Origin: Lumbricus terrestris
Taxonomy: Eukaryota; Annelida; Clitellata; Crassiclitellata; Lumbricidae
Assembly: GCA_949752735.1 (NCBI GenBank)
Contig: OX457038.1
Coordinates: 23,620,655 to 23,684,654, forward strand
Reading direction: 5' to 3'
DNA length: 64,000 nucleotides
In this document: piece by piece, positions 1 through 64,000 of the stretch
How the letters are laid out: every line of letters starts with the position of its first letter
Numbering within the stretch: position 1 is the stretch's first letter
Notes under the pieces: generated by a model
Database searches by the model: none
What the model saw: only the letters and a program-made list of their open reading frames with translations
What the model was told of the DNA's origin: nothing
Position numbers and translations under genes: made by a program

Positions 1-964
1 GACGGCTTACCTGGATAAAGTGTAAAGTATGGTTAAGCCCAGTACAGCTGACACAGAAGTCAAGCCACCAGAACAGTGGGACAATGGAACATGGAAAGGC
101 TAAACAACTACCTTTTTTAAAAACTCACTCCTCAACGCCCACCAATCTGGCTTCACCAAACACAATATATTAAGAACTGTACTTGCCTCCCTCTACGATA
201 AACTGGTCTCTGCTGTCAGCAATCAGCAAGTCTCCTGCCTCTGCCTCCTCAACATCTCCACTGCAATTGACACCATCGACCACAGCCTCCTTCTTCATCG
301 ACTATCATCTTGGTATGGCGTCTCTGGCACTGCTCTACTATGGTTCCAGTCCTACTTGACTTCCAGATCCTTCTCTGTTAAAGCCTCTGGCCTCTGTTCA
401 CAACCCTTACCTCTCTCCTGTGGTGCGACTCAAGGCTCCGTCCTGGGTCCACTGCTCATTCATTAAGTCGTCTTGTAGAATCCTCCTCTGCTGACCACCA
501 CCTCTACGCAGATAACACCCAACTCTATATATATTCTTTCACCCACGCTCTTTATCCATCTCCATTGCTCAGCTACTCAATGTTGTCAGCTTAGACTCAC
601 AATGAATGTTCTGTCTCAACCCCTCTAAAACAGACCAAATGAAGAAAATTCCTGACCCTTCAATACATCTATTCACTAACTCTTCCTCTTTTACCTTTAC
701 TTCTGATGTCCCTGTCCGCAATGTTACCTTTGATTCACATCTCACCTTATCAAACCACACCTTCAACCTCTCCCGCTCCTACTTCATGCATATTTGTACC
801 TATGCCACATCCGACCCATGCTCGACTTCAAAACTTCTTCCACCATTGCTACGTCCACTGTCCACTCAAAAGTCGACAACTGCAATTCCATTTCCTCAAT
901 CTTGAATCCACACAACTGAAGCGTCAATACTTCCTTAGCACTAGAACCCCAAACACCATCACAG

Positions 965-1180
965 CCATGGTGCACAGTGGTACAGTGGTGGGTTTGGTGC
1001 CTTGGAGCCATCTAGAGGGTTACAGGTTCGAATCCACCTCAAGCTGCCATGTAGGGACCCTGAGCAAGTCCTTCACTTAAATTGCTCGTGCGCTTCGGTG
1101 TGAAACTCCAATGCAGTGTCCGTGCTGTAAGACTTCCACAATCCTGAAATGACTCCACTGACTAAAAATCCCAGAGCAAA
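965..1180 (+). mobile_element. tRNA-derived SINE-like unit with V-SINE-like core
   Basis: An A-box-like TGGTACAGTGG (978-988) is followed 37 bp later by a near-consensus B box GGTTCGAATCC (1025-1035), the internal RNA polymerase III promoter arrangement of a tRNA-derived SINE. Downstream, GAGCAAGTCCTTCACTT (1062-1078) and then AATTGCTC resemble the conserved central words of V-SINE/HE1-type SINEs. A related remnant lies near 2105-2235 on the other strand. Ends are approximate and no TSD was identified. Confidence 0.55.
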
Positions 1181-1563
1181 TCCACTTCAAAGTTAACCTA
1201 CAACTCCTTAAAATGCACTCAACCCAGATATCTTCGTGAAACTCTTCACCATTCAGCCCACCTGCTCTATCTGATCATCTGCCTGTCTCACTCTTTCTCC
1301 ATAGCCGGTCACAGGTCATCTCAAGTGTTCTCCATCCAAGCCATATCAAACACTGCACCACAGTGCCTCTGGAATAATCTGCCTCCGCAATTATTCCATT
1401 TTCGGTTCCTCCTCCATCCTTGCTGGTCACCCACCATCACCTTCCTCATGCTCCTCCAAACATCACTCCTCAGGTCTTACATTTGAAACTAAAGTCTCAC
1501 TTCTTAACTTCGACTCACCTGATCTTGCACCTTCCATTTCTCGACCTAAATGCCACCCACCCT

Positions 1564-1819
1564 CAGTGGCGTAGCCAGGAATTTATTATGTTTTTTTGTC
1601 TGGCAATGGTGCCCTTTCTGATACCAACCCAACAGTATTACAGTAAATAAAAAGGGAATAAAGTAACAAAGGGAATAAAGTAAGAAAAACAATAAAAAAT
1701 TGTTGCTACAAGCAATTGTTTTGTTTTCTCTTATTTAAGTGGATAAATAACCATTAAAAAACTTTTTCCTAGGCCAATGTTTTTTGTAACCCCCCAAACC
1801 CCTCTTGTCTACGCCACTG
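1564..1819. mobile_element. 256-bp hAT-type MITE
   Basis: Starts CAGTGGCGTAG (1564) and ends CTACGCCACTG (1819), a perfect 11-bp terminal inverted repeat (TIR). It is flanked by a perfect 8-bp target duplication CCCACCCT (1556-1563 and 1820-1827). CAGTGGCGTAG termini with 8-bp TSDs are characteristic of hAT elements. There is no coding capacity; the interior is AT-rich. It inserted into the already degenerate RT at 110-2000. A 1.4-kb relative with the same 11-bp terminus lies at 12921-14341. Confidence 0.93.
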
Positions 1820-2104
1820 CCCACCCTAACTGCTACTCTGCCACCTCTGATCCTTTGGCAACCGGACAATGACCTCCTTCAGACTACTCCATCAGAAACC
1901 CTTCTGACTAGACACAGTGCTTAGGAATAAGCTGGTGCCCTGCACATGGCTTGAGTGGCACTTTAGAAATATGGAGATTCGATGATGATTATGACATGTT
2001 CAACTGAATTACAACTAAAAATATCTACATCAGAATATTATACTCTACCAGTAAGTATGTACGAGTACTTGCTGTAGCGACCCTTCAAGATTTCTACCCA
2101 GAGG

Positions 2105-2235
2105 CGCTCCCGGCTACAGTGAGGACACTGAATCAGAGTTTCATGCCGAAGTGCATGAACAATTGCGAGTGAAGGACTTGCTCAGGATACGAGACCATCC
2201 CTGTCTACGTAGACAGAGACGATGAAGAGTCTTTT
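2105..2235 (-). mobile_element. SINE remnant, same family as 965-1180
   Basis: The reverse strand carries GAGCAAGTCCTTCACTCGC (2168-2186) and then a block matching the earlier copy's CTTCGGTGTGAAACTC as CTTCGGCATGAAACTC. Only the core part is recognisable; the tRNA-like head was not found. Confidence 0.45.
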
Positions 2236-2279
2236 CACTACATTGGTTTTTCAATGGTGAAAAAGTCAACAGTCATCCA

Positions 2280-2410
2280 ATGATTGTAATTGTAATCTTA
2301 CATTTATATAGCGCCACTACAAGAGAACTCCTCAGAGGCGCTCCCGACCTGACACCTAACCACAATCAAAGAGAATGGTTTTCAAACGCTTGCGGAAAAG
2401 GGGCAAAGAA
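2280..2410 (-). mobile_element. 3' end of an L2/CR1-like element (truncated copy)
   Basis: This is the reverse complement of the 3' end of the RT at 18690-19947: the same last coding words (KRLKTILFDCG-like), the same 3' UTR (GGTTAGGTGTCAGGTCGGGAG) and a shared 'GCGCTATATAAATGTAAGATTACAATTACAAT' type tail. It is severely 5' truncated, as is usual for target-primed reverse transcription. Confidence 0.8.
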
Positions 2411-2420
2411 ATTCATTGCG

Positions 2421-3359
2421 AAGACTAATAGGTGGCAAATGATGGAAAAGATAGACACCTTAACGTAAAGTTTGTCTAGTTTGAGTGGTCGAGTGGGGAC
2501 AAAACACATACTTTAACTAAGATTAGTGTTAAGACACGCGGGAGGAACGAGGCTGCCAGACTGGTAAGAAGATGTTCCTGCTTTGTTTATCTACTCGCGC
2601 TAAACATATTTCCCCCATTTTTTTCAATTTTAACAAAGGTGTTGTATTTAACTGCGACAAGTCCTCGTGATGCATAGCAGTGGTCGATTGAATGCGTAAA
2701 GGAAGTCCTTTTGGGGATTACTTTAACTAGCCTATAACAGGCCTATTTCAGCTTTATGCCGCAATGTTCGGTGCTGAGTTTCAAGTGACTGGTGGCCCTG
2801 AAAGGAGGGGGCTGGGCCAATCAAACCCTGCGAAAAAAAATTTTTAAGGGAAAGATACCACCAACATGAAAGTCCACTTGTCACAATGGTACAAACTGGA
2901 GTATGCTGAATTTTTTGAGGAACTTAAAAGGGTGTTAGAAAGTAAAACAACAGGCTACCACCAAGTATGTTGACAAGATGATCTTCAATATTTTTCTTGG
3001 TCAGCTATAAAGGTAATGCATGCACTATTTCCATCTGTAGTAGTTTTACAAAAGACTTTAAACAATAGCTTTTAGTAAATGACCTGAAAAAGCATTATAA
3101 TATGATCTGGGTTGATACATAGGCTAATTTTAACTAACTGTCCTGTTGTGAGCAACTATAGGGCCAAATAACTCTATCATAATTATATTAACTCACAAAC
3201 AGTAATTAACTATATGCTGAGTTATTAACTGCACAGATTAAAAGCAAAAGACATTTCACATAATTATTTTTTATTCAACACATCCTTGTTTTGCCTTGTA
3301 TTAATTTAGGTTCTTAAAAAAAATTCAATGGCATTAATTTCTAACAAGTGAATCCCCAG
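2421..3359. other. no recognised feature
   Basis: AT-rich sequence without a convincing coding frame, terminal repeat or RNA gene. It may be old repeat DNA. Confidence 0.5.
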
Positions 3360-3475
3360 CTTACTAAAACTAGAACTAAAATTGCATCACTAAAACTGAA
3401 AATAAAATTGGTCCGTAAAAACGAAAACCAAAACTAATATCCAGCAACAATCAAAAGTAAAACTAAGACTAAATA
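3360..3475. repeat. ACTAAAA/TTTTAGT-rich simple repeat
   Basis: Repeated variants of 'AAAACTAAAACT' and 'AAAACGAAAACC', the complement of the TTTTAGTTTTCG runs found inside the hAT element at 58069-59894. It is probably a fragment of a related element that was then hit by the TTAA-flanked unit starting at 3480. No matching terminal repeat was established here. Confidence 0.4.
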
Positions 3476-3694
3476 TTAACCTTTACCACTCATGAGGCCG
3501 CTCACAGCGGACATTTGAAAAACCGCTTTAACTCATATGTCCGGTGGGAGCGGATATTAGTTTGTGAAGGTCGAAGGAGTTAGTATGATACATATGATAT
3601 TAGTGTGGTCCTTATTTTAAAATTTTGGGTTTTTCAAAGTCGAACCCTATAAACCTGTTCCAATATACAAAGTAATAACTCGTGCAAAAATTTA

Positions 3695-4464
3695 CCGTAT
3701 ATACTCGCGTATAAGTCGATCCGCGTATAAGTCGAAGTGTAGTTTTTTGAAAAAAATAACGTCCAAAATCGACGGCTCGCTTATAAGTCGAATGCATAAA
3801 ATCAAATTAAGTGACATTTAACATTATCATTTTTAATGATTAAAGAACTAAAAAAACACGCAAATTCTATCAAAATTATGTTTGGAATTGTTCATAATAT
3901 TAACAGTGATGATGACTTCCGTCAACTGCTTCCGGTTTCTATTATAAATTTAGCAAGTATGTCAGCGCCAACTGAAAAAGCACTCTGGCGGCAGCGCTAC
4001 CTTATGGCGTACGGCGTGCGTCAAAGAATATATATCATCTCGTACAAAATCTTACTGCGCTCGGTGCGTTTGTCCTTCTTACTGCGCTCGGTGCGTTTGT
4101 CCCTTGATATAGATGAATGCCGCGAATTCAAAAGTTCTTTTGGCGGTTTGAACAAGCGATAATAAAGATACTTTCGGTGCATGATATAATTATATTGTAC
4201 AGTCATAATTATAATTACATTGTTATAAGAGAAGAATATTTCGCTTTAAACTGTATTTAGTGAGCAATTCGTTGAAATGCAATTTTCCTTGGAAAACGAT
4301 GTAACAAAGACTGAGGGTTTAAGATGTACGGCAAGTCCATTTTCGTGTGGAATATTCGGTCCGAAAATCGACCGTCGGTTTTGCGCCTCGCGTATAAGTC
4401 GAAGACGGTTTTTGGCGTTCTGAAATAGTCCTAAATTTTTCGACTTATACGCGAGTATATACGG
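3695..4464. mobile_element. 770-bp TA-flanked MITE (CCGTATATACTCGCG termini)
   Basis: CCGTATATACTCGCGTATAA at 3695 is repeated in inverse at the right end (to 4464) with at least 25 matching bases, and TA dinucleotides flank both ends (3693-3694, 4465-4466). A TA target suggests a Tc1/mariner-type origin. The subterminal regions repeat GTATAAGTCGA several times. One open stretch (3836-4162) encodes nothing recognised and contains a short tandem duplication (TTACTGCGCTCGGTGCGTTTGTCC-like). Confidence 0.75.
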
Positions 4465-4599
4465 TAGTCCATTTGCTTAACATTTAGAGGTAGCTCAAGA
4501 AGGTTGAATTTATTGGTATATTCCATAGTTGGTTATCAATGAATAAATCAATAAAAAAAAATCAGGAAACTTTATTATTGTGATACTTATTTTCATGCT

Positions 4600-6285
4600 T
4601 ACGTCCAATCCTCCATAGTTTGACATTGCGCAGATGAATGCTTTTAGCCTAATTAAAATCCAAGAAGATAAAGACTTTTTGATTGCCCAGAGAGAGAAAG
4701 GTCGTCGTGGCTGCATGATTTCTGAAGACAGTGTGCTTACAGCAAAGGAACAGTGAGTAGCGAAACGAAACCGGGCAGCAATGAACAGAAAGCTGCTAGC
4801 TGATAAACAGAAGGAAACGGCTGATAGGCCTAATCTTATTACAAAAAAGTCAGCCTCTAATATTGATGAAAGCAATGACAATTCCAGCACTTCAAGAGAA
4901 AACCAAGAAGAGGTTTGTGGACTCACAGCACCTGCAAGCCGCAAAAAGAGGGCATGACTGAACATCATGACACCCAGTTTAGCTGTAGTCCTGGATAGAA
5001 CGAAACTGAGCAACAGAAAGGCAACATTTGTATTAGCAGCAATTGCTCAAAGCCTTGGCCATGATGTTCTGGAGTTAAATGTCAATCGTTCGTCAATCCA
5101 TAGAGCTAGAGAGCACTATCGAGCGGAATATTGCTTCACAGCTTAAAGAGCAGTTTCAAGGAAATGTCTTACTCGAGGTTCACTGGGATGGCAAACTCCT
5201 GAGAGATTTTACTTGGAAGGAACTTGTTGATCGATTGCCAGTAATAGTTGCGGGAGCTGGAGTGAATCAGTTACTTGGTGTTCCCAAATTGACTTCCGGT
5301 ACAGGTGAAGCTCAGGCCTTCGCTGTAGCCCATTTGATAGAAAACTGGGGCCTTGTTGAAAACATAGAGCTTGTGATAATTTTCCTTGGAGGTGTACCAC
5401 CACGCGGAATATCATTTAGGGCTCCTGGAGCCACACACCATGCTAGGTGGATGACAAAAGCACTGTACTCCTTAAAGATATGGATGTTCCGTGGTCAATT
5501 TAAACTTGTCGCTAGAGAAGAGAAGGGACTCAAGAATATGTGCATCTTCATAGTTCGCATCTATTTCAGAGCCTGGTTCATGGCTTCAAATCTATATTGC
5601 ATCTTCAAATCATGATCTTAACTTCCTTCAGCTCTTGAACCAGTACGAAACAGTGAACAGATCTATAGCCAATGCCACGCAAAAGAAATTTGCTGATCAC
5701 CTATGGTACCAGAGTGAAGAACTCGTCGGCTTTGCCTTTTTTGATGCATCAGTGTCTGTTGAATCCAAACGAGCAATGGTAAAGGCAATTAATGGAAAGA
5801 AAGCTACAGAAGAACCTGCCAAACGCGCCAAAATTGAAATGAGGAAATGTCAAAACATGCGAATTGAAGACTTCGTGACAACAAATACAATGAATTTCTT
5901 CTGCCGGCTTGGCATTTCGGCTGGATTTCTGAATTTCGTTCCGGACTTACGGCCACAGCAAGATGATTATAAGGATGCCATCAAGACTGTTGAACATCTG
6001 AGGGTTGTCAATGACAATGCTGAAAGAGGTGTTGCCCTCATTGAGGAGTACAACAGCATTATCGCGAAAAAAGAAAATTCAAAAACAGTTTTTGCTTCAA
6101 GTCGTCCAGGAACATCGTCGACTGTTTCCAACTTACAGAAAAGACTTCTTTACTTCAAGATCGTTACCATGCAATTCATAGACAATTGCATGATAGAAAC
6201 GCTGCTGAAGGACTGTAATCAAGCTTCCCATAGACTCTCTACAAATAAGATGGCTAATTTTTTTTACCTGGCTGAAGTTTGCTAA
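4600..6285 (+). pseudogene. transposase pseudogene, internally deleted
   Basis: Three plus-strand blocks belong to one transposase. About 4970-5095 reads LDRTKLSNRKATFVLAAIAQ. 5145-5620 reads HWDGKLLRDFTWKELVDRLP, then GVPKLTSGTGEAQAFAV, then GVPPRGISFRAPGATHHARW. 5620-6285 includes KFADHLWYQSEELVGFAFFD and KTVEHLRVVNDNAERGVALI. I recognise this as a transposase-like family common in cnidarian and arthropod genomes, usually annotated only as uncharacterised protein. The N-terminal part is frameshifted, and the middle, where family members carry the DTT..NTG and C-x-x-H catalytic region, is deleted between WGLVENIEL and IIFLGGVPP. The copy is dead. The last block is a near-continuous 216-codon frame. 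Confidence 0.75.
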
Positions 6286-6495
6286 GATGTATATCTAATT
6301 TGTAATTTTGTATGTAAAATTCATGGTTTCGCAGAAATCAAGGAAAATGAAGGTCTCGTGAGCTATCTCTAAATGTTAAAATATTCACCCACAATTTGAC
6401 TGGAGATGATTCTGTACTAATTGGAACCTATCTGAGGGGTTTTACCAAAAGAAATCAAACATTTATTTTTTCCTGTACTGCTAAGGACCACACTA

Positions 6496-7275
6496 ATATG
6501 ATATATATCATATATATATATATATCATGTATAAAATTGTATATATATCATATACATATATAAGTTATATATGATAAATATGATATATATCATATACACA
6601 TATCATTTTTATATAATATATATATATCATTATATATATCAAATATATCATATATATCATATAAATATATATCATATATGTTATATAATGATATCTATCA
6701 TATTTATGATATATCTATATGATATAGATGACGTAAATATTTATCATATATATATGATATATATCGTAATATGGAAATGTAAACATATAAATATGTTATT
6801 GCTATATAAATATGATATATATGATATATATGATATAATATCATATTATATCTTTTATAATATACATATGATATATAATATATCATATATAAATATGATA
6901 TATATATATGATATATATGTGATATATATATACTATATATATAATATATATAGTATATGATGTATATATATATATCATTTATATATATGATAATTATATA
7001 TATATCATCTATATATGTGATATATATGATATACATGATATATTTATGACATATATACGATATATATAATATATATGATAGATGTCATATTATATCATGT
7101 AAATGATATATATATCATATATGATATATGCACGTGATATATATGATATAAGCACGTGATATATATGATATATATATATATATATATATATATGATGTAT
7201 CATTTATATATTTCATATATATGTGATATATATGATATATATGATATATAAGATATATACGATATATAAGCTGCG
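6496..7275. repeat. AT-rich ATATGATATATATC satellite
   Basis: About 780 bp of imperfect, palindrome-rich ATATGATAT/GATATATATC repeats, with two interspersed copies of GCACGTGATATATATGATAT near 7130-7160. Translations are low-complexity Y/I strings and are not genes. A short block of the same satellite reappears at 9430-9530. Confidence 0.9.
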
Positions 7276-8530
7276 CGGGTGCGTGGCCGCGCACCTCATT
7301 TTAAAATCCCGCGCAGCAGTTTCAAATCTCCGCTCACAAATTTTGGTAGGAAGTGCATATAAACTAACGTTTTGTTAAATTTGTTTAACTTGACATAAGT
7401 CATTGATTTATGATCTCATATTTTCCCACCGAGTGGTCAATATCTGTGTGCGCGGACGACTACCAAACTGCCATTTAGCCATTCGACAGTCAATTATCCC
7501 CGGACGAATTCCCCAACTAATGACTATAACCGCACCCCCTCCAGAGCTTTGTAATGACTGGACGCAGGCTGGAAGCACGTATATAGCCTTCGCTCCCACC
7601 TAGGTTCAATCTGAGGGACGACCTAGTCACGGTTTTGAAGAGAATAATTAATGCCCAGTGCGAGTTGAGCGCACCACTCATTGAGTCACAAACAGAACAT
7701 CTGTTAAGAGATAACTAATCACAAGGGATGCTCCAACCTCATCTTTAACTGTGTCAGTCATTAACTTGGACGTCTTGGCGACTCCTGCTTTGACCCGAAA
7801 CCAGAAGACCAGCTTGGCACCAACCAATTTAGAGGGGATGCTTGCTGATTCTTATCAGCTGCTCTGCCGTCATAGGCGGCTGCCCCGGCTGGTAAGTTAG
7901 TTCCAACAGGTGGAGCCAAAGAACCCTCCATGCAGTTATCCACTATAGGTGAGTGGAAAACCCTAGGCCTAGGACGATGCCGTTATTGCAGGCATGTCTG
8001 TCAAATGGCAAACATATCACCAGAGTTGGATTTTACTTTGGAGGTCGGTTTAATACAGGGTTATTTCTTAGTGAGTGATATTTGTAAGCTATGTCGAAAC
8101 ATAAAGCGAATGAGAGTATATGAAACAGTTTTCTTCTACTTTTAAAACTGATTGGCTTAGCGAGATCGTAAAGACGGAGCTTCCAGCGTCAGTGGAATAG
8201 AAACAACGAGACTTGGCCTGGCAGTCAATATCGACAGGATTAATTTTATCAACAATTATGGTCGTCGCTGAAAGATCGGAGGCAGCAAAATTTTAGCGGT
8301 GAACATTTTGTTGCTAGATTAAGCACTACATGTATCCTCCATCATATAGTCTCAGGTAGGTCTCAGGTAGGTTTAGTTCAGATTTTGCTTGGTATTATTT
8401 ATCGTAGGCTATCATTAATATTTTCGTTTGCGATAAGTATTAAAACCATATACGTGATTCTTGCGCAATAGACTACATCATCTTTAATCTAGAAATGGAC
8501 ATTAGGCCTATTACAGACTTGTAATTAGTG
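7276..8530. other. no recognised feature
   Basis: Begins with a GC-rich patch (GCTGCGCGGGTGCGTGGCCGCGCA, near 7270) next to the AT satellite. Short open frames (for example 7403-7603, 7930-8145) have no recognisable domain. No terminal repeats or RNA genes were found. Confidence 0.5.
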
Positions 8531-8532
8531 TA

Positions 8533-9306
8533 CAGGGTGGGCCATAAAAAAAGACCCCCCCTAGGTTTTTTGCCAATATCTTGACCAAAAGTAAGAATTT
8601 CGACATGAAATTTTAGAGTCTTAAAGACAATTCATATTTACATTTGATGGCCAGATTTCATCAAAATATTTCAAACATACCAAAAGTTATGCCACTTTTA
8701 GGAAGGCCACCCACTGTTTTTTGACGATTCAAAAACGTAACGCAACGAAAAGTAGGTTTTTGCCAATATCTTGGCCAAAAGTAAGAATTGCGAAATGAAA
8801 TTTTACAGGTTTATAGGCAATTCATATTTACATATGATGGCCAGATTTCATAAAAATATTTCAAACAGAACAAAAGTTATATCACTTTTAGTGAGGCCAC
8901 CCACCGTTTTTTGACTTTTTTGAATCATCAAAAAACGTAGGGTGGCCTCACTAAAAGTGATATAACTTTTGATCTGTTTTAAATATTTTTATGAAATCTG
9001 GCCATCATATGTAAATATGAATTGTCTATTAACCTGTAAAATTTCATTTCGAAATTCTTACTTTTGGCCAAGATATCGACAAAAACCTACTTTTTGTTGC
9101 ATTACGTTTTTGAATCGTCAAAAAACGGTGGGTGGCCTCCATAATAGTGGCATAACTTTTGCTCTGTTTGAAATATTTTGATAAAATCTCGCCATCATGT
9201 GTAAGTATGAATTGTCTTTAAGCCTGTAAAATTTCATTTCAAAATTCTTACTTCTGGCCAGGATATTGGCAAAAACGTAGGGGGGTCTTTTTTTTGGCCC
9301 ACCCTG
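8533..9306. mobile_element. self-complementary TA-flanked MITE (CAGGGTGGGCC termini)
   Basis: Left terminus CAGGGTGGGCCATAAAAAAA and right terminus ending TTTTTTGGCCCACCCTG, flanked by TA at 8531-8532 and 9307-9308. The whole 774 bp is a foldback: two direct units of roughly 190-200 bp (each with 'GCCAATATCTTGRCCAAAAG' and 'CATATGATGGCCAGATTTCA') are followed by two inverted units. The TA target points to a Tc1/mariner-type origin. A second copy is at 62086-62863. Confidence 0.88.
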
Positions 9307-9429
9307 TAGTTTGGCCTGTAGATTTTTAAAACACAAATTTAATATTATTGAAAATATGGTGCCCACGCGAAAATTTGGGTTGCTCAAGCAACCGTCAGCT
9401 CCGCCCACACAGGAAAAATATTAGAGGGA

Positions 9430-9530
9430 ACGTTGTATATATGATATATATTATTTATATGATATATATCATTTATATGATATATATCATAGATATATAT
9501 GATATATGATATATATATGATATATATATA
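9430..9530. repeat. AT satellite block
   Basis: Same ATATGATATATATC satellite as 6496-7275, immediately left of the ACTAGCTGAATTACCCGG repeat. Confidence 0.85.
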
Positions 9531-9535
9531 AAATA

Positions 9536-10260
9536 CTAGCTGAATTACCCGGCGTTGCCCGGGAAATTTCGGTTTTTAGTTCCCACTTCCCACTAACGCC
9601 ACTCACACGCCCGGGAAATTTAGGTTTTCGTCCCCGGACCCCCGCCACGCCTGACCTCGCTCCCACGCCGCCCTTCTGACCTCGCCTTATTCCATCGGCC
9701 CCAACCCAGTCCAACCACTTTTGGTGCCCGACGTTGCCCGTGAAATTTAGGTTCGGTCCAACTTAGCTCCCACCCGTCCATGTTTACGCTATAATCATCA
9801 TTTTTGCGAAACCGCGTGCCAAAAGATCTGCCTTCGGCGAAAAATGAGGTTAAAAATCTATTGCTTCGTTGAAAATCAATTGGCGAAAATTATTGCGTCT
9901 TAAATAGGCTTCTGATACATACGACACGGTAGAGATATTAATTAACGAAATAATGCGCTATAATTTTAAAATCGGTCATGACGTCATTAATGCACTGGTT
10001 TCAATCATCAATAGATCATTGATGGTTTCAAAGTTTGATGAAAATGATGGTATGGTGAAAGCAAAATAATGGCGTCTTAAACAGAGCGTTAGGATTGGAT
10101 AGAAAATAAAAAAATTCAAGCTCGAGAAAAGGTAAGCTTTTTGGATCGCGAATTCCGATAGTGTTTTCCGTGGGTGCTAAGAAGTTGTTTTGTAAATTAT
10201 TTGAAAAAATCGGTCGCGTGGATGAGTAGATTTTTTATTAACCACCCGCTACAATTTGTG
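9536..10260. repeat. interspersed repeat beginning ACTAGCTGAATTACCCGGCG
   Basis: Starts ACTAGCTGAATTACCCGGCG (9536), followed by repeats of 'GTTGCCCGGGAAATTTAGG'. The start resembles that at 51563 (ACTAGCTGTACCCCGCCACG), and such ACTAGCT-ACCC(G)-GCG starts are common in invertebrate genomes. Class is unresolved; I cannot assign a transposase or RT. The right limit is approximate. Confidence 0.5.
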
Positions 10261-10699
10261 TTTTATAGTTTTAGATATCATATCATTTATGTCATATAAG
10301 TCATATGTATTATAACTTGAATAAGGTTGTTTGGTGAAAATAAATGTTGAACTGTGACTAATATTCACGGCAATTTAATTCTGATCTGGAGGGGTTGGCG
10401 CGGGAAAAAAATCTGAGTGGTAAAGGTTAAGACTAACAATTAATTCAAACGACAAGTCATTGGTGCCGGTGTCTAGTCAAGTCTTGAAGGTGGAAGAAAA
10501 ATGACTGGTCAAGATCTATCATACTTTTTGGTGTTTCAAGACAGCTGGAGAACAATAAAAAATTCTTGTGGGAAGATAAGTCTATCCCTAACACCTCATA
10601 TTTATGAAACAGTTGGTGTATGTATAACATTGATTTTCTGTGGTATAATTGTTGTTAAATCAATATGACATTATGGAGCAGCTGTCAAAAGAAAAAGTC

Positions 10700-11495
10700 C
10701 ACTGAGAAGATCAACAAGAGCTAGTATGGTATGGCAGAGTAAGTTGCAGAAGAGTTGTCAAATCTGAAGCAAGCAAGGAGCACTTATGGAGGAATCGGCA
10801 ATGGAATCGATGAGAGAAGAAATGGAAAAGAGTTAAGTTTCGATTGCACGGTTGGACAAAGTTAAAAGTGAGACTACAGAAGAAAGGAGACAATAGGGGA
10901 TAATTACGAACGAGAGAGTTGGACAAGAGAGGAAGTGCCACGGAAGAAACACAAGAAAGAAAAGGAAAGAGTGAAGAGAAAAAGTAAGAAAAAGAAAAGA
11001 AGTCTAGAAGATAGAAATGGTGTTAAGAAGATAGGAAATGTCTTGGAGAAAAAGACAAGGACGAATATGAAAGGCCACAGAGGAAAAACAGAAACAAAAG
11101 ATAATGGAGAAGAAAAAAAGGAGTCTCCCATAGGCAAGCATGTATTGTCTCACATGCCTGCTGATCTTGCAGAGATTCCGCTGTATTTTGAAATGGTTGA
11201 AAATGCGTCCAAAGTTTCATTGTCTAGAAGGCCAATGGGATAAAACTGATCATTTACCGTTAATGACTTACGAGACTAGAGCAGTGTTGAACTGATCACC
11301 ATGATCACTACAATTATGATCGAGAATGTATTCTCAAGGAATCCAAATTGACTTCCTGCGAATATAGAGAAAAGTTCTATAATCTAAGATGAGACTTTCA
11401 CTTTGTCTAACACCAGATTAAAGAACATGTAGACCTAACAACTATGCTTGTGGCAAATTATGGCAAATTGTGTGATTTGATTGTGGGTGTTCAGG
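10700..11495 (+). pseudogene. LTR-retrotransposon gag relic (Ty3/gypsy-like)
   Basis: After a lysine-rich stretch (10935-11130), the plus frame reads HMPADLAEIPLYFEMVENAS (about 11150-11210), like the gag start 'DxxEIPxFFxxVExxF'. Further on, about 11335-11385, LKESKLTSCEYREKFYNLR matches the gag block 'LKEFKLTPREYREKF', followed by a stop, and about 11440 reads ANYGKLCDLIV, like 'xxYEKLCDLIVADQIK'. Three separate blocks in the right order support gag; frameshifts and stops show decay. Confidence 0.5.
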
Positions 11496-11499
11496 AACT

Positions 11500-11706
11500 C
11501 AGAAAACAGGTAGAAAAGGAGATGCTGCTGGCCTACGGAGAGGGAGGAAGGAGGAGAGGACGCCCAAGAAGGAGGTGGATGGAAGAAATACACGAGAGAA
11601 TGAAGATGAACTTGGAGGAACTGAGAGACGCGATGGAAGATCGTAATACGTGGAGAAGGTTGACCATGGTGGTCGCTAGGGTTCAAAGAACCGACGGCAC
11701 AAGGTG
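11500..11706 (+). pseudogene. C-terminus of an RTE-like non-LTR retrotransposon
   Basis: The open frame ending at 11707 encodes GGRRRGRPRRRWMEEIHERM and then NLEELRDAMEDRNTWRRLTM before VARVQRTDGTR and a stop. This is the typical basic C-terminal tail of RTE-type polymerases (GRRRGRPxxRWxDxI... DRxxWRRL). It is fused in frame to the preceding gag relic, so the 87-codon ORF is a chimera of two dead elements. Everything upstream of the tail is missing. Confidence 0.7.
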
Positions 11707-12250
11707 ACTGCTTAAAAAACCTGACCTAGGTTCCAGCAACCTTTCTAATTTCAGACACATCACCTTCAGAACAACATTTCCAAGATCCTTGAACATCTCT
11801 TCTTACTCATGTCAAGAAACACAAAACTTCCTCTCCAAACTTCAGTCCTTATCAATCAGAAGGCTATTCCACGGAGAACTGCCCTTGCATCAACCCTGGA
11901 TAATATCTTTTCATCTATCGACAATGAAAAGGCTAGTCTCTCAGTGTGTCAGTATGCAGATGATGCTTTTGGTGATGCCCAGTATTGCATTGGATAACAC
12001 ACTGGCATAGAGATCAGCTTTGAACTGGTTAGCTACTTATCTGGGTGACAGGAATCAGCAGGTGGGCAGGCATCGGTGCCGCACGGCCTGAACCCACTGT
12101 TTGCACTGCTGGAGTTCCACAGGGATCTGTCCTTGGCCCTTTACTATTTACAGTCTTTCCCAATCAGTCAAATAGCTAATTACTTTGGAGTCCAAATACA
12201 CCAGAATGCGGATGATACTCAGCTCCATATTGGACAAATTCCTTCAACTG
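11707..12250 (+). pseudogene. rearranged L2-like RT copy, same family as 55880-57926
   Basis: Starts TTAAAAAACCTGACCTAG, matching 56455-56475, and follows that RT with gaps: 'TTTCCAAGATCCTTGAAC', 'GGATAATATCTTTTCATC', 'GGTTAGCTACTTATCTGGGT', 'CACTGCTGGAGTTCCACAGG', 'GGATGATACTCAGCTC'. Segments between the fingers and motif C are deleted or duplicated (a 'CAGTATGCAGATGATGC' YADD block appears early at about 11950). No usable frame remains. Confidence 0.82.
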
Positions 12251-12912
12251 GGTGAAACTTTTTATCATTTTATATCTGACTTCATCAACAAATTGATGTC
12301 TAGATTAAATAAGAGCCAAAACTTTCTCAAAACTGAAGGTGAAAACTAAACTAGAAAATTAAAACAACCTAAAACTGTAAGGCTAACTGAAACTTAAATA
12401 ACAGTTTAGAGTTGAGTGAGAATCCATGTGGTTGAAGCTGGAGATTGTATAAAATCCATCCAATTAATTGAGTAAGAGCATTTTAAGCAGAAGGGTAAAG
12501 ACCAACCTCTTTAAGAGCTTCTGTGAATAGGTCTTCTGCATTCTTGTCAAGCCATCGCAAAAAAGGCCTAAAAGCTAGGTCACTTTTACCTAAAGCCTTC
12601 ATTTTCTCAAATCTCATTATCACCCATTCCTGTACCGCTGTATTCAGTAATCTGCAGAAACAAATAACCAAACCATGCATATACACAATCTATTTACCAG
12701 AGTTTCGATCAAACATTTTAATCGCAGTTAATCACGTTTTAATCACATGCAGGAATGCATCCTGTCACAAAGAGCTGCAGAATATGGTACATGAAAGGTA
12801 GGGGATAATGCTGGAAACAGAAGACAACAAAATTATTTCTTGTATTGTCCATCCCAAACCATTGTTACTTTATCATGAATAGCCCCCGGCCTTGTCCTTT
12901 ATGTGATGTGCT
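12251..12912. other. no recognised feature
   Basis: AT-rich; contains a short stretch of ACTGAAA/AACTAAA repeats (12320-12410). The minus-strand 67-codon frame at 12483-12686 has no recognised domain. Confidence 0.5.
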
Positions 12913-12920
12913 CGATACAT

Positions 12921-14341
12921 CAGTGGCGTAGGCAGAAGCAAAATGTAACCCGGGCAGTATTTGTGCATATATATTGTATGTATATATATATGTATGTGTC
13001 CATGTATGTATGTGTGTTTGTATGTATGTGTGTATGTATGTATGTATGTATGTATGTATGTATGTATGTATGTATGTATGTATGTATGTATGTATGTATG
13101 TATGTATGTATGTGTTAGGGCACCTTATATATCGCATTTTATGATTTCGCAAAGTCCTTTCTATATAGGGCCTAGTACATTAGTTTGTAGGCTATGTATT
13201 ATTATGCTAAATATAATTTACATCTTTACTATTACATCAGGTGGTAAATGAATGCCCAGTGAATAAGAAAAAGAGTTACAAATGACTGGCTCAAGCACGT
13301 AGGGCCTACGTTATTAATTAATACCAGTTATTTATAATTAATGGATAAGATAGACCTACGAATATTCTTTAATTAACAATAGCTTTCCCCATTTTGGTCT
13401 CTGCAGACATGATAGACCAAAAATACGTCATCCATAGAACCGATCAAAAGTCAAACATTTTTTAATCACACACCTAGCGGCCTATATATAATCCTAACAA
13501 CAATTAATATTAAGCATATTCTTTATGATGACCATCTATTTATGGAGCACTTTAAAATGTGGGCCTATGCATATTTATTATTCGGCTGTCTGGCCTAGGC
13601 TTACTTACATCCGTCGTAGTTACCCAAGCATGATGATGATTTGTCAGGACTTCAGAAGGTGATGATTTCCATCTGGCATAGTCGGGGCTCTAGCGCGGAC
13701 CCCGGTATAAGCGCTAAAACCGGGGTCTGAGGCTCTAGCCATGGAATCCTATATTATTTTTCCAGACCTCCTTGCTCTAGCCAAGGAAAAGACCGCTGAT
13801 GCTGTCAGTTGAACAGTTCAAACATTCCTCAGAGGCCCTAAAGGATGACAGACTTTGAAATATATCTAGCCAGGACTGATAACCCGTTCGTCAAGGTCAG
13901 CGACCTCTGACCTTCTCTTCCTGCTGAACTAGAGAGCATATGATTGTGGGAATGCCCTACGAATAGGCATAATGGGGCAAGACTATACTTTGTAACCGTA
14001 TACAGTTTGACATCCATTAATAATGTCAGGTTCACGAAGGGCAGGTGGTGGAGGACAGACGGCATAGAGTATGTATATAAGTACAGAGATGTGTTATTTG
14101 TATATATGACGTGCCAGTTATAGCCCATACAGGGTGTCTTTTGACGGTGCACGATTCAATATTAGCCCAACTGCAACTGCGACGTCGTTATCCCAATTTC
14201 CCAACATACAAAATTTAATAGCATCAAAAAGCATCCAAATAAAAGTAAAATTTATCAATTTCTCGATTCCGCTCAGCCCGGGCAGAGCTGATCGCCAACC
14301 CGGGCATTGCTCGTAATTGCCCGGGCATGGCTACGCCACTG
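12921..14341. mobile_element. 1.4-kb non-autonomous hAT element
   Basis: CAGTGGCGTAG (12921) and CTACGCCACTG (to 14341) are perfect 11-bp TIRs. The 8-bp target duplication CGATACAT is perfect (12913-12920, 14342-14349). Subterminal CCCGGGCA motifs occur at both ends. Inside are a TATG microsatellite and about 1.2 kb without transposase. It shares its terminal 11 bp with the MITE at 1564-1819. Confidence 0.93.
12965..13111. repeat. (TATG)n microsatellite
   Basis: A run of TATG units, nearly uninterrupted between about 13020 and 13111, preceded by ATATGTATGTG variants. It sits inside the hAT element. Confidence 0.97.
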
Positions 14342-14606
14342 CGATACATGCTCAGAAAATAGTGGTTCTTCTACATGGAATACTACAAGTCTTAAAAACT
14401 TTAAACCCCAGATTTTGTAAGTGTTTTTGTGGTCATCCCTAAGTAGGCCTAGCTGTCACTAGCCATAGAGGACCAGAGGTCTGCCATTATAGTTACAAAA
14501 AACCACATCGAAAATCTGATGAACCCAGGCCTTCTTTTTTGGTATAATAGGTAAAAAATTCGAATATCAACTAGCTTACAAAAGGAAGCATAGCCTATAA
14601 TCGTAG

Positions 14607-15090
14607 GGTGTCCGGACAATTCGTCGACGGACAATTCTGAGCGGACAATTCGCACCGGACAATTCTTAGCAGCCAAAATTCGTGATGGGACTTCCACTTT
14701 TAGGTCAGACTCTCCTAGCCTACCCATCTCCATCACCCAAAATGTATTACTGTCCAAACTAATAATAATCTGACACCTGACTAGCGGGCATAAAAACCAT
14801 GGGCCTATATAGATATTAAAATTACATTGATTTAAATGAACTGCCTATAAGTTGATAATTTACTGCATTAACTACTAATTTCAGTTTCTTATTTTGAGTT
14901 ATTGGACCAATTTTAGAAGATCAGACAGCATTTGCTTGGTGCCATATCATTATTTTATGCCAATGATAAATAAAAGTTTCATCCCCGTAAGTGTGTCTTA
15001 TGGGAGAGCAAGATTTTTATATGCTCTCCGAATTGTCCGTCTCTGAATTGTACGGGTCCAAATTGTCCGTCTCCGAATTGTCCGGGAACC
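14607..15090. mobile_element. 484-bp MITE with CCGGACAATTCG arrays (Merlin-like?)
   Basis: GGTGTCCGGACAATTCG at the left and CGAATTGTCCGGGAACC at the right are imperfect TIRs, each end carrying three to four spaced copies of CGGACAATTC. An exact 8-bp duplication AATCGTAG flanks it (14599-14606, 15091-15098). GG..CC termini with 8-bp TSDs are seen in Merlin elements, but no transposase confirms that. The element is non-coding. Confidence 0.82.
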
Positions 15091-16150
15091 AATCGTAGTC
15101 GTAAACTAGAAACTTCTAAAGCGCTACTCGAAAGCCAAGCGCGGGGCACCAGCTTATTCATGGACTGGTTAGTAGCAGCAATGTGAATGGTATACTGCAG
15201 GCCTACATCTGTTAGGATGTTGAGGCGTTGGTCATTCATCGCAATCCATTTTGGATGGCATTAGTTAATGTTATGGGTTTGCATCTGCTCCAGTCTATCT
15301 GCTGAGCCCTCTCCTGTAGCTGAGCATCGAGTATTTGTTTCGTTAAATATTTTTATTGCAAAAAAAATTTTGATCGCAAACGAAGTAAGTCATCATTAAA
15401 ACAGTAGGCTTGAGTAAACTAATTTTTCTGATTACATCGAAGAACAGTATGTGGCCGGTGATTGTGTCTTTCACAATCCCCTTGTACAAACTGGACGTTG
15501 AAATTCGTTGACTACGATGAAAGGTCGAAGAAAGAATGTAGGTTCACGAAGCTCATTGAAGACACCGGCGTCTTAAGCAGAGACCATGTGCCAGGTGTAT
15601 AACATGAAGACGATGCTTTTGATGTAGAGGTCATACAGCCTCCTTGCACTTTGCGATGGTTGAACGCTAAAGCAAAGGACTGGTCACCATCACAACCCGC
15701 TGGAGTGTGAAGACAGTAGACTTGAGGCTCCATGCAATTACGCATAGGAACCTCCATCCCCAAGGCCAACGAGGCCTGAGGTCGATGACAAACAATCGTC
15801 TCAGCCGAATTTGCACGGATGGTGGCGTTGTGGTGTCATAAATCCAAAAACCCTGGTAAGGTGGGCCTGGAAAGTCCAAGTCTGGTCTAATGATCTGCAA
15901 CTGACCATGGTCATAACGATACAGACTAGGAAGCATGAAGCCTAGTCAAGTGACACCCTCCACTGGAGCATGACGCTGGCTTTGAAATTCTGAACAAAAA
16001 TCATCCAAATTTGGCCAGAAGAAAAGTTGCTCCAGCTGTTATGATATCCCATGCTGGAGGATAATCTGATCCAGCAGCTGCAGACTCTCAACGTAGGACT
16101 TCACAAAAAAACTAAAAGCGCTGACGTGTCGCAACTTATGCCATACGAGT
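15091..16150. other. no recognised gene; possibly decayed LTR-element body
   Basis: The minus strand has two overlapping short frames (15667-15936 and 15512-15769) with no recognised domain. Lying directly downstream of the minus-strand gag at 16160-16579, this could be decayed element sequence, but no protease, RT or integrase motif was seen. Confidence 0.4.
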
Positions 16151-16159
16151 GGCAACCAG

Positions 16160-16579
16160 TTAGTTCCAAAAAAAAAATGAAACTGTCAAGCTGTCATTGT
16201 CCTCTTCGAATGGAGGTAGTTTTGGTCCTTTTAAACCTTTGCCTCTTGATGTCCAGGTTCCAGCTTCCAATTCAGCGAACCGATACGGTATGTTCCCCGT
16301 CGCCGACTCATCTTCACTGGCAGATGATTCGCGAGTTTCCGATGTCTTCAGCTGTAGAATCCTCGTCTCTCGCACTATTTTGGCCTGAGCAAGAGTTAAT
16401 TCCTCCAGCTCTTTTTGTTCAGTAACCAGTTCTTTTTGTTGCGTTATTCGTTCTTTATTGGTAGCATGAATTTGCTGTCTATCGTCCCGTTCTTCAGCCT
16501 GCTTCTGGGCCACCCAGTCCAGCAGCTCCTTTCCGGATAACTCGCACTCCTTGCTGAAAATCATCAAATCTTTCACCAT
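16160..16579 (-). pseudogene. N-terminal gag fragment of an LTR retrotransposon
   Basis: 139-codon frame from ATG at 16579: a helical, charged, probably coiled-coil stretch (ELLDWVAQKQAEERDDRQQI and onward, rich in E/Q/K; residues about 18-75), then GPKLPPFEEDNDSLTVSF (about 117-134). The KLPPF-E-D pattern is the conserved junction before the gag domain of Ty3/gypsy-like elements (PKLPxFDExxDDLDxYLxRFE). The frame collapses in an A-run (minus TTTTTTTTTT) at about 16170, just where the domain should start. Upstream sits a MITE and beyond it a primer-binding-like site, the expected order for a 5' end. The original start may have been three codons earlier (ATGCATATG), split by the MITE. Confidence 0.6.
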
Positions 16580-16580
16580 A

Positions 16581-17020
16581 TGTGACGCAGGGGCTCGAAA
16601 CCCGTCGTTTGTCGCTTCCTAGATATTGCGCTAGACGCCGAAATAGGAGAGAGGGGTAAAGAATGCAGTTTATTCTTCAATTCAGTATATGACTGTGAAT
16701 TCGCCCTAATTTGCGAAGTAGTGAACCGATTTTGATGCCGTTTGGGTTATCTGACTCAGAATATATGCCTCTAATGCCCAGAAAAATTTCAGAATAATAA
16801 CTTAGTGGATTCAGTAGACATGGATAACACGAATATTCAGTAACTTTTAATTTTATTTTTTCACTATAAACTAAGGAAAGAATCAAACGAGCACAACTTT
16901 TGTTAGAAAAAAGATAATTTCACTGTGTTAAAAGCATTTTAGAGCATGGCCATTGTAGCATATGACTAAATCAAAAGTTCAGAATCCGACATGTGACGGG
17001 TTTTGAGCCCCTGTGTCACA
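16581..17020. mobile_element. 440-bp TA-flanked MITE (TGTGACRCAGGGGCTC termini)
   Basis: TGTGACGCAGGGGCTCGAAA at 16581 and the complementary right end CCCCTGTGTCACA (to 17020) give TIRs of about 28 bp, with TA at 16579-16580 and 17021-17022. A second internal motif, CCCGTCGTTTGTCG / GACGGGTTTTGAG, extends the symmetry. It inserted at the start of the gag at 16160-16579. Related copies are at 25463-25790, 27060-27172 and 55737-59990. Confidence 0.85.
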
Positions 17021-17072
17021 TATGCATAACAGTTTTTTCCACGCTTGTAATAACGTTTTCGTATTTACAAAA

Positions 17073-17090
17073 CTCCTGGCAGGCTCGCCA
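17073..17090 (-). promoter_or_regulatory. primer-binding-site-like sequence of the LTR element
   Basis: On the minus strand TGGCGAGCCTGCCAGGAG follows CACAAT, resembling the start of an internal region after an LTR ending in CA (TGGCGA... primer-binding sites are common in invertebrate Ty3/gypsy elements). It lies upstream of the gag fragment, in the correct orientation. No second LTR was located, so this remains a candidate. Confidence 0.45.
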
Positions 17091-17575
17091 ATTGTGAAGA
17101 ATTTCCTCGAGAAATGTTTCAAATATTTTAATTAAAACCAACTTCAGTCCACAACCACCAACTCTCTAGTCACCACCGCAACAACTGCAGTCACTCCCCT
17201 CAGTCGTTCCCTCGTACATCCATCCAGCCTACACACACAAAAACACACACATACGCTCCTGCATCCGGCCTAGGACACGGTCCATCGATCACAAAAGGCC
17301 ACTTCAGTGTGCCATCTTTAATGCACCTAAATTAAGGACCCCCTATTCAGCCTATTCGATACAAAACCCAGTAGGTCTATTCGCCGCAGTCATGTTTGTC
17401 TAATAGACTTAGAACTTATTCCATTTACCTGGACGCATTCTATCTTACTTTTAAGCTAATTTCTCACAATAATCTGCTTTTTATAGGTACAATTATCTTA
17501 GAATTGTTCGGCTCAGTAGATGTTTGCTTATCAACTATTTTGACTCACTGTTACCATAAAGATTGTAACCAGCTG
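17091..17575. other. possible LTR remnant, otherwise unassigned
   Basis: If the primer-binding site is real, the minus-strand 5' LTR should end near 17091-17095 and extend to higher coordinates. The sequence here includes a CACA/CACACA-rich patch (17230-17260) and no gene. Confidence 0.3.
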
Positions 17576-17579
17576 CAGT

Positions 17580-18370
17580 GGAAATGTGTGCTTGGGGTAG
17601 GGTGAAATGGGTGCAAAGTGGAGGGAGGGTTAGGGCAAGAAACAAAAATTTCATTCAGAGGGTTGATGCTGTATGGGGCTGGGTGGGGTGGTGCAGGGTG
17701 ATAGAGTTGGTTTAGTGGGATGGGGATATGGTGGGGTTGCAATGGGGCCGAGATGAAAACAAAGTGAAATATTATTTTTTCCATGAACTTCGTATGTTGA
17801 AAATTTTCGAGTTCGGGTGGGCTGCAGTGGAGGATGGGGTTTGTGTGGGGGCGAGGTTTGCGTGGATGAAAGCAAGGTGAGGTGGGTATGGTTGGGGTAT
17901 GCATTGTGTTGGGGCCAAGTCGAAAACAAAAGTGAAAGATTACTTTTCCATGAATTTCCAGTGTCGAAAAATTTCCGTGCTGGGCAAGGTCAGGTGGTGT
18001 AGAGATGGGATCATGTGGGGTGGGGCAGGGCCGGTTGGCTGGCGTATGTGGTTGGGGTAGTGCCGGGTGAGGGCAAAGTGGGAATGTGAGAGGTAGGACA
18101 AGAAACCAAATTTACACCAGAAGGGTGGGCTTGTGTAGGGGCAGAGTGGGGTGGATTGAGAGGTCAATGGGGTGGAGTATGGTGGAATTGGGTAGGGGTG
18201 GGGTTGCGACAGGGTCGGAGCAAAAAAAAGTGAAACATAATTTTTTCCATTAACTTCGTATGCTGAAAAATTTTCCGGTTTGGGGTGGGGCGCAGTGGAG
18301 GATGTGAGTTTGGGTGAGATGAGGCCGGGGTTTGTGTGGGTGAAGGCAGGATGAGGTGAGAGAAAAGTAT
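17580..18370. repeat. G-rich GGGGTGGGGT minisatellite with AT spacers
   Basis: Three related blocks alternate G-rich runs (GGGTGGGG, on the plus strand) with an AT-rich spacer of the form 'AAAGTGAAAYATTATTTTTTCC' plus 'ATGAACTTCGTATG(T/C)TGAAAA', at about 17755, 17935 and 18225. The extreme strand asymmetry gives long P/H-rich spurious reading frames on the minus strand. Confidence 0.75.
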
Positions 18371-18689
18371 TAGCAATAAGTAGACTCTTTCACATCTTTC
18401 TGTCATTCTTGCTTAAAATAGCGTTATTACGTGAATGTATTGCTGTTTTCTATAAATATGTCATTATAGCCCATTGCTTGCTATTCGGAACCCCAGTGAA
18501 TCAAATAATGGGAATCTATAGGCCTAGATAGCCTACGTGTCCAACTGTCCAGTCGGACAAACAAAACTTTTTATTAGGGCTGTTGATTAACACGTTATCA
18601 AATTTTGCGATTAATTTTTTTAACGTGTTAATCGCGCGCGTTAATGTAATACCGATTATAATAAACATTGCACGCCACAGTATACGCTA

Positions 18690-19947
18690 CATGTATGCTG
18701 CTGTTGACCAGGGGCATGTATCACTCCTTGCTTTATTTGACGTGAGTGCGGCCTTTGACACCGTCGACCATGACATTCTTTTAGAGCGCCTTGAAACGTC
18801 GTTTGGTGTCATTGACCGCCCACTGCTGTGGTTGCAGGCTTTTCTTTCTGAGCGCAGCCAGTCTGTGGTTTTTGGTTCCACCCGGTCTGACTGGTCCAGA
18901 GTTTATTTTGGTCTTCCACAGGGTTCCATTTTAGGGCCTTTGCTTTACATTTTATATACAGCTGACCTAAATAAGATTCTGTCTTCTGTGGGGGTTGCTG
19001 CACATCAATATGCTGATGACACACAGGCATATGTCCAGGGTCCAGCTTTAGAGGCTATCTCACTTGTGGAAAAAATACTTATGACGTCGGAAACGATTGG
19101 TGCCTGGATGTCATCCAATCGCCTCAGGTTAAATCCTGGTAAAACACAATTTATTTGGGTTGGAAGTCGTGTGCAAGTTTCTAAAATTGATATGCAAAAT
19201 CTGCAACATTGCTTTCCTGGCATGACTTTTTCTACCACTGTGCGTGATTTGGGTGTGACCTTGGACCAGGAATTGACCCTTTCTGATTACGTGAGGAATG
19301 TATGTCACACTTGCTTCTACCATCTTCGTCAAATTCGCTCGGTACGTCGCTCACTTACAACCAAAGCTGCCACTACTCTGATGCATGCATTTATATGCAC
19401 GAGAGTTGACTATGGTAGTGCCATCTATGCGGGCTTAACACTTTCACGTATTAATAAGTTGCAATCTGTCCTTAATGCTGCGGCCCGCCTGATTGGCGGC
19501 ATACCAAAGTTTGGGCATATATCAAGTTTTATACGGGAAGAACTGCACTGGTTGCCAATGCAAAAACGTATTGAGTTTAAGATTTTAATGTTCATGCGCA
19601 ATTGCCTAGCAGGCCAAGCTCCGATCTATCTTATGGAACTCTGTGTACCTGTGCTGTCCATCCCAGGCCGTAGATTCCTTCGCTCTGCTACGCATGGTGA
19701 CCTGGTTGTCCCTAGGGCTCAATCTTCCACAGTGCTACATAGAAGCTTTGCTATGGTTGGTCCGTCTTTCTGGAATAAGTTACCTATTAGTCTCCGAAAT
19801 GAACTTCTTTGTATTTCTTTGCCCCTTTTCCGCAAGCGTTTGAAAACCATTCTCTTTGATTGTGGTTAGGTGTCAGGTCGGGAGCGCCTCTGAGGAGTTC
19901 TCTTGAAGTGGCGCTATATAAATGTACGATTACAATTACAATTACAG
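18690..19947 (+). pseudogene. 5'-truncated L2/CR1-like reverse transcriptase, nested in hAT
   Basis: A frame open from 18583 to 19869 encodes RT from motif A onward: DVSAAFDTVDHDILLERL, GLPQGSILGPLLYILY (motif B), HQYADDTQAY (motif C; Y at codon 143, both aspartates intact), then VRDLGVTLDQ, RVDYGSAIYAGL, LHWLPMQKRIEFKIL and the C-terminal FRKRLKTILFDCG. The first codons belong to the host hAT element, so the ATG at 18583 is not the element's own start. Endonuclease and fingers are missing. The 3' UTR ends in an ATTACA tandem tail (19934-19947). Relatives: 2280-2410 and 40608-41487. Confidence 0.88.
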
Positions 19948-20089
19948 TATCTCTAAAATCGAATTTTTTCGGTACAATACACTGAATACAGCACCAAATG
20001 AACAGGTTGATTAATACTTTAATTAAATAGGAGTCGATGTTTTGTTGTTTGGTCGTTCTTTCGATGATTTTACCAACCCTCTGCCATCT

Positions 20090-20612
20090 CAAATTAAAAA
20101 TGGCAGTACATGATGATGATCCTGCAAGCATCGTACGGTTCAAAACTGACTTCATTGCAGATCTTCAACAACGAAAACAAAACTTCAACATGTCATGGTT
20201 GAGATTCGCAACTGCTCTCGACCCGCATTTCAAATATCTGAAATGCTTGCAAAAAGACAGAAGAGACAAGGCTTGGCAAGAGCTGCAAGTTCTTGTGGAA
20301 ACTCAGACCTTCAGCACACAGTAGAAGAGCCATCCCAAAATAAAATGCAACTGCATGAACTGTCATCCGACTCTGAAGATGAGTCACGATACAGACTTGT
20401 TCGACAAATTGAGAAAGATCTGGATCCATTGCAGTGGTGGTTACAGGAGGACAAATACCCAGCCCTAGCTAAGTTAGCTGAGAAATAACTAGGATCCCCG
20501 GCCACCACGGTCCCATATGAACATCTTTTTTCTGTATCTGGCTATGTTGTGAATAAAAAAGAGCCTCACTTGAACCAGCCAACCTAAACAAACTTGTTTG
20601 CTTAAGCAATTG
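20090..20612 (+). pseudogene. hAT transposase C-terminus (dimerisation domain)
   Basis: DPLQWWLQEDKYPALAKLAE is followed by K, an in-frame TAA (20487-20489, where family members have Y), then LGSPATTVPYEHLFSVSGYV and, after a frameshift near 20580, NLNKLVCLSNWL. The W..YP.LA.LA..YL..PAT..P.E..FS..G pattern is the hAT C-terminal dimerisation region. An upstream block (LRFATALDPHFKYLKCL, 20193-20245) matches the 'ALDPRFK-L' segment of the same proteins. It belongs to the 18575-21040 element and is inactive. Confidence 0.88.
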
Positions 20613-21574
20613 GCTAAGTCATTAATTTGATAATCAAATATGTGTTAGCTTCACCTTTATGTGTTAGCTGAACCCTTAGTTTCACTTTATGGAAGTCGAT
20701 GTCGTTGTAAAGGTAGGCCTAGCTCAAACTAAAAGGAAAGTAGAAAACTTTTTGGCAGCACTGGCTGATTTGAATTCTTTGCTGTTTAGTGTTTAATCGA
20801 TTATTTCTGTTACACAGAACTGCTCTGAAATTAAGAGACCTGTATAACAATTGACAATCATTATTAATCAAGAATTCATTATTTTACTTTAAGGTTTATG
20901 GTCAATTGAACTGTTTTGCTTAGCAAGTAAACAGCTATGTCGGGCAATGTGAAAATGTCGATTAATATGCAGTTAACTTCGATTAAAAATTTTAATCGTG
21001 ATTAATCGCAATTAAATTTTTTAATCGAACGACAGCTCTACTTTTTAATAATTGGTTTCAAACTGTTCGGACGCTCAAGATCCGTTCCGAACAAACAGAA
21101 TAGATCTGCTGAGCACTAGGCCAGCTACTTGTTTAGTTTAATCATCCTTTGATCAATTCATTTTGAAGAGCCAGTGGTTACATTTCTCATCCAGAGGTAG
21201 CGGATAATAAATTTTTTGCAAATGTAAAGTCTTAGCCTTAGGCCGAGCTACCTGTAGAACCTTTAACTGACAGGCTTAATTGCTATTTGCTACTTGGAAA
21301 AATCACATAAATAAGATGTGTGAAACAATAATCAAATGTGTGATTATTGTGACAGAAACACTTTTCCAGGTGCAGGGACGTAACCAGCAAGCAAAGTCAA
21401 ATAAGCCAAAATAAGCTGAATCCCCTCAACCCCAGTATAGCCTTGTGCTATAGCACTCACCACGCTCATGACTGTTGAGCCCCAAATGATTCTTTTATGT
21501 TGACGATGAATCATTGTATTATGTGTCTGCCTGCGTATCTCTCTACGATGCATCTCAGACTTAAACCAGGCACA

Positions 21575-21668
21575 AATTCCGCAGTAAACTTGAGGAAGAA
21601 GGCGAGGCCTTGTAGTGGTATGGCTGCATTACGGCGCCATATAAACTGTCATTATTATTATTATTGAT
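21575..21668 (+). mobile_element. 3' tail of an L2-like element
   Basis: GGCGCCATATAAACTGTCATTATTATTATTATTG is the typical end of an L2-like 3' UTR (GCGCYATATAAAT.. plus a short tandem tail). Only the last 80-90 bp are present. Confidence 0.6.
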
Positions 21669-21999
21669 ACTTTAACACAACGTGTCCATAACACTGATCC
21701 AGAATAGAGCATATTTGCATTTTAAATGTTCCATTCATCTGTCAAATGGATGGATAATTGGATAAGGATAGTGGTTGGCAAAATAGAGCAGAAATGCCGT
21801 TGTTCTTAGATAGTGTCTTGACCAATATGCGTGAACCTCTAGAATTCTGAAACATGTATTTGAAATCTTATACAATAGACTGCACCAGAAATGCAAGTAA
21901 CGTACATTTAATTATATAATTTTACAAATTACAACTGTAGGCTATGTATTTCATGAAATACTGGACGGGCGAAACACGCAGGGTTCCGCAAGCAAATAT

Positions 22000-22046
22000 G
22001 TGCCCTTAGAAAGGTTCCACCACTGTAAAAAGGTTGAAAACCACTG
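22000..22046. mobile_element. orphan hAT right end
   Basis: AAAGGTTGAAAACCACTG (to 22046) is the complement of the common hAT start CAGTGGTTTTCAACC. I did not find a matching left end or TSD within the window. Confidence 0.45.
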
Positions 22047-22117
22047 CTCTAGAGCTATGCCTACACCCTGGGACTCTATCAGAATAATTCCTCACCAAAC
22101 TTAAAACTGTTATTTTT

Positions 22118-22190
22118 GGCACGCTAGAGTTTCTGAGTAGTTTCCTTGAAGGGGTGCTATATTAATTTCCGAATGAATGAATGACTATTC
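22118..22190 (+). mobile_element. second L2-like 3' tail
   Basis: GGGGTGCTATATTAATTTCC followed by GAATGAATGAATGA, again the end of an L2-like 3' UTR with a 4-bp tandem tail. Confidence 0.5.
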
Positions 22191-22276
22191 AGCCAAATAC
22201 GATTAATCGGACCAACAATTCAGCCGAATACGAATGGTGTGCAACATAGGCCGCCCGACAACATTAAAATTTCAAA

Positions 22277-25143
22277 CAGGCCCGGCCCTAGGGTCTGCGG
22301 GGCCCAAGGCAGCAGCGGGTCCTCAAACATAATTTGCACAGTTGATTTCCTGTGAATACGGCATCGGTGGGAAAGAGTCACCTAATAATGGCACACAGTG
22401 TTGTTTCTCAAATTTCCTTAGAGCTGAGAGCACCATGTTAAAACAAACCACGTTGATATAATGTATAATAGGTAGAGTGGTCCAAAAAGACAGTGTCGAA
22501 AAGTAATTTGGGTCACATGTGTTCTTGTTCCATTCACTTCAGATAGTATTTGAACCAATTTTGGTGTCATTTGAAGAATATCTAGGGGTGATTCAATTTT
22601 GAACGATAATTTTGTTTCTTCGAAAATTTCGTCATAATGTAGTATATTGCATTTATGACCCAAAAGTGTTTTGAAACAAGATCAAAAGCAAATAACTATT
22701 TAGTGTTAACTGTTTAGTAAGTTCCTAGGTAATAAGATCGCCATTAAAACAAGTCTTTATTGATATGTTCCTCTAGAGAGACTTTTATGGCTCCGGAATG
22801 GCTTGACAAAGGTATTGTCTTCGATTCTCGACTCTTGTCACAGAAGAGTTGAATATCTGGATGAAAGCAATACCCTTTTCTGCGCTGTGGGCTTAATTTA
22901 TTACTTTAATCTGCCTGGCTTTGTCTTTCGATTTGATATAAATTGAATGCAACTGCCAAAGTGTGGTGGCGTCGAGAAGAAAATCTAAGCCTCATCTGCC
23001 AGCCACTTGCTGGCAATGATCATATGTCGATGAGTCAAGATCTTCGGCTTGTCCCAATGTCACATATGATTCCAGTGAATTTCCAAAGTTCAACATTCTG
23101 CATTAAATTCTGTTTGATGCTATATTCTTTTCAGAACATTTGAGCCTCATAACCAAGGTGGTCTTTGCATTAAATCACATCAACGTGGGTTCAAAGATAC
23201 CAGGTGTCTCTTGAAAGCGGTTGTGGCAGCATTCTGCACAACAACATTGCAAATGTTAAGTTCTGACTAGTTGAACAGTGTCAAATAATTGTTTGGAGCT
23301 CTCTCTTGTCCAAGCAAGCTTCATGACCATATTCCATAGAAAAGAGAGGCAAAAAGGCTGACATTAGACCTGTTAAAACTTTTTCATCCCAAATACGGAG
23401 AGTAATTTGATTTTTGAGGATTTTGCTAGAATTTGGTGAGCGGTGTTGCATGGTGTACTGCCCCAGAAGCTGGAAACGAAATTGAACTTCTCCTCTCAAG
23501 CACCTATCAAGAAGGATGACCTGCGATAATTGCAGAAGCTCGTCGTAATCTTCACGTTGGTGTTGGTTTTTCACATAAATTGTTTGAACGAGCCTACATC
23601 TGGACCCCTGGTTGTTCCGAGGGTTGTGGGAGTAAAGATAACCACTGGATTTCATAGATGCGAGCACACAGCAGTGGCTCCTCATTGAGTGTCTATTAGA
23701 TAAGTGTACAACTGTACATGTGCAAGTCTTTTGAGGCCGTTTTAAAAAATGCAAGCCCATATAATACTCTGCTTCCGATTCCGATCATCCGACATTTGAA
23801 GACAGGCATTACCTTCCTGTTTTCAATTCTGTAATAAACTTGGAAACTACAAGAAACTTTTCTCTCCAGCTCCAGACACACATTTAGAATGGTCTGGACA
23901 AATTCTAGTTAACGTTTGCCATCGCAGTGCAAAGGAGAGGTACTTCGGCTGAATAAAAATCCTGTTCTGCTGCAGCCTTAGCCTGCGTGTGGCAATTCTA
24001 ATGCCAGAAAAAAATGTTCAAGTTTGAGTCACCTCTAAATATCATTGAATCCTTCTAATTTTTGGCCTGTAAGCTCCCTTGGTGTATGGGAACAAGGACA
24101 GCTGTGACCCAATTTGATATTTGAAATTTCATTTTTTACATGGTGAGATGGACCACTCTAATAATAGGCCTACACATTTGACTCTCAAATGATGCATGCA
24201 TGCAACGTTCAGCAATTTTCCAAGAATGCTATATTGGCATCATTAAAAATAAGTACTAATATGTCCCGTCTTAAGCAACTATATCCATAAGATATGACAA
24301 CATTTTCTATATTATCAGATTGAGAAAATCGAATTATGTGAAAATAATAACTTCAGCGAACATAAAAAATTTCAATTATCAATCAAATCAAGCCAAAAGC
24401 ACCATAAAATATTGATACTTGTTATAGGTAGAGTACAATATTCGTGATACGTTATTCGCAACTCTAGACAGTGGCTTCCTCTGCTGCATACTATGTGCAA
24501 TGTGAAAATTGTGCATAGCAGTAACATAGGTGTGTTTCATCTTACGAACCGTCCCATCTTAGGTGACTTTTCCCCTACTACCATATGTAGGGTTACCTAA
24601 GTAGGCCCGAATGCAAAATCATGGGTGCTTGCACTTGTGGGCAAGAGGGGTTCTTGCCCCTTTCGGAAAATTGAGACTTTTAACAACTATATAGGCTTAC
24701 GCTTTGGTTTTTGACCAATTTCTTTGCGCCAAAGCACTAATGAACATTGATTCAAAACTATTCAAAACTATTCAAAAAGCAAAATGGATAGATCTAAGTT
24801 TACATTTAGACACTCTGAAAATATTCATGTTCTAAATTTGCTGCTTGCATTTGCCAGACTATCGCATAAAATGTCACCACTGCCATTGTGCTATGTCCTC
24901 TATTGCAAAAATTGTCTTCAGATTTCCATGTGCCAAATTGAAACAAAACGAGCTAATTAGGGCCTCGTTTTTCAAAATCATCTCATCACATTCACGTGGC
25001 ATATTGATTACAAGCATAGTTGTCATGCGACGTAACCATTGTCAATCTTAACAGAGTAAAAAATTATAGTCAGCAACACGGGGCCCTGGAAGCGCGGGGC
25101 CCAAGGCGGCTGCCTCGCTCGCCTTGCCCAAAGGCCGGGTCTG
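22277..25143. mobile_element. hAT element (CAGGCCCGGCCCT termini) with nested transposon
   Basis: CAGGCCCGGCCCTAGGG at 22277 and AAAGGCCGGGTCTG ending at 25143 are imperfect TIRs, with GGGGCCCAAGGC repeated just inside both. A perfect 8-bp TSD ATTTCAAA flanks it (22269-22276, 25144-25151). No transposase of its own was recognised; 1.7 kb of the interior is another transposon. Confidence 0.92.
22473..24160 (-). mobile_element. nested DNA transposon (TAGAGTGGTCCA termini)
   Basis: TAGAGTGGTCCA at 22473 and TGGACCACTCTA ending at 24160 are perfect 12-bp TIRs with a perfect 8-bp TSD ATAATAGG (22465-22472, 24161-24168). On the minus strand, broken frames read SGAVHHATPL (about 23450) and AFKRHLWYLNPR (about 23200), matching APGAxHHARW and KFADHLWYQSEE of the transposase at 4600-6285; the termini are also alike. 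It is therefore probably a decayed relative of that element. The 159-codon minus frame at 23281-23760 is in a different frame from these motifs and is not a credible gene. Confidence 0.85.
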
Positions 25144-25462
25144 ATTTCAAATGTAAGCAAAAGTTTCAGTTCACTAAATATAATACAAAAACTAAAAGTA
25201 AACAGTTAACTATATGTGATGTTGCATCCTTCTGCCATTCCGTGTAAACTAGGAATGGAAAAATCAAATTGAACTGAACTTAGAAATTGTCACTTACAGT
25301 CAGATTCAGTCAATGCAGCATTAGCCTTCAAGAAAACCAACCTGTGCTATTCGTCATCGGTCCTACTGTACTATTTGGCAGAATATCAAATAGCTATTTA
25401 GCATGAAGTGACTTTTCGGAACAGACCTAATATAAAGTTTTAAATTTTTCTATCTGTGACAA

Positions 25463-25790
25463 TATGTGTCACAAGCGTTCATTTCCCGTCGTTTGTCGGG
25501 AACTAGATTCTGTGCTATAGGCTAAAATAGGCGAGAGGGGTCAGAAATATGAAATATCGTTTTATGGCGTATTTGTATTGAAAAATATGTCTACTTTCAA
25601 TATCTGCAATTAAAACATTTAAATTCAAATATTTTGTGGTTAAAAAAATCACTTTTAATGCATGTGGTGTCAAGATTTGCTCTGAAAAATTGCTCGATGA
25701 GCACGTTTTCAAAGTCAAAATTCGCCATGAACGACCGAGTTTTCACACTCCAACCAGACTATTTCTTGTAACCCTGTGTAACACTTAATG
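25463..25790. mobile_element. MITE copy related to 16581-17020
   Basis: Shares CCCGTCGTTTGTCGGGAACTAGAT and GGCGAGAGGGGTCA with the copies at 16581 and 55737. The interior (AATATGTCTACTTTCAATATCTGC) is the uninterrupted version of the site where an RT inserted at about 55880. Ends are degraded (TGTGTCACAAGCG at left, CCCTGTGTAACAC at right). Confidence 0.7.
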
Positions 25791-25940
25791 AATTACACAT
25801 TCAAAATACTACTCGATGGTCCGGATAAACTGTATCATCTATTTAAATGAGAGGTATTTTTATCCAAATTATAATTGTGTTTGAGATGTCCGCCTGACTA
25901 CAGGTCAAACTACGCCTCCGACCCAGTTTTCGGAAAGTCT

Positions 25941-25993
25941 CATTGGTTTACGGGACATCTCGCGACCATGACCTTCATGTTGCGCATGCGCTG
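25941..25993 (+). promoter_or_regulatory. promoter-like cluster: CCAAT, TCTCGCGA, NRF1-like site
   Basis: Within about 50 bp lie ATTGG (inverse CCAAT box, 25942-25946), TCTCGCGA (25958-25965) and TGCGCATGCGCT (25981-25992), close to the NRF1 palindrome YGCGCAYGCGCR. All three are core elements of broadly expressed animal promoters. An ATG-led frame starts 112 bp further on at 26105 after a pyrimidine-rich leader. Position and spacing fit a promoter, but chance co-occurrence is not excluded. Confidence 0.5.
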
Positions 25994-26104
25994 CTATGCG
26001 CATATATATTGAAGTCTGCAAATATTTTATTTTTTGGTGCTCGTTTTCTTTCGTTCTGATTGCATTAGCGTGAGAAACAATTCGTATAAACTTTATTTTA
26101 CATC

Positions 26105-26314
26105 ATGAAAAGTAAAATTGCGAAGTTGATTAACTGCTCAAATGGCGATAAAGACAAGCTGCAGGCATTCTTAGATAAATACGATAGGGGTGTAACGTGG
26201 GTAAACATTGACGGCGTTATCAAGTATAATAAGGCTGAACTGGCAATCCACCCACCCACCCATCATCCATCTATCCATCCACCCATCATAGTTTTAGCTC
26301 TACAGGAAGTTTAA
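26105..26314 (+). CDS. possible first exon of an unidentified gene
   Basis: ATG at 26105 follows the promoter-like cluster. The first 47 residues (MKSKIAKLINCSNGDKDKLQ, then AFLDKYDRGVTWVNIDGVIK) are of ordinary protein-like composition with no repeat resemblance. After residue 47 the frame enters a CCACCCATCCAT microsatellite and is probably no longer coding. Candidate splice donors are GTAAAC after codon 33 (within GTGGGTAAAC) and GTATAA near codon 42. No domain is recognised. It could also be a chance ORF. Confidence 0.35.
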   Translation: MKSKIAKLINCSNGDKDKLQAFLDKYDRGVTWVNIDGVIKYNKAELAIHPPTHHPSIHPPIIVLALQEV

Positions 26315-27059
26315 TTAGTACTGGCTTTGATAGCTTAACATTATTGTCCCATCTCAAAGCGCAACGTACGAGATACAAGTAGGAACAATAATTGTCTAAG
26401 TGCATAGGCTAGGCCTAGATAGTTAAAGTTCTGTATTGGAATTGAAGAGGCTGCTTAATTTCTCAGAGAGAGTCAACCTTGAAATTTGGCCATAATTTAT
26501 TCGTATTATTGGGCCTATCAGGTTCGATCGCCGTAAGCTGTTGTGTAAACATTTCTTTGAGGTAGCCCATACAGTATACAAAGGGTAATACTCCCATGAG
26601 CAAAACGCCGCTGTTGTTATCAGTCGTACGTACATGGCCTGATTTTGTTTATTTAAATCATAAATGGGAACACAATATTCCTATTCAAGCGTGTCTTAAA
26701 GACTGGTCAATTATTTGTTAGAAGTATTACACCTCATTCAGCGTATATGAAGTGTCTGGTCGTCACGACATGCATGGGTGCGCTTGTTTACGCTTCATAT
26801 TACTGCATTTCTTCGTATCTTTCAATTCAGCAGTTGTCTGTAATTAAATCACAACTTATAATGTAATCGCTCGATTTTCAAGCCGTTTGATGTATAAGAT
26901 ACAGGATATAGCCATTTATTGACCAGCCAAATTTCAGATGAATCAAGTAATGGTTGTAAAGGATACATGATACAAATGTCCCAAAACTTTGAATTCGATT
27001 TTCTCAATTGTAATAATTTAGCAAATTGCAGATTCAAAAGCATATAACTTCAGTTAGAA
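26315..27059. other. no recognised feature
   Basis: AT-rich sequence that would be intronic if the exon at 26105 is real. No second exon was identified. Confidence 0.4.
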
Positions 27060-27172
27060 AAAAGATATTTTTATTCTGTAAAAAGTATTTTGAAGCAGAT
27101 TAACTGTAGAATATGGCAGAATAAAAAAGTCAAAATCGTCATATGACGGGTTTCGAGGCCTTCCGTCACATA
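27060..27172. mobile_element. right end of a TGTGAC MITE
   Basis: Right terminus GACGGGTTTCGAGGCCTTCCGTCACA ends at 27172 next to TA and mirrors the TGTGACRCAGGGGCTC family of 16581-17020. The preceding AGTTAGAAAAAAGATATTTTTATTC matches that copy's interior. The left end probably lies near 26700-26850 but was not defined. Confidence 0.6.
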
Positions 27173-27703
27173 TCTCCAGTTTCACCATTATCAAAAGGAG
27201 TTTCAGTTTGTTGATTGCATTTTGTTTTGATCTGACTTTGCTGGTGGTACATCAACATTTGATCTTTCTGTCTTGAGGGACAACGAGAACAAAGATTGAA
27301 AACTGCTGGTTTAGACACACTAGGAAGGCTGTTTATATTTATAAAATTGTAAAGTGCCGAGAATGGAACCTTGCAGAACACTGCAATGAAGTGGCTTGAC
27401 TTTAGAAAGTGTATCATTGCATAACACCTGCTGGCATCTGTTTTCAAGATAGATTATGAACCAGGATATAACGATAGTCCATGAATCCCTTCTTATCTCA
27501 TCACATCACATCACATCCTGCTTTCTGATGATCCAAAAACACAACCCGACAAAACGTAACCCACCCTCTACACATATACATACAGAACACCACAATTTTA
27601 CCTTCTAACAGTTTCTGGCAGTTTTCTGTCATCAAGTAAGGAGACAGTCATCATCTGAAAAAGATATGTTAAAAACAATCTTTAATTGATGAACTTATTA
27701 TGT

Positions 27704-27778
27704 TCTTTGAATTTAGAAATCTATACAAAATGAATGAATGAATCAAATGACAGACGTATAGATTTCTAAATTCAAAGA
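27704..27778. repeat. perfect 23-bp inverted repeat (hairpin)
   Basis: TCTTTGAATTTAGAAATCTA plus TAC (27704-27726) is exactly complementary to 27756-27778, with a 29-base loop containing TGAATGAATGAA. Function unknown; it could be a compact foldback or a structured RNA. Confidence 0.8.
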
Positions 27779-28424
27779 TCATCATCATCATGCTAATTTA
27801 AAAAATATTGCATTTTCGTCATATCTGCAAAAGCAGAGAGAATGTTCTGTAACTTGTAAGGACTTTCAACGAAATCCGCAAATTTGTGTTTATCAGCGCT
27901 GCCACCCTCCAGCAGAGGATAGTGCCACACATGAAGCATACCTCACAAGGTTATACTTAACTGGAGAGCATTCCACTTTTTTGGCACTCGTTACGTACAG
28001 AAATTTATGCAATCCACACAAAATGCAAATTTCAAAGCAACTCAGCTCGTTCGCTGACAACGAATTTTATTTTGGGTTTTCATTTCTGCCGTCACGAAGT
28101 CACACAAATTTGACAAAATGTGTGATGATGCACCATCAGAATTTTCACATGCCATACACCTGCAGTTCTAAACCTGTGGGTCGCCTGGACCCTTCAGAAA
28201 GTCACAAAATGTTTACAAAATTTAATGTAATAGCAATTTCACAACTAGTCCTATCTAGGGCTACTACAGAATAGCAACTTTAAATAATTTGTACTTATAA
28301 ATGCTCTTGAGATGATTCATTTGTTACATTTCAGCAGCTAATTTAATTTGTTCCATTTCAATTCTCAAATGTAAATTCAACTTTTTTTTACCTTTCTTAA
28401 AAAAAACACCATATACACATTATG

Positions 28425-28752
28425 CAGTTTGCTCAAAGAATCTATAGTTGGGTCAATCTACGAAATAACTTCGGTGAACCCCAAAAAAATTGCAAGAAAG
28501 CGCTTTATGACGTTTTACTGGTGTCTTAGGTCTGGTGATGAACATACTAAAAGTTTCAAGAAATCGGACCACGGCAAGTGGTCTAATTTTGGCGGGAAAA
28601 AAGATGGTCGCCAATTGGACAAGGCATGGAATCTGGAAATGATACTGTTAGAAGCAAATCATGTAATAATTTGCTAATAATTTGCTTTTCTAGACTAATT
28701 TGACCCTCCTGAGAACGAAAATCGCGGTTAGCAAGCTTAATTTTTAGCGGTT
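28425..28752. repeat. 352-bp tandem repeat, unit 1 (left part)
   Basis: Matches 40320-40604 and 41580-41885 over 'GGGTCAATCTA', 'GGACCACGGCAAGTGGTCTAA', 'GGCATGGAATCTGGAAATGA' and 'GAGAACGAAAATCGCGGTTA'. The unit is cut after TTTTTAGCGGTT by the RT at 28753; units continue from GCATG at 40296. Confidence 0.8.
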
Positions 28753-29656
28753 AATTTATTAAATTAATTTATTAGCATCAGATTCTCACAGTCCTACCAC
28801 TGATTTCATTGACTGTCTCACTTCTCACCACTTTCTTCCAACAATACTCCAACCCACAAGGATAACTACTACCACAGCCACATTAATTGACAACATTTTC
28901 ACTAATTGTGCTGCATCCGTTATTAACTCTGCTATAATAGCATCTGACATTTCGGACCACCTGCCTGTTATTACTTGGGTTGAACACACCTTCAAACCTC
29001 TAAATAAATCCGGTTATCTCCAACTAACAAGAACTATTAATGACAACACCATTCTTGAATTCAGACATCTATTAGAGAATATAGATTGGTCACCCATCTT
29101 ATCTCTTTGTAGTGATAATGAAGCTGACTTAGCATACAATTTATTTGTAAAATTAATTAAACAAAATTACGACCTAGCTTTTCCTCTAAGACCAAAGTCG
29201 ACTACTAAAAGAAAAACTCCTCAAAATGCTTGGATGACTCAAGGACTGTTAAACTCTACTAAAAAGAAAGAAAAACTTTATATTAAATTTATAAAAAAAT
29301 CCCAACCCTGTAAATAAAGCCATATTTACCACCTATCGCAATAAATACAAAACTCTTCGTACAAAAATGGAACAAGATTACTATGCCAATGAATTTACCA
29401 AGTATAATGGCAACATAAAAAAAACATGGCAGTTAATTAAATCTATTGTTAAGACTGAAAATAAGGATATTCTATTAAAAGAAATAATAGTAAACGGCAA
29501 AATAATTGATGATTCTGAACTTATAGCACATACATTTAACACTCATTTTACTAATTTACCCAAACTTTTAGCACAAAAAATACCACCCTCTGTCAGACCT
29601 TACCAAGATTACATGCCAGATTCCTCACTTAATTCCTTTGCTGTCCTACCTACTTC
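28753..29656 (+). pseudogene. non-LTR retrotransposon, left part: endonuclease C-terminus and linker
   Basis: Continuous frame from about 28770: DFIDCLTSHHFLPTIL and, after a T-rich stretch, TLIDNIFTNCAASVINSAI then SDISDHLPVITW. The T-IDNIFTN...SDHLPV motifs are the end of the AP-type endonuclease domain of non-LTR elements (D and H of SDH present). The linker follows (NAWMTQGLLNSTKKKEKLY). A one-base frameshift at about 29300 separates it from 29325-29656 (NKYKTLRTKMEQDYYANEF, ELIAHTFNTHFTN). Coding breaks off at 29656 where the giant palindrome begins and resumes at 38373. The N-terminal part of the endonuclease is missing (5' truncation at about 28753). Confidence 0.85.
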
Positions 29657-29729
29657 AGTAGTGGTAATACGACAGACTAACGACCATTTTTTGCAGGGTA
29701 TGGGTACGAATAAATGGCATTTCTAGGAA

Positions 29730-30130
29730 CGGCGACTTCTAGGAAAGGCGCTTCTAGGCTTCTAGGCTTCTAGGCCACGCCTACCTAGGCTTCTAGGCCA
29801 CGCCTACCTAGGCTATAGGCTTCTAGGCTTCTAGGCCACGCATACCTAGGCTTCTAGGCTACACCTACCTAGGCTAATAGCGCTTCTAGGCTAGCCCTAA
29901 TTAGCATACGAGCTATTAGCATACTTCCAGGAACAACCTACCTAGGCTAATAGCGCTTCTAGGCTAGGCCTAATTAGCATACAGGCTACCAGCGCACTTC
30001 CAGGAACGCCCTACCTGGCTACCAGAGCTTCTAGGCCATACCTAATTAGCATACAGCTCACTAAATCACTTCCAGGAACGACCTACCTGGCTACAATCGC
30101 TTCCAGGCTATACCTAATTACCATACTAGC
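29730..30130. repeat. CTTCTAGGC / CTACCTAGGC repeat array (left arm)
   Basis: Irregular tandem of GGCTTCTAGGC, CCACGCCTACCTAGGC and AATTAGCATAC words next to the palindrome terminus. The mirror copy occupies about 37890-38290. Confidence 0.9.
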
Positions 30131-30325
30131 TACTAGCGCATCTAGAGCACATCTACTATAGCGGCGCAAGCCCCACACCGACCAGAAATGACTCAACGGA
30201 CGCGCCCAGCAGCGCATTATGGGAGCTGCACTGGCTTCCACTCCTCGGCACCCTCCCCACCATTCATTCAAATTTCAATTCCTCACATGTAAACTGAACC
30301 CTACTTAGCCGCGCAAGGCCCAACC

Positions 30326-31110
30326 CTAAATGACTCAGCATATACTCTCAACCTCCACAACCTTCCACCTCACCCTCCATTCCACCTCCTCCCCCACCCA
30401 CAATTAGCCATTTTACACACAAGACCGGCCCAAGCAGAGAACTGCGAACCCTAGAGAGCGACCAAGCAAAAGGATAGATCCCATAGGCATGACATCTTTC
30501 GCCCTCAGCAGCATTCAACCTCACCCTCCAACCCTCCATTCCACCCCTCCCCACCCACAAATATTCATTTTACACACAAGAGCAGAACATTATGAAAGCG
30601 AGAAACTTAGAGAGCGACCAATCAGAAGGCTATATCCCATAGGCACGTCATCTTTCACCCTCCACAGCATTCAACCTCACCCTCCAACCCTCCATTCCAC
30701 CCCTCCCCACCCACAAATAAGCATTTTACACACAAGAGCTGAACATTATGGAAGCGAGAAACTTAGAGAGCGACCAATCAGAAGTATAGATCCCATAGGC
30801 ATGGCATCTTTCACCCTCCACAGCATTCAACCTCACCCTCCAACCCTCCATTCCACCCCTCCCCACCCACAAATAAGCATTTTACACACAAGAGCTGAAC
30901 ATTATGGAAGCGAGAAACTTAGAGAGCGACCAATCAGAAGTATAGATCCCATAGGCATGGCATCTTTCACCCTCCACAGCATTCAACCTCACCATCCAAC
31001 CCGCCCTTCCACCCCTCCCCACCCACAAATATTCATTTTACACACTAGAGCTGAACATTACGGAAGCGAGAAACTTAGAGAGGGAGCAAACAGGAAGCTA
31101 TAAACTCTAT
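30326..31110. repeat. 156-bp tandem repeat array (left arm)
   Basis: Units begin around CCATAGGCA(T/C)G at 30481, 30637, 30793 and 30949, an exact 156-bp spacing, with degenerate units on both sides. Since 156 is a multiple of three, one frame stays open for 204 codons (30489-31103) and encodes a repeated 52-residue unit (SFTLHSIQPHPPTLHSTPPH...). That open frame is most simply a by-product of the period. The mirror array is at about 36910-37690. Confidence 0.92.
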
Positions 31111-31659
31111 ACATGACAGCTCTCACCCTCCACACGCTTCCACATCACCCTCCAACCCGCCATTCCAGCCAGCTCCACACACAAATATTCATTTTACACA
31201 CAAGAACTGGCCAATCAGAAAGCTTGAAACCTAGTTAGCAACTAATCAGAATGCGAGAAATCGCACACACACTCCACCTCAACCTCCACGCATTACCTCC
31301 ACACACACACAAATTTGGAATACATGTATAAAATTTAAGCATCTAGCAACTGCTAAATCCAAGACATGAACTCTTCAGAAGAAGATAAGCCCTACATATT
31401 TACCAAAAATATCGCCAATATTCAATATTTTATTCGAAAATATGGATATGACGGCAATATATACAATTAAATTATACTAAATTATGACAACTATTCAGCA
31501 GTTCTTACAATACTAAGCAAACTATAGCAGACAAGTGCCATTTTTCTTCTATATTTCTTCTATATTTCTTACATTTCAAGCAAGTACAAACCCAAAAACC
31601 GAAGGAACGCTCAGACAGCCTTCGCCAATATAGCTTTCTTTCTACACTTCAAGCACTCA

Positions 31660-32630
31660 CAATCTTAGAAACCAACGAATTGCTCACCCTTCCTTTCGGA
31701 AGATGGTAACATTTCTTATTTCCTTGCACACACGAACTCAAAAACCGACGAATTGCTCACCCTTCCTTTCGGAAGATGGTAACATTTCTTATTTCCTTGC
31801 ACACACGAACTAAAAAACCAACGAATTGCTCACCCTTCCTTTCGGAAGATGGTAACATTTCTTATTTCCTTGCACACACGAACTCAAAAACCGACGAATT
31901 GCTCACCCTTCCTTTCGGAAGATGGTAACATTTCTTATTTCCTTGCACACACGAACTCAAAAACCGACGAATTGCTCACCCTTCCTTTCGGAATATGGTG
32001 ACATTTCTTATTTCCTTGCACACACAAACTCAGAAACCAACGAATACTTCAACCTTCCACTCCCAAGATGGTGACATTTCTTATTTCCTTGCACACACGA
32101 ACTCAAAAACCGACGAATCGCTCACCCTTCCTTTCGGAAGATGGTAACATTTCTTATTTCCATGCGCACACGAACTCAAAAACCGACGAATCACTCACCC
32201 TTCCTTTCGGAAGATGGTAACATTTCTTACTTCCTTGAGCACACAAACTCAAAAACTGACAAATACTTCAACCTTCCAATCCCAAGATGGCGAAATTTCT
32301 AACTTTCTTGCATATACGAACTCAAAAACCGACGAATACTTCAGCCTTCCACTCCCAAGATGGTGACATTTCTCAATTCCTTGCACACGAAAACTCAGAA
32401 ACTTAAGAACCTTGCAACATTTCACGCCCAAGATGGCGAAATTTCTAACGTTCTTGCGAACACAAACTCAAAAACCGACAAATGCTTCAACCTTCCAATC
32501 CCAAGATGGCGATATTTCTAACTTTCTTGCGAACACAAACTCAAAAACCGACAAATACTTCAACCTTTTGAGTCCAAGATGGCGGCATTTCTTACTTCCT
32601 TGCAAACAGAAACCCAAAAATCGATGAATC
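31660..32630. repeat. 73-bp tandem repeat array (left arm)
   Basis: About 13 units built on CACGAACTCAAAAACCGACG, CACCCTTCCTTTCGGAAGAT and GGTAACATTTCTTATTTCC. Spacing is 73 bp at 31681, 31754 and 31827. Later units replace the middle by 'CAACCTTCCAATCCCAAGAT' and carry CCAAGATGGCG. The mirror array is at about 35385-36360. Confidence 0.92.
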
Positions 32631-32677
32631 GGATAGCAGCGCTATCAGCCGGATGCAACATGGCAACCTTTCTACAT

Positions 32678-32738
32678 CATACACACACACACACATACAC
32701 ACACACACACACACGCACACAAACACACACACATACAC
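32678..32738. repeat. (CA)n microsatellite, left arm
   Basis: ACACACACACATACACACAC run. The mirror (TG)n copy is at about 35275-35335. Confidence 0.95.
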
Positions 32739-33814
32739 AGTATTTCTTGTAAGTCTAAGTCCAGATATTCCATATATGCATCTTTCAATTCACAAGATGT
32801 CGCATCTTCAATCTTTCACACATATCCATGAAACCAAAATTCATGAAACACACACATTCTTCATATCCCTAGGTGGCGCACTAGCAACATTTATCAAAAA
32901 TGAACAAACTTCTGCTCCCAAGATGGCGCCTGCGCAACTTTTCCTGTTCGGCCATACCCAAATATCGAATACATACTGCATTTCTCATACTCATAAGGCC
33001 ATTTATCACACACACAGTCAATTTTTACGTCACAAGGTAATACACAGGCGGTCTTTTACACTAACACATACACACACAGACAACTTTCCCACTACAAGGT
33101 AATACACAGGCAATCTTTTGCACACACACACGAGAACTCTTAAAATTTGTAAGTTACAGATATATACTTTGACCAATTTTTCTAAATTAAGATAGTAAAG
33201 ACATACGAAACAGCGAAGATTGTAATATGTATAAGGTAATTGCACGAAATTCATAGCTGCAAAGTAGCAGGAATTGAACATTGGCACAGGCAAAATGATA
33301 AGTATGATAGTTGCGCGAGCGAATAGGACTTGGTTTTTCGAACTATTTCAAAGTCAGACGCATGCTATTACCAATATACGAATTCAAACAGGCAAATTTG
33401 CTAAGTATGAAATGCAGAAATTGCATGGGGAAACGTTGTAAGATGCAAAGCGTGGGGTGGGGAGAGGGGCACATTCTTCAATTTGTGGAAACAAAGGTGT
33501 TCATTGTTTGCAATATGACAGCAATTTTGGTAAAGTTAGGTTTGCAGGAAGTGTATTACATGGCTTTTTAGGGTTGAGTGTGTTAAGTTGGCGAAATATG
33601 GGATGGGGGAGAGTGTGCAGGCTTAGATTTTGCGGAAACAAAAGATGTGACTCACATGCGATGAGTCATCGATTTCAGCAAAGTGCGATTATAGCGAGCG
33701 AAGAATGCAAGCTAGGGTTGCCAGCGGCATATTACAAGGTGAATTAGGTGTAGCGGACACGCGCAACTTGGTCGAAACCTGTATTCGACAAGTCGAAAAC
33801 GCTAAGTTCCGAAA

Positions 33815-34195
33815 TTTTTGCAGGGCAAATTCGCGCGGCGGCGGTCCCCTTCGTGCGCTGCGGCGGCGGCGGCGCTGCACCCCGGCCCACTCGGGCGACT
33901 TCGGCTCCTGCGGCGTGGTGACGGCCGCGGCATGCGCGCCCAATCGATCGTGCTTTGACTCGTATGAAGCTAAAGTCTCATGCGTATTGTGGGTTATGGA
34001 AATTATTGAAAGATTTGTGCCGGGACGTAATCGACTTTAGCTTGTACGGGTCAAAGCTTGATCTAATTGGGTGCGCATGTTGCAGCCGTCGCCACGCCGC
34101 TGGAGCCGAAGTCGCCCGAGTGGGCCGGGGTGCAGCGCCGCCGCCGCCGCAGCGCACGAAGGGGACCGCCGCCGCGCGAATTTGCCCTGCAAAAA
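33815..34195. repeat. GC-rich CpG-dense core and loop of the palindrome
   Basis: Two inverted GC-rich blocks (about 33825-33945 and 34070-34190; CGGCGGCGGCGGCGC, GGCCCACTCGGGCGACTTCGG) flank the centre. Complementarity weakens inside 33945-34070, and the unpaired loop is about 33977-34030 (GCGTATTGTGGGTTATGGAA and onward). Frames of 84-111 codons here (33689-34321) are mirror images of each other and show no domain. The composition contrasts sharply with the AT-rich arms. Confidence 0.8.
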
Positions 34196-35382
34196 TTTCG
34201 GAACTTAGCGTTTTCGACTTGTCGAATACAGGTTTCGACCAAGTTGCGCGTGTCCGCTACACCTAATTCACCTTGTAATATGCCGCTGGCAACCCTAGCT
34301 TGCATTCTTCGCTCGCTATAATCGCACTTTGCTGAAATCGATGACTCATCGCATGTGAGTCACATCTTTTGTTTCCGCAAAATCTAAGCCTGCACACTCT
34401 CCCCCATCCCATATTTCGCCAACTTAACACACTCAACCCTAAAAAGCCATGTAATACACTTCCTGCAAACCTAACTTTACCAAAATTGCTGTCATATTGC
34501 AAACAATGAACACCTTTGTTTCCACAAATTGAAGAATGTGCCCCTCTCCCCACCCCACGCTTTGCATCTTACAACGTTTCCCCATGCAATTTCTGCATTT
34601 CATACTTAGCAAATTTGCCTGTTTGAATTCGTATATTGGTAATAGCATGCGTCTGACTTTGAAATAGTTCGAAAAACCAAGTCCTATTCGCTCGCGCAAC
34701 TATCATACTTATCATTTTGCCTGTGCCAATGTTCAATTCCTGCTACTTTGCAGCTATGAATTTCGTGCAATTACCTTATACATATTACAATCTTCGCTGT
34801 TTCGTATGTCTTTACTATCTTAATTTAGAAAAATTGGTCAAAGTATATATCTGTAACTTACAAATTTTAAGAGTTCTCGTGTGTGTGTGCAAAAGATTGC
34901 CTGTGTATTACCTTGTAGTGGGAAAGTTGTCTGTGTGTGTATGTGTTAGTGTAAAAGACCGCCTGTGTATTACCTTGTGACGTAAAAATTGACTGTGTGT
35001 GTGATAAATGGCCTTATGAGTATGAGAAATGCAGTATGTATTCGATATTTGGGTATGGCCGAACAGGAAAAGTTGCGCAGGCGCCATCTTGGGAGCAGAA
35101 GTTTGTTCATTTTTGATAAATGTTGCTAGTGCGCCACCTAGGGATATGAAGAATGTGTGTGTTTCATGAATTTTGGTTTCATGGATATGTGTGAAAGATT
35201 GAAGATGCGACATCTTGTGAATTGAAAGATGCATATATGGAATATCTGGACTTAGACTTACAAGAAATACTGTGTATGTGTGTGTGTTTGTGTGCGTGTG
35301 TGTGTGTGTGTGTATGTGTGTGTGTGTGTATGATGTAGAAAGGTTGCCATGTTGCATCCGGCTGATAGCGCTGCTATCCGAT

Positions 35383-36360
35383 TCATCGATTTTTGGGTTT
35401 CTGTTTGCAAGGAAGTAAGAAATGCCGCCATCTTGGACTCAAAAGGTTGAAGTATTTGTCGGTTTTTGAGTTTGTGTTCGCAAGAAAGTTAGAAATATCG
35501 CCATCTTGGGATTGGAAGGTTGAAGCATTTGTCGGTTTTTGAGTTTGTGTTCGCAAGAACGTTAGAAATTTCGCCATCTTGGGCGTGAAATGTTGCAAGG
35601 TTCTTAAGTTTCTGAGTTTTCGTGTGCAAGGAATTGAGAAATGTCACCATCTTGGGAGTGGAAGGCTGAAGTATTCGTCGGTTTTTGAGTTCGTATATGC
35701 AAGAAAGTTAGAAATTTCGCCATCTTGGGATTGGAAGGTTGAAGTATTTGTCAGTTTTTGAGTTTGTGTGCTCAAGGAAGTAAGAAATGTTACCATCTTC
35801 CGAAAGGAAGGGTGAGTGATTCGTCGGTTTTTGAGTTCGTGTGCGCATGGAAATAAGAAATGTTACCATCTTCCGAAAGGAAGGGTGAGCGATTCGTCGG
35901 TTTTTGAGTTCGTGTGTGCAAGGAAATAAGAAATGTCACCATCTTGGGAGTGGAAGGTTGAAGTATTCGTCGGTTTCTGAGTTTGTGTGTGCAAGGAAAT
36001 AAGAAATGTCACCATATTCCGAAAGGAAGGGTGAGCAATTCGTCGGTTTTTGAGTTCGTGTGTGCAAGGAAATAAGAAATGTTACCATCTTCCGAAAGGA
36101 AGGGTGAGCAATTCGTCGGTTTTTGAGTTCGTGTGTGCAAGGAAATAAGAAATGTTACCATCTTCCGAAAGGAAGGGTGAGCAATTCGTTGGTTTTTTAG
36201 TTCGTGTGTGCAAGGAAATAAGAAATGTTACCATCTTCCGAAAGGAAGGGTGAGCAATTCGTCGGTTTTTGAGTTCGTGTGTGCAAGGAAATAAGAAATG
36301 TTACCATCTTCCGAAAGGAAGGGTGAGCAATTCGTTGGTTTCTAAGATTGTGAGTGCTTG
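35383..36360. repeat. 73-bp tandem repeat array (right arm, inverted)
   Basis: Exact mirror of 31660-32630, read as GTCGGTTTTTGAGTTCGTGT units. Confidence 0.92.
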
Positions 36361-36909
36361 AAGTGTAGAAAGAAAGCTATATTGGCGAAGGCTGTCTGAG
36401 CGTTCCTTCGGTTTTTGGGTTTGTACTTGCTTGAAATGTAAGAAATATAGAAGAAATATAGAAGAAAAATGGCACTTGTCTGCTATAGTTTGCTTAGTAT
36501 TGTAAGAACTGCTGAATAGTTGTCATAATTTAGTATAATTTAATTGTATATATTGCCGTCATATCCATATTTTCGAATAAAATATTGAATATTGGCGATA
36601 TTTTTGGTAAATATGTAGGGCTTATCTTCTTCTGAAGAGTTCATGTCTTGGATTTAGCAGTTGCTAGATGCTTAAATTTTATACATGTATTCCAAATTTG
36701 TGTGTGTGTGGAGGTAATGCGTGGAGGTTTGGAGGGTGAGGTGGAGTGTGTGTGCGATTTCTCGCATTCTGATTAGTTGCTAACTAGGTTTCAAGCTTTC
36801 TGATTGGCCAGTTCTTGTGTGTAAAATGAATATTTGTGTGTGGAGCTGGCTGGAATGGCGGGTTGGAGGGTGATGTGGAAGCGTGTGGAGGGTGAGAGCT
36901 GTCATGTAT

Positions 36910-37690
36910 AGAGTTTATAGCTTCCTGTTTGCTCCCTCTCTAAGTTTCTCGCTTCCGTAATGTTCAGCTCTAGTGTGTAAAATGAATATTTGTGGGTGGG
37001 GAGGGGTGGAAGGGCGGGTTGGATGGTGAGGTTGAATGCTGTGGAGGGTGAAAGATGCCATGCCTATGGGATCTATACTTCTGATTGGTCGCTCTCTAAG
37101 TTTCTCGCTTCCATAATGTTCAGCTCTTGTGTGTAAAATGCTTATTTGTGGGTGGGGAGGGGTGGAATGGAGGGTTGGAGGGTGAGGTTGAATGCTGTGG
37201 AGGGTGAAAGATGCCATGCCTATGGGATCTATACTTCTGATTGGTCGCTCTCTAAGTTTCTCGCTTCCATAATGTTCAGCTCTTGTGTGTAAAATGCTTA
37301 TTTGTGGGTGGGGAGGGGTGGAATGGAGGGTTGGAGGGTGAGGTTGAATGCTGTGGAGGGTGAAAGATGACGTGCCTATGGGATATAGCCTTCTGATTGG
37401 TCGCTCTCTAAGTTTCTCGCTTTCATAATGTTCTGCTCTTGTGTGTAAAATGAATATTTGTGGGTGGGGAGGGGTGGAATGGAGGGTTGGAGGGTGAGGT
37501 TGAATGCTGCTGAGGGCGAAAGATGTCATGCCTATGGGATCTATCCTTTTGCTTGGTCGCTCTCTAGGGTTCGCAGTTCTCTGCTTGGGCCGGTCTTGTG
37601 TGTAAAATGGCTAATTGTGGGTGGGGGAGGAGGTGGAATGGCGGGTGAGGTGGAAGGTTGTGGAGGTTGAGAGTATATGCTGAGTCATTT
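36910..37690. repeat. 156-bp tandem repeat array (right arm, inverted)
   Basis: Mirror of 30326-31110 with GGGTGGGGAGGGGTGGAATG units. The 204-codon frame recurs on the minus strand with an identical sequence. Confidence 0.92.
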
Positions 37691-38372
37691 AGGGTTGGTG
37701 TGGGCCTTGCGCGGCTAAGTAGGGTTCAGTTTACATGTGAGGAATTGAAATTTGAATGAATGGTGGGGAGGGTGCCGAGGAGTGGAAGCCAGTGCAGCTC
37801 CCATAATGCGCTGCTGGGCGCGTCCGTTGAGTCATTTCTGGTCGGTGTGGGGCTTGCGCCGCTATAGTAGATGTGCTCTAGATGCGCTAGTAGCTAGTAT
37901 GGTAATTAGGTATAGCCTGGAAGCGATTGTAGCCAGGTAGGTCGTTCCTGGAAGTGATTTAGTGAGCTGTATGCTAATTAGGTATGGCCTAGAAGCTCTG
38001 GTAGCCAGGTAGGGCGTTCCTGGAAGTGCGCTGGTAGCCTGTATGCTAATTAGGCCTAGCCTAGAAGCGCTATTAGCCTAGGTAGGTTGTTCCTGGAAGT
38101 ATGCTAATAGCTCGTATGCTAATTAGGGCTAGCCTAGAAGCGCTATTAGCCTAGGTAGGTGTAGCCTAGAAGCCTAGGTATGCGTGGCCTAGAAGCCTAG
38201 AAGCCTATAGCCTAGGTAGGCGTGGCCTAGAAGCCTAGGTAGGCGTGGCCTAGAAGCCTAGAAGCCTAGAAGCGCCTTTCCTAGAAGTCGCCGTTCCTAG
38301 AAATGCCATTTATTCGTACCCATACCCTGCAAAAAATGGTCGTTAGTCTGTCGTATTACCACTACTTACTTC

Positions 38373-39899
38373 CTTCCATGAGCTAATAACTATTAACAAA
38401 ACCCTTAAAGACACCTACAGTACCGGTGCTGATGATTTGAATCTGCACATATTGTCTTCTCTTATGGACTTATTAGCTTCTCCACTTAGTGAAGTGATAA
38501 ATTGTTCACTTAGAACTGGAATAGTTCCGTCTGACATAAAATTAGCACAAATTACACCCATTTATAAACAAGGAAATAAAAATGAGGTTTCAAATTTTAG
38601 ACCGATTTCTATACTACCGTTTTTTTCTAAATTGTTTGAGAGGGTAATGTATGACCGCCTTTACTCCTTTATTAACCAGAACAAAATTTTGTACCCTTTT
38701 CAACATGGCTTTCAAAGAGAACACTCGACCTTCATGTCATTGCTGGATATACAAGACAAAATATCTCAAGCTATGGATAATAATGAATATTCCATCGGCA
38801 TTTTTCTTGATTTAGCTAAAGCGTTCGATACCGTTAACCATAATATCCTGCTAAATAAACTTGAGAATTACGGGATCAGAGGTATTGCACTTACATGGTT
38901 CACAAATTACTTAAATAACCGTTACCAACAAGACTCATGTAATGGGAAATGATCCAGCTTTCAAAAGATTGATTTTGGGGTCCCCCAGGGCTCAATCCTA
39001 GGGCCTCTTTTATTTCTAATATACATAAATGACCTTCCTAATTCTGCAACATTTTTACATTACATCCTATTTGCTGATGATTCAAAAGCTTTTTACTCTC
39101 ACTCCTCTTATGAACAATTAATTAAAATAGCAAATAACGACCTAGAAATGGCCAGTGAATGGTTCAAAGCCAATAAGCTTTCACTGAACATAGCCAAATC
39201 TAATTATATAATTTTTAGATCTAGTAAAAAAAAATTGCTCCACCTCCTGATAATAACCTACTAATTGAAAATGTTTCATTACCGCAAGTATACTCATCTA
39301 AATTCCTGGGTGTACATATCGACCAGCACTTAAAATGGAATATACATACAGCTGAACTGTCTAAAAAAATCTCCAAAAATATAGGCATAATTCACAGAAT
39401 ATCCTATCTTCTTCCACTACATATACTAAAATCATTATATTTCACACTTAAACACCCATACTTAAGTTATTGCAATCTCATTTGGACATCTACATATGAC
39501 ACTCACCTAACTAAGCTAAATAGACTGCAGAAAAAAGCCATAAGAATTATTACTAAATCTCCCTTTAATGCTCACACTAGCCCCTTATATCATCAGTTGA
39601 ACGTGCTAAAAATATCACAAATTAAATTCATCCAAACTAGTACATTTATGTATAAATATGATAACAACTTTCTTCCACTTGCATTCTCATCCTATTTTAG
39701 ACCTAACTTATATGCTAAAGGCATTAGAAATAATAGAATCTATAGAAGCGTCTTTGCTAAAACGAACACTAGAAAGTTTTCCATTAAGTATCAGGGTCCT
39801 CTTTTATGGAATAATATACCGGAAAATATTCGTACATCCAGGAGTCTCGATCGATTTAAATCCCAAATCCGTGCACACACATTAAAAAATATAAAATGA
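38373..39899 (+). pseudogene. non-LTR retrotransposon, right part: reverse transcriptase
   Basis: Continuation of 28753-29656 after the palindrome. RT blocks in order: NFRPISILPFFSKLFERVMY, QHGFQREHST, IFLDLAKAFDTVNHNILLNK (motif A), then a stop at 38950, GVPQGSILGPLLFLIYINDL (motif B), LFADDSKAF (motif C, both D intact), frameshift near 39232, SKFLGVHIDQHLKWNIHT (thumb), LSYCNLIWTSTY, RLQKKAIRII, LLWNNIPENIRTSRSLDRFK and a stop at 39899. A 3' UTR with CCCTTCGGGTAGCC follows and ends at about 40290 with an AAGTTGAAGTTGAAG tail. CR1/jockey-like by motif style. Two lesions in the RT make it inactive. Confidence 0.88.
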
Positions 39900-40293
39900 A
39901 CAACCCATTTATTCTGTGGGTTTTTTCCCATTCTTTTTTTAAGTTGAGCAGAGGGAAGGTATCCCACTGCTGTTATTTAATTGATTCCAAAAATACTGCC
40001 ATCTCTATCTGTTTCCTAATCTATTATCATTAATCATATTATAGTGATGAATTTTTTCCTTTGGTAAATAGACCCCACTAGCGGGATCACTCCCTTCGGG
40101 TAGCCTATTGCTCCCTACATTTCACTGTAATGATTGTACACCATTCGAAATTATTAACTGCAATTAATCTTTGTGTACTAAAAAATGAATGCATAATTGT
40201 TAACAGCAATTAATCACTTTGTCTACTATTATGAATGCATAATTGTCTGTTTTATATTTTTGGGATCAATAAACAAGTTGAAGTTGAAGAAGG
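39900..40293 (+). mobile_element. 3' UTR of the non-LTR element
   Basis: Untranslated tail of the element at 38373, containing the duplicated 'GAATGCATAATTGT' motif (40188 and 40232) and ending in GGGATCAATAAACAAGTTGAAGTTGAAGA just before tandem-repeat unit 2. Confidence 0.75.
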
Positions 40294-40605
40294 TTGCATG
40301 AAAAAACAAGATGGCGGCCAAAATGGTGGCATATAATTGCTTCAAAAGGTTGTATAGTCGGGTCAATCTATGAAATGACCCCCAAAACTGCAAGAAGGCG
40401 TCTTATGATGGTTTTCTGGTATCTTGGGTCTGGTGTTGAACATACTAAAATTTACAAGAAATTGGACCACGGCAAGTGGTCTAATTTTGGCGGGGAAAAA
40501 GATGGCCGCCAATTGGACAAGGCATGGAATCTGGAAATGATACTGTTAGAAGCAAATCATGTAATAATTTGCTAATATGCTTTTCTAGACTAATTTGTAA
40601 TTTTT
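40294..40605. repeat. 352-bp tandem repeat, unit 2 (first part)
   Basis: Begins GCATGAAAAAACAAGATGGC (40296). It is interrupted by the RT at 40608-41487 and resumes with GATTTGACCCTCCTGAGAAT. Without the insert the unit is about 360 bp. Confidence 0.85.
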
Positions 40606-40607
40606 TT

Positions 40608-41487
40608 GTGTAATTGAACATTTATATAGCGCTGCTCACAGATTCAGTGGCGCTCCCGACCCAAGCTAGTGCTCCCACTAACAAATAGTATAGTCTTCAG
40701 GCGTTTATGAAACAGAGGAAGAGAAAGGCCAGGAAGCTCAGAACGTAGCTTGTGAGGAAGGCGGTTCCAAAGAGTAGGGCCAAGATATGCAAAGCTTCTG
40801 GACTGGGCCGTAGCTCCACACATGCGCGGGACCACTAGAAGGCCATTAGCAGCCGAGCGAAGGGCAGAGCGGCCAGGAAGAGTGGAGACCAAGTTGCACA
40901 ATGCCCGAAGATAAGAGGGGGCTACCCCGAGAAGAGAGTTGCGCATAAGAGTCAGAATCTTGAAATCAATGCGCTGAGGTACAGGAAGCCAATGAAGAGT
41001 GTCCCGAATAAAATCAGATATGTGAGAGAATTTGGGAAGACCAGCAATTAGGCGGGCAGCAGCATTAAGAATAGACTGAAGTTTAAAGAGGTTAAGAGAG
41101 GAGAGGCCAGCATAGGCAGAGTTTCCAAAGTCGACTCTAGAGCAAATCAAAGCATGGACAAGCGCCTTGACTGCTTGAAGGGAGAGTGAGTGGCGGATAG
41201 TACGCAATTGTCGCAGGTGATAGAAGCCTGTTCGAGAGATTCGGTTAACATGGTCAGTAAGAGAGAGGATTGGATCCAGAGTAAAACCCAGATCACGAAC
41301 AGTTGGAGAAAATTGGATGTCTGGGTACAACGTGCTGAGGAGCTCCATATCAATCTTGGCAAGCTGGACTCTACCACCAAGCCAAATGAATTGGGTTTTA
41401 TCAGAGTTAAGACGGAGACGGTTTGAAGACATCCATTGGTTCAGTTCCATAGTAGCGTCAAGGATAGTAGCAACCAGTGAAGATTTG
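40608..41487 (-). pseudogene. 5'-truncated L2/CR1-like RT C-terminal half
   Basis: A minus-strand open frame reads ELNQWMSSNRLRLNSDKTQF, SPTVRDLGFTLDPILSLTDH, ALICSRVDFGNSAYAGLSSL, LHWLPVPQRIDFKILTL, then LFHKRLKTILFVSG and a stop. It aligns with the RT at 18690-19947 from just after motif C. The 3' UTR contains CGGGAGCGCCACTGAATCTG and GCGCTATATAAAT, as in that family. The open frame is uninterrupted over about 280 codons, so this is a young insertion, but the catalytic palm is missing. The ATG at 41519 lies in host-repeat sequence. Confidence 0.88.
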
Positions 41488-41890
41488 ACCCTCCTGAGAA
41501 TGAAAATCGTGGTTAGCAAACTTAATTTTTAGCGGTTGCATGGGAAAACAAGATGGCGGCCAAAATGGTGGCATATAATTGCTTCAAAAGGTTGTATAGT
41601 CGGGTCAATCTATGAAATGATCCCCAAAATTGTAAGAAGGCGTCTTATGATGGTTTTCTGGTATCTTGGGTCTGGTGTTGAACATACTAAAAGTTACAAG
41701 AAATTGGACCACGGCAAGTGGTCTAATTTTGGTGGGAAAAGATGGCCGCCAATTGGACCAGTCTTGGAATCTGGAAATGATACTGTTAGAAGCAGATCAT
41801 GTATAACAATTTGCAAACATGCTTTCCTAGACTAATTTGTCCCTTCTGAGAACGAAAATCGCCGTTAGCAAGCTTGATTTTTAGCGGATG
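41488..41890. repeat. 352-bp tandem repeat, end of unit 2 and complete unit 3
   Basis: Unit 3 runs from GCATGG at 41538 to the next GCATGG at 41890 (352 bp). It contains ACAAGATGGCGGCCAAAATG, GGACCACGGCAAGTGGTC and AGATGGCCGCCAATTGGACC. A degenerate fourth unit begins at 41890 and fades by about 42100. Confidence 0.88.
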
Positions 41891-42100
41891 CATGGAAAAA
41901 CAAGATGGCGGCCAAATTGGCGGCCTACTGCAAAAGGCTGTAAGTCGGGTATTGTATGTGATATGAACACGATTTTGTAATTTAAATTAAGATGTTACGG
42001 TTCTAGGCATGCAATGGAATCAAAGACATGTATGTAGCACTGGAAGAAAACCAAGATGGCGGAAAAATGGCGACCAGAATGTTGAAATTGCTATAAGTGA

Positions 42101-42653
42101 AGTGATGTATGCAATGGAAACATGAATTCGGACTCCAACTTAACATTTTTGAGGTCACCAAAAGCAATGGAATCAACTTTGATAAAATTTCCTTGGACAA
42201 AAAGTCCCTGGGTACATTGTCCCTGGACCAGGATAAAATGTCTCTAGAAAAAAGGTAGGGTTACCTAGAATCCAGCGCATAGGGTGCCTACCAGCAGGCA
42301 ACCTACATTGACAAGAAGTGTCTGTCTGGCAGGGTACTAGCTTCTCCAAATGTATGCGAATATTTCATTGTTTGTGAATAGAACGGAATTTTATTTTAAT
42401 CAACCAATTGCAAATTGCAGTTTGGTTCACAAGATTTTGTTAAGCAAATACTCTAATTCTTGCATCAGAAATGTATAAGCTGACCAAGGAGCATAGACAG
42501 TTTTCATATCATCCGTCTTTGTCCTATTATAGGCATCCTTTAAATTGGGTTGTCTGGATCGCTTGTTATTTAGATTGTTTTATAAATCATCCTAATCATA
42601 AGTGTTTTCTGGTGAGACAATCGATCAACTGAGAACTTATTTCTTTATCGTTA
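42101..42653. other. no recognised gene
   Basis: Contains GTCCCTGGGTACATTGTCCC-like short repeats (42200-42250) that may be a small foldback, and otherwise AT-rich DNA. Confidence 0.45.
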
Positions 42654-42661
42654 GCGTGAGG

Positions 42662-43933
42662 CAGTACCGGCGCTAGCACTCCCCGGCCGGGGGCCCCCGA
42701 GTTTGAAGGGGGCCCCCAAATTTAGCTGGTCATTGTGCCTATTTGTGACTGTACAGAACCGGTCTGGTGCATGCCTCAACTAACCATACGGCACTGCCAT
42801 AGCAGACCTAATGCAAATATCATACTGATTTTGGGCGTAAGTATAAAGCCTTTAGAATTTGAAAGGGGGCCCCCAAATTCAGCTGGTCATTATGCCTATT
42901 TGTGGCTGTACAGATCCGGTCTGGTGCATGCCTCAACTAACCACATGGCACTGCCATAGCAGATCTAATGCAAATATCATACTGATTTTGGGCGTAAGTA
43001 TAAAGCCTTTAGAATTTGAAAGGGGGCCCCCAAATTCAGCTGGTCATTATGCCTATTTGTGGCTGTACAGATCCGGTCTGGTTCATGCCTCAACTAACCA
43101 CATGGCACTGCCATAGCAGACCTAATGCAAATATCGTACCGATTATGGGCGTAAGTTTAAAGCCATTTAAACTTACTCAGGCAATTTCGTCCACTTTCTC
43201 AAACACAATGTTTATAAATTGTAACTGATTCTAATTGCTAATTGGACGAGGCCTCCAAATAAAACATGCGTGAGGCCCAAACATTAAAGCCTGTGTAGGG
43301 TCCCAGATGTCCTTGGTATGTGTCTGATCTCAAGTTTTCAAGGGGCCTCAAATTTAGCTGATAATTATACCTTTCATGACTGTTCATTCCTGAAATCACG
43401 CACCGAATTATGTTTTAACGCAAATCATACAAAATAATATTACGCAAACTAATAGAGCATTGTCCTTCAACCAAAGAGGAGACTTTGGGGTGTGGACAGG
43501 GGCACGGCCCCACAATTTGTGGTTGGGACGGAATCCTTGTATCCCCAATATTTCAGAAATATTTCATAAGTATCATCCACTGCCCATCAATAATGATCAA
43601 TTTTGTTAAGATGACAGCCTTTAAATGCTGCCATTAGCCTACAGTTGGCAAATCGGACAAATTTAAACAATGGAGAGGTCACACTCTGAAGCCCTAAACC
43701 ACGACTAACAGCATTGAAAAATTAGCAATTTTTGTAAAGATGATAGGTTAAAATTCTACCATTACAGCATGGAAATTCCAAAAATTTCACAATTGGGATA
43801 CATTTATTGAAGTCTTACACCATGTCTTTCAGCACTTACATTATGAAATTTTTACTGAGATGACAGCTCAAGGTATGGGGGGGGACCCCAAGTTTTTTTT
43901 CGGGGGGCCTCAGGTACCCTAGCGCCGGCACTG
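42662..43933. mobile_element. hAT-type element (CAGTACCGGCGCTAG termini)
   Basis: CAGTACCGGCGCTAG (42662) and CTAGCGCCGGCACTG (to 43933) are 15-bp TIRs with one mismatch. A perfect 8-bp TSD GCGTGAGG flanks it (42654-42661, 43934-43941). GGGGGCCC runs lie just inside both ends. It is non-coding; the left half is a tandem array of a 157-bp unit. Confidence 0.93.
42700..43170. repeat. 157-bp tandem repeat, three units
   Basis: Units start at GGGGGCCCCCAAATT near 42708, 42865 and 43022 and include 'GCTGGTCATTATGCCTATTT' and 'GGTCTGGTGCATGCCTCAAC'. Spurious frames of 70-85 codons reflect the repeat. The array lies within the hAT element. Confidence 0.92.
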
Positions 43934-43941
43934 GCGTGAGG

Positions 43942-44228
43942 ATGTAGACTATGCCTATACAGGGGTGGGAGCATGCTGTGCAAAACATGTCTTTAGTTTC
44001 TCGGCACAGCTGAAAAGTGACTAATCTCGAGACCAATCGAGAGCTTGCTACTTGGCACTGGCATTGTTGTTCTAATAATGAGAGATCGATCTTTGACAAT
44101 AAGTTTCTCATGTTCCTTAGTTGCTAGCATCTTGTCACGCTCGCTGCCTGCCGTCTGCAGTTTGGCGCTTGTATCACGCAGTGCGAACTCGACCATTTGT
44201 CGACGTTCCTTCTTCAAGAATTTGTGGA
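43942..44228. other. unassigned, weak minus-strand helical frame
   Basis: The minus frame 43993-44217 starts MKKERRQMVEFALRDTSAKL and continues with a charged, heptad-like stretch of about 45 residues. It has no domain and no splice context I trust. It could be a gag or exon fragment. Confidence 0.25.
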
Positions 44229-45003
44229 TTAGGCCCCAAAAAAATAATGTTGTGTTTCCGGTAACAGAGCTCTAAAAAATTGGGTAGGTAGGTCGAAAAA
44301 TATTTTTATTTTGGTAAAATATTTTTATACAGTGACTATTCGAAAAATTATACCAACTACGCTTTTTTGCATAAAGGTACATGCTGCAACAAAGTATGTG
44401 TTCCAAGCAAGTATAAACTGCCTAATTTTCCGACTGTCTGCACCTAAAATTGTTCTAGAAAACAATTCTATTAATTTCATTTTGTTGACATTTTTTCTGG
44501 TAAGATAAAGTGTGAAGGGAAGGGGAAGATGAGTGTGAACAGAACATCACTGCTAGGGGTCGTAACAGACTGGCTGAGCCAGTGACTAGTTACACCTAGA
44601 TGTTGCTAGGTTTATTTTCCCTAGTCACCATTAGAGGTGGCTCAAGTGAGAATGATAAGGCTAGAGGTTTCTCAAGACTAGCAACCAGGAAGTAGTTAGG
44701 CAGGAATGAAACTCTAAGGCAATGTCACTGTAAATAAAAAAATGACACAAAATTTTCCGAGTCGCAGCAATAAAAGTGAGTCGGTCAGGTTACCTGAAAC
44801 ACAACTTTTTTAGCCTAAGATCCAACTCTATACAGAAGCCAATGTCACCGTATTATGCCAATACAAATTTAAAAATAATAATTTAAAAAAAATTTTAATA
44901 ACTTTTTTTTAAATAATTTTTTTTACAAAATTATTTTAGTCGCGGCAATAAAAGAGGGTCGGTCGGGTTACCGCAAACACAACATTTTTTTGTGTGGCCT
45001 AAG
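44229..45003. mobile_element. inverted-repeat element (AATGTTGTGTTTSCGGTAAC termini)
   Basis: Left end TTAGGCCCCAAAAAAATAATGTTGTGTTTCCGGTAAC and right end GGGTTACCGCAAACACAACATTTTTTTGTGTGGCCTAA are complementary over about 40 bp. A second right-end-like block (GGTTACCTGAAACACAACTT) lies at about 44790-44815, so the terminus has been duplicated. No clear TSD. A left-end fragment of the same family is at 61905-62085. Confidence 0.6.
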
Positions 45004-45199
45004 ATCAATTTGGGTGACCTTGCAACTGATTTCCCTCAATTTACCTTTTTGCAGAAGAAAAGAGTGGCTTCAGAGCATGTCCCGTGTCCGCCAATGCAGT
45101 AGTAGGCTAAAGAGGTTCCCATCTGCTGTTCTATACAGCTGTTTCAGTGTTGAGTTGTCCTCTGGTAGGAGCACAGTGAGAAAAGAGGGCAACCTCATA

Positions 45200-45365
45200 G
45201 AGAATGGGCACATGATTTAACAGACTGGTGCGGAACATCACTGCAAAAGCTGAGCCACATCGCACTGGAAAGAGAACAGTGGAAGAACATGGTGAAAATG
45301 GCATCAGACATCTACGGGCGATGAGCCCATGGTTCATGGTGATGATGATGAGGAGCACAGTTGGA
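45200..45365 (+). pseudogene. 3' end of a non-LTR element (RTE/CR1-like tail)
   Basis: The plus frame reads LSHIALEREQWKNMVKMASD-like residues (one frame, 45250-45320) followed by IYGR and a stop, then ATGGTGATGATGATGAGG. A C-terminal RxxWxxxV tail before a GATGAT 3' end is typical of several non-LTR families. Only the last ~45 codons survive. Confidence 0.45.
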
Positions 45366-45595
45366 CCAGACGGTCCATCACGGACTGTAATCTATTGCAC
45401 TTCTATTGACCAGCATAACTACACCAAGCCAGTGACGCATATATGGAAAGCAAGAAGCAGTGGTTATTCGCAAATCATATGAAACGTTGGTCCTCCGAGG
45501 CCATGTATCATTATGATGTGCAGGACAGTGAAGGTTGAGCATAGCTCGGGGAAAAGACCGACCATGAGAAGTAAAGGTTCACACAGGGAAACTGC
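45366..45595. other. no recognised feature
   Basis: Short unassigned stretch between the non-LTR tail and the hAT element. Confidence 0.4.
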
Positions 45596-45603
45596 GACCC
45601 CGT

Positions 45604-46797
45604 TAGGGTTGCCAGGTGGCCTTCAGGAAATTACCGGACAATGGCTATCACGTTACGCGGGGTCATATATATATATAATTATACATATTATGTGTGTGTG
45701 CGTGTGTGTCTGAGTGAGTGTGTGTGTGCGTGAGTGTGTGTGCGCGCGATGGAAGAGGGCTGGTGAAAAGGACGAAGTGGGAGTGGGGTGAGACGTGGCG
45801 AGGGTGGCGAAAACCCGACATTTTTCGGGCAACTTCGGGTAATTCAGTATATATATATATATATGTTATATATACTCATATAAGCCTTATATAGTATATA
45901 AGGCAGTAGAGGTGCCGGAGACTCTTTGAAAGTTACTTGCAATGTGCATGTGAGCCAATTCACGGACTAATAGACAAAGAAGGTTGTTTGGAAACTCAGT
46001 CAAGTGTAGGCCTATAGGCTATAGCCTATAGGGTGGATAATCTATCTAATGGTTTATTTGAAAATTTGGCACCAGGACTAATGACTGAATTCGGATATTA
46101 AACAATATTAAAAACACATTTAACGATATCATCACTCAGTAGATAACCCCAGTTGACCTATAGATATGCATGGCAAAATTGAGAAACATCGATCATTAGA
46201 ACGCGAATATCTGTACTCAGACATTTTATGATTCATACTGAGTATAGGCCTACTCAGTGTTGGGCTTATGAGACAGGCTAGAAAGACTTGCAGAGAGAGC
46301 CTAGAGTGGGATATTGGCACAGTTAGACAGGGACAGAACAGACAGAGATAGAGAGGCAGATAAGCACAGACAGGTTACAAGTATCCATGTTTAAGGGAAA
46401 GAAGGAAGTCAGAGAGATAGACAGAAAGGGGTATATTGATTGTGCTGAGAGAGACTGACAGACGAACAAACAGACAGACAGAGACATCGCCTAAATACGG
46501 AGATTCGGTTCAATTATAATGTGAACTCTGTATCAAGCCAACTTTATGCACAAGGTATACAGGCATATTATATTTGGCTCTGTTTCACAAGGCAATCTAT
46601 TATACGTTGGAATATCGTAAGCAGATATCTTTTCATGGCCTCAAGAAAGTACACACTCCAATCGTATCCAACACATTGTTGCTAGCAATAATTATTTACC
46701 GGACACAACCATGTCCGGTAATGTCTGAAATTTCTGACCGGACATTTTGTGTAAATACCGGACTGTCCGGTTCATTACCGGACGCCTGGCAACCCTA
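45604..46797. mobile_element. hAT-type element (TAGGGTTGCCAGG termini)
   Basis: TAGGGTTGCCAGGTGGCC at 45604 and GGACGCCTGGCAACCCTA ending at 46797 form TIRs. ACCGGACA words are repeated at both ends (TTACCGGACAATGG; GTCCGGTTCATTACCGGACG). The flanks are GACCCCGT and GACCCCCGT, an 8-bp TSD with one extra C. The interior holds AT and TG microsatellites (45665-45745, 45850-45900) and no transposase. Confidence 0.85.
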
Positions 46798-46806
46798 GAC
46801 CCCCGT

Positions 46807-47339
46807 GAGTTCGTGGAGACCGGAAAGTGATATATATCGAAATCACAGTTCTGTACACATACAGGGAAGTCAGATACGGAGAGGGCGACCCCTTTGGTAT
46901 CTTTCGATAGATACTGGTGCATTGGCTAACTACAGGGAAAGGTCTATACTGGCTCGGTTCGATCAGAATATAGGAAGGGTGTGCCCTGTTGTACTATATG
47001 TCGGGTAACTACCTGAGATACTAAATTGTGAGGCTCCACGCATATTCTTTTCTACTTGCGGGTCTTCTGCACCTTTCGACTTCCGGGGATCTCGCAGATT
47101 CTCATCTTGCGTTTTTTCGCAGAAATATATTGCTATGCTATTTTTTTAACCACACATATAGTGCCATAGTAACTCTCGTCATTGGGTGTCTGTCTGGGTG
47201 AGAACCAGATATAATTTGGCAAGAGCCTGTGCCTTCGAGACCAAATGCATGTTGACTATTACTGAAGAAAGGCTCTCAGCGGCTTCCCTGCCCGAATTGA
47301 CCCAGACATGGAAGCCTCCCATTCAGCGGGCAATTAATT
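46807..47339. other. no recognised feature
   Basis: Short frames only; no repeat family recognised. Confidence 0.4.
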
Positions 47340-47342
47340 TCA

Positions 47343-47714
47343 TTTCGCGAGTGCTGTAGTCGCTTCTGACTTCAGCCAATAGATCGCGTCCTCTTCAGCG
47401 TTGTGCAGGGCCCGTAGGCCGCAGCTGAATTTTGTCCTTGGGCACACGTTGACAATATGCTCCATTGATTGAACCTGTCCGCATTCGCAATCCGCCGACG
47501 AACCGAGACCCCATTTGTGCAGGATCGCGCGACAGGGACCCTGCCCCGTGCGGAAGTTATTCAGTAGGGTCCAGACGTCTCGTGAGTAGTTGAAACCCGG
47601 CTGTCGGATAGTAGGGACTGATTGACCACTGGTGCCGACAGCCAGTCCCCCCGCCACAATGTATCCGCAAATTGAGATCAGGGACTCACTCCTCTTTGGG
47701 TGGACTGTGTTCAA
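47343..47714 (-). pseudogene. C-terminal fragment of a non-LTR retrotransposon polyprotein
   Basis: 124-codon frame: RQPGFNYSRDVWTLLNNFRT, GQGPCRAILHKWGLGSSADC, ECGQVQSMEHIVNVCPRTKF, then LRALHNAEEDAIYWLKS. This is the RxxW..LNRFRTG.G.C...L.KWG...S..C.CG..Q...HI...CP motif series from the C-terminus of jockey/R1-like elements, including the C-x-C...H...C zinc-knuckle-like residues. Sequence to the right (47715-48360, minus) should hold the RT body but is badly decayed. Confidence 0.75.
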
Positions 47715-48355
47715 TGGATTTCGGCATTTGGTCCAAAATGGCCTTCATGAACACAGGTATAGTGTCGAAATATGTTCGCAGTGTATGTTAGCACCAGACA
47801 CAACAGAGTCTCATCTGCAGCACTCACTCCAAGCCTGCAGAAGTGCAGATGATGCATGATCGAGAACCCCTCCCACACCAGTTCACGACTATCGATCCAA
47901 AGACACACGACGACACCTCCAGATTAGACATTAGATGACATCAAGTCTAGAAAAGCAGCAGCTATTTTTCTCATATGGACCGCAGGAGTGCAGACTGATC
48001 GGACACCCAGGAGCTTACATGGCATTTGGCTCTGCTGCCATAAACCGATGTGCAGAGCTAGATTGCCAACAAGTCACTGGCATCTTTGCCGCTGCTCAAC
48101 ACCTGACCTATCACTCTTTGTGTTTTATCGCACATTTCCATAATCCCCAAAAGAGTGGACTTGTTGCCATGCTCTGCATTACTCGGTTGTTTGGCACATC
48201 CATCCTGATCATGAGACAGGCCATTAGACGTGGTACAGCGTAGCACGGGCATGGCACTTCCAGTCAACTGTCTCGTGCCCTGGCATGGAAATAACCGGTG
48301 GAAGTGAGATGGTGAGGTGGCAGTCGCAATCATTTGCGAACTGCAATCCGACCAA
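47715..48355 (-). pseudogene. decayed upstream part of the same or another non-LTR element
   Basis: The minus strand near 48340-48310 reads GLQFANDCD, like the RT motif-C block LQYADDCAL. Other blocks could not be placed. Orientation agrees with 47343-47714. Confidence 0.35.
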
Positions 48356-48359
48356 GATC

Positions 48360-49800
48360 ATTAAAGGCCGAGGTTGACATTCCAGATTCTCTCTGTAAAC
48401 CAGACACGTGACGCCTTCAGTAGGCATGACAAAATAGAGACCTGCTGACCAATCAACCTCTGCTTCAAGTTCACCTGAAACCACTGACCACTGCTATAGA
48501 TTGCTGGCTGTCTAAACTGGATCGAGGACAATTGTCCACCCAAGATATCTAGACTCCCCTGAGTGGGTATTTGTATGCAGACTAGCTTGGCCTACCAGCG
48601 CTTGGTGCTGTCTTGATCTCAGGGTATACCATGTGTACCTGTGTTTGTATACATATTGCAGAGATTCACCTCAGTTGGGCCATGGTGCTTATATATTTTA
48701 GTATCTCAACTGGTCAGCCTTGCCATACAGAATATATATATATATATATATGCCTTATGTACTTGTTCCTTGCATGGTTGCATGCATCACAATCCGTAAG
48801 GGATTTGATATTATTAGACATTGTCTAAGCCTTGTAACTACTTGTAAACTCTCCACCCCTACTCCACCAATAAAATCAGTCCAGTGTTAATTGCAATGAA
48901 TGTGCACATTACGCCTATAACAGAACTCTTGGAGTTTGTGTTGTTGGAACCATGCAAAAGTAGGACATGCAACTTTTTGTGGATCGGTCAGACAGACGTT
49001 CTATAAAAGTTCGCATGGTTCCAGCTGCTGCAACTCCCATCGGTGTGTACAGTATATTGTCTTATGGAAGAAAAGACACAAATGATAAGAAACGGATATA
49101 GTGGGTGAATAAAGCAATTTATGAACTCCAAGACTCTTGCAACGATCAGCTTCTGACAACAAAAGAAAGGACGCTGGAATAAACTGTGGAATGGCATTTC
49201 AAAATACATGTGTTGTCACATACCGATCATTCTATATAATTATTCGTAATGCTGACCAGTTGAGATACTCGAATATAAACATCCAGGCCCATTGTGAGGT
49301 GCATAGAATGATCAAACACCCGCACACACACACGCACACACATGTAAATACCCATAGACAGAGACATGCAAACACAGGTCGTATACGTGAAGGTAAAGAC
49401 AGAACCAGGCGCTGGAGGTAGGCTAAGCTAATCTGCATGCAGATACCCACCGGGTGGACAATTGTCCTCGACCAAGTTTAGTCAGCCTAACTATCTAGAA
49501 AAGTGGTCAGTGGCAAGATTCTTTCAATCTGATCTTGGGTCAGTGGTACACACACGCACAGGCACACACAGGCCGTATACGCCAAGCTAATCTGCATAAG
49601 GTACCCACTCAGGGGAGTCTATAGAGGTCTTCGGTGGACAATTCCTCAACCTGGTTTAGATAGGCTATAGCTATCTATAGCATCGGTCAGTGGTTTCAGT
49701 TGCACTTGAAGCAGAGGCTGATTGACAAGCTGGTCTCTATAGGTCACGCCCAGTTTACAGAGGGAATCTGGAATGTCAACCTCGGCCTTTAAGGGACTTA
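48360..49800. repeat. 1.4-kb inverted repeat with ~230-bp arms
   Basis: 48365-48600 (AGGCCGAGGTTGACATTCCA ... GGACAATTGTCCACCC ... CTCCCCTGAGTGGGTA) reappears inverted at 49570-49795 (ACTCAGGGGAGTCT ... GGTGGACAATTCC ... GAATCTGGAATGTCAACCTC). A third, partial copy lies at 49415-49530. The spacer contains TA and CA microsatellites and several short frames. No TSD or coding potential was recognised. Confidence 0.7.
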
Positions 49801-49989
49801 GCGCTTAACTCTCCTAGGAAAAGTCCATGATACATTTTCGTCAAAAAAATTACAGTGCAATGCGCTGCTGGGGGGGGCTTCAAAGGCAATTCAACTCCAC
49901 TATGACGAACTCCCTATTGGTCTTCCTTACTCTGAGTGGTCCAGCCACAGTCCCCAGGTACATCTGAGCAACTTGACGGACTCACCAAT

Positions 49990-50170
49990 GAGGGTTAAAA
50001 GCCGTGAGGAATTAATCACCCAGCGTTTAGCCTTCCCATCAATGTCAATTCAGAGGGAGGCACTCTTTGCCAGGTTCAGTTGAAGCCCGTCCACCTGTTC
50101 CGCAGACCATTCGCAGATGAGGCGATCAGGACAAGATCCTCAGCAAAAGCCAAACACAGAAAAATGACCT
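49990..50170 (-). pseudogene. RT fragment with R2-like palm motif
   Basis: The minus strand reads LAFAEDLVLIASS, then GLQ-like and QVDGLQLNLAKSASL, IDIDGKAKRWVINSS. FADDLVLIA..GLQ..(15)..LNxxKS is the motif-C region of R2/NeSL-type RTs; here FADD is FAED. Stops and frame changes are present. Confidence 0.5.
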
Positions 50171-50439
50171 CTTTATTCAGAAAGAGGTCTATGGCCTGGT
50201 TCAGCTCCGCCAAGACCTCCTACATCACACAGCTGAATATGATGGCTGAGGACCGCAAGAGTAAACTCAAAAGCAACAGCTAAAATTTATTGATAATTAT
50301 TAACAGTAATGAAATTTATTATATACACAATTACACACGCCATGTTTTGAATGATTTTTAATGTCTCCACACCAAAAAGTTATTAAGGTCCTCAAAGCGG
50401 GCGGCTGAAGAGGCGGTCCATTCAGATGTGGTCGGGGCG

Positions 50440-50705
50440 TACATCAAGGCAATACTCTGACCGCCATCATATTCAGCTGTGTCATGTAGGAGGTCTTGGC
50501 GGAGCTGAACCAGGCCATAGACTTACTTACTGCAAATCTCTGAATGGCGGTGGCCATGGCCGGATTGGCAACCCATGGATCCTCCTTTGGGTCAGACCCT
50601 TTGGCAAAGATGTTAGTATCATCAACAAACAATTAATTTCAGTGTGGTGGCACTTTGTAAATCATTAGCGTAAAGAAAAAACAGTAAAGGTACCATAACT
50701 GAGCC
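50440..50705 (-). pseudogene. RT motif B/C fragment
   Basis: Minus strand: GSVMVPLLFFLYANDLQSAT (50700-50640; motif B, normally GSVLGPLLFLLYINDL), then after a one-base shift FVDDTNIFAKGSDPKEDPWV (50632-50575; motif C, FVDD). The next part (LFxSAKTSYMTQLNMM) is nearly repeated at 50160-50250, so the fragment is partly duplicated. Confidence 0.6.
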
Positions 50706-51360
50706 ATGAGTAAGTAAGTAAGTAAGAATATTCTTTATTATACCACCAGCAAACGCACAGTAGTTTACTGAGGAAATAAATAATAGAAAACATTTATGCA
50801 AAGTTATACAACATTCGCATAATAAAACTGTTTCTGGCAAAAGAATCAACTCTAGAAAGGATTAGATTATGTGGCCTTGGTCGAGTATTGTATGGAGTGA
50901 CCTTATGGGGAGGAGGTCGTGAAGAATGTGACAAGTATTTAAGAGGATAGAGCGGAAAAGAGCAGAGTCAGCTTTAGAACAGAGTGCGTCAAAACTAGGA
51001 AAATCGGTAGGAAGGAAACTTGAACGGGTCAATTTTCTTAAAAGACCGTTAAGACGTTTACGCTCCATTGCGTTGGCAAATCCCCACCAAACAGGGGAGG
51101 CATAAAGTAATCTTGCAATGGTAGTAGCTCTAACAACATCAAACAGACACTGACCATGGAGGCCGAGGGCGACCAAAATACGCAAAGCAAACATGGATTG
51201 CTGTGCTTTACAGCATATTCTGCTAATGTGAGCCTCAAAGCCAATCCGATCAGAGATGGTGACACCCAAAATAACCATCTGCTGGACCCTTTCGATGCTC
51301 GAGAAGGGGGAGGGAGAGCAATAGCTTTAGACCGAGGTCGCCTGATGATCATTTCACTGG
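50706..51360 (-). pseudogene. 5'-truncated non-LTR element, RT thumb and C-terminus
   Basis: VILGVTISDRIGFEAHISRI, CCKAQQSMFALRILVALGLH, IARLLYASPVWWGFAN, RLNGLLRKLTRSSFLPTDFP in one minus frame (51278-50865), matching the LGVxLs..L.w..Hv..I..ka....y.LR.l...G......vy.s.i...l.YaspvW block of non-LTR polymerases. The 3' end is a TTAC tandem (plus-strand GTAAGTAAGTAAGTAAG, about 50709-50726). It inserted into or beside the RT fragment at 50440-50705. Confidence 0.75.
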
Positions 51361-51555
51361 TCTTAGCTTGCTTTAGTTAAATTATTACTTTTCAATTACG
51401 ATGATTTTGTGGTTCTATAGTTAGTGAACTTGGGGGAGCCACTTGAAATCACTTCACGAGCCACACGCAGCCCGCCGGTCACAGCATGGATAGTGCCCAC
51501 TGTTCGAAGGTCTAGAGACAATATCACAAATTAGCCTAGGAAAACAGAATATATA
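51361..51555. other. no recognised gene
   Basis: Contains ACTTCACGAGCCACACGCAG CCCGCCGG, which resembles the subterminal part of an hAT end, but no terminus was defined. Confidence 0.3.
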
Positions 51556-51562
51556 ATAAAAC

Positions 51563-52590
51563 TAGCTGTACCCCGCCACGCGTTGCTGTGGCTGTGCTGT
51601 GGCTGAAAAGACTCTCCCTCCCACCCTCACTCCCTACTTCCCTTCCTCTGTCTCCCTTCCTGCCTCTGTCCTCCCATCCCCTCCCCTTCCCTGCCTCACA
51701 CCCTCCTCCCGTTTTCTCCATCCCTCTCCCTCGCTCTCTCCCTCCCCTTTCTCCCTCCCTCTTCCTCCCGCTCCCTCCCTTTCACACTCACCCCTCTCTT
51801 CCTCTCCTTTGCCCCTCCCCGTCCGTTGTCCGTCCGTAAAACTCCGAGATCCTTGATTTTGTAAAAATCGAGATCGCTCAAATCGTTCGCATAGTTGTGT
51901 TTTTTGGTCGAAAAGATTGCGCTTTTCCCCAAAAGGTATTATAACAACCCGCTTATGTTCGAATGGAACGGTTTGCGAAAATCTATATAAATAAAAATGT
52001 AAAACGTTAGTTTTTGTTACTGTAGAAATCAACAGCTAGATAAATATATGCGCTATAAAAAAAAGGGAAGGCTAGCCTATATGTGCTATAAATAGACGGC
52101 CGCAGTCGGAAGCAACGTCGGTTTGAAATTGAAATCGAGATCGGTCAAATCGTTCGCATAGTTGTGTTTTTTGGTCGAAAAGATTGCGCTTTTTCCCAAA
52201 AGGCATTATAACAACCCGCTTATGTTCGAATGGAACGGTTTGCGAAAATCTATATAAATAAAAATGTAAAACGTTAGTTTTTGTTACTGTAGAAATCAAC
52301 AGCTAGATAAATATATGCGCTATAAAAAAAGAACGCACGTAGCCTATATGTGCTATAAATAGACGGCCGCAGTCGGAAGCAACATCGGTTTGAAATTGAA
52401 ATCGAGATCGGTCAAATCGTTCGCATAGTTGTGTTTTTTGGTCGAAAAGATTGCGCTTTTCCCCAAAAGGCATTATAACAACACGCTTATGTTCAAATGG
52501 AACGGTTTGCGAAAATTTTGAAAAGAATCGGTGAAGAACTTATCGGGTTCTGAGGCCACAAAAAGTAACGTTTGACATTTTTATTTATAT
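51563..52590. repeat. ACTAGCTGTACCCC repeat with 267-bp tandem units
   Basis: Starts ACTAGCTGTACCCCGCCACG (51563), followed by a CT-rich CTCCCTCCCTC tract (51610-51830). Then three units of about 267 bp follow (AATCGAGATCGSTCAAATCG at about 51867, 52133, 52400), each with 'TTTTTTGGTCGAAAAGATTG' and 'CTATATAAATAAAAATGTAA'. It is related in its first bases to 9536-10260. Class unresolved. It sits immediately downstream of exon 2 of the CCCH/RWD gene, in what would be its next intron. Confidence 0.75.
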
Positions 52591-52679
52591 AGATATCAGT
52601 TATATCAGCATCATAAAACATTAATTCAACATCTTGAACTTGGGGTTTAAAACTCAGTAAATATGGTAAGGATACATAC

Positions 52680-52739
52680 ATCAGATGGGTAATATGCAGG
52701 AAACACCACTCGTAAATTGATTTCCTTGACATCATATGG
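52680..52739 (-). CDS. CCCH/RWD protein gene, exon 2 (20 codons)
   Basis: Minus-strand acceptor TTTCTTTTGCAG precedes the exon and donor GTATGT follows it. The exon encodes PYDVKEINLRVVFPAYYPSD in phase 0 at both ends. Joined to exon 1 it gives ...TDPDW|PYDVKEINLRV..., a smooth continuation of an RWD-like fold (hydrophobic strand, then FP-x-x-YP). The YP motif after a strand is the signature turn of RWD and UBC-related domains. Later exons were not found; repeats fill the sequence to the left. Confidence 0.72.
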
Positions 52740-54617
52740 CTGCAAAAGAAACAGCATAAAATTTAAATTAAAAAAAATTACAAAATGTTATTTTCAATGT
52801 TACACGTGCTGATTTCTCGATAATACATAGAAAATCAATGGTCAATCTAAACTTATATCCATGTCAGATTAACAAATTTGGTGGCCCTCTTCAGCAAAAC
52901 TGAGGAGCCTCAACCCACGGAATTACAGCAAAAGGACACATAAAATGTGTTATATTCAGTGACAGGATATTTGAGAAATGCCAACATGTCATAATTAAAT
53001 GTAAATCTTCTCAAGTTATCCACGCTTTAAAAAGTAAGTCAGTTAGGGTGTTTCTAAGGTACATGTGAAAATTTCAGCTAAATGATTTTTTATCGACCAG
53101 ATGAAATTATCGTGTAAACTAAATATCAAAAATTATATTGGGCGAGCTGAACATTTACGACTTGCTCAAGAGGACTGAAGTTAAGAACTCGGTTGCATTG
53201 CAAGTATTCTATCTACGATTTCAATACATGCAAGTCATAAGCTATAGAACACTTCTCAAACAGGCCCGCCGACAGAAATTCCGGGCCCCTGGGCTGAGTA
53301 GTCACGGGCCCCAAACTATCTTTAGGGTTTTTGAGCAAATTTACACAAAAACAAATAAAAATAACAATAGTGTGGGTACGCTGATGCTTGCATTTATGAT
53401 TTTAATCAGTTCTTAATGTTAAGAATTTAATTTTCAAATAATATGGTAATCAACAAGCAACAGTTCTGGATTTAACTGCAACAATATCTCTTATAATATC
53501 AGTATCCTGGTATAGTTCACTGTCTTGTCTGCGAACCTGAAAAATTAAAATTCTTTGTAATCGTCTGAATACATTAATCTCATGGTTAAAGGAACTTTAT
53601 AACCACATTTTTTGGGCTTGATTGTCTCATTTCTAGAACGGCAAAGCTTTACATTAAATGACAAAAAACACTGTTAGATACTTTGGTACACTGATTTTTA
53701 AAAAAAACGAACATTATCATTTTTTAACTTGCACAAATTTTTCGTTTTTGGTGCGTAATTTTTTCAATTTTTTGCGCAAATTTCAGGGGGCCTAACTTAA
53801 TAGCAGCAACTTTCCCTGATATCTTGTTCTCTCTCACAGTGCGAGACCTTGGAATAACTTTTGATCAAGAGCAGTGATATTTTCATTAACGATAAGTGAA
53901 ATTAGAACTGAAAATATTGATTTCCGCTAAGTATAACTGAAACTGTAGGTGAAATTATTTTAAGAACGAAAACTGAAATAGAATGGAAATTAAGCACACT
54001 GAATGAAAATTAGAATAAAAATGAAAATTAATTCTCAAGCTGAAATTAATTTTTTTTAAATTAAAAATTTAGTTGACAGTCTTTCCAATGCAGTTGTGTT
54101 TAGAAGATGCACCGGTACTTTCTGACTCTTAAAACTTTTGTATTTTGGCCTAGCTTGTGCTTCCATGTGTAATTTATTATGGTCATTTTAAAATAATTTT
54201 TCATTTGGACTTGGTTAGGTGAAAATCACTTGGCTAAATGACAAAAATCATGTCGCTTTAAGACTTTAAGTAGGCCTACTGCAAAGAAACGGACAAGTGC
54301 GGAACTGCCTCTTTTGATAAAATTTAAACATAATGGGTAGGAGGCGATGCTTGAGTAATAATTACTATCGTTGTCATGCAAGCAATAACGAATGCTTAAA
54401 ACTTTGACCAAAACTTGCTTTTTAAAAAAAGAAATACAGTTTCCAGGACCATCCAATACCATATTGGAGGTAAAATTTATTATGTAGTAGACTCGACTAC
54501 AAGAAATGAACACAAGTAGTTTTTCACATTCCTTGACACCTTTGCATACCACTGCGTACATATTGGGAAACACTGAGGATAAATTACAAAATCTTAATGT
54601 AAACACGAACCACTTAC
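52740..54617 (-). other. intron between exons 1 and 2 of the CCCH/RWD gene
   Basis: Runs from donor GTAAGT (54617-54612, minus) to acceptor TTTTGCAG (52740). It holds a repeat with CAGGCCCGCCGACAG and GGGCCCC words (53262-53340) and ACTGAAAAT-type simple repeats (53870-54060). A possible alternative 3' exon lies at about 53539-53450: TTTTTCAG, then VRRQDSELYQDTDIIRDIVA and a stop. Confidence 0.65.
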
Positions 54618-55547
54618 CCAATCTGGGTCAGTGCATGAAAAGACGAATTGGAATATAGACTGGTCATCAAAAGAAACGTCTTTTGCAAGTGGATACCTCT
54701 TTTTCAGTTGCTCAATTTCTATTCTTCGCAAGTCTTTTGGTCGTTCTTCGGCTATATCTTTAGTGCTAAACCACCGATTTCTTTCAGATGCAGCAATTAA
54801 AATCTTTCCTTCTGTGTCTGTTTCACTGATTGTATCGACAGGCAAATCTTCTCCTTTACATCTTGCAAAGAAGTCTTCCACCAAACCAGAGTCAGATGAT
54901 GTCTCACTATTACCTCCAAAAGCAAATGACAGTGCGCTGGTCTTGCTCTCATTTAAACGTGATCTCATAGTTGTAAATGGATTGCTCTGTAATGTGGAAG
55001 TAACGTGTTTAAACCGACATCTCTGACCGAATCTGCAAAAGCCAGCCTTATAGAACCTACAGAGTTTTCTGGAACTTGGAAAAGTAGTTTGATTCATATT
55101 TGAAGAGGAAGCCAATTTACGCTCCTCTTCAGGCAAGCTTTCTGCCATAATTTCTCCACCTGCAATCGCATTGCACTTTGCTGAAGCTGTGTCACATTTC
55201 TGGACTTTCCTTGTTGCAGCAGATTGTTCTGATCGAGCAACAGCATGGGAGTACTTACATTCCCTTCCGAACCTACACCAGCCTCTCTGCAGGAAATAGT
55301 TGCAAATTGGTAGGCTAAAATTACTCTTTTCATTTTCAGAAAAGCAGGTTCTACTTATATTACTAGTATTCCTTGTATCTCTTTTGAAGTTGCCATGTAA
55401 CCCTGACACATCTTGCTTCGACAAATCATCATGACCTGTATCACTTAAGTGAAGATAGCGACAATGTTGTCCTCTAGCACACTGTCCACTTGCAAAGAAC
55501 TGACAAGTTGGGCGACTGTAAACAGAATTTGACTTTGAATCACACAT
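54618..55547 (-). CDS. CCCH/RWD protein gene, exon 1: three CCCH zinc fingers
   Basis: 310 codons from ATG at 55547, with an in-frame TGA seven codons upstream, to the consensus donor TGG|GTAAGT. Three CCCH fingers: C15-x7-C23-x5-C29-x3-H33, C82-x8-C91-x5-C97-x3-H101 and C163-x7-C171-x5-C177-x3-H181. The linkers are polar and low in complexity, suggesting disorder. From about residue 270 an RWD-like domain begins (RRIEIEQLKKRYPLAKDVSF, then FQFVFSCTDPDW). CCCH fingers of this spacing usually bind RNA; RWD domains bind proteins, often in ubiquitin or translation pathways. I do not recognise the ortholog. The frame is intact, the composition differs from the surrounding repeats and phase is conserved into exon 2, so it is probably a real host gene. 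A non-coding upstream exon cannot be excluded. Confidence 0.85.
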
Positions 55548-55879
55548 AACTTTCTCCTTAACTTCTCTATGTCAGTACTTTTCAAGCTTGTCCGGCCAGC
55601 AAAGCACAAATCTGCTTCAACTGTAATTCTAAAACCAGAAATAATGCACATACATTATATCATGAACACCAGCAATTTACACAAGAAAGCAAAAAGTGCT
55701 AAGTTATATGTGACAATTTGCATTTTAAAACTTACACAATTGTGATGAAAGCGTTCTTTTCCCGTCGTTTGTCGGGATCTAGATAGAGAGTTAGAAGGCA
55801 AAACATGCGAGAGGGGTAAAAAATATTGAAAATTGTTTTATGGTGTATATTTATTCAGAAATATGTCTACTTTAAATAT

Positions 55880-57926
55880 GTCTACTACGTCGTCGGTTAG
55901 AGAGGAAATGGAAGCAACTCGGGCTCGAAGAGGACAGACAACGTTATCGTCGCCACTGCCGTACAACAAATAAGCTAATTAACGATTCACGAACTACTTA
56001 CTTCCACAGCCTACTCGAAAATGCTGAAAATCCGATGGACCGTTGGCGCATCTCCCAAAGACTTCTGCACTCAAAGGAGACTTCCAGCTGCCAGCGCTCA
56101 GACTCTGAGAATCAGTCTTTATGCTCTAGCTTTGCCAGATATTTTGTTAACAAAATTGATGACCTTAAATGTAAAATTACTAGATGCGCTGCCAATTTAG
56201 TATGGAATGACCTACTGCTTGATTCTGACTTCTCTGAATCTACCTTTAATGACCTTCCTCCTGTTACATACTTGGAAGTATCGAATCTTCTCAGAAGCTT
56301 GGTACCTAAATCATCCCCTATGGACTTCATACCTACACCTCTTATTGTTTCTTGTTCTGATGTTTTCTCCCACCATATTGCACACCTGGCCAACTTGTCT
56401 TTTGCTGAAGGATGTTTCCCGTCATGCTTTAAGTCTGCTTTAGTTACTCCTTTGCTTAAAAAACCTGACCTAGATTCCAATAATCTGTCTAACTTCAGAC
56501 CTATCTCGAACCTAAATAACATTTCCAAGATCCTTGAACGTCTCTTTCTTACTCGCATCAAGAAACATATCACTTCCTCTCCCAACTTCAGTCCTTTTCA
56601 GTCAGCTTATCGTGAAGGCGATTCCACTGAGACTGCCCTTACATCCACGCTGGACAACATCTTTTCGTCTATTGACAATGGAAAGGCCTGCCTTTCTGTA
56701 TGTCTTGACCTCAGCGCAGCTTTCGATACCGTAGACCATCAATTACTTCTTTCTAGACTCACGAAAAGCTTCGGTGTCTCTGGTACTGCTTTAAACTGGT
56801 TAGCATCTTATCTGGGTAACAGGAATCAGCAGGTGGGCATCGGTACCGCTCGGTCTGAACCCACTGTTTGCACTGCTGGAGTTCCACAGGGATCTGTCCT
56901 TGGTCCTCTATTATTCACCGTCTTTACCTCCCCAATTAATCGCATAGCTAATCATTTTGGTGTCCAATTACAGCAGTACGCGGACGACACTCAGCTCTAT
57001 ATTGCTCTGTCACACACTGATCAGTCCGGTAAACTTAAACTTGAGGAGTGCCTGTCATCTTTATATGCCTGGTTCTGTTTTAATGGTTTGGCTATAAACC
57101 CAAACAAGTCTGAGGCAATTTTGTTCGGGTCACGACAACGCTTGCGTTCTTTTCCTTCACTTTCCAGCATCGACCTCGCAGGCTCCGCAGTACCGTTATC
57201 AGATTCTGTTAAAACTCTTGGGGTTACCCTGGACAGTATGCTTACTTTTCGGATGCATGTAACTAACCTTTGTAGATCTTGCTTTTATCACATCAGGGCA
57301 ATACGCCACATTAGGTCGGCTCTGACTAAGGATATGTCGAAGACTTTAGCTTGCGCCCTTGTCTCCTCTCGCCTTGATTATGCTAATGCGATTTTTGTTG
57401 GCATTTCAGACTATGAGCTACATAGGCTGCAACGCATCCAAAATTCTTTAGCTCGGGTTGTGCTGCGTGTCCCACTACGATCAAGTTCCTCAGTTTTACT
57501 TCATCAGCTGCATTGGCTTCCTGTCGAGTTTAGGATTAAATTTAAATTGGCCTGTTTAACCTACAAATCCCTCTCTACCGGAACACCTCCCTACCTTCAG
57601 TCACTGCTTACTCCTTATATTCCTCTTCGTTGCCTGCGATCATCAAACATGGGTCTTTTAGTTGAACCTCGATGCAGAACTGTTATGGGCTCGCGTGCAT
57701 TCCATGCCTCTGCTCCCAAAGAATGGAATCTACTTCCACTCTCTCTTCGTTGCTCAAATTCACTCCCTACCTTCAAAAAACGGCTCAAAACTCACTATTT
57801 CTCTTTGGCTTTCAAGCACATTGACCTTTAACTGCATCTTCCTCTGGCGGCTAACTATCCGCGCCTCAGATTCACACTTTGGTGTGACCTTGCGCGCGTA
57901 ATAAATTTATGTAATAATAATAATAC
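55880..57926 (+). pseudogene. L2-like non-LTR retrotransposon, RT nearly complete
   Basis: The longest frame of the window. From about 55890 the reading frame is RRRLERKWKQLGLEEDRQRY (linker) and continues without a stop through the ATG at 56035 to TAA at 57831, 598 codons from that ATG. RT blocks: NFRPISNLNNISKILERLFL, PFQSAYREGDSTETAL, LDLSAAFDTVDHQLLLSRL (motif A, Asp225), GVPQGSVLGPLLFTVFT (motif B), QQYADDTQLYI (motif C, Y315-D318), VKTLGVTLDSMLTFRMHV, SSRLDYANAIFVGI, LHWLPVEFRIKFKLACLTYK, FKKRLKTHYFS. All three catalytic aspartates are present. The endonuclease is missing, so the copy is 5' truncated and not autonomous; the ATG at 56035 is internal. The 3' end is an AATAAT tail at about 57910-57926. 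Confidence 0.93.
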
Positions 57927-58068
57927 TTTCAATATCTGCAATCAGAACTTTTTAATTCAAACATTTAGTCAAATAAAACTGACTTTTAATGCATGTGGTG
58001 TCAAGATTTGCTTTGAAACAATGGCTCACTGAGCATGTTTTCAAGGTTAAAATTCGCCTTGATAGGCC

Positions 58069-59894
58069 TAGTGTTGTTTTAATATTGCCCCAATTTTAGT
58101 TTTGATTGTTAGTCTTAATTTTAGTTTTAGTTTTAATTGTTGCTGAATATTAGTTTTAGTTTTCGTTTTAGTTTTAATGGATCAATTTTAGTTTTAGTTT
58201 TAGTTTTCGTATGCCAATTTTAGTTTTAGTTTTAGTATGCCAATATTAGTTTTAGTTTTAATAATCTGGGGCTACACTCGTTAGCAGTGAATACCGTTTC
58301 GTTCCTTGAATAAACTATATTGATACAAATCAATACGAAGATGTGCTGAACATAAAACGTGATCATTATGTGAAATGTCATTTGCTGCCCAATTGATAAA
58401 TACAATACCTCAGCATTACAGTTCATAACTTTTTTGGAATTAATACAAAATTTTATGACGATATATGCAGTTGTTCACCACAGGAAGGTCAAAATTGCGT
58501 ATCAACCCTGATCGTACATGTAAATAATTATAGTGTCCCTCAGTGATATTTTCGTTCCTATATTAATTCTACTTCTAGTTCTTATTCACTTCTGTTGACA
58601 TGATTTTACTTCCACTTCTAGTTCTCAAATAATATCACTTCTTGTTCTTATTCACTTCTGCCTGAAGCAATTTTACTTCTACTTCAAGTTCTCAAATAAT
58701 TTTGCTTCTTCCAGTTACAGTTTTTATATAGTTTTACCTATCCGTGCACTTATCAGTTTTTATCACTCTTTGATATCCCAGATACGGTAACGGCCGAGGG
58801 AATTATTGTTTCTGCTATGCATGTGGAGTCCATAGAGTAATGATAGCATCACTGGCGTGAAGAACAGGTACAATGTAGGATGCAGGGTAGATGCCCGCTA
58901 TCATCCCAAAGACCACTCAGTCTATCATGCGCTAGAATGTTTGATAACACTAGTCTGGATATATGAATGCAAAGAACTAAACATCCCAAAATGGAATATT
59001 GTAATGTGAAGTGAATGAATGAGAATAATATGATATTGTGCGACTATTCACGCAGTTCTAGCAGGATTTTACACAATTGAATAAAGGTCACAGGCAAAGC
59101 ATATCAATGAGAATATTTTATGACTGTAAAATCTAAGACTTACTCTTACCTCGGGTCAAACAAAGTGGTCCGTTTCCTTGTTTGGCCTCAAAATATATTG
59201 CTACAGAAATTCTCCTAGACTAATAAGTTTCACCCTGGATATATCAGATCCTGGCCAGGGACTTCTCTTGGTTTCTCTCTCGAAGGGCAATCCTAGGCTG
59301 AGTATAGGCTCTAATCTACACCAGAGACGACTATACTTTTCATCGCCAGCCACAGCAAGACAGAGTCTTCCTTCCAGCGGTCAGCCTTTGTTCACTCTCA
59401 CGTGCCTCACCATTGTTTCTCCCTATTCACTAGCCAATCATATCTTACCTAACTCCACTGGTCACCCTGCCTGTCGGCCCTGCAAGGCTTCCTCAGACAA
59501 TCACTGTCCTGCATTACTCTGATTTGCATATTAATAGCCCCTAATCCCCAAACCGGTTTGGACAGGTTTAGAGCCATAATTATGACCCCGGGTATATAGG
59601 TAAAACGACCCACTTGTGAGTAATCTCCTTCCTCACAATACTAAAATACGCCATTTGCACAATACACACAAATAAGGAAAGTAAGGTGAAATTACGAGCA
59701 AATTATTTAGTTTTCGTTTGGCCATATATCGTTTTAGTTTTCGTTTGATCAATTTTCGTTTACTTTTAGTTTTGATTGCTGCATATTTCGTTTTAGTTTT
59801 CGTTGTCAGCGTGTTTTAGTTTTAGTTTTCGTTAACGAAAATGTTTCATTTTCGTTAATTACCCTTTTCGTTTTCGTTAACGAAAACAACACTA
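58069..59894. mobile_element. hAT-type foldback (TAGTGTTGTTTT termini)
   Basis: TAGTGTTGTTTT (58069) and AAAACAACACTA (to 59894) are perfect 12-bp TIRs with a perfect 8-bp TSD GATAGGCC (58061-58068, 59895-59902). Subterminal DNA is a (TTTTAGTTTTCG)n-like repeat at both ends, in the same orientation rather than inverted over much of its length. The interior (58270-59690) has no recognised transposase; a 114-codon plus frame at 59178-59522 has no domain. Confidence 0.92.
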
Positions 59895-59984
59895 GATAGG
59901 CCGAGTTTTCATACGCCAACCGGCCTATTTCCTGTAGCCGTGTATACCACTTAATAAATTATACCTCCAATATGCTACTGGATA

Positions 59985-60320
59985 TGTATATCTATAAACA
60001 TATATATGCACGTATGCATATATGTATATATAAATATGTATATATGCATAAATAAGTGTATATACTAAATATATGCATATATATACATATAATACGTATG
60101 TATGTAGACATGTGTATGTATACATGTATATATATATATATTCAAGTGTATATATGTATATACACAAGTATTCGTTATATATGTGTGTATATATATAGCA
60201 CATATACATGTATATATATATAGATATATATACACATATATATGCATGCATATATATTTATATTATACATAAACATAAAAATATATAGACATATACACAT
60301 ATTTATATATCCATAAATAT
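59985..60320. repeat. ATATATGCATATG-type AT microsatellite
   Basis: Irregular TATATGCATATATATACATA repeats. Translations are Y/I-rich and not genic. Confidence 0.9.
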
Positions 60321-60344
60321 ATGTTAGAGCCCATCCCTGTTGAT

Positions 60345-60396
60345 GTCGACTTTTGTCGACAACCGCCCTCTACCCCTAGTGTCGACTTTTGTCGAC
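60345..60396. repeat. two identical 16-bp hairpins (GTCGACTTTTGTCGAC)
   Basis: The 16-mer at 60345-60360 recurs at 60381-60396, 36 bp apart. Each is a perfect 6-bp inverted repeat with a TTTT loop, followed by AACC(G/A)CCC. Role unknown. Confidence 0.8.
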
Positions 60397-60594
60397 AACC
60401 ACCCCCAAAGAGTTAAGGTCAATGGATGCCAATCGTCTGCAAGTGCTGAACCAGATGAACAGAGTTCTAGAAGGGTTTAGCACCTAGCAGCAAATGAATT
60501 GAAGCCATCCATGATGAGAGAGCATTAAAGACACAAAGGATACTGCATCAGTGCCAAACTAGTGAGCGCAAGCCTCCACATCATCCGTATAGAG

Positions 60595-61666
60595 CAGCGG
60601 TTCTCAACCGGGGGTCCGCGGACCCCTGGGGGTCCGCGGCCATCTGCCTGGGGGTCCGCAAGCAAGTCCTGAAAATCACATATTTCTTAGTTAAAAACAT
60701 AGAAACAGATAAATCTTTTTCAATTTTTCAATATTTCTCCTTTTCAATGGCGACAAAAAACTACCGGTAATAATATGCTGATAATGACAAATTCGTTTGT
60801 TTTAGATGGGTCTGTTTGCAACCCACTCTAGATTTCGGGATGGTTTTGAGAGAGTTTCTTAGAAAAAGTCCACAGCCTGTAATTCATTTGAATAAACAAC
60901 TCATGAGTTTCAACTTTGGCCTACCTGGCTGGCATTTTTTTTAATAAATCGAATCCCTCTACGCAAGTGATACAGACAAATCTAATCACCCTTAGTGATG
61001 AAGTGGCTGCTTTTACACACCCAAAAACTTGATATCTGGCGCAAAACGGATAGCGGTAGATAACTTTGACACATTTGATTAATTGCATGAATTCACATAA
61101 AAATAAGGAAATGCTCGGACCAATCAACCAAAATTTGTTAATTTAATTTTCGGTCAATTATATATGGATCAGTTCAACTTCTAATTCGGTAATTTGAACG
61201 TTCACAGTTTTTCGATGGCTTCCAGTCAGTTTCTTGCAAACTTTGATTCGTGGAATTTACCAACATCGGAATTGAACCAAATCATTGAAGTGACTATTAA
61301 AAATGGCATTAGGCCTACATTGAAGATGTACGTTGCATCCACGCAAGAGTTAGCTTGATGCATGAGTGTCTCCAGCAGATAAGCTGTGCTCGAATATGCA
61401 TGCCCAAAGCTTACATTAAAATAAAATACAGTTTTTTTCTAATAAATTTCATATAATCTTATATGCAATATAAAATTTGTGCTGCAGGAGTGCAGAGGCA
61501 TATCTAGGCCTATGCTATAGTATAGCATACATGTAGGCCTACTATTATATAGGATTATAGAGTCGCACGTACAGTCACGATAATGCGCCAAATTTCGGTG
61601 GGGGTCCGTGGCCGGGACCAAAAATTAAAAAGGGGTCCGTGAGTGTGAAAAGGTTGAGAACCGCTG
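60595..61666. mobile_element. hAT-type element (CAGCGGTTCTCAACC termini)
   Basis: CAGCGGTTCTCAACC (60595) and GGTTGAGAACCGCTG (to 61666) are perfect 15-bp TIRs with a perfect 8-bp TSD GTATAGAG (60587-60594, 61667-61674). GGGGGTCCGCGG and GGGGTCCGTG repeats lie inside the ends. CAGCGGTTCTCAACC is a familiar hAT terminus in animals. No transposase remains. Confidence 0.95.
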
Positions 61667-61904
61667 GTATAGAGACATAGTTGCAAGAGGCCATATGTGT
61701 ATCTGAATGGTGTTTCAGTTTATTTTTGTTGGGTTTCATCGATTCGACCGACAAAATGTAATTTCTCTATTCATGCTGCAACTATGGAACTATACTTAGA
61801 AAATTTTCTAGCTTCTCTTTTCTTAACATTCATTTCATCGGGATTTGTTTTTGGAGGCTATCAATTTCGTAAACTTCACTCGTGTTCTTTACAAATTAGG
61901 TAAA

Positions 61905-62085
61905 AAAATAATGGTGTATGTCCAGTAACACAGGTTTAAAAAATTGGGTAGGTAGGTAGAATTGTTTAAAATCTTTATAAAATATTTTTATAAAGTGACT
62001 ACTCAAGAAATTAAGCCACTGCCCTTTTTTGCACAAAGGTACATGCTGGAAAAAACTGACGAAGGCACTGAGACGAAGGTACATA
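61905..62085. mobile_element. fragment of the 44229-45003 repeat family
   Basis: AAAAAATTGGGTAGGTAGGT and GTGACTACTCAAGAAATTAAG, then TTTTTTGCACAAAGGTACAT, match 44275-44395 closely. It is truncated at 62085 by the TA-flanked MITE. Confidence 0.7.
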
Positions 62086-62863
62086 CAGGGTGCGCCAAAA
62101 AAAAGACCCCCCCTAGGTTTTTTGCCAATGTCTTGGCCAAAAGTACGAATTTCCAAATGAAATTTTACAGTCTTAAAGACAATTCATATTTACATATGAT
62201 GGCCAGATTTCATCAAAATATTTCACACAAAGCAAAAGTTATGCCACTTTTAGGAAGGCCACCCACATTTTTTGACGATTCAAAAACGTAACGCAACAAA
62301 AAGTAGGTTTTTGCCAATATTTTGGCCAAAAGTAAGAATTTCAAAATGACATTTTTACAGGCTGATAGACAATTCATATTTACACATGATGACCGAAATT
62401 TCATCAAAATATTTCAAACAGAACAAAAGTTATATCACTTTTAGTGAGACCACCCTCGGTTTTTTGGATGATTCAAAAAACGTCAAAAAAGGTGGGTGTC
62501 CTCACTAAAAGTGATATAACTTTTGTTCTGTTTGAAATATTTTAATGAAATTTCGGTCATCATGTGTAAATATGAATTGTCTATCAGCCTGTAAAAGTTT
62601 CATTTTGAAAGTCTTACTTTTGGCCAAAATATTGGCAAAAAACTACTTTTTGTTGCGTTACGTTTTTGAATCGTCAAAAAACGGTGGGTGGCCTCCCTAA
62701 AAGTGACGTAACTTTTGTTCCTTTTGAAATATTTTGATGAAATCTGGTCATAATGTGTAAATATGAATTGTCTATAAGCCTGTAAAATTTCATTTGGAAA
62801 TTCTTACTTTTGGTAAAAATATTGGCAAAAAACCTAGGGGGGTCTTTTTTTTGGCGCACCCTG
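62086..62863. mobile_element. second self-complementary TA-flanked MITE
   Basis: CAGGGTGCGCCAAAAAAAAG at left and CTTTTTTTTGGCGCACCCTG at right, TA on both sides (62084-62085, 62864-62865). It has the same four-unit foldback plan as 8533-9306 (two direct, two inverted units) and is 778 bp against 774 bp there. Confidence 0.9.
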
Positions 62864-62865
62864 TA

Positions 62866-63812
62866 GATTGGAGAGGCTTATAGGAAATCTATATATGAAT
62901 CAAACAGTCAGGATAAGACTAGAAGGGTAGTGCTCAGAAGAAGGAGCACTTCCCAAGTAGCAGAAGGAGTAGGGGGGTGAGGCAAGGGTGTTCGCTGTCA
63001 CCACTCCTATTTAACATATACATAGAGGAACTGATGCAAGAGGCAATGGAACAGACAGGAGAGGGCATAAAAGTGGGTGGAACACTCATAAGAGCCCTGA
63101 GATTTGCCCACGACCAGGCAATGCTGGCGACCACACAGGAGCGGCTGCAGAAATTGATGGATCAACTAAACAGGACCTCAATAAAATATAACATGAAGAT
63201 AACTATTGGAAATACAAAGATCATGAGGATAAGTGGTGGGGAGGAGATAGCAATGAGAATAACAATAAATGGAGAGGAGGTGGAACAGGTCAGGAGCTTC
63301 TGCTACTTGGGAAGAATAATAACAACAGATGCAAGATGCCATAGTGATATAAAACGAAGAATAGTATTGGGAAAAGATGCGTTCACGTAAAGAGACGAGT
63401 TGATGAGAGGAGGGTTGAGCAAAGACCTAAAGAACAGACTTGTCAAAGTACTGGTATGGAGCGTGGTACTGTATGGGTCAGAGGCATGGACTATCAGGAA
63501 AGAGGATAGCAAGAGACTGGAAGCCTTCGAGATGTTGATATGTAGAAGGATGGAAAAGGTGAGCTGGACGGAGGTGACAAATGAAGAGGTGCTGCAAATA
63601 GTAGGAGAACAAAGATCACTGATGACAACTTTAAGAGAAAGGCAAAAGAACTGGATTGGACACATACTAAGAGGAGACTCCCTCCTGAGAGAAATCATAG
63701 AAGGGAGATTGGAGGGGAAAAGAAAGAGAGGAAGACTGAGGCAGATGATGCTGGGATGGATGATGTCTGAAGGAAACAGCGCACTGAAGAGGAAAGCACA
63801 GCGAAGCACATA
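62866..63812 (+). pseudogene. RTE-like reverse transcriptase, 5' truncated
   Basis: From 62866 (out of frame) LIGNLYMNQTVRIRLEG, then in one frame VRQGCSLSPLLFNIYIEELM (motif B), RALRFAHDQAMLATTQERLQ (motif C, normally FADDQ; the first catalytic Asp is His, CAC at 63109-63111), YNMKITIGNTKIMRI, VRSFCYLGRIITTDARCHSD. An in-frame TAA at 63388-63390 interrupts, then VLVWSVVLYGSEAWTIRKED, RLEAFEMLICRRMEKVSWTE, RQKNWIGHILRGDSLLREII and EGKRKRGRLRQMMLGWMM follow. This is the RTE/craniofacial-development-protein-2-like class. The catalytic change and the stop make it inactive. Confidence 0.9.
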
Positions 63813-64000
63813 CCGAACCTGTTGTAGCCGACCTGCGTGTCGTGCGAAGCAGGCCGTATTTCGTATAACTTGTACCGGTAGAGTTCTATAATGACTCGGT
63901 AGACACCAAGAACTAACGTTGCAGCGTTGTTATCTTTAATAAATCCAACTTCTAGTTTGCCGAGAATCCTTTTAATCGATCCAGCTTCTCTTTAGGCAAG
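63813..64000. other. no recognised feature
   Basis: Follows the RTE-like frame; the last codons before 63891 (RTCCSRPACRAKQAVF) do not look like RTE sequence, so a different repeat probably begins near 63812. Confidence 0.4.

Follow-up and report, generated by a model that had tools for sequence, protein, structure and literature searches.

The Lumbricus terrestris genome harbors a family of Polinton-type elements in which gene-less palindromes and polymerase-coding copies have the same ends, the same 6-bp target site duplication (TSD) and a common terminal sequence. The arms of the palindromes change in lockstep, while a conserved hairpin at the core is exempt from this. We consider it probable (roughly 60%) that the palindrome is a non-autonomous satellite of a Polinton-type element that is replicated in trans and whose arms stay alike through snap-back copying at the core. 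The first copy was found in a window of 64,000 nucleotides, to which all positions refer. Since this palindrome lacks a polymerase and the coding copies with the shared ends have one, it can be addressed as a non-autonomous relative.

Structure of the palindrome and its insertion site

The element at 29657-38366 is an inverted repeat. A single minus-strand self-match extends across the whole 8710 bp at 98.96% identity, and this confirms the near-perfect palindrome with arms of about 4.3 kb that had been reported in a preliminary description. The two arms (29657-33908 versus 38366-34102) differ at two substitutions (30376 and 32039) and two indels (5 bp at 30319 and 8 bp at 31280), and all remaining arm-to-arm differences are confined to 33909-34101 (Table 1). 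The termini read AGTAGT...ACTACT, and the proposed insertion with AG...CT ends and a TACTTC duplication holds; the direct repeat is exactly 6 bp long, not 7. The element sits in a LINE, and excising it together with one TSD restores the LINE frame. The TSD length cannot be read from the frame by itself, because removal of 0, 3 or 9 bases keeps it too. The junction is crossed by 46 of the 120 homologues that were listed for the right LINE flank; within about 12 residues of it, 40 of these have no gap and six have one. The empty-site protein P0006, which is ungapped, matches the join at 97% identity and 72% of the right flank at 99%.

Missed adapters can give long palindromes, and an assembly artefact in which a read was turned on itself had been raised as a concern early on. 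However, the left and right flanks differ, TSD and empty site are present, and other gene-less copies lie at other loci, each with its own TSD. We therefore reject an artefact as practically excluded.

Table 1. Features of the palindrome and of the surrounding LINE (window positions).
Feature	Position	Strand	Remark
Host LINE upstream of insertion, two frames	28763..29656	+	
TSD, left copy TACTTC	29651..29656	.	6 bp exactly in 21/21 copies with both ends located
Left terminus AGTAGTG + variable stretch (positions 8-31)	29657..29692	+	Stretch differs among copies; same at both ends within 20/21
Terminal region common to polymerase-coding copies	29657..30140	+	Mean best identity 97.8%, arm positions 1-484; CTAGG-rich short tandem repeats
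Left arm	29657..33908	+	2 substitutions + 2 indels vs right arm
156-bp tandem repeat, 5.4 copies	30372..31209	+	Open frame of 231 aa
73-bp tandem repeat, 12.2 copies	31669..32556	+	
Imperfect central hairpin (~190 bp)	33909..34101	.	Left/right asymmetry common to all five gene-less copies
Conserved 133-bp core CCCAAT...ATTGGG	33939..34071	+	At most 3/133 differences
Right arm (left arm read on - strand)	34102..38366	-	
73-bp array of right arm	35454-36341		
156-bp array of right arm	36809-37646		
TSD, right copy TACTTC	38367..38372	.	
Host LINE downstream of insertion	38373..39899	+	RVT_1 (8.9e-18)

The contents had been described as nothing but tandem repeats and a GC core. It is true that we recognised neither a gene nor a DNA polymerase in the window palindrome, but the center is an imperfect hairpin and hence more than a GC core. 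None of the 7994 candidates scored was homologous to the 231-aa repeat ORF at an E of 1e-3 or lower, and in exact scans viral_contigs gave 0 matches to each of terminus, 73-bp unit and GC core. An Rfam search of the window returned nothing at the gathering threshold; two mirror-image SCARNA7 matches over a GT repeat (44.5 bits, E 1e-7, gathering 65) were put down to chance. Two homologues (68-69%) were listed for a CCCH zinc-finger protein.

Gene-less and coding copies in the genome

Neither a lack of other copies nor a differing TSD length, both named in the preliminary description as arguments against it, was observed. Besides the window copy, the 1.06 Gb genome contains at least 22 further copies. 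The total of 23 is a lower bound (40 of 260 candidates were scored), and the division into 18 copies that match the polymerase ORF and five gene-less ones with a common core, the window copy included, applies to that sample only. Wherever both ends were located (21/21 copies) the TSD is exactly 6 bp, in no case 7 bp, with a different sequence each time and adjoining AGTAGTG//CACTACT; the Polinton/Maverick-type ends and TSD suspected for the window copy thus recur throughout. These ends were found via the motif itself. Of 19 copies with self-matches that are independent of it, 10 have the match starting right at AGTAGT, and in five others it starts 1-11 bp further out.

Coding copies with both ends located span 7.7-9.6 kb in 15 of 16 cases and 11.7 kb in one, and their terminal inverted repeats (TIRs) measure about 450-550 bp. 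Gene-less and coding copies have in common only the outer 0.24-1.35 kb (243-1351 bp), and the rest of the palindrome arm and the core was not found in the coding copies. The idea that the palindrome is made only of TIR sequence is therefore not supported. Searching the coding copies with the inner palindrome arms at sensitive settings gave 228 matches, the best 40 of which were of CA-repeat type or left-over terminal sequence, while shuffled arms gave 0. Terminal positions 22-393 of the window copy are 99.7% identical to the coding copy L009. The palindrome L023 is 98.6% identical to the window copy in the inner arm and just 92% in the outer 1.36 kb. Ends thus move between the gene-less and the coding kind.

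Two other origins of the palindromes have to be weighed here. They could form an undescribed foldback class with its own unrelated cut-and-paste transposase, the likeness of the ends being coincidence or capture. Arms with tandem repeats are indeed like those of foldback elements generally and no gene was recognised inside; however, ends that are up to 99.7% identical to those of polymerase-coding copies, together with an equal TSD length, make this very improbable, and we reject it. Slightly less remote, but also rejected, is that coding copies gave rise to every palindrome anew by snap-back (copy-back) deletion, in the way in which defective genomes of linear replicons arise. The shared ends would fit, as would coding left-end sequence in both arms of the palindrome L018, where the listed matches place one segment of both arms only near the non-polymerase end, in 16/16 coding copies. 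In their outer 1500 bp the L018 arms show 100% identity, and the presence of the segment in both of them speaks for the satellite reading too. L018 and L028 hold long N runs, so that their arms were only partly read, and the L028 core is off-center as assembled. Against fresh derivatives, the core is present in all five gene-less copies and in 0 of 18 coding copies, and the inner arms match among several palindromes but, beyond terminal and CA-type repeats, not the coding copies. Common core and inner arms point to one palindrome lineage and not to repeated accidents.

The polymerase of the coding copies

A genome check for full-length elements between such ends had been suggested, with a type B polymerase and a retroviral-type integrase as the expected genes. 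The polymerase was found, in 18 of 23 copies. A retroviral-type integrase was not recognised in the scanned ORFs of the coding copies, where a spliced or very divergent gene could escape. Capsid, protease and ATPase genes were likewise not recognised in these ORFs. With regard to the integration step this counts against the satellite reading. An Integrase_H2C2 match in L019 (25.1 bits, cut-off 25.5) falls within the ORF of the 156-bp repeat and was discarded as low-complexity chance.

The corresponding 600-aa polymerase piece matched PF03175 (DNA_pol_B_2) in 7/7 copies tested (1.3e-18 to 3.1e-20). Only these 600-aa pieces passed; PF03175 was matched neither by whole polymerase ORFs (3/3 copies) nor by a C-terminal piece of 719 aa, and one L022 polymerase piece reached 22.7 bits at a cut-off of 25.8. 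A PDB sequence search with the polymerase ORF returned no polymerase, its best match (ankyrin, 4.1e-5) being taken as chance. PHROGs yielded nothing beyond an endonuclease VII-like piece, and no relatives of the polymerase were confirmed in viral_contigs.

The polymerase ORF is intact in most of the 18 coding copies and is under purifying selection, with a median dN/dS of 0.107 (range 0.069-0.512; 105 pairs of 15 ORFs >1000 aa). A crude selection count was applied to the polymerase only, whose frame alone stands out clearly (0.10-0.11); the count is unable to tell which small ORFs are genes, since many other frames, including antisense ones, lie below 0.6.

Lockstep evolution of the arms and the exempt core

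Arm differences between palindromes were counted as symmetric or asymmetric, leaving out L018 and L028 with their N runs. The symmetric ones, in which both arms carry the change, prevail, with 77 versus 9 between the window copy and L023, 505 versus 23 between the window copy and L021, and 477 versus 24 (plus one other) between L023 and L021. Within a copy, substitutions between the arms are concentrated in the central 250 columns, with 25 versus 2 elsewhere in the window copy, 25 versus 5 in L023 and 14 versus 2 in L018 (2500 columns N). L021 has no clear central clustering (8 central versus 18 elsewhere, 12 of these in one 250-column window). In 15/16 coding copies the two ends, which lie about 8-9 kb from each other, differ at 0-2 positions in their first 235 bp, against a median of 6% between copies.

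The central hairpin has stem arms of about 71 bp and a loop of about 50 nt, and the DNA fold of 33905-34105 has -70.4 kcal/mol (z = -12.8 versus 200 shuffles). The 133-bp core evolves slowly and retains its asymmetry. In the six most divergent of ten pairs, which are non-independent, the flanks differ by 10.5-11.7% versus 3/133 in the core (p 2e-4 to 8e-4); the remaining four comparisons are weaker (p 0.009, 0.012, 0.059 and 1).

The main rival accepts the same family and attributes the likeness of the arms to host gene conversion in inserted copies, which would fail near the axis and so spare the core. Lockstep changes and a spared center are what it would give, and the L021 patch of 12 differences in one window looks as if conversion had been incomplete. 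It leaves unexplained, however, why the core evolves slowly and keeps its asymmetry and why the two ends of a coding copy match each other at a distance of about 8-9 kb, and we hold it to be unlikely, though a serious contender.

Proposed replication of the palindrome

In the favored satellite reading, the Polinton-type polymerase of the coding copies, supplied in trans, would replicate the palindrome from its ends, probably in a protein-primed manner. Strand displacement would free a single strand that may fold on the core, and the 3' arm of the folded strand would then copy the opposite arm. Each cycle would thus equalise the arms, while the primer hairpin would not be recopied and would keep its mismatches. 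Insertion is predicted to be carried out by a Polinton-type integrase. More tentatively, and with considerable doubt, one may go further and see in the palindrome a self-complementary satellite whose displaced strand becomes a 4.3-kb hairpin with the core as internal turn-round primer, so that protein-primed and hairpin-primed steps would be combined in one replicon. Its partner would be a capsid-less and integrase-less "polymerase-only" Polinton that borrows an integrase, resulting in a three-tier dependence.

Polintons are regarded as a root of many eukaryotic DNA viruses, and their mode of replication has for the most part been deduced. In this family, replication seems to have left readable traces in the matched ends within copies, the lockstep arms and the copying-exempt hairpin. 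The family may hence serve as a natural non-autonomous substrate for probing protein-primed transposon replication, and a polymerase-only layer would uncouple replication from integration. Among the titles and abstract openings surveyed in the open literature, none described a palindromic or non-autonomous Polinton.

Comparison with known systems

Self-complementary or copy-back genomes of linear replicons, such as scAAV, consist of an inverted duplication round an imperfect hairpin able to prime synthesis of one half with the other as template. The palindrome has the same layout, but it belongs to an inherited chromosomal transposon lineage with Polinton-type ends. Long inverted repeats with tandem arrays are also known from the foldback element FB and, as far as their descriptions go, from Galileo and Tetris; these elements have another partner enzyme and other ends, whereas here the palindrome is near-complete and has a conserved hairpin core. 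The TSDs of foldback elements of other superfamilies (P/Galileo, Mutator-like) are transposase-specific and 7-9 bp long, in contrast to the 6 bp found here. IS3EU/GingerRoot elements do have a 6-bp TSD, but in the published account their termini are TA..TA, occasionally TG..CA in GingerRoot, and the AG..CT termini seen here do not follow the TA..TA rule (PMC10045372). The reading favored here places the family with Polinton/Maverick elements. For vertebrate Mavericks, the available description gives 5'-(AGT)2//(ACT)2-3' as the commonest end motif, a 6-bp TSD, TIRs of 46-1447 bp and, for intact elements, a length of 12.7-24.6 kb and eight ORFs that are conserved, or seven in the case of Xenopus (PMC8097293). 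Measured against it, the coding copies are smaller and the polymerase is their sole recognised gene, and the palindrome arms of 4.25 kb lie outside the TIR range, while the TIRs of the coding copies lie inside it (PMC8097293). The 6-bp TSD, the (AGT)2//(ACT)2 ends (PMC8097293) and, in the coding copies, DNA_pol_B_2 with matching TIRs are features that both have in common.

Results

The 8.7-kb palindrome of the window is flanked by the direct repeat TACTTC, one on each side. Its arms, 4.25 kb each, differ by 2 substitutions and 2 indels, all remaining differences lying in the centre. It has a strong strand asymmetry: the G/C skew is roughly -0.2 to -0.56 in the left arm's outer part, its sign is reversed further in, and the right arm mirrors the left. 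Protein families were recognised in none of the ten ORFs scanned in the palindrome, and one family match below threshold was dismissed as chance. Within the window there is no second copy, only simple-repeat matches.

The sequences to the left and right of the palindrome are two parts of one LINE reverse-transcriptase frame, which is kept when the flanks are joined with one target-site duplication (TSD). The right flank has 120 listed homologues. The junction is crossed by 46 of them, 40 being ungapped within about 12 residues, and P0006, a nearly identical LINE protein, is continuous across the site. Because the flanks join in frame and homologues cross the site, the TSD and the ends belong to an insertion. 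The same evidence contradicts an artefact from a turned-round read and bears out the preliminary description of an inserted palindrome.

Features of the window and of related copies
Feature	Location	Description
Single inverted repeat	29657-38366	palindrome, by self-comparison
Tandem arrays	inside palindrome	5.4 copies of a 156-bp unit and 12.2 of a 73-bp unit, besides short CTAGG-rich arrays near the ends
Remaining arm differences	33909-34101	centre
Core	33939-34071	133 bp, within the central hairpin
Palindromic element, ~780 bp	8531-9314; 62084-62871	two copies, ~89% identical; ends TACAGGGTG...CACCCTGTA; internal repeats of 190 bp; appears to be a TA-target MITE with no relation to the 8.7-kb palindrome
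Element, ~1.4 kb	48361-49792	terminal inverted repeats 40 bp (97.5%); inner ~165-bp repeat (81%)
Inverted repeat, 70 bp (94%)	50178-50532	spans 355 bp
CCCH zinc-finger ORF	54594-55571 (-)	three fingers; at least 2 homologues (68-69%) in protein search
Gene-less, core-bearing copies		window copy, L018+L019 (counted as one), L021, L023, L028
Outer arm shared with coding copies		window copy 484, L018 1351, L021 534, L023 460, L028 243 bp
N runs in gene-less copies	L018 1768-4267; L028 136-5135	exactly 2500 and 5000 bases; either assembly gaps or withheld sequence
L025, coding copy	C6:16416400-16426390	one foreign end

The genome searched is an assembly of 1,056,305,194 bases in 331 contigs, with the window at C4:23620655-23684654. 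The first 300 bp of the element gave at least 54 matches and at least 23 loci including the window (40 of 260 candidates scored), and all 22 other loci were retrieved for comparison. The earlier concern that no other copy might exist is therefore removed by at least 22 further loci. Both ends were placed in 21 of the 23 copies, L026 and L029 each having one end not located. The proposed TSD length is common to the family: every one of the 21 is flanked by a perfect duplication, always exactly six bases long and never the same sequence twice. The ends were searched by AGTAGTG/CACTACT, so that in the end and TSD surveys the motif is present partly by construction; of 19 copies compared with themselves independently of the motif, 10 have self-matches that start precisely at AGTAGT and a further 5 have self-matches that start 1-11 bp outside it.

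Two kinds of copy exist, 18 with a polymerase gene and no core, and five with the core and no polymerase. The preliminary description had envisaged a type B polymerase and a retroviral-like integrase between such ends; the first holds for these 18 copies, while Pfam found no integrase or capsid gene in the other ORFs scanned (mainly of L009, also of L010, L015 and L024), where spliced or very divergent genes could escape. Read from stop to stop, the polymerase ORF has 1114-1120 aa in 13 copies and 1036 and 1084 aa in two, and is broken in L022, L025 and L026. All 7 copies tested yielded a match to PF03175 (DNA_pol_B_2) with a 600-aa piece, at 1.3e-18 to 3.1e-20. Neither the whole ORFs of three copies nor a 719-aa C-terminal piece matched, and one L022 piece matched weakly; we take this discrepancy as a putative quirk of search speed filters. 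Pairwise dN/dS has a median of 0.107 (105 pairs among fifteen ORFs >1000 aa).

In each of the five gene-less copies only the outer arm is common to palindromes and coding copies. Terminal positions 22-393 of the window copy are 99.7% identical to coding copy L009, whereas its identity to L023, the palindrome most similar to it, is 92% in the outer 1.36 kb and 98.6% in the inner arm. Thus, ends move between the two kinds of copy. Among the listed matches, one segment of 16 of 16 coding copies falls only near the non-polymerase end; in L018 it is found in both arms, as though one arm had served as template for the other.

Element positions 8-31 show a few recurring variants, differently combined between copies, and are a possible specificity region for a terminal protein or integrase; positions 36-90 are nearly invariant. 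In 20 of 21 copies one end agrees with the other, with 0-3 differences in the first 227-235 bp, and between copies the ends diverge by a median of 6%. Adenovirus ITRs undergo end-to-end correction at replication, and such correction in every round would make the ends within a copy match. L025, in which one end is foreign and 95 of 186 aligned bases differ between the two ends, has a perfect 6-bp TSD (AGTAGG) and offers a natural test of the need for matching ends.

Outside the centre, substitutions in both arms versus one arm number 77 versus 9 for window/L023, 505 versus 23 for window/L021, and 477 versus 24, plus 1 other, for L023/L021; L018 and L028 were excluded owing to their N runs. Without homogenisation most substitutions would sit in one arm. 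In the centres of the five copies, left-left or right-right differences are 0-11% and left-to-right differences 15-23%, so the central asymmetry is inherited. L021 is an exception to the concentration of arm differences in the centre. The core differs at 0-3 positions between copies, while flanks at least 100 bp away differ by up to 11.7% (p <1e-3 in 6 of 10 non-independent pairs, 0.009 to 1 in the other four).

Discussion

The palindrome belongs to a mobile family with common ends and TSD length and, in 18 copies, a polymerase gene; the arms of palindromes change in lockstep, and their core is spared and conserved. The polymerase would start at the AGT-doubled ends, and the strand displaced in replication would fold on the core. 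A strand that is nicked or incomplete might then be finished by extending the core stem; this extension would copy one arm from the other and leave the primer stem unaltered. The main rival is gene conversion between the arms after insertion. Instead, or in addition, the core may bind a protein or serve as the place where second-strand synthesis starts. For integration, we predict that a Polinton-type integrase is supplied from elsewhere in the genome.

Open-licence PMC text yielded no published palindromic or non-autonomous Polinton. The palindrome has the ends and TSD of Polintons, but it has no polymerase and its TIR falls outside the published vertebrate length; we therefore do not call it a Polinton but class it as a non-autonomous relative of a Polinton-type family. 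In vertebrate Mavericks, according to PMC8097293, the commonest end motif is (AGT)2//(ACT)2 and TSDs are 6 bp. IS3EU/GingerRoot elements share the 6-bp TSD with the present family, but PMC10045372 gives them mostly TA..TA ends.
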